From a virus: a stretch of 28,274 bases of DNA. Positions 1 to 28,274 of the stretch are shown here, in pieces. Position numbers and translations under genes: made by a program. The stretch is taken from positions 1-28,274 of the IMG/VR virus record IMGVR_UViG_3300027849_000047. One strand, written 5' to 3'. How positions within the stretch are numbered: the first letter of the stretch is position 1; each line of letters begins with the position of its first letter. The notes under the pieces were generated by a model that worked only from the letters and a program-made list of their open reading frames with translations, did not search any database and was not told where the DNA came from.

Positions 1-2
1 AT

Positions 3-191
3 GTTGATCAATCAGTTTCATTAAATTTAGCTTTTCCTAAAGAAGCAGAACCTAAGTTTATTAATAAAGTACATTTAGAAGCTTATGAGCAAGGAATTAA
101 GACTCTATATTATATGAGAACTGAATCAGTATTAAGAGGAGATATAGCGGCACAAGCAACCGATCCAGATTGCCAAGCATGTGATGGATAA
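3..191 (+). CDS. nrdA: Ribonucleoside-diphosphate reductase large (alpha) subunit, C-terminal end (partial)
   Basis: Open reading frame running in from the left edge and stopping at TAA 189-191; 62 codons are visible. The end reads KTLYYMRTESVLRGD, which matches the conserved C-terminal part of class I NrdA (the Tyr-Tyr pair and the R-x-E-S stretch), followed by a tail ending in CQACDG. In the family, a C-terminal cysteine pair shuttles electrons from thioredoxin or glutaredoxin to the active site, and this Cys-x-x-Cys pair fits that role. The enzyme reduces ribonucleotides to deoxyribonucleotides; phage-encoded copies supply dNTPs for replication. Only the tail is visible, so intactness and the subclass cannot be judged. 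A terminator at 253-294 closes the transcript. Confidence 0.75.
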   Translation, partial: VDQSVSLNLAFPKEAEPKFINKVHLEAYEQGIKTLYYMRTESVLRGDIAAQATDPDCQACDG

Positions 192-204
192 AAAACTGAA
201 ATAG

Positions 205-249
205 CCAACCTGAAATATGGTTGGATTTTAGGACCGTTTTAGTTAACGG
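205..249 (+). other. Two small hairpins in the nrdA 3' untranslated region
   Basis: Two short inverted repeats lie in tandem before the main terminator: CCAACC 205-210 with GGTTGG 219-224 (8-base loop), and CCGTT 234-238 with AACGG 245-249 (6-base loop). Neither has a T tract of its own. With the terminator stem they form three consecutive hairpins within about 85 bases, which could protect the 3' end or add pausing. The function is inferred. Confidence 0.4.
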
Positions 250-252
250 CAC

Positions 253-294
253 GGGGTAAGAAAAAGTTCGCTACTATTCTTACCCCATTTTTTT
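253..294 (+). terminator. Rho-independent terminator after nrdA
   Basis: A perfect 10-bp stem (GGGGTAAGAA 253-262 with TTCTTACCCC 277-286) and 14-base loop are followed after one A by seven T (288-294). It separates the reductase gene from the small accessory genes. Confidence 0.88.
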
Positions 295-296
295 GT

Positions 297-305
297 AGAT
301 ATATA
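297..305 (+). promoter_or_regulatory. AGATATATA motif (possible late promoter)
   Basis: AGATATATA directly follows the nrdA terminator and lies 6 bases before the ATG at 312. The same motif precedes most structural genes in the window. Here the spacing would give a leaderless or nearly leaderless transcript, so this copy is less sure than the others. Confidence 0.35.
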
Positions 306-311
306 GAGTAT

Positions 312-548
312 ATGAAATTTAACGATAGAGATTTAGATAGAATTATAGAAATGGCATGGGAGGATAGAACTCCATTTGAAGCTATTGAATTTCAATTCGG
401 TATTAAAGAAAATGATGTTAGAAAGATAATGAGATCTAACATGAAAGAATCTAGTTTTAAATTATGGAGAGAACGTGTTAAAGGTCGTAAGACTAAACAC
501 TTAAAGTCGAATCCATCAACAAGATTCAAATCACAAAATCAAAAATAA
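312..548 (+). CDS. DUF2805 / TIGR03643 family small protein
   Basis: 78 residues. The whole protein fits the DUF2805 (TIGR03643) pattern: an N-terminal RIIEMAWEDRTPFEAIEFQFG segment that looks like a helix-turn-helix, a middle with NDVRKIMR, and a basic C-terminal SSFKLWRERVKGRKTKH. The biochemical function of the family is not known to me; the helical N-terminus and basic tail suggest nucleic-acid binding, which is inference. From general knowledge the family is found mainly in Bacteroidota and some Cyanobacteria, so it hints at the host and looks like a gene taken from a cell. The stop TAA overlaps the next ATG by one base (TAATG), so the two genes are probably translationally coupled. No Shine-Dalgarno sequence precedes it. 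Confidence 0.8.
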   Translation: MKFNDRDLDRIIEMAWEDRTPFEAIEFQFGIKENDVRKIMRSNMKESSFKLWRERVKGRKTKHLKSNPSTRFKSQNQK

Positions 549-712
549 TGAAACACGTTAAATTATTTGAAGAATTCACGGCAAACAGAGTTATGTGTGA
601 TAACTGTGATTGGTCTTGGGAGATAGAAGATGGTGGAAAAGACGTTTTCATTTGCCATAAATGCGGCCATGATAATTCACCAGTTTTAGGAGAACTAAAT
701 AAAATAAAATAA
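548..712 (+). CDS. Small zinc-ribbon protein with MKHVKLFEEF N-terminus
   Basis: 54 residues, overlapping the previous stop by one base. Two cysteine pairs, CDNC (residues 17-20) and CHKC (36-39), spaced 15 residues apart form a compact zinc ribbon, with HD just after the second pair. The first ten residues, MKHVKLFEEF, closely resemble the start of the head-core protein at 15770 (MKHVKLFEQF) and partly the next gene (MKHIKDLNEW). In T4, internal head proteins carry a short N-terminal capsid-targeting sequence of similar character (Met-Lys, then aromatic and acidic residues), so this protein may be packaged into the head; that is inference. The zinc ribbon itself does not tell whether it binds DNA, RNA or protein. 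Confidence 0.7.
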   Translation: MKHVKLFEEFTANRVMCDNCDWSWEIEDGGKDVFICHKCGHDNSPVLGELNKIK

Positions 713-715
713 ATT

Positions 716-1045
716 ATGAAACACATTAAAGATTTAAACGAATGGCAAGACCATTTACAAATGCAAGCTGATCAAGCAGGCATGACTAAAGAAGAATGGA
801 TTGCAGCATACGGATCTAATATTCAAGGAGTTGACGAAGCAAACACAGATGGAACTATTTCAGATGATGAGGATGATGACTTAGAGAATTTACTAATGAG
901 TGTTGAATTTTCAACTAACGAATTAATTGACTATATTGAGAGTGAATCTCAAGAAGTTGGAGGACAATTCAGAGCACCTGGATATAAAGCTCAAGCTATT
1001 AAGCTTATGAAAGAAACTTTTAAAAGAAGAAAGTTTAAAATATAG
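716..1045 (+). CDS. Hypothetical protein with acidic centre and basic C-terminus
   Basis: 109 residues, three bases after the zinc-ribbon gene and probably on the same transcript. It starts MKHIKDLNEWQDH, related to the MKHVKLFE starts seen at 548 and 15770. Residues around 45-60 are very acidic (TISDDEDDDLENL), and the C-terminus is basic (KLMKETFKRRKFKI). I do not recognise a family. The shared N-terminus may be a head-targeting signal, but no [LI]-x-E|[AS] protease site follows it closely, which weakens that idea. Confidence 0.65.
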   Translation: MKHIKDLNEWQDHLQMQADQAGMTKEEWIAAYGSNIQGVDEANTDGTISDDEDDDLENLLMSVEFSTNELIDYIESESQEVGGQFRAPGYKAQAIKLMKETFKRRKFKI

Positions 1046-1052
1046 ATATATA
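1044..1052 (+). promoter_or_regulatory. AGATATATA motif (candidate late promoter)
   Basis: Exact copy of the motif that precedes the structural genes, overlapping the stop of the 716 gene and 56 bases before the ATG at 1109. The leader it would produce contains the 1070-1091 hairpin. Confidence 0.5.
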
Positions 1053-1069
1053 AATTAATTAACATATAG

Positions 1070-1091
1070 GTGTTTGTAAATAAACAAACAC
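1070..1091 (+). promoter_or_regulatory. 5' leader hairpin upstream of the 1109 gene
   Basis: Perfect 8-bp inverted repeat, GTGTTTGT 1070-1077 and ACAAACAC 1084-1091, with loop AAATAA. It lies between the AGATATATA motif and the ATG at 1109 and is followed by A-rich sequence rather than T, so it is not a terminator. It may stabilise the mRNA 5' end or affect translation. It also covers the GTG at 1070, an argument against that codon being the start. Confidence 0.5.
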
Positions 1092-1108
1092 AAAAAAATA
1101 ATAAGGTA

Positions 1109-1579
1109 ATGGCAAAAATATTTTACGTAGTAGAAAACACACCTGATTATGCTCAGGTAAATTTCTTTAAAACAGAAAAAGAGGCACTAGCATATGGAAT
1201 CTCTGAATTACCACAGTTCGACATGTATGGAGATCCAATGAATGACGAAGAGGCAGATGGTGAAGAATGGTATAATGGAGATAAATTAGATTTTAAAAAA
1301 GGAATCTTATTTTCAATAGAAGAAGCAGGTGTTAAGCTACAAGCAATGGAAGATGCTGATGCTAGGGAATACTCATTAGATCTAGAAGACAATGGTTCGA
1401 ACTGGGGTTCTGCTGTATTCTTTGAAGGTTTTGTAAAAGGAATGTACTGTTACTTAGGTCGCGATGTTACAGGTAAAGGTATGAAATGGAATTATACAGG
1501 TGATGGTATTAACGAAAATGAAGTTAAGAGTTCATTTAAATATATGCAAACATTTGAATCATTTACAAAAAATATGTAA
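1109..1579 (+). CDS. Hypothetical protein (156 aa)
   Basis: I chose the ATG at 1109 (MAKIFYVVENTPDY). A longer version could begin at GTG 1070, but that codon lies in a perfect hairpin and the 13 extra residues (FVNKQTQKNNKV) are low-complexity. The protein is acidic, with a DEEADGEEWYNGD stretch and several Gly/Asn/Trp turns, and ends KYMQTFESFTKNM. No known domain, signal peptide or membrane segment is visible. It is the last gene before a strong terminator and has its own candidate late promoter, so it may be a separately expressed late accessory protein. Function unknown. Confidence 0.65.
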   Translation: MAKIFYVVENTPDYAQVNFFKTEKEALAYGISELPQFDMYGDPMNDEEADGEEWYNGDKLDFKKGILFSIEEAGVKLQAMEDADAREYSLDLEDNGSNWGSAVFFEGFVKGMYCYLGRDVTGKGMKWNYTGDGINENEVKSSFKYMQTFESFTKNM

Positions 1580-1607
1580 AACAATTATTTCACCGCTACA
1601 CTACACT

Positions 1608-1635
1608 AAACCAGGACTACAATCCTGGTTTTTTT
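1608..1635 (+). terminator. Rho-independent terminator
   Basis: Stem AAACCAGGA 1608-1616 with TCCTGGTTT 1623-1631 and loop CTACAA, running straight into a T tract ending at 1635. It ends the accessory-gene unit just before the clamp promoter. Confidence 0.9.
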
Positions 1636-1639
1636 ATTT

Positions 1640-1669
1640 TTGAAACTTTTTACTTATTTTGTTTATAAT
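1640..1669 (+). promoter_or_regulatory. TTGAAAC-N17-TATAAT promoter of the clamp operon
   Basis: TTGAAAC 1640-1646, exactly 17 bases, TATAAT 1664-1669, then ACCTAAATA. The same arrangement recurs at 6013, 12608 and 21386. The gp45 ATG follows at 1699, giving a short AT-rich leader. It is sigma70-like and placed for early or middle expression of replication genes. Confidence 0.75.
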
Positions 1670-1698
1670 ACCTAAATATAATTAACAAATCTAAAAGT

Positions 1699-2451
1699 AT
1701 GAAAATTACAATTAACAAAGTAGATCAAAACAGTTTCACTAGCTTTATCAACAGATTAAAGGTTATTGATACATTCGTATACTTTAAAATTAAAGACGGT
1801 GTAGTTCAAGCTTCAGCTTACTTACCACAAAGAGATGCTGTAAAGCATCACAGAGTTCCAGTTGAACATATGTTCCAAATTGCTGAGCCAATTACAACTG
1901 AAAAAGAATTAAAGATCGCTTTCTTTGATGCAACTAAATTAACAGATGCATTTAAGCAATTCGAATATGATTCTATTCAAGGTGAAATTGAATTCATCGA
2001 AAACGCAGACGATTTTGTAGCAACATCATTTAGAATTTTTAATGACGAATTAGAAATTAACCTTGCATGTTCAGAACCATCTTTAGGATATAAAGATCTT
2101 ACAGATTCTCAAATTGCAACAATTTTCAATGTTGAAGAAGCAAACTATAAGTTTGACATGGATTTATCTACATTAAATAAAGTTAAATCTTTATTCGGAT
2201 TAGATAAAGAAGAAACTTTCTCAATCGAAGCAAACGGAAAGGGTGTTAAATTAACAGGTAATACTTATAACATGTTAGTTACTCCAGATTATGACGGAAA
2301 AGCAGGTGGAAAGGTTACACTATTCAAAAAATACTTAAATTTATTAGACAAAGAAGATTATACAGCTAACGTAATGGACAATAGAGTCGTGTTAAGATCA
2401 AATGAATCTGAAACACTATTAACAATTGCAACTTGCCAAACAGCTGAATAA
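1699..2451 (+). CDS. 45: Sliding clamp, gp45-like DNA polymerase processivity factor
   Basis: 250 residues, close to T4 gp45 (228). The sequence has the alternating beta/helix character of a clamp, including GVVQASAYLPQRDAVKHHR and repeated acidic strands, but no single diagnostic motif, so the call rests on length, character and context: it is the first gene of an operon with the polymerase C-terminal half and UvsX. gp45 forms a trimeric ring that tethers the polymerase and, in T4, also activates late transcription by binding gp55 and gp33. The clamp loader genes are elsewhere (21438 and 23676), unlike the compact T4 45-44-62 order. A strong promoter at 1640-1669 drives it. Confidence 0.72.
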   Translation: MKITINKVDQNSFTSFINRLKVIDTFVYFKIKDGVVQASAYLPQRDAVKHHRVPVEHMFQIAEPITTEKELKIAFFDATKLTDAFKQFEYDSIQGEIEFIENADDFVATSFRIFNDELEINLACSEPSLGYKDLTDSQIATIFNVEEANYKFDMDLSTLNKVKSLFGLDKEETFSIEANGKGVKLTGNTYNMLVTPDYDGKAGGKVTLFKKYLNLLDKEDYTANVMDNRVVLRSNESETLLTIATCQTAE

Positions 2452-2454
2452 CTT

Positions 2455-3654
2455 ATGTCGGATATAACACAACTACTAGAGAAGCCAGAATCTGAGCTTA
2501 GTGATGCTGAAGCAAAGGACCTTATCGAACACTATTCGATGATGTCTGCGAAATACACAGCGTATGAGCAAGCAGTTAAAGTAACATTAAACTCGATTTA
2601 TGGTGCCTTTGGAAACAAATGGTTTCACTTCTTCAATTTAGATATTGCAGAATCAATTACAATACAAGGTCAAGGAGCAATCCTTTATTCTGAGAAAATA
2701 TTGAATAAGTACTTTCAAGATTTCTGGATGAAAGATGTTGCAGTCCATGAATACTTCAATATTAAGGTAGTTAATAAACTTGTAAAACCATCAGTTGTTT
2801 ATATCGATACAGATTCTTGTTATGTCCAGTTTGAAGAAATGTATGAATCTATTGAATGGCTTGGAGAAAAGCTAACAATTGATAAGTTCATTATGAGACT
2901 ATATAATTTTAGAATCAAGGACTATATTACTAAGTGTATGGCAAAGTACGCTGAAACAACGAATACAGATAATTTCTTGTATTTTGATTTAGAGACTATT
3001 GCATACTCAGGTATTTGGTTAGCCAAAAAGAAATATTTACAAAACATTGCTTGGGAAGATAAACTTGATGAAGAAGATAGATATCCAACCTTATCTAAAA
3101 TAAAAACGATAGGGTTTGATACTATTCAAAGTTCAACTCCAGCAGTTGCTCGTAAGCATTTAACTGAAGCACTTAAATTAGTATTGTCTGAAAAGCCAAC
3201 ATCTGATTTACTTAAGAAATTAGTAGAGTATTTGAAAAAATGTAAGAAGGAGTTTAAGCTGGTTGACGTTGATCAGATTGCATTTAACAAAAGAACTAAT
3301 AATATTGAGAAGTATATCGTTGATGACACTATCGAGTTCCAGATTGGTTCTAAGTGTCCTCCTAATGTTAAAGCAGCAGGATTCTATAATTTCTTAATGA
3401 ATACCAATCCTAAATACAAGAATAAGTATAAAATGATTGGTAACGGTGAGAAGTTAAAGTTATACCACTGTAAACATACAACATGTGATATGTTCGCATA
3501 TATGCCAGGAGATCATCCATATGAGATAGCTCCAGAAATTGATTATGAACTTCAATTTGAAAAGAGTGTAATTGATCCTTTAAATAGAGTATTGAAAGCA
3601 TGCAGTCTACAGACACTAAACAGAAACTTAATTTATTCAACATCATTATTTTAA
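2455..3654 (+). CDS. 43: DNA polymerase gp43, C-terminal half (split family B polymerase)
   Basis: 399 residues. Family B motif B is at 41-50 (K-x-x-x-NSIYG) and motif C at 116-121 (YIDTDS, metal-binding Asp118 and Asp120). LAKKKYL in the middle fits the KKxY motif, and the rest has the length of palm plus thumb. The C-terminus, ending STSLF, resembles the clamp-binding tail of T4/RB69 polymerases. The 3'-5' exonuclease domain and motif A (DxxSLYP) are missing, and the start lies just before motif B; upstream is the complete clamp gene, so the N-terminal half is not adjacent and nothing in the window encodes it. The piece looks intact, with no decay. It presumably pairs with a separate N-terminal subunit. 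Start ATG is 3 bases after the clamp stop. Confidence 0.9.
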   Translation: MSDITQLLEKPESELSDAEAKDLIEHYSMMSAKYTAYEQAVKVTLNSIYGAFGNKWFHFFNLDIAESITIQGQGAILYSEKILNKYFQDFWMKDVAVHEYFNIKVVNKLVKPSVVYIDTDSCYVQFEEMYESIEWLGEKLTIDKFIMRLYNFRIKDYITKCMAKYAETTNTDNFLYFDLETIAYSGIWLAKKKYLQNIAWEDKLDEEDRYPTLSKIKTIGFDTIQSSTPAVARKHLTEALKLVLSEKPTSDLLKKLVEYLKKCKKEFKLVDVDQIAFNKRTNNIEKYIVDDTIEFQIGSKCPPNVKAAGFYNFLMNTNPKYKNKYKMIGNGEKLKLYHCKHTTCDMFAYMPGDHPYEIAPEIDYELQFEKSVIDPLNRVLKACSLQTLNRNLIYSTSLF

Positions 3655-3655
3655 T

Positions 3656-3847
3656 ATGAAACCAACATTTTACGAAACAGTAGTAGGTATTGTTAAATCA
3701 ACCCCTAATAATATGAGTTTAGGAGATTCAATTAGATCTTTGGTTAATAGGATAGAATCTGTCGTAGAACAACCAAATAAGGCTGTTACAAACCAACGAA
3801 CTATATTTGACGAAATAAAAGAAAGACAAGATGAACACAGATCCTAA
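3656..3847 (+). CDS. Small hypothetical protein (63 aa)
   Basis: 63 residues, starting one base after the polymerase stop and overlapping the next gene by 17 bases. Mostly helical and polar (SLGDSIRSLVNRIESVVEQPN, then FDEIKERQDEHRS). No recognised domain. Its place between polymerase and recombinase genes suggests co-expression with replication proteins; nothing further can be said. Confidence 0.6.
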   Translation: MKPTFYETVVGIVKSTPNNMSLGDSIRSLVNRIESVVEQPNKAVTNQRTIFDEIKERQDEHRS

Positions 3848-4028
3848 GAAATTAACTGAAAATTTATCAAAAGAACAATTAATAAAAGTTCAGAAGTATC
3901 AAGAAATTCATATGAGACTAAGATTACTTAAATCTCAAATGTCAGATATACAAGATGAAACTCACGATTTAATTGATGAACTTGATAAAATGAGAGTAAA
4001 AGAAAATAAAAACAAAGACAATGGCTAA
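3831..4028 (+). CDS. Small coiled-coil hypothetical protein (65 aa)
   Basis: 65 residues, highly charged and almost entirely helical, with a heptad-like run around residues 18-55 (LIKVQKYQEIHMRLRLLKSQ and on to LIDELDKM), so probably a short coiled coil. It overlaps the preceding gene by 17 bases and the uvsX start by 8, implying translational coupling. Family not recognised. It could be a small accessory factor for replication or recombination, but only its position suggests that. Confidence 0.6.
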   Translation: MNTDPKKLTENLSKEQLIKVQKYQEIHMRLRLLKSQMSDIQDETHDLIDELDKMRVKENKNKDNG

Positions 4029-5130
4029 AAAAGATTTTACATTTGACGATTTAAACAAGCAACTTGCTGACTTAAACCCGTTAGGATCTGTAATGGATCA
4101 ATCGAATTTCTCAGAAGTAACTGAGTGGATTCATACTGGAAACTATCACTTGAATGCATGTGTTAGCGGTTCCCTTTTTGGAGGATGGCCAAACAACAGA
4201 TCGTGTTCGGTTGCAGGTCCTTCAGGAACTGGTAAAACATTCCTTACATTAAACTCTGTAAGAGAAGCAATCAACATGGGTTATAGCATAATCTATTATG
4301 ATTCAGAAGCAGCTGTAGATAAAGAACAAATGATTAAGTTTGGTATTGATATTACTAAGGTAAATTATCAACCAATGAATACTGTTCAAGATTTCAGAAC
4401 TTCTATTACAACAATTACTCAAAAGATGCAAGAGATCAAAAGAAACGGAGGAAAGATTCCAAAGCTTATGATCATCTTAGATTCTGCAGGTAACTTGGCA
4501 ACAAGAAAAGAAATTGACGATGCGGCATCTGGTAGTGAAAAATCAGATATGACTCGTTCAAAGATCTTAAAATCTATATTTAGAATTATAATGACGCCAT
4601 TAGCAGATTTAAAGATTCCATTTATATTTACAAATCACACATACCAATCTCAATCGTTTATCCCAATGCAAATTGCAGGTGGAGGAACTGGTCCAGAATA
4701 TGCAGCATCAATAGTGCTTATGTTAGGAAAGGCACAGTTAAAGGACGGTGCTGATAAAGTTGGTATTATTGTAACTGCAAAACCTTCAAAGAATCGTTTC
4801 GCAAAACCAACTCCAATTAAATTCCACTTAAACTTTAGTGAAGGTATGAATCCTTATGTTGGATTAGAACAATATGCTACTTGGGATATTTGTGGAATTA
4901 CTAAAGGCTCAATTGAAAAAGGAAAGAAAGTTCCTAAGGCAACAGCAAGGGGATGGATTTGCGAACACTTAGATGAGGCAGTTCCAAATAAAGAATTCTT
5001 CACAGATAAGGTATTTACAAAAGAAGTATTAGAAAGAATTGAAATACATATTAAGCCTCTATTTAATTATAATTCAGAATCAAGCTCATTAGATATCGAA
5101 GAGATGTTAAACGATGCTGTAGAATCATAA
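4021..5130 (+). CDS. uvsX: UvsX, RecA-like recombinase
   Basis: 369 residues (T4 UvsX is about 390). Walker A is GPSGTGKT at 66-73; Walker B-like KLMIILDSAGNL follows about 80 residues later; a DMTRSKILKSIFR segment and FTNHTY (residues about 200-206) fit the RecA/UvsX core, as does the glycine-rich IAGGGTGPEYAAS loop. UvsX polymerises on single-stranded DNA and carries out strand exchange, which T4-like phages use for recombination-dependent replication and repair. The C-terminus is acidic (SLDIEEMLNDAVES), as in RecA-type proteins. Its stop overlaps the next start by one base. gp46 and gp47, which make the single-stranded ends it uses, are in the neighbouring operon. Confidence 0.93.
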   Translation: MAKKDFTFDDLNKQLADLNPLGSVMDQSNFSEVTEWIHTGNYHLNACVSGSLFGGWPNNRSCSVAGPSGTGKTFLTLNSVREAINMGYSIIYYDSEAAVDKEQMIKFGIDITKVNYQPMNTVQDFRTSITTITQKMQEIKRNGGKIPKLMIILDSAGNLATRKEIDDAASGSEKSDMTRSKILKSIFRIIMTPLADLKIPFIFTNHTYQSQSFIPMQIAGGGTGPEYAASIVLMLGKAQLKDGADKVGIIVTAKPSKNRFAKPTPIKFHLNFSEGMNPYVGLEQYATWDICGITKGSIEKGKKVPKATARGWICEHLDEAVPNKEFFTDKVFTKEVLERIEIHIKPLFNYNSESSSLDIEEMLNDAVES

Positions 5131-5441
5131 TGAAAGTAGATGTTCATAAAATGGTAGAAGATAAGCTACCTATAAAATATATCTTAGGCATACAGGAGAA
5201 GTTAGAAGCTTTTCCTGATGCTTTTGACATTTTATACATATTTATTAACGAAGCAGTTAAACGCCCTGATAGACAGAAGGAAACGTTTACTCGACATGCT
5301 TTAATGAAATACTTTTCTAAAGGAAATCATGATAATGCATCAGAAGGACTTAAGAAAGCGATTCAACTTGGATTAATAGAACAAACTAAGTTTGAAGAAG
5401 GAAAGGAAACATACGAAATAAAAATAAATCCATACATATGA
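5130..5441 (+). CDS. Hypothetical protein, possible winged helix (103 aa)
   Basis: 103 residues overlapping the uvsX stop by one base and the next start by 4 bases. The C-terminal half, TRHALMKYFSKGNHDNASEG then LKKAIQLGLIEQ, followed by a short beta pair (TKFEEGKETYEIKINPY), looks like a winged helix-turn-helix, suggesting DNA binding. In T4 the gene between uvsX and 41 is gene 40, but I see no clear similarity. The winged-helix call is my reading of the pattern and should be treated as tentative. Confidence 0.6.
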   Translation: MKVDVHKMVEDKLPIKYILGIQEKLEAFPDAFDILYIFINEAVKRPDRQKETFTRHALMKYFSKGNHDNASEGLKKAIQLGLIEQTKFEEGKETYEIKINPYI

Positions 5442-6010
5442 TAGCAGTATTTGACGACTTTATAAAAGACGAAAACTTATTAAAAGAAATAGCAGAAGCA
5501 GGTGATGGCTTTTTCTACCCTACTGGACAATATACTTATTGGAAAGGATGGTGGAGCAATGATCCTAAAAATGTTAAGCAAAAATTAATCAAATATATCT
5601 GGCATGATAAACTACCAGTTAATTTAACTGGAACGCTAGACGGATTCGAACATTGGACTGGAATTCAAAGAGCAGATCAAGATGGTCGTAGAAACTATTT
5701 GGAATTACATATAGATGATGATGTAATGTATCGTAAAGAAACAGGTGATAGAATTACACCGGTTTTAGGATGTGTATATTATCCTCCAGGTTTTGAATTT
5801 GAGGGTGGTGATTTACAAATATTTACAGATGGCGAAGGAAACCCACCGGAAATTATAAAAACTCGACCAAACAGATTAGTTATATTTAATCCAGGTGAAG
5901 TAGTTCACGGTGTTTCTGAGGTAACTGCAGGTATTAGAGGCGCTATTGCAATAAATGCATGGGATAAAGAACCATGGTCAGTTGGACAAGGTCATATTAT
6001 ACTAGAATAA
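5438..6010 (+). CDS. 2-oxoglutarate/Fe(II)-dependent oxygenase
   Basis: 190 residues. The double-stranded beta-helix metal site is complete: H91-x-D93 (in LELHIDDD), distal H157 (in GEVVHGVSEV) and the 2-oxoglutarate-binding R167 ten residues later. YYPPGFEFEGGDLQIF at about 114-129 is typical of the prolyl-4-hydroxylase-like branch. These enzymes couple decarboxylation of 2-oxoglutarate to hydroxylation of a protein, nucleic acid or small molecule; the substrate cannot be read here. T4-like phages of marine hosts often carry such genes with unknown targets. It lies in the replication operon, co-transcribed with uvsX, so a DNA, nucleotide or replication-protein target is possible. Overlaps the preceding gene by 4 bases. 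Confidence 0.87.
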   Translation: MIAVFDDFIKDENLLKEIAEAGDGFFYPTGQYTYWKGWWSNDPKNVKQKLIKYIWHDKLPVNLTGTLDGFEHWTGIQRADQDGRRNYLELHIDDDVMYRKETGDRITPVLGCVYYPPGFEFEGGDLQIFTDGEGNPPEIIKTRPNRLVIFNPGEVVHGVSEVTAGIRGAIAINAWDKEPWSVGQGHIILE

Positions 6011-6012
6011 GA

Positions 6013-6042
6013 TTGAAACAAATTAACATTTATCATTATAAT
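6013..6042 (+). promoter_or_regulatory. TTGAAAC-N17-TATAAT promoter of the helicase operon
   Basis: TTGAAAC 6013-6019, 17 bases, TATAAT 6037-6042, immediately after the oxygenase stop and 20 bases before the gp41 ATG. Same arrangement as at 1640, 12608 and 21386. TATAAATA at 6046-6053 falls in the region where transcription would start. Confidence 0.75.
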
Positions 6043-6062
6043 TAGTATAAATAAAACAATCT

Positions 6063-7376
6063 ATGAAATTCGGACAAGACTTTGAAAAGATCTTTTTTAA
6101 ACTATCCCTTGCTAAGCCAAAATACTTAGAGACTATTAAGAAAGGTTTTTACTCTTCTGATGATATCGATACTTTACACTATTTAGCATCTAAATTCTAC
6201 GAGAAATTCCACGAAACACCTTCTAAAGACCAAATGTTAGTTCTTACAAAGAACCCAAAGGTTAAAGGTAAAATTGAGGAAGATATTGTAGATATTATTT
6301 ACAGCGTAGATCTAGTTAATTACGATGACGAATGGTTAACATCGACAGCAGAATCTTGGATTAAATGGAGAAACTTTGATAGTACCTTAATGGATACGAT
6401 CGAGTATGTTAAAACAACAGAAGTTACTCCAGAGAATACAGATTCTATTATTCAAAAAGTAAAGACATTAATAAACGATAGAAATTCTATTATATTTAAT
6501 TCAGACATTGGTCTTGATTTCTTTAAAGCAGAGGATCATTATAGCGAACAAAGAGTTAAAGTAAGTACTGGATATCATTTCTTAGATAGAGTTCTTAACG
6601 GAGGTTACGATAAAGATGGTTCTCTAGTAGTTTATGTTGGAGAACAAAACATTGGTAAATCAATTTTCTTAGCAAATGACGCTGCGAATTTTGTAAAGAT
6701 GGGAGTTAATACCGCATTTGTTTCCGCAGAGATGGCAGCACATAAGGTAATGAAACGTATCGGAGCAAATATGTTAACTATTCAAATGAATGATTACGAA
6801 GAAAAGGCAAAGAACGTAGATTTAATGAGACGTAAAATTGAAACTGTCGGGGATGGATTAACACCACCCGGTCAGCTTTTCATAAAGCAGTTTCCAACTT
6901 CACAGGCAACGGTTACGGATATAGAAGCTTATTTAAAACAAATAGAAGAAGAACGTAAGATTAAACTAGGTGCAATAGTTATTGACTATATTAACATCTT
7001 AGCAAATTATAGAGCACCAAACTCTGAAAATATGTACTTAAAGATCAAGCAAATTGCAGAAGATTTAAGAGCAATGGGAGTAAGAAACGGATGGTTGATA
7101 GTTACAGCAACTCAGATTAATAGAAACAATTATAATTCCAGTGATATTGGAATGGGAGATGTTGCAGAATCTGCAGGTCTTTCGCATACTGCCGATCTAA
7201 TGTTAGGTATTATACAGGATGATATGATGAGAGCATCAAATGAATACTGGTTAAAGATATTAAAAATTAGAGATGGTGAAGGTAAAGGAGTTAAATGTAA
7301 GTTAGACATTAACTATAATTACATGAGAATAACAGAAACAGACGAAGTGTCTAATTCAAACATACACAGCTTATAA
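6063..7376 (+). CDS. 41: Replicative DNA helicase gp41 (DnaB-like)
   Basis: 437 residues (T4 gp41 is 475). An N-terminal helical domain (about 1-150) precedes the RecA-like motor: Walker A GEQNIGKS at 193-200, then FVSAEMAAHKVMKRIGAN, Walker B-like AIVIDYINILANYR around 305-317 and VTATQINRNNYNS, the DnaB-family motif 3-like segment. DnaB-family helicases form a hexameric ring that unwinds the lagging-strand template 5' to 3' and recruits primase. It starts its own transcription unit from the 6013 promoter. The stop overlaps the next start by one base (TAATG). The Walker A has Asn-Ile in place of the common Ser-Gly residues, but the Gly-Lys-Ser is intact. Confidence 0.92.
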   Translation: MKFGQDFEKIFFKLSLAKPKYLETIKKGFYSSDDIDTLHYLASKFYEKFHETPSKDQMLVLTKNPKVKGKIEEDIVDIIYSVDLVNYDDEWLTSTAESWIKWRNFDSTLMDTIEYVKTTEVTPENTDSIIQKVKTLINDRNSIIFNSDIGLDFFKAEDHYSEQRVKVSTGYHFLDRVLNGGYDKDGSLVVYVGEQNIGKSIFLANDAANFVKMGVNTAFVSAEMAAHKVMKRIGANMLTIQMNDYEEKAKNVDLMRRKIETVGDGLTPPGQLFIKQFPTSQATVTDIEAYLKQIEEERKIKLGAIVIDYINILANYRAPNSENMYLKIKQIAEDLRAMGVRNGWLIVTATQINRNNYNSSDIGMGDVAESAGLSHTADLMLGIIQDDMMRASNEYWLKILKIRDGEGKGVKCKLDINYNYMRITETDEVSNSNIHSL

Positions 7377-7819
7377 TGAGAACAAAAAGAGACAAAATAT
7401 TCGATAATACTTTCGAAGAGACTGAATACGAATTCGACACATCAATGACATTTGAGCTATCGCCAAGAGTTGTAGATAATAGACCAGAAGAAGATAAAAT
7501 TGAAGCTAATTTAATAGCTGAAAATATACACTCTTTAATATTAAATTCTAGATATAAGAAATTTAATGAGATTGATGAATTTCAACAAACTGTTAAATTA
7601 AAGAAAATAGACATTAATGAGGTTTATGAATTCATATCAGACGAGACTAGAGAAGATCATTCATTAGTTGATGTATTTTCAGAGTTATGTGATTACTTCA
7701 ATATAAACCCTACCCGTTTTTATCAATCACTTGGTAATAAATTTAAAGAAGAGCTAATAGAGCAGCTTGACGAAAGAACGGACATCTTAAGAAAAAAGAA
7801 CATAAACAGACTATTTTAA
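7376..7819 (+). CDS. Possible gp33-like late-transcription co-activator
   Basis: 147 residues with a disordered, acidic N-terminal third and a helical C-terminal part (SLVDVFSELCDYFNINPTRF, then LGNKFKEELIEQLDERTD), ending KKNINRLF. The layout resembles gp33 of T4-like phages: a small helical protein that bridges RNA polymerase and the sliding clamp, with the clamp-binding residues at the extreme C-terminus. The final -LF is shared with the polymerase half (STSLF) and RNase H (TKELF) here, both expected clamp partners. I have no single diagnostic motif, so gp33 is a hypothesis; another clamp-binding replication accessory protein is the alternative. It overlaps gp41 by one base and is followed by gp47 after one base. 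Confidence 0.45.
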   Translation: MRTKRDKIFDNTFEETEYEFDTSMTFELSPRVVDNRPEEDKIEANLIAENIHSLILNSRYKKFNEIDEFQQTVKLKKIDINEVYEFISDETREDHSLVDVFSELCDYFNINPTRFYQSLGNKFKEELIEQLDERTDILRKKNINRLF

Positions 7820-7820
7820 T

Positions 7821-8936
7821 ATGATTGACGGTAAAATCTTAAAAAGACCTGTAAAGAGGATTTGGATTTTAGGTGATATGCATCTAGGTGTAAGATCAAA
7901 TTCAATGGAATGGTTAGAAATCCAAAAAGACTTTTATGAAAACCAATTCATACCAACCCTCAAAAAGAATGTAAAACCTGGAGATATATTAGTTCAGGTT
8001 GGAGATGCATTCGATAACAGACAAAGTATAAACTTAAAAGTATTACATTACGCTGTAGATCTTTTTGAAAGACTTGGTGAAATACTGCCAGTTCATGTTA
8101 TTTGTGGAAACCATGATATATGGGCTAAGAAGAGTAATGATGTTACATCAATCGATAGTTTAAAATGGATTCCAAACGTTGCAATCTATAAAGAACCTAA
8201 AGAATTTAAATGGGCAGATAAGAGAGTATTGTTGATGCCATGGAGAAAAGACACGGATCATGAAGTTGAAACTCTTGCAGAATATCCACATTCAAATATT
8301 GTGTTTTGTCACTCTGAAGTAAGAGGTATTAAATTAAATGCAAAGGTTACTAATTTACATGGAGTTGAAGCAAACTCATATGATAATTATCTTGCAGTTT
8401 TCTCAGGACATATACATTATAGACAAACTAAAGGTAGGTTAAGAATGGTTGGAGTTCCATATCAATTAACAAGATCGGATGCAAACAATTCAAAAGGATT
8501 TGACCTTGTTGATTTAGAGACTATGGAAGAGACTTTCTTCGAGAATGATAGATCACCAAAATTTGTTAAAACGTATCTTACAAGTCTTTACAACGTGCCC
8601 TTGGGAGAGTTTAAAGATCAAATACGCAACAACTTTGTAGATTTATTCGTACCATCCCATATTGCAGCTTCTAATTCATTATCTAGATTGATTAATACAA
8701 TCCAATCAGTTAGTCGTAAAGTAGAACCTAACATATATGAACAAGATACATTTATTGATAAGGATATGTATGATATGGAAGAAATAGAAGAACTCTATAA
8801 GAACTATAACATAATGCATCTTTGTAACATGTATATTGATGGAATGTCACACGATGATGAAACTAAAGTACAAATTAAGGATAGAATAAAGAAATTGCAC
8901 GATCTATGTGCATATAACTACGATAGCGACCACTAA
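7821..8936 (+). CDS. 47: Recombination nuclease subunit gp47 (SbcD/Mre11-like)
   Basis: 371 residues (T4 gp47 is 339). All calcineurin-like phosphoesterase motifs are in order: GDMHLG (Asp19, His21), GDAFDNR at 61-67, GNHD at 96-99, CHSE at 163-166 and GHIH at 196-199. These coordinate two metal ions in Mre11/SbcD nucleases. With gp46 it forms the complex that resects DNA ends for UvsX-dependent recombination and helps degrade host DNA. The C-terminal 130 residues would be the capping and gp46-binding region. The stop overlaps the gp46 start by one base (TAATG), fitting equal production of both subunits. Confidence 0.95.
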   Translation: MIDGKILKRPVKRIWILGDMHLGVRSNSMEWLEIQKDFYENQFIPTLKKNVKPGDILVQVGDAFDNRQSINLKVLHYAVDLFERLGEILPVHVICGNHDIWAKKSNDVTSIDSLKWIPNVAIYKEPKEFKWADKRVLLMPWRKDTDHEVETLAEYPHSNIVFCHSEVRGIKLNAKVTNLHGVEANSYDNYLAVFSGHIHYRQTKGRLRMVGVPYQLTRSDANNSKGFDLVDLETMEETFFENDRSPKFVKTYLTSLYNVPLGEFKDQIRNNFVDLFVPSHIAASNSLSRLINTIQSVSRKVEPNIYEQDTFIDKDMYDMEEIEELYKNYNIMHLCNMYIDGMSHDDETKVQIKDRIKKLHDLCAYNYDSDH

Positions 8937-10609
8937 TGAAGATTCAATCAATAGAGTTTAAGAATTTTGCAAGTTACGGTAATTTAATTCAAAAATTAGA
9001 ATTTGAAGACGATTCTTCTGAGTTATTTTTAACATTAGGTAAAAACGGACACGGTAAAACCACAATTGCTAACGCGATTGTTTATGCGTTATACGGTAAA
9101 GTTGAAGGTGTTAAGATGGCAGATTTACCAAACAGAATAAATAAAGAATTATGGGTAAAGATTAATCTACAATGTGGAACTACTGAAGTTAGCATTGAAA
9201 GAGGATTGGCACCTAGTAAATTTGAAGTTCGTTTAAACGGGGTTGAGTTTGATAAAGCTGGTAAAAGATCAGTACAGGAATATTTAGAAGAGGAAATCTT
9301 TGGAATTCCATATCATGTATTTAAAAACATTATTATCCTTTCAGTAAATGACTTTAAGTCATTCTTAACAATGACAAATCACGATAAGAAACAGATCATT
9401 GATCGTATGTTTGGTTTTTCTATATTAAATGAGATGCAACGTCAGATTAAAGAAGAACGTAAAGGATTAAAGGTTGACATAGATGTGTACGAGCGTGAAT
9501 TAAAATCAATTAATGAGAATATAACATCAGTTAACATGCAATTAAACGAATTGATGGCAGAGTCTAATGAAAAAGACAAGGTTAAAATTCAAGAATTAAA
9601 AGATACTTTAATTAGATACTCAGGAAATAAGAATAAATTAGCAGAAGCTCAGAAAAATATAACTGAAAGCGTTAAAAATATTAAAACTAATTTAACTGAT
9701 GCAAGATCAGAAAAGACTTCATTGGAATTTGAACTACAATCATTAAAAGGCAAATTAAAGTTATACGAAAGTAACACATGCCCGACGTGTGAAGGTCCAC
9801 TTGAAGGTGAATTCCATACAGATCGTAAGGCTGAAATGGAAACTAAGGCAAATGAATTACCTTCTCAAATAAAAGATGCTACTATTAAATTAAAATCTAT
9901 TAATGATTCTATTGAATCTTTTAGATCTAAGGATCTTTTAATAAGAGATAAGGTTTCTTCTATTAATACAAATATTAATAACCTTAAGAAAGAATTGCTA
10001 AAGATTAAAGATTCTCTAGCAAAAGGATCTGATTTTTCTCATATGAAACAATTGATATCTAATTTTGAAACTCAGGAAACTGAAAAGATAGATGCAAAAT
10101 CAAAAGTTAATGCAGACTATTACTTCTTAGAGAATTTAGAAGAAATACTAGGAGAAGATGGTGTAAAAAACCTTGCAGTTAAAACAATACTACCAGGACT
10201 AAATACTAATATAGCGGCAATGATTCAAACAATGCATTTACCGTTTCATATTCGTTTTGATGAAAAGTTTGATTGTATAATTAATCACTTAGGTGAAGAA
10301 ATTAACCCAATGACTCTTTCAACCGGAGAACGTAAGAAAGCAGATTTTATTATCATTATAGCAATCATTAAAATATTAAAACTAAGATTCCCACAATTAA
10401 ACTTATTATTTCTAGATGAGTTATTAAGTTCAGTTGATGCGGATGGAGTTCACAATATTCTTAAAATATTAAGTAAGGTAATTAAAGAAGCAAAGCTAAA
10501 TACATTTATTATAAATCACTCAGTATTACCAAGAGAAGTATTTGATAAAGAGATTCATATTTTTAAAGAGAATGGTTTCTCAAAGTTTGAAGTAACAAAG
10601 GTAGATTAA
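8936..10609 (+). CDS. 46: Recombination ATPase subunit gp46 (SbcC/Rad50-like)
   Basis: 557 residues (T4 gp46 is 560). Walker A GKNGHGKT at 35-42; two coiled-coil arms flank a zinc hook with Cys282-Pro-Thr-Cys285; the ABC signature is STGER at about 462-466; Walker B LLFLDELLSSVDADG follows; and the H-loop is INHSVLP near 530. This is the complete Rad50 architecture in a short phage form. It dimerises through the hook and controls the gp47 nuclease by ATP binding. Last gene of the helicase operon; no terminator follows, and the candidate late promoter at 10613 comes right after its stop. Confidence 0.95.
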   Translation: MKIQSIEFKNFASYGNLIQKLEFEDDSSELFLTLGKNGHGKTTIANAIVYALYGKVEGVKMADLPNRINKELWVKINLQCGTTEVSIERGLAPSKFEVRLNGVEFDKAGKRSVQEYLEEEIFGIPYHVFKNIIILSVNDFKSFLTMTNHDKKQIIDRMFGFSILNEMQRQIKEERKGLKVDIDVYERELKSINENITSVNMQLNELMAESNEKDKVKIQELKDTLIRYSGNKNKLAEAQKNITESVKNIKTNLTDARSEKTSLEFELQSLKGKLKLYESNTCPTCEGPLEGEFHTDRKAEMETKANELPSQIKDATIKLKSINDSIESFRSKDLLIRDKVSSINTNINNLKKELLKIKDSLAKGSDFSHMKQLISNFETQETEKIDAKSKVNADYYFLENLEEILGEDGVKNLAVKTILPGLNTNIAAMIQTMHLPFHIRFDEKFDCIINHLGEEINPMTLSTGERKKADFIIIIAIIKILKLRFPQLNLLFLDELLSSVDADGVHNILKILSKVIKEAKLNTFIINHSVLPREVFDKEIHIFKENGFSKFEVTKVD

Positions 10610-10612
10610 TTT

Positions 10613-10621
10613 AGATATATA
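10613..10621 (+). promoter_or_regulatory. AGATATATA candidate late promoter (gp15-like gene)
   Basis: Exact motif copy 3 bases after the gp46 stop and 28 bases before the ATG at 10650. Marks the switch from replication to structural genes. Confidence 0.65.
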
Positions 10622-10649
10622 CTATATTAAAATTAAACATAGATAATTA

Positions 10650-11753
10650 ATGGCTTCATATAATTTAAAGTATAATTCAGACGATAGTATTATTAGACAT
10701 ACTATTATTGGCTTATTAGCTGATTTAAATAACAAGGTTTATTTTTACAGACAGCTAGCTGCAGATACTAGAAAAGCAATCGATATTCCTTTTTATTATT
10801 CTATAACAGGGGATGATCAATTTTTAAGAGATAATTTCTTATTCTCAACAGCTACTGGAACAGACTGTCACCCTAATACTGCATTTGCAGATGGTAACTA
10901 CGACGTGGTTCCAAGAGGGGTTGTAAATCTAACAGGAATGTCAATAGATGCTGATAAGTTAGTGAACAAACGAAATGTAGGTTCTTATACCAAAATGAAT
11001 AGTGATGGAGCTATGGAAGGTTATACTGCAGAATTTGAAATGATTCCAATTACATTATCAGTTGATCTTGAAATATTAGTAAGTTCTACATTAGATGCTT
11101 TTAAAATAACTGAAAGATTAATTAAAACATTATATAAGTCTAATAGCTTTAATGTAGAGGTTGGTCACTTAAACGAAGCAACATACAGATTAAATTCTTA
11201 TTATGCTATTCCAGAGGATTTTGAAATTCAATCGCCAATAGATTTTACATTTGAAGATAAGGATAAATACAAAATAAGTTTCCCAATTGAAATTAGTTCA
11301 TTCATACCTTCATTTGACTTTGATTCAGAGAGACATGTTGGTAATAGAATGTTTGAGATATTATCATCTACAATACCAACAACTGACGAAATAACATCAG
11401 GCGCAATTGAAACCTCTAAAATAACAGAAGATACAACAGAGGGAATTACTATTAATAGAGTACTTAGACCAGGATCAAGCTTTAATCAAGTGAGTAATCT
11501 ACATTCACCTTCAAGCCTAGACTCTACAGTACCTTTAGACAGTACAATAAATACTGGATTAGTTGTAATTCAAAGCGGATCATATAACCAAGAAAAAACT
11601 CTACTTTCAACAAACGGTACAGTTACAATAGATGCTTCTAATTTTGCAGGAGCTACTAGTATTTCGATAGCAGTTGGAGGGGTTGTTAATATTAAATTCT
11701 ATTCTGGACAATGGTATATTGTAAGCTCTTCAAACACAACTATAAATTACTAA
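10650..11753 (+). CDS. 15: Tail sheath stabilizer/completion protein, gp15-like, with C-terminal extension
   Basis: 367 residues. The first 235 residues follow T4 gp15 in order: R-x-T-x-x-G-x-L near the start and YFYRQLAADTRKAIDIPFYY (RQL, then a basic residue, then IP-Y), VVPRGVVNLTGMSID (T4 has LPRINLHLVDFSY), and IPITLSVDLEILVSSTLDAF followed by KITERLIKTLY. In T4, gp15 caps the tail tube and sheath and joins tail to head. The last 120 residues have no T4 counterpart; they are Ser/Thr-rich, then a beta-rich end (TLLSTNGTVTIDASNFAGAT and on to FYSGQWYIVSSSNTTINY) like small phage tail or fibre domains. The gene lies away from the terminase and neck genes, after gp46. A late-type motif precedes it. 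The assignment is from remembered sequence similarity. Confidence 0.6.
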   Translation: MASYNLKYNSDDSIIRHTIIGLLADLNNKVYFYRQLAADTRKAIDIPFYYSITGDDQFLRDNFLFSTATGTDCHPNTAFADGNYDVVPRGVVNLTGMSIDADKLVNKRNVGSYTKMNSDGAMEGYTAEFEMIPITLSVDLEILVSSTLDAFKITERLIKTLYKSNSFNVEVGHLNEATYRLNSYYAIPEDFEIQSPIDFTFEDKDKYKISFPIEISSFIPSFDFDSERHVGNRMFEILSSTIPTTDEITSGAIETSKITEDTTEGITINRVLRPGSSFNQVSNLHSPSSLDSTVPLDSTINTGLVVIQSGSYNQEKTLLSTNGTVTIDASNFAGATSISIAVGGVVNIKFYSGQWYIVSSSNTTINY

Positions 11754-11762
11754 AATTAATTA

Positions 11763-11771
11763 AGATATATA
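11763..11771 (+). promoter_or_regulatory. AGATATATA candidate late promoter (11796 gene)
   Basis: Exact motif copy in the gap between 11753 and 11796, 24 bases before the ATG. Confidence 0.65.
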
Positions 11772-11795
11772 ATAAAATAAATAAAACTAAATAAT

Positions 11796-12554
11796 ATGAC
11801 AACTAACATTTTAGCACCTTTCTCTATTAATGAGAATACGTCTACATTTTACGTTAACGGAAGATTATTCGAAATGAATGATAACGTTATCACGGAAATA
11901 GAAAAAACATCAGATTCTAATATGAATGCTGCAATTGCTGCTTTTGAATCTTTTGAATTTTCAAACGAAAAAGTAACATGGTTCTCTGGAGCTTCTAAAT
12001 TCGTTTATAGCTTAACTGAAGGAACGTTTACAAATAACGGAACTTTAATAGCTGAAGGAACTTTTACAAACTATGCATTAGCATCTGGATTAGTAAGATA
12101 TGAAAACAAAGGAACTGCTGAATTATTTGCTACACTTCCAACATTAGTTGAAAACTTCGTAGTATTAGACTTCGCAGCAACATTTGAAGGAAACTCAAAT
12201 ACAGTTAACATATTTAAAATCGAAGAAAAAGTATATGTTTCAAGATTTAACAATGATAATAAAATTGGTAAATTCTTTGAAGCAACTGCAAATGAAGCTT
12301 CTACGTATATTACAGAACAAACTGGTGAAAACGCATATTCTTTCTTAACAGAATTATTAGAAGGTGAACAAGCTGGTCAAGCTGAAAAAGCATTAACTAT
12401 TGAAACTTATCAAGATATGGTAGCATTCTTAAAAGATCAAAGAGGTTTATTAGCAACTGCTGATAAGTCTATCACAGAGATCAAAGCAGCAGATACCTTA
12501 ATAAATGAGGAAATCTCAGTATGGGAATCTAAGATCACTGAATTACAAGCATAA
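11796..12554 (+). CDS. Unknown late protein, probably virion-associated (252 aa)
   Basis: 252 residues, acidic, with no signal peptide or membrane segment. The N-terminal two thirds look beta-rich, with a short internal repeat (EGTFTNNGT then EGTFTNYAL around 75-95). The last 60 residues are helical (ATADKSITEIKAADTLINEE), probably a coiled coil. I do not recognise a family. It forms a single-gene unit between a candidate late promoter and a strong terminator, an arrangement suited to an abundantly made product such as a decoration or tail protein; this is inference. Confidence 0.65.
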   Translation: MTTNILAPFSINENTSTFYVNGRLFEMNDNVITEIEKTSDSNMNAAIAAFESFEFSNEKVTWFSGASKFVYSLTEGTFTNNGTLIAEGTFTNYALASGLVRYENKGTAELFATLPTLVENFVVLDFAATFEGNSNTVNIFKIEEKVYVSRFNNDNKIGKFFEATANEASTYITEQTGENAYSFLTELLEGEQAGQAEKALTIETYQDMVAFLKDQRGLLATADKSITEIKAADTLINEEISVWESKITELQA

Positions 12555-12576
12555 TCAAACTAGATTAAATATTTTT

Positions 12577-12603
12577 AAAAGGGAGCTTCGGTTCCCTTTT
12601 TTT
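12577..12603 (+). terminator. Rho-independent terminator with UUCG tetraloop
   Basis: Stem AAAAGGGAGC 12577-12586 with GTTCCCTTTT 12591-12600 (one G-U pair) closed by cUUCGg (loop 12587-12590), T tract through 12603. cUUCGg loops are exceptionally stable. Confidence 0.92.
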
Positions 12604-12607
12604 CATT

Positions 12608-12637
12608 TAGAAACAAAACAACATTTTTATGTATAAT
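12608..12637 (+). promoter_or_regulatory. TAGAAAC-N17-TATAAT promoter of the gp55 gene
   Basis: TAGAAAC 12608-12614 (one mismatch to TTGAAAC), 17 bases, TATAAT 12632-12637, then ATCTAAATA. Located just after a terminator and 20 bases before the ATG of the late sigma factor, so gp55 would be made before the late genes it switches on. Confidence 0.72.
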
Positions 12638-12657
12638 ATCTAAATAAAGAAATAACA

Positions 12658-13032
12658 ATGGCTCGTAAGAAAAATTACTTAAATAATAAAGACTTTTATG
12701 CTCAAATGGTTTTATCCAAAGACGCAGACAAGTTAACCCCAACAGCTGAGAAGATGCTAATTCTTCTAGCTGAGAAAACTATTAATAAAATGAGATACGT
12801 GAGTGAGGATGATCGTAATGACTGTCTTCAATTTGCAATGTTAGATTTATTAAAATATTGGAGAAACTTTAATCCTAAATATCCTAATGCATTTGCATAC
12901 TTTACAGAGATTGCAAAGAGAGGATACGCTAAAGGATGGAATAAGATTCACCCTCAGAAATATAAAGGAACTATATCAATTACAGGTTCTAATGATAACG
13001 GAGGAGAACATTCAGGAATATACACCCTTTAA
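12658..13032 (+). CDS. 55: Late-transcription sigma factor gp55
   Basis: 124 residues; T4 gp55 is 185, so this is a compact version. The N-terminus (RKKNYLNNKDFYAQMVLSKD) and the core (EKMLILLAEKTINKMRY, then DDRNDCLQFAMLDLLKYW, then FNPKYPNAFAYFTEIAKRGY) match the gp55 family; the P-x-A-x-AYFTE-I signature in a sigma region 2-like helix is especially recognisable. gp55 binds host RNA polymerase core and recognises the -10-like late promoter; in T4 its C-terminus contacts the sliding clamp. Here the end (GEHSGIYTL) lacks an obvious hydrophobic-acidic clamp motif. The likely target sequence is the GATATATA motif found before the structural genes. Confidence 0.85.
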   Translation: MARKKNYLNNKDFYAQMVLSKDADKLTPTAEKMLILLAEKTINKMRYVSEDDRNDCLQFAMLDLLKYWRNFNPKYPNAFAYFTEIAKRGYAKGWNKIHPQKYKGTISITGSNDNGGEHSGIYTL

Positions 13033-13038
13033 TTATCA

Positions 13039-13527
13039 ATGTCAATAAAGAATGTTAAACCAACTAAGAACTCAGGATTCAGTCAAGGATATTATCATCC
13101 AAAGTTTCCAGAGAAATATATAGGACCCCAGCCAATAATTTATAGAAGCTCATGGGAAAAGAAGTTTTGTATATGGTGTGACATGAATGATAAAGTAATT
13201 AATTGGTCAAGTGAGCCAGTTGAAATAAAATACTGGTCAAGACAAACTAATAAAGCACATAAGTATTATCCAGACTTTTATTTTAAACAATTACAACAAG
13301 ACGGGACACATAAAGAGTATTTAGTTGAAATAAAACCAAAAGCACAGATACAAAAACCTCAAATACCTAAGAAAAATTCAAAAAAGGCTTTAGCGTCTTA
13401 TAAATTCTTAGCTGAGGCTTACGTAAGAAATATGGATAAATATAATGCGGCTAAAACATATAGTGAAGGTCGTAATTGGAATTTCATAGTACTAACTGAA
13501 GACACTATATTAAATGGGTTACGTTAA
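13039..13527 (+). CDS. 4: Head completion protein gp4 (restriction-nuclease-like fold)
   Basis: 162 residues (T4 gp4 is 150). YRSSWEKKFCIWCD (35-48), VINWSSEPVEIKYW and YYPDFYF (about 76-82), then EYLVEIKPK (about 93-101) match gp4 and the TnsA/PD-(D/E)xK nuclease pattern, with Glu40, Asp79 and Glu97-x-Lys99 as candidate catalytic residues. In T4, gp4 acts with gp2 to finish packaged heads before tail joining. It begins 6 bases after gp55 and overlaps the next gene by 14 bases. Being downstream of the 12608 promoter it may be expressed early as well as late. Confidence 0.85.
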   Translation: MSIKNVKPTKNSGFSQGYYHPKFPEKYIGPQPIIYRSSWEKKFCIWCDMNDKVINWSSEPVEIKYWSRQTNKAHKYYPDFYFKQLQQDGTHKEYLVEIKPKAQIQKPQIPKKNSKKALASYKFLAEAYVRNMDKYNAAKTYSEGRNWNFIVLTEDTILNGLR

Positions 13528-14095
13528 GGACAGAATAAAAGAACTATCAAGAACTGCAGGTAGCAAGAAGAGAGCACGTAAAAATGCCCAAACTTGGTAT
13601 ACTGAAAGTTCTGCTAGTAGGAAAATAGTAGAGGTAAAAGCTACTAGAGACCGTTTTCAGCCTGGTAAAATATATGTGTTTGATTATAGTCCTATGACTA
13701 AAGATCTACCATGGTATGATAAGAATCCTGTGGTATTAGCACTTGAAGGTGTTGAAGGTAACGATTTAGGTGTAAATTTAAATTTATTGCCGATTGGTGT
13801 TAAAGAACAATTATTAGATGATCTATATACTAGAATGGGAGGACCTATTAAAAGTACATCTAATAAATCATATGATGCTGAAAAACAAAGAGCCCTTAGA
13901 ATAACGTACGATGGAATGAAAGCATACTTAGAAAGCACTGGATGTGTTTTTGCTATTAGAAGATATAATCCTAGTAGAAAAACAAGACAAACAGTTGTAA
14001 GTTATTTAAAATGGCCAGAAATTGCACTATGTGATTTCATTAGTTTAAATGGTACAACGATCACACAAATACGACAAATGTTTTCTAAACAATAA
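13514..14095 (+). CDS. Conserved hypothetical phage protein next to gp4
   Basis: 193 residues. The N-terminal 35 residues are very basic (RIKELSRTAGSKKRARKNAQ). A middle domain contains PGKIYVFDYSPMTKDLPWYD followed by NPVVLALEGVEGNDLGVNLN and LLP, a pattern I associate with conserved structural or packaging proteins of marine T4-like phages. I cannot assign it to a T4 gene: the neighbour gp4 makes a gp2 (DNA end protector) role conceivable, since T4 has 2 and 4 together, and the basic N-terminus fits DNA binding, but I have no sequence match. It overlaps the gp4 3' end by 14 bases and is followed by the portal's candidate late promoter. Confidence 0.7.
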   Translation: MGYVKDRIKELSRTAGSKKRARKNAQTWYTESSASRKIVEVKATRDRFQPGKIYVFDYSPMTKDLPWYDKNPVVLALEGVEGNDLGVNLNLLPIGVKEQLLDDLYTRMGGPIKSTSNKSYDAEKQRALRITYDGMKAYLESTGCVFAIRRYNPSRKTRQTVVSYLKWPEIALCDFISLNGTTITQIRQMFSKQ

Positions 14096-14100
14096 GAAGA

Positions 14101-14109
14101 AGATATATA
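14101..14109 (+). promoter_or_regulatory. AGATATATA candidate late promoter (portal gene)
   Basis: Exact motif copy 5 bases after the preceding stop and 31 bases before the gp20 ATG at 14141. Confidence 0.68.
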
Positions 14110-14140
14110 TAAAACAAATAATATAATAATATAAAATACA

Positions 14141-15742
14141 ATGGCAGGATTCGTAAATAGAAATGGCCCTTTAAGTACAGGTAAAAAAGCATTCACATTA
14201 AGAGATAGTCTTAAGAAACTATCTTCGTTTGGAATGTACTATGATGACTTGGTTCTTAGACAGTCTCAGTCAATTGGACCAATGGAAGATGCAATTGGCT
14301 TTGGCCAAATGAATCAAATGGGATTAGACTCTGACGACATGTATGGAGCTTTTGCTGCATTATCAATGTCTGATACTAATATGCGCAAGAACATACCGTT
14401 CTTTGATCAAGCATATGAGGGTAAGAGAGAAGAATTAAGAGCATTTTCAACATATGATGAAATTGAAGACATCTTAGATATTCTTTGTGATGAGTCTATT
14501 GTATATGATAATAAAAACTTTTTCGCAAATCCTGAAATTATTGGAATGGATGTTAGCGAAGATGTTAACAAATATCTTAATAAGTCTTATAGAGACATTT
14601 ACCAATATTTTGGATTTACATCAGATCAGTCAGCCTGGTATTATTTTAGAAAATTCCTAATCGATGGTTATTTATCTTTTGAAATAGTTTATAATCCAGA
14701 ACAAACTGAAATTATCGGTTTTAAAGAAATAGATCCTATTACATTAGTACCTGGATATAATAAAGACGATGGTAAGAAAGTATGGACTCAATTTAAAGAC
14801 GATCCAATTAAAGAAAGAACGTTATATGACTCTCAGATCATTTATATCTCTTATTCATCAATTACTACGGCATCTAGGGTAAGTTACTTAGAACGTCTTA
14901 TAAGATCATTTAACTTAATGAGAATTATGGAACACACCAGAGTAATTTGGGCTGTTACTAATTCATCTTATAGAATGAAGTTTATTATCCCAGTCGGTGG
15001 TAAATCTAAAACAAGAGCAAAACAATCCCTAGCTCAATTAATGAATAACTATAAAGAAGTTGTAGATTTTGATTGGGAATCTGGAAGTATGCATACTGAC
15101 GGTAAGCCAATGTTACAATTTAATAAAGAATACTGGTTACCAAGTAAAGATGGTGAAAGTCCAGAAATCGAAACACTAGGTGGTGAAGGTCCTGAATTAT
15201 CAGATACAGAAGCACTTAAATACTTTACTGATAAACTTAAAGCAGTTTCTAAGATTCCATTTAACAGATTCATGTATGAAGATGGTGGAGGAGACTTTAA
15301 CTTAGCAGCTGATGGAATGATTAGAGATGAAATCAAATTCTCTAAATTTATTAAGAGATTAAGATCTTCATTCCAAGAAGTTCTAGTAAAACCATTACAT
15401 ATCCAAATGTGTCTTAAATATCCTGAATTCGCAGATGATGCAGGATTTAAAACTCAAATATCATTACAGTTTACTGAAGAGAATATGTTTGCAGAATTAA
15501 AGCATATGGAAATCATGGAACGTAGAATCAATTTTGTTGGTGAATTAAAAGATTCATTAGTTGAAACAGATCCACTTACTATGGAAGAAACTAGTTACTT
15601 TGATCAAGATTTCTTAGTAGATAGATATTTAAAGTTATCACCTGACGATAAAGCAGCAAATGAAGCATATAAAGCACGTAAGGCTGCCAAGGATGCCGAA
15701 GAGCCAGAACAGGATCCTATGGACATGGGAATGGGAATGTAA
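14141..15742 (+). CDS. 20: Portal vertex protein gp20
   Basis: 533 residues (T4 gp20 is 524). Strong family stretches include IMEHTRVIWAVTNSSYRMKF (about 262-281), FIIPVGGKSKTRAKQSLAQL, KEYWLPSKDGESPEIETLGG (about 329-348) and LKAVSKIPFNRFM. gp20 forms the dodecameric ring at one capsid vertex; it starts head assembly, carries the packaging motor (gp17) and later the neck. The C-terminus is Met/Asp-rich (EPEQDPMDMGMGM). Followed, as in T4, by core protein, protease, scaffold and major capsid. Its start is preceded by AT-rich sequence with no Shine-Dalgarno. Confidence 0.96.
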   Translation: MAGFVNRNGPLSTGKKAFTLRDSLKKLSSFGMYYDDLVLRQSQSIGPMEDAIGFGQMNQMGLDSDDMYGAFAALSMSDTNMRKNIPFFDQAYEGKREELRAFSTYDEIEDILDILCDESIVYDNKNFFANPEIIGMDVSEDVNKYLNKSYRDIYQYFGFTSDQSAWYYFRKFLIDGYLSFEIVYNPEQTEIIGFKEIDPITLVPGYNKDDGKKVWTQFKDDPIKERTLYDSQIIYISYSSITTASRVSYLERLIRSFNLMRIMEHTRVIWAVTNSSYRMKFIIPVGGKSKTRAKQSLAQLMNNYKEVVDFDWESGSMHTDGKPMLQFNKEYWLPSKDGESPEIETLGGEGPELSDTEALKYFTDKLKAVSKIPFNRFMYEDGGGDFNLAADGMIRDEIKFSKFIKRLRSSFQEVLVKPLHIQMCLKYPEFADDAGFKTQISLQFTEENMFAELKHMEIMERRINFVGELKDSLVETDPLTMEETSYFDQDFLVDRYLKLSPDDKAANEAYKARKAAKDAEEPEQDPMDMGMGM

Positions 15743-15769
15743 TATAAAAGAAAAAGAATATATAAAGTA

Positions 15770-16105
15770 ATGAAACATGTAAAACTATTTGAACAATTCC
15801 ATAGCCTTGATGAAGCTACTAAAGTAACTCCAGAATCTAAGGTAATTATAGATGACTATAGTACAGACAATGGTACTGAAATTAAAAGTACTGAAATTGT
15901 GGGAGCTATTGTAAGTTCTGAAACTGAAAAAGAATTTGAAGATTATTTCTACAAAACGTATGGCAATGGAGAATTCACAACTAATGATATTTCAACTTTA
16001 AAGAAATACTATTTAGAATACGTGGAAGAAATAGTTGCTGCTGAAACAGAAGCTGAAGAAGCTGAAAAAGAAGAAGAAGAAGAAGATCCATTAGCTGGAA
16101 TCTAA
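15770..16105 (+). CDS. 67: Prohead core protein, gp67-like
   Basis: 111 residues, very acidic at the C-terminus (EETEAEEAEKEEEEEDP around 90-107). Its position between portal and protease is that of T4 genes 67 and 68, and T4 gp67 is a small, highly acidic core protein, so the call rests on position and composition. The start MKHVKLFEQFHSLDE|ATKV has a capsid-targeting-like beginning followed by LDE|A (13-16), which fits the T4 prohead-protease consensus [LI]-x-E before a small residue. The mature protein would then lose 15 residues inside the head. There is no good promoter in the 27-base gap, so it is probably read through from gp20. Confidence 0.6.
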   Translation: MKHVKLFEQFHSLDEATKVTPESKVIIDDYSTDNGTEIKSTEIVGAIVSSETEKEFEDYFYKTYGNGEFTTNDISTLKKYYLEYVEEIVAAETEAEEAEKEEEEEDPLAGI

Positions 16106-16141
16106 AAAAATTAATTTTTAATAAATCCCACTTTATAATAA

Positions 16142-16150
16142 AGATATATA
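16142..16150 (+). promoter_or_regulatory. AGATATATA candidate late promoter (protease-scaffold gene)
   Basis: Exact motif copy 24 bases before the ATG at 16175. Confidence 0.68.
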
Positions 16151-16174
16151 ATACAAATATAATAAAATAATAAC

Positions 16175-18187
16175 ATGAGCAATAAAAATTTATTAATCCT
16201 AGAAAGATCTTCATCTGCCCTTGTACAAGGTAGCGCAGATAAGTACGTTCTTGAAGGAATTTTTGGTGAATTAGATGTGAAGAATAGAAACAATCGTATC
16301 TATACTGCAGAAGAATACCTACCACAGATCGAGGCTTTACAGGATAAAATTAAAGCATCAAAATTATTAGGGGAGTTAGATCACCCATCTAACTTTGATA
16401 TATCTTTAAAGAATGTATCTCACATTATTGAGGAAATTACATATGATAAAGACGCAAAACAAATCAAAGGACGTATCAGATTACTAGATACTGACGCAGG
16501 ACGACAGGCTAAAGCTTTAGTTGATGCAGGAGTTCCTTTACAGATTTCATCTAGAGCTGCTGGTGCAGTTGAATCTAATGGAACAGTTAAAATCAAACAA
16601 TTATTTACATATGATTTAGTAGCAGATCCTGGATTTGCAAACGCTGAATTAACGAGAGTTAATGAATCTTATGGATTTGCTGATAACTCAGACATATTAA
16701 TATATGAAATTGGAGAGTCATTAGACTTATTAACTAACGAAACAAAAACAACTGAAAATAAAATACAATCAAAAATGGCAGAATCTAAATTTATCACTGC
16801 TGAAGATTTTAACAAATACTCTCAATATCTTTCTGAAGAGATTAAGGCTATTAAAGAATCTTTAACAGAAGCTAAAGAAACCGGAAACGAAACTGAATTA
16901 TCTAATTTAAAGGAATACACTACGTATTTAGCTGAAAAATTAGATCAAAACATCCAATATGCAGAACATGTAGCAGAAAAGACTGATCAATCAATTGAAT
17001 ATGCGGAGAGCATTGCAGAAAAAGTAGATCAATCAATTAAGTACACTGAAAGCATGGCAACTGGTGTTAACCAAATTAAAGAGTATACTAATTATTTAGC
17101 AGAATCTTATAACGAAGGAGCAACAACTCACACAGACTTATTAGAATATGTTGACTATTTAAAAGGAAACTTAGAGAAAGTTACTGAATACGCAGAATAT
17201 GTTGCAGAAACAGTTAACACTAACTTAATTACTGAAGACGAAGCTGGTAAAGAAGTTGAAGAAATCGAAGCAGAAAATGACGCTGAAGATGTTACTGAAC
17301 CAACTGTTGATGCTGATGGATCTGAATTAGATCACGGAGCTGAAGTTAAAGATGTTGAAAAAGATCTAGAACTTGAAGGTGAAGGAGATGCTGAAGGAAA
17401 AGAAATTACAGAAGAAGCTGACACTGAAGAAGTTGTTGAAGATAAAGCTGAAGAAATCGAAGATGAAATCAATGACTTAGGGGAAGTTGAAGAAGTTGTT
17501 GAAGATAATGCTGAAGAAATCGAAGATGAAATCAATGACTTAGGAGACGTTGAAAACGTTGAAGCTGATTTAGAACTTGAAGGTGAAGGAGATGCTGAAG
17601 GAGAAGAAATCAAAGAAGAAGAAATCAAAGAAGAAGAAATCAAAGAAGAAGCTACAATAGATTCTTTAGATACTTACAAGAATGAAATTACTGAAAAGTT
17701 ACAATCTTTAATTAATAAAGCAACAAAAACTAAAACAGAAAATCCAGCATTCTTTAAATTTGTATCTGAATCAACTCAATCAGAATTTAATGTATTAGAA
17801 ACTGAAGATAAAACTAAAGTATTATCTGCAATAGAGGGAAGAGGATATTTAACTGAAGGACAAATCTTAGGATTGTGGAAGAATTCATTACTAACAGCAA
17901 AGGTTACTAATGAGCCTGCTGTTATTTCAATGATGCCTGCTGAATACAAAGAAACTTTTGCTAAATTATCTGAAGCAAAAAAGAACTCAATTCTAGCACA
18001 GTCTAAAATGCACAAATTAGATTCTGCATATCAAGTTGCAAACTTTTGGCAAACAAGAGATTTAAGAGAAGTATCTCAAGTTATGGAAAAAGTAGCAATG
18101 GTTAAAGAATCTGTAGAGGTTAAACAAACTATTGGATATGACATGACAGAAATATCTGCTCAAATCGCTGCAAAATTTAAGAAATAA
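16175..18187 (+). CDS. 21-22: Prohead protease gp21 fused to scaffold protein gp22
   Basis: 670 residues. Residues 1 to about 200 are a T4 gp21-type serine protease: KNRNNRIYTAEEY, GELDHP (His70), ISSRAAG (Ser125/Ser126) and VADPGFANAEL (Asp151). T4 gp21 is 212 residues, so the protease ends just where a Met-Ala start-like sequence occurs (M201, ATG 16775). Residues 201-670 are helical and acidic, as expected for scaffold gp22: heptad-like repeats (YAEHVAEK, YAESIAEK, YTESMATG; about 265-300), Glu/Asp-rich duplicated blocks (about 395-490) and a helical C-terminal domain (about 500-670). In T4 these are separate genes. IGE|S at 179-182 and LTE|A at 230-233 fit the protease's own cleavage consensus, so the fusion could be processed. 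One long intact frame. Confidence 0.88.
   Translation: MSNKNLLILERSSSALVQGSADKYVLEGIFGELDVKNRNNRIYTAEEYLPQIEALQDKIKASKLLGELDHPSNFDISLKNVSHIIEEITYDKDAKQIKGRIRLLDTDAGRQAKALVDAGVPLQISSRAAGAVESNGTVKIKQLFTYDLVADPGFANAELTRVNESYGFADNSDILIYEIGESLDLLTNETKTTENKIQSKMAESKFITAEDFNKYSQYLSEEIKAIKESLTEAKETGNETELSNLKEYTTYLAEKLDQNIQYAEHVAEKTDQSIEYAESIAEKVDQSIKYTESMATGVNQIKEYTNYLAESYNEGATTHTDLLEYVDYLKGNLEKVTEYAEYVAETVNTNLITEDEAGKEVEEIEAENDAEDVTEPTVDADGSELDHGAEVKDVEKDLELEGEGDAEGKEITEEADTEEVVEDKAEEIEDEINDLGEVEEVVEDNAEEIEDEINDLGDVENVEADLELEGEGDAEGEEIKEEEIKEEEIKEEATIDSLDTYKNEITEKLQSLINKATKTKTENPAFFKFVSESTQSEFNVLETEDKTKVLSAIEGRGYLTEGQILGLWKNSLLTAKVTNEPAVISMMPAEYKETFAKLSEAKKNSILAQSKMHKLDSAYQVANFWQTRDLREVSQVMEKVAMVKESVEVKQTIGYDMTEISAQIAAKFKK
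16775..18187 (+). CDS. 22: Possible separate scaffold product from an internal start
   Basis: In-frame ATG at 16775 (M201 of the fusion) would give a 470-residue scaffold beginning MAESKFITAEDF. Upstream bases AAATACAATCAAAA resemble the A-rich, non-Shine-Dalgarno leaders of real genes here, such as the gp20 leader ending AAATACA, and the MA start matches gp20, gp23 and UvsX. It falls at the expected protease end. Scaffolds made from an internal start inside the protease gene are well known from lambda (C/Nu3). A nested product would supply the excess of scaffold over protease that assembly needs. This is inference from sequence layout. Confidence 0.45.
   Translation: MAESKFITAEDFNKYSQYLSEEIKAIKESLTEAKETGNETELSNLKEYTTYLAEKLDQNIQYAEHVAEKTDQSIEYAESIAEKVDQSIKYTESMATGVNQIKEYTNYLAESYNEGATTHTDLLEYVDYLKGNLEKVTEYAEYVAETVNTNLITEDEAGKEVEEIEAENDAEDVTEPTVDADGSELDHGAEVKDVEKDLELEGEGDAEGKEITEEADTEEVVEDKAEEIEDEINDLGEVEEVVEDNAEEIEDEINDLGDVENVEADLELEGEGDAEGEEIKEEEIKEEEIKEEATIDSLDTYKNEITEKLQSLINKATKTKTENPAFFKFVSESTQSEFNVLETEDKTKVLSAIEGRGYLTEGQILGLWKNSLLTAKVTNEPAVISMMPAEYKETFAKLSEAKKNSILAQSKMHKLDSAYQVANFWQTRDLREVSQVMEKVAMVKESVEVKQTIGYDMTEISAQIAAKFKK
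17367..17647 (+). repeat. Duplicated acidic-coding repeats inside the scaffold
   Basis: Three sets of direct repeats. A 32-base block is identical at 17367-17398 and 17571-17602. A 56-base block at 17426-17481 recurs with one change at 17489-17544 (63-base period). The 15-base unit GAAGAAATCAAAGAA occurs three times in tandem at 17603-17647. All periods are multiples of three, so the frame is kept and acidic Glu/Asp blocks are lengthened. This looks like recent slippage or unequal recombination and should vary in length between relatives. Confidence 0.9.
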
Positions 18188-18204
18188 GATAAATATTAAA
18201 AAAC

Positions 18205-18243
18205 GGGTAAAATGAAAAAACCATTTAATTCTTTCTTTTACCC
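18205..18243 (+). other. Hairpin and 12-codon ORF between scaffold and major capsid genes
   Basis: Inverted repeat GGGTAAAA 18205-18212 with TTTTACCC 18236-18243, extended by GAAA/TTTC beyond a bulged T. On the + strand no T tract follows; on the minus strand the stem is followed by G and six T, the layout of a minus-strand terminator, although no minus gene is close by. The stem contains a short ORF, ATG 18212 to TAA 18250 (MKKPFNSFFYPK), preceded at 18187-18195 by AGATAAATA. Whether the ORF is translated is unknown. Confidence 0.4.
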
Positions 18244-18253
18244 AAAATAATAT

Positions 18254-18262
18254 AGATATATA
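18254..18262 (+). promoter_or_regulatory. AGATATATA candidate late promoter (major capsid gene)
   Basis: Exact motif copy 103 bases before the gp23 ATG. The leader between is the longest in the window, very A-rich, with a weak inverted repeat TCGATT 18280-18285 / AATCGA 18315-18320. Confidence 0.65.
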
Positions 18263-18365
18263 ATAATATCAAAAGCATATCGATTATTAGTTAAGAAGCA
18301 AAAGACTAAAAAACAATCGAAGTAATAAAACAACAATACCATTAAAAAAAATATAAAATATAAAA

Positions 18366-19760
18366 ATGGCAAATTTAATTAACGAATCTGAAATCAGATC
18401 AACATGGGCTCCAATTATCGAGTCTGCTACAGGAATCAACGATGCTAACAAATTAGCATGGATGTCAACTTACTGTCACAATCACAAATTATATGAAGAC
18501 GCTAACGTTATGTCTTTAGATCCTTCTATGAACTTAACAGGTATGGGAGCAGCTAAATTCCCAGTTATCGGTGGAGCAAATGGATCAGGAGATAAAGCAC
18601 CGTCTTTATTACCTTTAGCAATGCAAGTTGCTGCACAAACAATTGGTTTAGATTTAGTACCAGTTGTACCAATGGCTGGACCAATGGGATTATTATCTTA
18701 CTTAGACTTCACATACGAAGGTGGTAGATTAGATAACAAAGTAACGCCTACATACGTTAAAACTTCTGCAGCTGCTGCAGGTGGTGACGTATTATACGGA
18801 ACTTCTAGAATTGATGGTTTAAACATCATCGAGGTTAAGGATGCATTAACTGCTGGAGAAGCAAACATCGCTGCTAGATATACTGGTGCTGTTTTAGTTA
18901 AAGCTTTAGAAGATCACATTAAAGGATTTGCTGCTGCTGACGCTGCCGGAGCTCCTTATTCAAGAGATGCTGGTGAACAAACTGCTGACAAAGTAATGGG
19001 TCTTTCTTTATTCTCTAAATCAATTGCTGCTGAAACTTTCCAAGTTGCTGCTGCAGTTACAAGAGAGCAAGTACAAGATTTAAAACAATTCGGTGTAGAT
19101 GCTGTTGCTCAAGTTGAGTCAGTATTAACTAACGAATTAACTCAATCTATTAACCAACACATCTTAGGTTCTGTAAGAACTTTAGGAACAACTAACGTAA
19201 CAGCTACTTTCGGAGCTGCTACTGATTTTGATATCGCTTTAGCTAACGCATCTGCATTAGCTGGTGGTGAGACTGTTGCATCAGAACACAGAAAAGTATT
19301 AACTCAGGTTTTAGCCGCTGCTAACTTAATTGCTAACAGAGGAAGAAGAGGAGCTGGTAACTTTGCAGTTGTTGGAGCACAAGTAGCTACTATTTTACAA
19401 TCAATCTCTGGATTTGTTGCAAACCCAATGGCAAACACTATTTCTCAATCGGCTGGAGCAATCTACCCATTAGGATCTGTTGCTGGAATTAATGTATATA
19501 CTGACCCAACTCAAGCATGGGGATCTTACAAAATATCTGTAGGAAGAAAAGGAGACGGAAACGGACCTGGATTAGTATTCATGCCTTATTTAATGGCTGA
19601 ATCAGTACAAACTATCGCTGAAGGAACTATGGCACCGAAAATTGCTGTAAAATCTAGATTTGCATTAGTTGAAGCTGGATTCCATGCAGAAACTCAGTAT
19701 GTTACTTTTAGCATTACTAACGGATCTGGATCTTGGACTAACTTAATCAACTTAGCTTAA
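18366..19760 (+). CDS. 23: Major capsid protein gp23
   Basis: 464 residues (T4 gp23 is 521). LWxPI-like N-terminus (STWAPIIESATGI), then LDPSMNLTGMGAAKFPVIGG, VPMAGPMGLLSYLDFTYEGG and QSINQHILGSVRTL fit the family, as does the Ala/Gly-rich body. gp23 forms the hexamers of the head shell and is cut at its N-terminus by the prohead protease; IIE|S at residues 17-20 is the best-placed candidate site, which would remove 19 residues against 65 in T4. Codon use is the most uniform of the window, fitting high expression. Between protease-scaffold and a strong terminator. No gene 24 (vertex) homologue is visible here. Confidence 0.95.
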   Translation: MANLINESEIRSTWAPIIESATGINDANKLAWMSTYCHNHKLYEDANVMSLDPSMNLTGMGAAKFPVIGGANGSGDKAPSLLPLAMQVAAQTIGLDLVPVVPMAGPMGLLSYLDFTYEGGRLDNKVTPTYVKTSAAAAGGDVLYGTSRIDGLNIIEVKDALTAGEANIAARYTGAVLVKALEDHIKGFAAADAAGAPYSRDAGEQTADKVMGLSLFSKSIAAETFQVAAAVTREQVQDLKQFGVDAVAQVESVLTNELTQSINQHILGSVRTLGTTNVTATFGAATDFDIALANASALAGGETVASEHRKVLTQVLAAANLIANRGRRGAGNFAVVGAQVATILQSISGFVANPMANTISQSAGAIYPLGSVAGINVYTDPTQAWGSYKISVGRKGDGNGPGLVFMPYLMAESVQTIAEGTMAPKIAVKSRFALVEAGFHAETQYVTFSITNGSGSWTNLINLA

Positions 19761-19798
19761 TCACTAAGTTAACTAACGTTAACCAAATATATTTAATG

Positions 19799-19830
19799 AA
19801 AGGGAATTTCGAAAGATCTTCCCTTTTTTT
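19799..19830 (+). terminator. Rho-independent terminator after the major capsid gene
   Basis: Stem AAAGGGAA 19799-19806 with TTCCCTTT 19819-19826, 12-base loop, T tract to 19830. Confidence 0.9.
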
Positions 19831-19845
19831 ATGCAAAGATTACAG

Positions 19846-19854
19846 TGATATATA
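19846..19854 (+). promoter_or_regulatory. GATATATA candidate late promoter (19887 gene)
   Basis: TGATATATA, one mismatch in the first base of the motif, after the gp23 terminator and 32 bases before the ATG at 19887. Confidence 0.58.
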
Positions 19855-19886
19855 GACTATATAAAAAACTAATAATATAAACTAAT

Positions 19887-20873
19887 ATGGACAAATTTGA
19901 AAACTGGTTTAATAAAGTTAATGAAGAATTAACAGAAAGCCCAACAATTAATACAGAAGTAGAAGCTGTTGCAGATGTTGAAGTAGATGCTGATAGAAGT
20001 AATATGATAGGTGATATTGATACTATTATGACTTCTTTAGAAACTCTAGCAAGTGAACTTACAGAAGAATTAGCTATTGATTTAGAAGACTTAAACGAAG
20101 CTGGCACAAAAGATTTTATTAAATCATGGATTATTGGAATAAAGGCTACTAAATCTCAAGAAAAGGTTAATAAAATAAAAATGAATGCATCTGATTTAGA
20201 ATTCGCGGCAGATAAATTCGAAGGTGATAAAAAGAAATCAATAATTGCTAAATCTGAAAAAGTAAAAATACAGGCAAAGCAACTACAAGATATGGTCAAC
20301 GATAGATTCAATGGATCTGGAGACTATGTTAAAAGAAAATTACACAAAGCTAAAATTAAAGGTCAATTAGAGATCATAAAAAGGACAACAGGTATGGAGG
20401 ACAATCCAGGCAAGAAATCTAATATGGTAACTAAGATGAAGGAATTATCAAAAAAGTATCAAGAAGAAAATGCAGCAATCGCTGAATTGGAAGATGATAA
20501 TAAAGAGGTAATTGCAGATAAGAAAAAGGAACTAAAGGAAGGTCCTAAAAAGAAGGAAGAAAATACTGAACAGGACGCTCCTGAGGATAAAGATACTAGA
20601 ACAGATGCTGAAAAACAAGCAGATGCTAAGATCGCTTCCGATAAAGAAGCCGAAGATGAAGAAAAAACAACTAAAGAATCTTTAATCTACAGAGCTACTG
20701 AAGCATCCCTATTAGAACTAGCTTCTGAAATTTCAGAAAAAGCAGACTGGCAATTAGATAACACTGTGTTATATACTAAATACGATACAATTATTAAAAA
20801 AGCAGGATATGACTCTATTATTACAGAATCATCTTCAATTAAAGATAAATTTAATACTCTTTTAAATTCTTAA
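19887..20873 (+). CDS. Probable internal head (core) protein, family unknown
   Basis: 328 residues, highly charged and helical. The start MDKFENWFNKVNEELTE|SPT resembles T4 capsid-targeting sequences (a short aromatic and acidic amphipathic stretch), followed by LTE|S at 15-18 and a second site LNE|A at 69-72, both matching the prohead-protease consensus. The middle (about 75-200) is basic and Lys-rich (SEKVKIQAKQLQDM), which would suit DNA binding; a Glu/Asp/Lys-rich linker (about 205-265) and a C-terminal helical domain follow. Position right after the major capsid gene also fits a head protein. I infer a cleaved internal protein, like T4 IPs or Alt in handling but not in sequence. It stops head-to-head with the minus-strand gene. 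Confidence 0.6.
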   Translation: MDKFENWFNKVNEELTESPTINTEVEAVADVEVDADRSNMIGDIDTIMTSLETLASELTEELAIDLEDLNEAGTKDFIKSWIIGIKATKSQEKVNKIKMNASDLEFAADKFEGDKKKSIIAKSEKVKIQAKQLQDMVNDRFNGSGDYVKRKLHKAKIKGQLEIIKRTTGMEDNPGKKSNMVTKMKELSKKYQEENAAIAELEDDNKEVIADKKKELKEGPKKKEENTEQDAPEDKDTRTDAEKQADAKIASDKEAEDEEKTTKESLIYRATEASLLELASEISEKADWQLDNTVLYTKYDTIIKKAGYDSIITESSSIKDKFNTLLNS

Positions 20874-21370
20874 GATTTAGAATTTTTACGAGCAAGTTTT
20901 AAGAACTCCTTTTGTTGATTCAATAGGAGTTTTTTTACGCACTTTTGGAAGAGGACAGATGATTTAACTATCCTACCATCAATGAACCCGCCGTCAATAG
21001 TATCGTGATATTCCTCATGTACAAAGTTTTCAGGTTTAAAGTTATTTATATTAGCTCTAATATCCCTACCACTCAATGCACATTTCCAATCAATGGTATC
21101 ATAACTTTCCTTTAAGTCGTCAAGCTTAACAAATTCTTCAGTAGACCAATCATAATAAAACTTGTCAAAACGATCAACATGCCTGTGTCTACATAATTCA
21201 AATATGATATGTAGGAATTGATCATCTTGTGCTCTATCCTTTATGATGGGATGTTCTAATAATAATCTTCGTTGTTGTTTAGATATTGAATCATATCTAA
21301 CGCCATACCTGTTTTTAGGGTAAGGACCTCCAGTTCTAACTATATTAGGGTATTTTTTATTGTATGCCAT
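20870..21370 (-). CDS. Hypothetical protein, only minus-strand gene (166 aa)
   Basis: 166 residues, basic at both ends (MAYNKKYPNIVRTGG and KKLLLNQQKEFLKLARKN). The middle has HIIFELCRHRHVDRFDKFYY and IDWKCALSGRDIRANINN. No family recognised; the single cysteines do not form a metal site I can name. It faces the 19887 gene with stops overlapping by 4 bases, and its start is divergent from the clamp-loader gene with a 67-base gap. No motif of either promoter class is convincing on its strand. A real gene is supported by the full-length frame filling the space exactly; its opposite orientation and own context suggest a later insertion. Confidence 0.7.
   Translation of the reverse strand: MAYNKKYPNIVRTGGPYPKNRYGVRYDSISKQQRRLLLEHPIIKDRAQDDQFLHIIFELCRHRHVDRFDKFYYDWSTEEFVKLDDLKESYDTIDWKCALSGRDIRANINNFKPENFVHEEYHDTIDGGFIDGRIVKSSVLFQKCVKKLLLNQQKEFLKLARKNSKS
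20904..20936 (+). terminator. + strand terminator located inside the minus-strand gene
   Basis: AACTCCT 20904-20910 with AGGAGTT 20925-20931, 14-base loop, T tract 20930-20936. It ends the 19887 transcript about 30 bases beyond the stop, inside the last codons of the 20870-21370 gene. Read on the minus strand no T tract follows, so it is directional. Confidence 0.8.
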
Positions 21371-21385
21371 ATAGACTATTTATCT

Positions 21386-21415
21386 TTGAAACATACACTA
21401 ATAAATGTGTATAAT
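21386..21415 (+). promoter_or_regulatory. TTGAAAC-N17-TATAAT promoter of the clamp-loader group
   Basis: TTGAAAC 21386-21392, 17 bases, TATAAT 21410-21415, then TACTATAAATT; gp44 ATG at 21438. TATCTTTG at 21381-21388 overlaps the -35 part and matches the Bacteroidota -7 consensus TAnnTTTG, perhaps by chance. Confidence 0.75.
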
Positions 21416-21437
21416 TACTATAAATTAAACTCAAAAA

Positions 21438-22388
21438 ATGATACACGCATTATTTACAGAAAAATACAGACCAAAAGATCTTACTGATTTAATTCTTCCA
21501 GAAAGAGTAATGAATAAGTTTAAAGATGGTTTAACACAAAACATGTTGTTTGCAGGATCACCTGGTACTGGTAAGACGTCAACTGCAAAAGCAATTGTAC
21601 AACAATGGGATCTTCCATATCTATACATAAACGCATCGACAGATACGTCAGTGGATGTTATTCGTACAAGGATTACAGACTTCTGTTCAACCATGTCAAT
21701 ATTAGATGATCGTAATAAATTTAAAGTAGTTATATTAGATGAGGTCGATGGTGTATCGGATCAATTCTTTAAAGCACTTCGTGCAACAATGGAAACATTT
21801 GCAAGTAACTCAAGATTTATTGCAACGTGTAATTACATTAATAAATTACCAGATCCTATTCTTTCAAGATTCGAAGTAATTAACTTTGATTTTGATAAGG
21901 CAGAGGAAAACGAACTAACAAAGAAATATATCCGTAGAGTATATGATATTTGTGGAAAAGAAGAAATGACAATTGAAAAACCAGCATTGGTTGAATTTGT
22001 ACGTAGAAACTTTCCAGATTTAAGATCTACTCTAAACAAGTTACAAGGATTTAAAACACAAGGAACAAAGAATATTGGGGTTGAAGATGTAAAGAAATTT
22101 AATTCAGTCTATAAAGATGTATATGAATTAATATTCAATCAAACAGATCCAGTTAAAAACTATCAGTATTTAGTTGGTGAATATTCAAACAGAGTTGATG
22201 ATGTACTCCAAACATTAGGAGAAGAATTTATACAATATATTCAATCAGAAAAGCCAAGTGCTGCTAGATTTATTCCACAGATTGCAGTTACTGTAGCAGA
22301 ACACCAGGCTCAACGTAATCTAGTAATAGATCAAGTTATAACTCTTTTAAGCTGCGTCTATAAATTACAAGAAATAGTTAGACAATAA
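21438..22388 (+). CDS. 44: Clamp loader large subunit gp44 (AAA+ ATPase)
   Basis: 316 residues (T4 gp44 is 319). The RFC-type N-terminal KYRPKDL, Walker A GSPGTGKT at 40-47, Walker B VVILDEVDG (DEVD 101-104), sensor 1 around TCN (130-132) and the SRF arginine-finger motif (143-145) are all present and in order. The C-terminal 150 residues would be the collar domain. Four gp44 subunits plus one gp62 open and load the gp45 clamp in an ATP-driven step. In T4 it lies next to 45 and 62; here it is 19 kb from 45 and is followed by RNase H, then the gp62 candidate. Confidence 0.95.
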   Translation: MIHALFTEKYRPKDLTDLILPERVMNKFKDGLTQNMLFAGSPGTGKTSTAKAIVQQWDLPYLYINASTDTSVDVIRTRITDFCSTMSILDDRNKFKVVILDEVDGVSDQFFKALRATMETFASNSRFIATCNYINKLPDPILSRFEVINFDFDKAEENELTKKYIRRVYDICGKEEMTIEKPALVEFVRRNFPDLRSTLNKLQGFKTQGTKNIGVEDVKKFNSVYKDVYELIFNQTDPVKNYQYLVGEYSNRVDDVLQTLGEEFIQYIQSEKPSAARFIPQIAVTVAEHQAQRNLVIDQVITLLSCVYKLQEIVRQ

Positions 22389-22444
22389 TTTTTTTATGTC
22401 GCAAAAAAGGTTTATATTTACATATACAAAATAAAACATACAAT

Positions 22445-23671
22445 ATGAAATTAGGTAAACACACATTATTAATAGATGGTAATTATTTTCTACACAGTAG
22501 ATTATTCGTTCTTCCAAACAAAAAAGGTGAACAATTACTAGGAACTGAAGATAGTCAAAAAGGATTAATGCGAAAGCTATGTATTGATTTTGCTTCAGAG
22601 TTGCGTAAGATGTCAACATTCGTTGATCAAATCGTAGTTACTGTAGATTCTAAATCATGGCGTAAAGATTTATTTCCGGAAGCTCAATATAAAGGTACTA
22701 GAGTACAAGATAATTCAGTAAACTGGAAAGCAGTGTTTAGTGTATACGCTGAATGGCAAGAAATTCTTGCTAAACAAGGTGTAGTAATTCATCAAATCAA
22801 TGGAGCAGAAGCAGATGATGTTATATTCGGATGGTCAACTCAATTAAACAATGAAGGTAGAAACTGTATAGTATGGTCGGGTGATAGAGATCTTATCCAA
22901 CTTGTTAATTACAATGATGCAACAGATGCATACTCTTTATGGTATTATAGTTCTAGAAGAGTGTTAATTGGCTTTGAAGGTTTCGAAGACTTATTAACTA
23001 AAAGAGCTACTGATACAATGTCAAATGATGATTTATTATTTAACATGTCTTCAGATGCAACTGCACAAGATCAAGCTAAAGAAAATCTAACAGAATGGAT
23101 ACGCACTAATCGCGTAACTACTCAAGAAATAAATTGTGATGATTTTATCTTTACAAAAATAATACAAGGAGATAAGTCAGATAATATTAGAAGTGTTGTC
23201 ACATGGACTAAAACAGCAGCTAGCGGTAAAATAATGAATTATTCTATCACAGAAAAGAATGCTAATAAAATATTAGATAAGTTTAAAGAAACTGAAGGTG
23301 ATTTTACAATAGATAAATTCTTCAATAAAGATTGCGTTTCTTTAATTGTAGATATCATACACACAACTATAGGTAAATCAACTCCAGAAGAAATACGCGC
23401 TAGATTCAATCAAAACTTAGATCTAATGCTCTTACACTTTAATACAATACCAGATCCTATTCAAAAGCAAATCTATAAGGCTATAGAATCAGATCTTACA
23501 ATAATGCCAATTGTTCAAAAACTTACAAAGATGGAAGTTATATTAGAAGGAACTGATTGGTTACAGAAGAAAGGAACAGCAGCACCCGGTGGATATAATC
23601 CATTTGCAGGATTAAAAACACCTGAAACAAAGGGACATGCAGACAGTACAATAACTAAAGAGTTATTTTAA
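22445..23671 (+). CDS. rnh: RNase H / 5'-3' exonuclease (FEN1-type), long form
   Basis: 408 residues; T4 RNase H is 305. The metal-binding acids are all recognisable: IDGNYFLH (Asp11), VTVDSK (Asp68), AEADDVI (121-127), SGDRDLIQL (Asp147, Asp149) and GDKSDNI (about 239-245), which begins the helix-hairpin-helix element; YKGTR at 82-86 is the usual basic motif. The enzyme removes RNA primers and adjacent DNA from lagging-strand fragments. There is extra sequence around 170-230 and a 60-residue C-terminal tail rich in Gly/Pro/Thr that ends STITKELF, like the clamp-binding ends of other replication proteins here. Upstream is a weak possible promoter (TATATTTA at about 22411). Placed between gp44 and the gp62 candidate. 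Confidence 0.92.
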   Translation: MKLGKHTLLIDGNYFLHSRLFVLPNKKGEQLLGTEDSQKGLMRKLCIDFASELRKMSTFVDQIVVTVDSKSWRKDLFPEAQYKGTRVQDNSVNWKAVFSVYAEWQEILAKQGVVIHQINGAEADDVIFGWSTQLNNEGRNCIVWSGDRDLIQLVNYNDATDAYSLWYYSSRRVLIGFEGFEDLLTKRATDTMSNDDLLFNMSSDATAQDQAKENLTEWIRTNRVTTQEINCDDFIFTKIIQGDKSDNIRSVVTWTKTAASGKIMNYSITEKNANKILDKFKETEGDFTIDKFFNKDCVSLIVDIIHTTIGKSTPEEIRARFNQNLDLMLLHFNTIPDPIQKQIYKAIESDLTIMPIVQKLTKMEVILEGTDWLQKKGTAAPGGYNPFAGLKTPETKGHADSTITKELF

Positions 23672-23675
23672 ATAT

Positions 23676-24104
23676 ATGCTAGACGAAACAAAATTATTCG
23701 ATTTCGTGAAAATCATGTTCACGAAGCAAAAGGACTATAGTAACATAAAGAACTTCAATAAGAAGCGCCATCACTTTATGATTAATAGATTCTTTGCTAT
23801 CAAGTTTCCATCAAACGCTCAATTGTTTAATGTTAATGGTATTAATCCTATAGCAGTTATCGATAGCTGGGCTTTAGTTGCATCTAGATTTAGAGCAGTT
23901 CCGCGCTGGGTTTATACAAAGACAAAAAAATCAGCAAAAGCAAAGGTAAGTAAATCTAAATATATACCAAGCGATGAAGTTATTAAATTCTTTATTGATA
24001 AGAATGAAATAGGAATGAGAGAGTTTAAGGAACTTGAGAAGTTCGCACTTGATGAGTTACACACCACACTGAAGGCGATTGAAAAGTCGATACAAGTGTA
24101 TTAA
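23676..24104 (+). CDS. 62: Probable clamp loader small subunit gp62
   Basis: 142 residues (T4 gp62 is 187). RHHFMINRFFAIKFPSNAQL followed by WALVASRFRAVPRWVYTKTK lines up with the T4 gp62 pattern of a helical MVENALSQFPE-like stretch followed by AAVPRGKRYGKWAK (small residues, VPR, then basic/aromatic). The C-terminus is a helical, basic segment. gp62 is the non-ATPase subunit of the clamp loader; its presence two genes after gp44 and right after RNase H fits. Divergent family, so the identity depends on this one motif plus context. Starts 4 bases after the RNase H stop. Confidence 0.6.
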   Translation: MLDETKLFDFVKIMFTKQKDYSNIKNFNKKRHHFMINRFFAIKFPSNAQLFNVNGINPIAVIDSWALVASRFRAVPRWVYTKTKKSAKAKVSKSKYIPSDEVIKFFIDKNEIGMREFKELEKFALDELHTTLKAIEKSIQVY

Positions 24105-24115
24105 TTAGTTTACAA

Positions 24116-24772
24116 ATGAATATTAGTAATTTTCCTACAGTAGTAGATGTTACATTATATAGATACAATCACTTAGATAATAGATTGTGGGTTAAAATCA
24201 AAAACGACTTGGATTACATCGAAGTTGATGAAGATTCTGTAATTGTTGATATTGATCAATTAAGAAAACTTATAGAAGTTAATTACTCCCCTATGATTAA
24301 TAGGATCAAGTCGGTTGGTGCAGATTTTTTACATAAAAAAGTAAATTCACCATATTTCATATATAGGATGCTTGACGATCTTGTTAATTTAAAATATCTT
24401 AAGATAACAAAAAGCTATGATAAAGAATTTACTAGAATTCTAGAAATAGACGGCGATAAACTTCTTAAATTTGATTTTAAAGTATTATCAATGACAATTA
24501 GATTACATGATTGGTTTTACACTAAAGAATTAAAAGTACTTAATCCTATATTAGAGGAATTAAAAATATTAGAGGAGGGTGTTCCATATAAGAGAATAAA
24601 ACTAATAGATTTATTAGATATACTTGATATATGGGTAAATAAGGAAATAGATCAAGATATTGATGAAGATACTGAGATAGATCCTATGCCATTGGTTACT
24701 GAATTAATGGACCTAATAGACCCTAAGATAGAAAGAGACAATCCACTTGTATTAATAGTTACAGATTATTGA
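24116..24772 (+). CDS. Hypothetical protein (218 aa)
   Basis: 218 residues, acidic overall with many Asp and Ile/Leu, no Cys and only one Ala, and no signal peptide or membrane segment. A central part (VNSPYFIYRMLDDLVNLKYL, then ITKSYDKEF and ILEIDGDKLLKFDFK) looks like a mixed helix-strand domain; the tail is very acidic (DQDIDEDTEIDPM). Not recognised. It is the last gene of the clamp-loader group, 11 bases after the gp62 candidate, so probably expressed with replication proteins. Confidence 0.6.
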   Translation: MNISNFPTVVDVTLYRYNHLDNRLWVKIKNDLDYIEVDEDSVIVDIDQLRKLIEVNYSPMINRIKSVGADFLHKKVNSPYFIYRMLDDLVNLKYLKITKSYDKEFTRILEIDGDKLLKFDFKVLSMTIRLHDWFYTKELKVLNPILEELKILEEGVPYKRIKLIDLLDILDIWVNKEIDQDIDEDTEIDPMPLVTELMDLIDPKIERDNPLVLIVTDY

Positions 24773-24783
24773 TATATTTAATT

Positions 24784-24792
24784 GAATATATA
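24784..24792 (+). promoter_or_regulatory. GAATATATA, variant of the late motif
   Basis: GAATATATA, 21 bases before the ATG at 24814; GATATATT at 24771-24778 is a second imperfect copy. Position fits a late promoter for the membrane and neck genes, but neither copy is exact. Confidence 0.4.
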
Positions 24793-24813
24793 GATTAAAT
24801 TAAAGGTTTAATC

Positions 24814-25251
24814 ATGAAAATATTTAATAATTTCGGAAAGAGAGAAGCACTAATATATATTATAGTTGTTCTTTGGATTGTAATGGGAATTTATGCCGCA
24901 TTTAAAGCATCAAGCCTATCAGATCTTGCAATATATTTTGGATCACTAACAGCATACGCAGCAACTTATGTGTGGGCAGAATCTAAAAGACCAAGTGGTA
25001 AAACAGGGATAATGCGTAAAGGTCCTCATTCTAGAAGAGAGATGATGATATATGTTGTAGTTCTTCTTTGGGCTATTGCTGGATTTGTATCAATGTACTT
25101 CTCTAGAGATTTAAATGATTTATCAGTTTACTTTGCATCGCTAACAGGTTTTGTAGCTTCTTGGATTGCTGGTGAAAAATACAAACCAGAAGATACTGTC
25201 ATTAAGGATATTAAAACCGAAGATGAAAATATAGAAAATATAGAAGAATAA
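24814..25251 (+). CDS. Four-helix membrane protein with internal duplication
   Basis: 145 residues with four hydrophobic helices at about 12-30, 37-54, 77-95 and 103-120, arranged as two copies of one two-helix unit 65 residues apart: REALIYIIVVLWIVMGIY with DLAIYFGSLTAYAATYVW, and REMMIYVVVLLWAIAGFV with DLSVYFASLTGFVASWIA. A positively charged loop (KRPSGKTGIMRKGPHSRR) joins them and predicts an inside loop; the C-terminal 20 residues are acidic. Function is not recognised. Small size, membrane location and a late-type context allow a holin or envelope-modifying role, but duplicated hairpins are not typical of known T4 holins. The stop overlaps the next start by one base. Confidence 0.72.
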   Translation: MKIFNNFGKREALIYIIVVLWIVMGIYAAFKASSLSDLAIYFGSLTAYAATYVWAESKRPSGKTGIMRKGPHSRREMMIYVVVLLWAIAGFVSMYFSRDLNDLSVYFASLTGFVASWIAGEKYKPEDTVIKDIKTEDENIENIEE

Positions 25252-27200
25252 TGGTTACAGGATATACAGCAACAGAATACGGTGATTTTTTAATAGCATC
25301 ACTTAGAGATCCATACTATAATACTGCTAAAGTACTCGGTTGGGAAATTATAGCAGGGGTTCAGAATTTTCAAACAGTTGGAACTATTTCAACTACATTA
25401 GGAACTACTAAAGTAAACGGAAATTTAACTAATTTTAATCTATTTACACCTGGTGATAAATTAATACTAGGTAATACTGAATACACTATAGATACTATAA
25501 CATCACAAATTGAACTAGACTTTACTGAGAATGTAGATTTTACAACAGCAGGTCTTGAGTATTATAAACCAACAGATGCTTCAAATTTCTTTGATTATGA
25601 GTATAGATGGTCAACTGATAATACTCAATTTTCAGAATTAAGACCACTTAATACTGATTTAGGATATCCAAACTTATTAGGATTAATCTTTGATCCATCA
25701 AAGCCATTATGGTTAGATGTTAGAGCTGAGGTTTCTGCATTATCAACTGGATCAACTATTTCAATTATATCAATAACATACACGCTAGAAACAGAAGCAG
25801 GTATTATTGAAAGCTGCCCTCAATTTTGTGTTGAATGTGCTGACCCATTTGCAATGAATGGATGTCCTAACATTGAAGTTTGCGCAGATGATAATTTATT
25901 TAACCCATATAATTTAAATAAGTCAGTTAATATTTATAAACAACTTATGGATATGACTAGTAATATATTCGGACATCAGGTTCAATACTTTAGAACCGAA
26001 TCCGATATGAGAACTGAGGATGTTCACTTAATGGAATATTCATTGCATAATGTTGTAGATAAGCAAAACGTTAAGGTATTGGTTCCAGATAATGAATTTC
26101 CAGATGAGTCTATGACATATGATGTTTTTGGAATGGAATTTGCAGAATTTGAAATTCATATTACTGCTGCTGCATTTGAAGCTGCATTTGGCGCAGGTAA
26201 AAAACCAAGGAACAAAGATTATATGTTTATTCCAATTATTAATAAAATGTATGAAATTAGTTCATCATCACTTGCTGATGAGTTTAATCACGCCTCGTCA
26301 TATTGGAGGGTAATGTTAGTGAAATATCAGGATAGATCATCGGTGATCAAGAACCAGTTCGAGGTGGACACAGATAGTCTAGTAACTGGAGTTGAAGAAG
26401 TATTTGGAGAACGTCAAAAAGAAGAACAAGAAAAAGATACAAACCCTCAACAATTTCAAACAGTTTCAACAGCATATAGAGATGGTATTAGAGGATTTAT
26501 AGATCAAAAATTAAAAATAGAAGATTATGATCTAAAAAATAGATGGACTGTAGTTAGTAAAAATTACTATGATCTAACAGATGTTGTAGCAACCCAAACT
26601 GCTGTAGAATATTCAATAGCATCAAAACTAGCATCAACCGACAATTTAGCAATTTCACTATGGTTTAACCCACAATTCGAAAGTACAGATACTTCAGAAT
26701 ATGTATTGTTTGGTGATTTAGCAGCACTCGGAGGATTTAAAATATACATAAGTGCAACTAATCTTAGGATTAATGCAGGTGGAAATGATTATGTATTTAC
26801 ACACAGTACTTTATTACAAAAAGGAGAATGGTATGGACTTGTATTGAATATAAATAATAAATTCCTACAAGTGTCAGCATCATTATATAGATTAGATTCA
26901 ACAGGTAATAGTGGAACAGCAATAGGAAGTAGACCACAGGATAATAATAACGATTTAATAAAAGAATACACAACAGTCATGGACGTTTCTTCCCAATTAG
27001 TTTGGGACACTGGTTCTAATTATCACTTAAGAGGTAACAATACAAAAATGACAAACATTAGAGTATTTACTAATGTAATAGAATTAGAACAACATAGCAA
27101 TATATTAAATCAATATGTTGTGAGAGATAATCAATTATCAATCATTATAGATAATGCAATTCCAAGTTTAGGCTATCAACGTTTCAAGAACGCTAGATAG
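25251..27200 (+). CDS. Neck-like structural protein (gp14-related core) with LamG-like domain
   Basis: 649 residues. About 290-370 contains FGMEFAEFEIHITAAAFEAA, then GKKPRNKDYMFIPIINKMYE and SSYWRVMLVKYQDR, whose order (FGM, I, F, G-x-x-P, D, P, EI) follows T4 neck protein gp14 (256 residues). Its place just before the terminase genes also fits, since T4 has 13-14-15-16-17. Residues 189-212 carry a cluster of six cysteines (SCPQFCVEC, NGCP, EVCA). From about 430 a jelly-roll region, NLAISLWFNPQF and LQKGEWYGLVLNINNKFLQV, looks like a LamG/concanavalin-like carbohydrate-binding fold. The N-terminal 190 residues are beta-rich. I infer a neck protein carrying a sugar-binding decoration; the gp14 link is tentative. 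Confidence 0.5.
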   Translation: MVTGYTATEYGDFLIASLRDPYYNTAKVLGWEIIAGVQNFQTVGTISTTLGTTKVNGNLTNFNLFTPGDKLILGNTEYTIDTITSQIELDFTENVDFTTAGLEYYKPTDASNFFDYEYRWSTDNTQFSELRPLNTDLGYPNLLGLIFDPSKPLWLDVRAEVSALSTGSTISIISITYTLETEAGIIESCPQFCVECADPFAMNGCPNIEVCADDNLFNPYNLNKSVNIYKQLMDMTSNIFGHQVQYFRTESDMRTEDVHLMEYSLHNVVDKQNVKVLVPDNEFPDESMTYDVFGMEFAEFEIHITAAAFEAAFGAGKKPRNKDYMFIPIINKMYEISSSSLADEFNHASSYWRVMLVKYQDRSSVIKNQFEVDTDSLVTGVEEVFGERQKEEQEKDTNPQQFQTVSTAYRDGIRGFIDQKLKIEDYDLKNRWTVVSKNYYDLTDVVATQTAVEYSIASKLASTDNLAISLWFNPQFESTDTSEYVLFGDLAALGGFKIYISATNLRINAGGNDYVFTHSTLLQKGEWYGLVLNINNKFLQVSASLYRLDSTGNSGTAIGSRPQDNNNDLIKEYTTVMDVSSQLVWDTGSNYHLRGNNTKMTNIRVFTNVIELEQHSNILNQYVVRDNQLSIIIDNAIPSLGYQRFKNAR

Positions 27201-27207
27201 AAATCGG

Positions 27208-27215
27208 GATAAATA
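27208..27215 (+). promoter_or_regulatory. GATAAATA, variant of the late motif before gp16
   Basis: GATAAATA, intermediate between GATATATA and the T4 late consensus TATAAATA, 22 bases before the ATG at 27238. TATAAT at 27220-27225 lacks a properly spaced TTGAAAC. Confidence 0.4.
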
Positions 27216-27237
27216 ATCTATAATAAAACACATAAAT

Positions 27238-27888
27238 ATGTCAGAAGATAAAAAGAGTATTAATTCACAAGCAGAGGATATTAGAAAAGAGCTTGATGAT
27301 TTGATTGGAAATAATGATACAATACAGGACGTTATCGAAACGGACCCTGAATTACCGTCAAAGCGAGATCTTCCAACATTACCAACATACGGGGAACTAA
27401 AGATAAGCTCATCAAATAAAGCAAAGAAAACTATTACGTCACTAATGAAATTTTATCTGGATAAAGATATTATTGAAAAGGACGAATACATTCAAGCTAA
27501 GAAAAAGATTGATGAAATGACAATGGGTTCTCTTATTTATCAGCTACAGGCAGGTGAAAGAGCACTAACAACTTTATTAGAAGCAATTGAAGATGGTGAA
27601 GTAGCCCCAAGAATGTTTGAAGTTCTTGCAACTTTACAAAAATCAATGCTAGATATTATCAAATCTCAAACAATGTATTTAATGGCAGCTGAGGAAGGTG
27701 CTAAGAGAATCGCAAGGGATATTGAAATATACAAGAAAAGAGATGACGTTAGAGAAATTGACGCATCAACGCCATCTGGCAGAACTTCCAACGATAATGT
27801 TCAAAGAGGAACAAAGGATATTATGAGAATGATACAGAATGGAATCCAGGATGATCAGATCGAAGATGTTGAAATAACAGAAGAATAA
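27238..27888 (+). CDS. 16: Small terminase subunit gp16
   Basis: 216 residues (T4 gp16 is 164). The central helical pair (GSLIYQLQAGERALTTLLEA, then EVAPRMFEVLATLQKSMLDI and IKSQTMYLM) matches the core coiled coil of T4-type small terminases, and the ends are charged and probably disordered. Small terminase rings recognise or organise concatemeric DNA and stimulate the gp17 motor and nuclease. It is followed directly by the gp17 start with no gap, the usual T4 arrangement. No helix-turn-helix DNA-binding domain is obvious, as in T4. Confidence 0.85.
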   Translation: MSEDKKSINSQAEDIRKELDDLIGNNDTIQDVIETDPELPSKRDLPTLPTYGELKISSSNKAKKTITSLMKFYLDKDIIEKDEYIQAKKKIDEMTMGSLIYQLQAGERALTTLLEAIEDGEVAPRMFEVLATLQKSMLDIIKSQTMYLMAAEEGAKRIARDIEIYKKRDDVREIDASTPSGRTSNDNVQRGTKDIMRMIQNGIQDDQIEDVEITEE

Positions 27889-28274
27889 ATGAGTGATATA
27901 GATAATAGATGGGTACCTAAAGGTGAATCCGCAGACGACGCTAGTAAATTGATATGGTCAAGTAAAAGTATCAATGAATTACTACTAGCATTGGATCAGG
28001 GATACCGTCCTTCTGTCTCCATGCCTTTTTATGAAGGAAAGCAATTTTTAAGAAGAGGTAATATTGTATTTGAATATACAAACGAAGAAGTTACAGAATT
28101 AGCCAAGTGTGCACATGATATTGTATATTTTGCTGAAAAGTATGCAGTTGTAATGACAGATAATGGAGTTCAGCAGGTTAAGTTGAGAGATTATCAAAAG
28201 CAAATGCTTAGAGACTTTCAACATAATAGATTTAATATAGTATTGGCTTCTCGTCAAATGGGTAAAACCGTAAC
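27889..28274 (+). CDS. 17: Large terminase subunit gp17, N-terminal part (truncated by window end)
   Basis: ATG directly after the gp16 stop; 128 codons are visible and the frame runs off the right edge. The N-terminal part ends in VKLRDYQKQMLRDFQHNRFN (about 97-116) and the Walker A SRQMGKT (121-127), the exact layout of T4 gp17 (LRDYQ, then SRQLGKT). The full protein would be the packaging motor ATPase with a C-terminal RNase H-fold nuclease, which is outside the window. The Walker A lies about 40 residues closer to the start than in T4, so the N-terminus is shorter. Confidence 0.95.
   Translation, partial: MSDIDNRWVPKGESADDASKLIWSSKSINELLLALDQGYRPSVSMPFYEGKQFLRRGNIVFEYTNEEVTELAKCAHDIVYFAEKYAVVMTDNGVQQVKLRDYQKQMLRDFQHNRFNIVLASRQMGKTV

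What the first reader, a model, noticed from the sequence alone, without database searches (positions are those of the whole stretch)
2455..3654. DNA polymerase split between motifs A and B, halves not adjacent
The gene encodes motif B, motif C and the thumb with a normal C-terminal end, but no exonuclease domain and no motif A. The gene directly upstream is the complete clamp, and no N-terminal half exists elsewhere in the 28 kb. Split gene 43 is known from some Aeromonas T4-like phages, where the two parts are close together. Here the two would assemble in trans, and the C-terminal half is locked into the clamp operon. The break falls in the fingers region between the two palm motifs.
Basis: partly seen in the sequence, partly recalled or inferred. 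Interest (0 to 1): 0.8.

Follow-up and report, generated by a model that had tools for sequence, protein, structure and literature searches.

The report
Replicative phage polymerase made in halves
This phage makes its main DNA-copying enzyme as two separate proteins from genes several kilobases apart, an old and lineage-wide arrangement already visible in public databases; the missing front half lies just beyond the edge of the sequenced fragment.

Summary
Window 2455-3654 is the C-terminal half of a T4-type gp43 (motif B, motif C, thumb; no exonuclease, no motif A), 3 nt downstream of the putative clamp gene. The N-terminal half is absent only because the 28-kb contig starts inside nrdA. In 64 of 64 relatives whose contigs reach far enough, a 465-468 aa N-terminal half (exonuclease, motif A, fingers helix N) lies 3.6-7.6 kb upstream on the same strand, with nrdB, nrdA, 0-6 small genes and the clamp between. 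No long relative has an intact gp43. Both halves are under strong purifying selection, so a two-subunit polymerase assembled in trans is by far the best reading.

It is not unique. Sphingomonas phage PAU, Chryseobacterium phage MA9V-1, Prevotella Lak phages and 460-735-kb phages share the break, with the halves 2-620 kb apart and often on opposite strands. PHROGs already holds a matching pair of half-families (phrog_2062, phrog_1918). The Aeromonas split falls at the same place but is independent. No intein or homing endonuclease marks the break.

By-catch: in huge-phage relatives, motif B of this gene is often interrupted by 36-48 nt hairpin inserts resembling the T4 gene 60 translational bypass.

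The parts
2455..3654 (+). gp43 C-terminal half: fingers helix P, motif B, palm with motif C, thumb
   Evidence: Pfam DNA_pol_B 149-380/453; phrog_262 487-843/856 and phrog_1918 end to end; aligned to RB69 gp43 from residue 554
2455..2577 (+). Charged helical leader of the C-half before motif B; the break maps to about T4 residues 500-517, the tip of the fingers
   Evidence: Junction alignment with intact gp43s
2578..2616 (+). Motif B (KVTLNSIYGAFGN)
   Evidence: Sequence; alignments
2800..2817 (+). Motif C (YIDTDS)
   Evidence: Sequence; invariant D-T-D-S across 27 C-halves
1699..2451 (+). Putative sliding clamp (gp45), directly upstream of the C-half
   Evidence: Position and size; weak profile match to gp45 (hhalign E 7.5e-4, probability 25%); upstream of the C-half in all relatives that reach it
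3..191 (+). C-terminal end of nrdA; shows that the contig starts inside the segment that separates the two halves
   Evidence: 95% identity to NrdA residues 548-609 of L009
4021..5130 (+). uvsX recombinase, downstream neighbour conserved in relatives
   Evidence: Pfam RecA; synteny

Best explanation
The gene encodes the C-terminal subunit of a two-subunit, T4-type (family B) replicative DNA polymerase. The N-terminal subunit (N-terminal domain, 3'-5' exonuclease, motif A, first fingers helix) is encoded separately, upstream of nrdB-nrdA, and is cut off here by the contig edge. The break lies in the loop at the tip of the two antiparallel fingers helices, so each subunit keeps one helix. Inferred: the two subunits pair through the fingers helices and the palm and together form the active site (motif A from N, motifs B and C from C), and clamp and C-half are translationally coupled. 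Shown by sequence: both halves always occur together, no intact copy exists in long relatives, and all catalytic motifs are conserved across the pair under purifying selection.
For: N-half in 64/64 relatives with enough upstream sequence, including L004, whose C-half is 99% identical. One N-half, one C-half and no intact gp43 in each of 24 long relatives. Order N-nrdB-nrdA-(0-6 ORFs)-clamp-C conserved. Break between the fingers helices, with motifs A, B and C present across the pair. dN/dS 0.02-0.07 for both halves, never above the clamp in seven pairs. N and C trees broadly congruent. N-half folds confidently and matches RB69 gp43. Same pair in PAU, MA9V-1, Lak and LR7565xx phages. Precedent: Aeromonas phage 25 43A and 43B co-purify and have polymerase activity (PMC2988022).
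Against: The N-half of this particular phage was not seen (contig edge). No co-fold or biochemistry; the C-half alone gave a poor model. The clamp call rests partly on position.
Confidence: 0.92

Rival explanations
1. The C-half is a decaying or accessory duplicate, and an intact gp43 or an unrelated replicase does the replication.
For: The half gene alone lacks motif A, which is needed for catalysis.
Against: No intact gp43 in 24 long relatives; dN/dS 0.02-0.07; catalytic motifs invariant; N-half always present.
Confidence: 0.03
2. The two halves are joined into one polypeptide after translation (split intein) or at RNA level (trans-splicing).
For: Inteins do occur elsewhere in this gene family: motif C of LR756500 and Lak-A1 C-halves. 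A split PolB with an intein is reported in Pseudomonas phage MIJ3 (PMC6892783).
Against: Neither half has an intein domain at the break; both halves end in ordinary polymerase sequence next to the break. The 20-200+ kb distances and opposite strands in huge phages make RNA trans-splicing demanding.
Confidence: 0.03
3. Clamp and C-half are expressed as a readthrough fusion protein.
For: In the window and most relatives the clamp and C-half are in the same frame, separated by one TAA and 3 nt.
Against: Spacing varies from 0 to 8 nt and all three phases occur among relatives, so a fusion is not conserved. Termination-reinitiation coupling explains the short gap.
Confidence: 0.02

Closest known systems
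Sphingomonas phage PAU gp105 / gp110 and Chryseobacterium phage MA9V-1 ORF135 / ORF138
   Same: Same break in the fingers, N-half upstream of C-half on the same strand a few kb apart, a clamp-sized ORF directly upstream of the C-half; same PHROG pair phrog_2062 / phrog_1918
   Different: Other genes between the halves (no nrdBA in the slot; a dUTPase in PAU); distant sequences on long branches
Prevotella Lak phages and huge phages LR756500-LR756504
   Same: Same pair of half genes with the same break
   Different: Except in LR756500 the halves are over 100 kb apart and on opposite strands; inteins at motif C in LR756500 and Lak-A1; hairpin inserts at motif B in many LR756502-like relatives
Aeromonas phages 44RR / 25, split gene 43A / 43B
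   Same: Break at the same loop (about T4 residue 510); two chains co-purify and are active in phage 25 (PMC2988022)
   Different: Independent origin (p-AU 1.5e-53 against common origin); halves adjacent, separated by a short untranslated stretch or a seg-type endonuclease gene
Rhodothermus phage RM378 ORF024 / ORF092
   Same: Family B polymerase in two distant genes (ORF024 exonuclease; ORF092 annotated as polymerase, about 57 kb apart)
   Different: ORF024 ends after the exonuclease region, so the break lies before the palm rather than in the fingers; ORF092 is known here from its annotation only

Membership tests
T4 gp43 family B DNA polymerase | Polymerase motifs B and C in the window gene | tested here: met
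   Sequence and alignments
T4 gp43 family B DNA polymerase | Exonuclease domain and motif A somewhere in the same genome | tested here: inconclusive
   Absent from the truncated window; present as a separate N-half in 64/64 relatives with enough sequence, Pfam exo1 and DNA_pol_B in L004
T4 gp43 family B DNA polymerase | Single polypeptide | tested here: not met
   Two genes in all relatives
Split gp43 pair phrog_2062 (N) / phrog_1918 (C) | End-to-end match of each half | tested here: met
   Window C-half 9-374/382 of phrog_1918; L004 N-half 4-496/502 of phrog_2062
Aeromonas-type split gp43 | Break between the fingers helices | tested here: met
   Both at about T4 residues 500-517
Aeromonas-type split gp43 | Common descent of the split | tested here: not met
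   AU test p 1.5e-53
Split-intein polymerase | Intein fragments flanking the break | tested here: not met
   No intein domain in either half
Two-subunit active polymerase | Complex formation and polymerase activity | not testable with these tools
   Needs co-expression or multimer prediction

The most novel reading that the evidence does not exclude
In a large, mostly uncultured lineage of T4-like jumbo and huge phages, the replicative polymerase has long been an obligate two-gene heterodimer whose genes drift apart in the genome. In many huge members the C-subunit gene is also interrupted inside catalytic motif B by 36-48 nt hairpin elements that ribosomes skip by gene 60-type bypassing. That would be a recurrent, site-focused family of bypass elements in an essential enzyme.
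Probability: 0.45. Interest if true: 0.85.

Novelty: new variant of a known kind. Interest (0 to 1): 0.55.

Why it matters
A single-chain replicative polymerase is usually assumed for T4-like phages. Here the two-chain form is fixed across a large lineage, and the break has arisen at least twice at the same loop (this clade and Aeromonas), which marks the fingers tip as a tolerated break point. Annotation pipelines call each half 'DNA polymerase', so gene counts and polymerase trees of jumbo phages can be wrong. In huge phages the halves are independently placed, so two distant genes must be expressed together. The related motif-B hairpin inserts, if bypassed by ribosomes, would add a new natural system for studying ribosome hopping, of which few are known (PMC5009743).

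Tried and rejected
Readthrough fusion of clamp and C-half: rejected because the phase varies. Split intein at the break: no intein domain. Homing endonuclease as present-day separator: the HNH family seen between the halves lies only near or in nrdA. Intact duplicate: none in 24 long relatives. One common origin with the Aeromonas split: rejected. Intact gp43 of Flavobacterium phage MaF61 in the same clade: placement unresolved, since a single clade of splits without it is not rejected (p-AU 0.18), so an intact sister or a re-fusion both remain possible. An IMG/VR scan with the MaF61 polymerase found no relatives. A genome-contig scan with the N-half found only one distant match in a Glaciecola MAG, so no host link. 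AlphaFold of the C-half alone gave a low-confidence model that was not used. Rfam found no intron in eight hairpin-bearing loci at gathering threshold.

Full report
OBSERVATION. ORF 2455-3654 encodes 399 aa. It matches the C-terminal part of family B polymerases (Pfam DNA_pol_B 149-380/453; phrog_262 gp43 487-843/856) and is end-to-end homologous to phrog_1918, a family of just this length. Its best solved relatives by sequence are RB69 gp43 structures, aligned from residue 554 onward. Motifs B and C are intact; there is no exonuclease domain and no motif A. No other DNA_pol_B match exists in the record. The ORF upstream (1699-2451) is the putative clamp. Its sequence similarity to gp45 is weak (hhalign E 7.5e-4, probability 25%), so I rely on position and size as well.

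WHY THE N-HALF IS MISSING. The window is a 28,274-base IMG/VR record. Its first ORF (3-191) is the last 62 residues of NrdA. Of 80 IMG/VR relatives fetched with the C-half, 64 contain an N-half and the other 16 end within 4.3 kb upstream of the C-half; the distance from N-half end to C-half start is 3,591-7,635 nt. The order is N-half, nrdB, nrdA, 0-6 variable small ORFs, clamp, C-half, uvsX. Relative L004 (C-half 99% identical) shows the same. In 24 longer relatives (60-234 kb) each has one N-half and one C-half and no intact gp43.

ANATOMY OF THE BREAK. Aligned to T4 and other intact gp43s, the N-half ends and the C-half starts at about T4 residues 500-517. That is the tip of the two antiparallel fingers helices (domain assignment from established RB69 structures). 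The N-half carries the exonuclease, motif A (DFASLYPS) and the first fingers helix with QRKxYK; the C-half starts with a charged leader and the second helix with motif B. Both halves are under purifying selection (dN/dS 0.02-0.07 in seven pairs, never above the clamp and comparable to UvsX). AlphaFold gives the N-half alone a confident fold (pLDDT 80, pTM 0.77), with a terminal 34-residue helix and low confidence around residues 351-383; its best PDB matches are RB69 gp43. The C-half alone is poorly predicted (pLDDT 52); with a shallow alignment this proves nothing.

HOW IT WORKS. Best reading: a heterodimeric polymerase. Shown: conserved co-occurrence, complementary catalytic motifs, selection, absence of an intact copy. 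Inferred: pairing through fingers and palm, and clamp/C-half translational coupling (0-8 nt gap). Clamp-stop readthrough is unlikely because all three phases occur. A split intein is unlikely because neither half has intein domains. For Aeromonas phage 25, separately encoded 43A and 43B co-purify and have polymerase activity (PMC2988022), so assembly in trans is feasible.

HOW OLD AND HOW WIDESPREAD. The same pair occurs in Sphingomonas phage PAU (gp105/gp110), Chryseobacterium phage MA9V-1 (ORF135/138), Prevotella Lak-A1 and LR756500, LR756501, LR756502 and LR756504. Separation ranges from about 2 kb to 620 kb in record coordinates, often with opposite strands. A maximum-likelihood tree puts all of these, plus the intact gp43 of Flavobacterium phage MaF61, in one clade (100/100), while Aeromonas 44RR sits with T4. 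One clade of splits excluding MaF61 is not rejected (p-AU 0.18); uniting them with Aeromonas is (p-AU 1.5e-53). So the split arose at least twice at the same loop, and in the window's clade probably once and long ago. MaF61 is either an intact sister or a re-fusion; long branches prevent a decision. PHROGs v4 already contains a matching pair, phrog_2062 (N) and phrog_1918 (C). I found no paper in the searchable library that describes this clade-wide split: the jumbo-phage overview PMC7824862 discusses a split Pol III, not a split PolB, and the MA9V-1 paper lists both ORFs without comment. Subscription journals are largely outside that library, so absence there is weak evidence of novelty.

BY-CATCH: HAIRPIN INSERTS IN MOTIF B. 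In huge-phage C-half genes related to LR756502, 25 of 41 distinct motif-B regions carry one extra 36-48 nt segment. The 20 that I folded each form a GC-rich hairpin of about 9 bp or more, and 22 of 25 have a stop codon within two codons of the insert start (my count on the sequences). They occur at six positions: Ala|Leu, Leu|Lys, Val|Leu, Gly|Ser, Ser|Tyr and Tyr|Gly. In 19 of 25, covering five of the six positions, the codon before the insert and the last codon of the insert are synonymous, as with take-off and landing codons in T4 gene 60; the six Tyr|Gly inserts do not show this. The stop immediately follows the take-off codon in only three, unlike gene 60. Insert lengths fall in all three phases, and the downstream reading frame stays intact. 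In nine contigs (78-465 kb) the CCCCC...GGGGG hairpin occurs once per contig, except for one extra copy in G033; its sequences are those of the motif-B inserts. Identical elements come from separate metagenomes (L266, L267, L268), so an assembly error is unlikely. Known bypass cases are T4 gene 60, probably Streptomyces phage Hau3 terminase, and mitochondrial byps (PMC5009743). Translational bypassing is a hypothesis; RNA excision is not excluded. The window's own gene has no such insert.

VERDICT. New variant of a known kind; interest 0.55. The motif-B hairpin inserts deserve a session of their own.

Noticed in passing
Huge-phage relatives: L251, L252, L253, L255, L258, L259, L262, L265, L266, L269, L273-L276, L279, L285, L287, L295, L321, L324, L342, L347, L350, L351, L355: 36-48 nt inserts with a GC hairpin, usually with an early stop codon, interrupt motif B of the gp43 C-half gene at six positions; flanking codons are synonymous in 19 of 25, as in the T4 gene 60 translational bypass.
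   Followed up: partly
Window 716-1045 and 15770-16105; many small ORFs between nrdA and clamp in L004, L031, L070, L075, L079; L134 3850: Otherwise unrelated small ORFs share a leader like MKHIKLFEQFVNEA, reminiscent of a T4-type capsid targeting sequence on internal head proteins; function not tested.
   Followed up: no
nrdB-nrdA slot between the polymerase halves in L003-L082: The same slot holds two very different nrdB-nrdA versions (about 80-100% versus 28-40% identity to L009), suggesting replacement in place by homologues from elsewhere.
   Followed up: no
L134 7416-10813 (LR756500); L162 and L158 (Lak-A1): Intein-splicing domains interrupt the C-half exactly at motif C (DTDS) in two distant members of the clade.
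   Followed up: partly
L067, L068, L071, L074 (nrdA); the same loci plus L082 (uvsX): nrdA is interrupted by an intein-like insert with an HNH ORF, and similarity to uvsX stops after residue 222, so uvsX may be interrupted too.
   Followed up: no
L356 534-1274 (G009) and L357 reverse strand (G001): A separate ORF of about 240-247 aa with only a family B-type exonuclease domain lies about 75-80 kb from the polymerase genes in many relatives; possibly a DexA-like exonuclease.
   Followed up: no
L138 19944-22928 (Flavobacterium phage MaF61): Intact 994-aa gp43 that groups with the split clade and shares its long insert before motif C; either an intact sister lineage or a re-fusion.
   Followed up: partly
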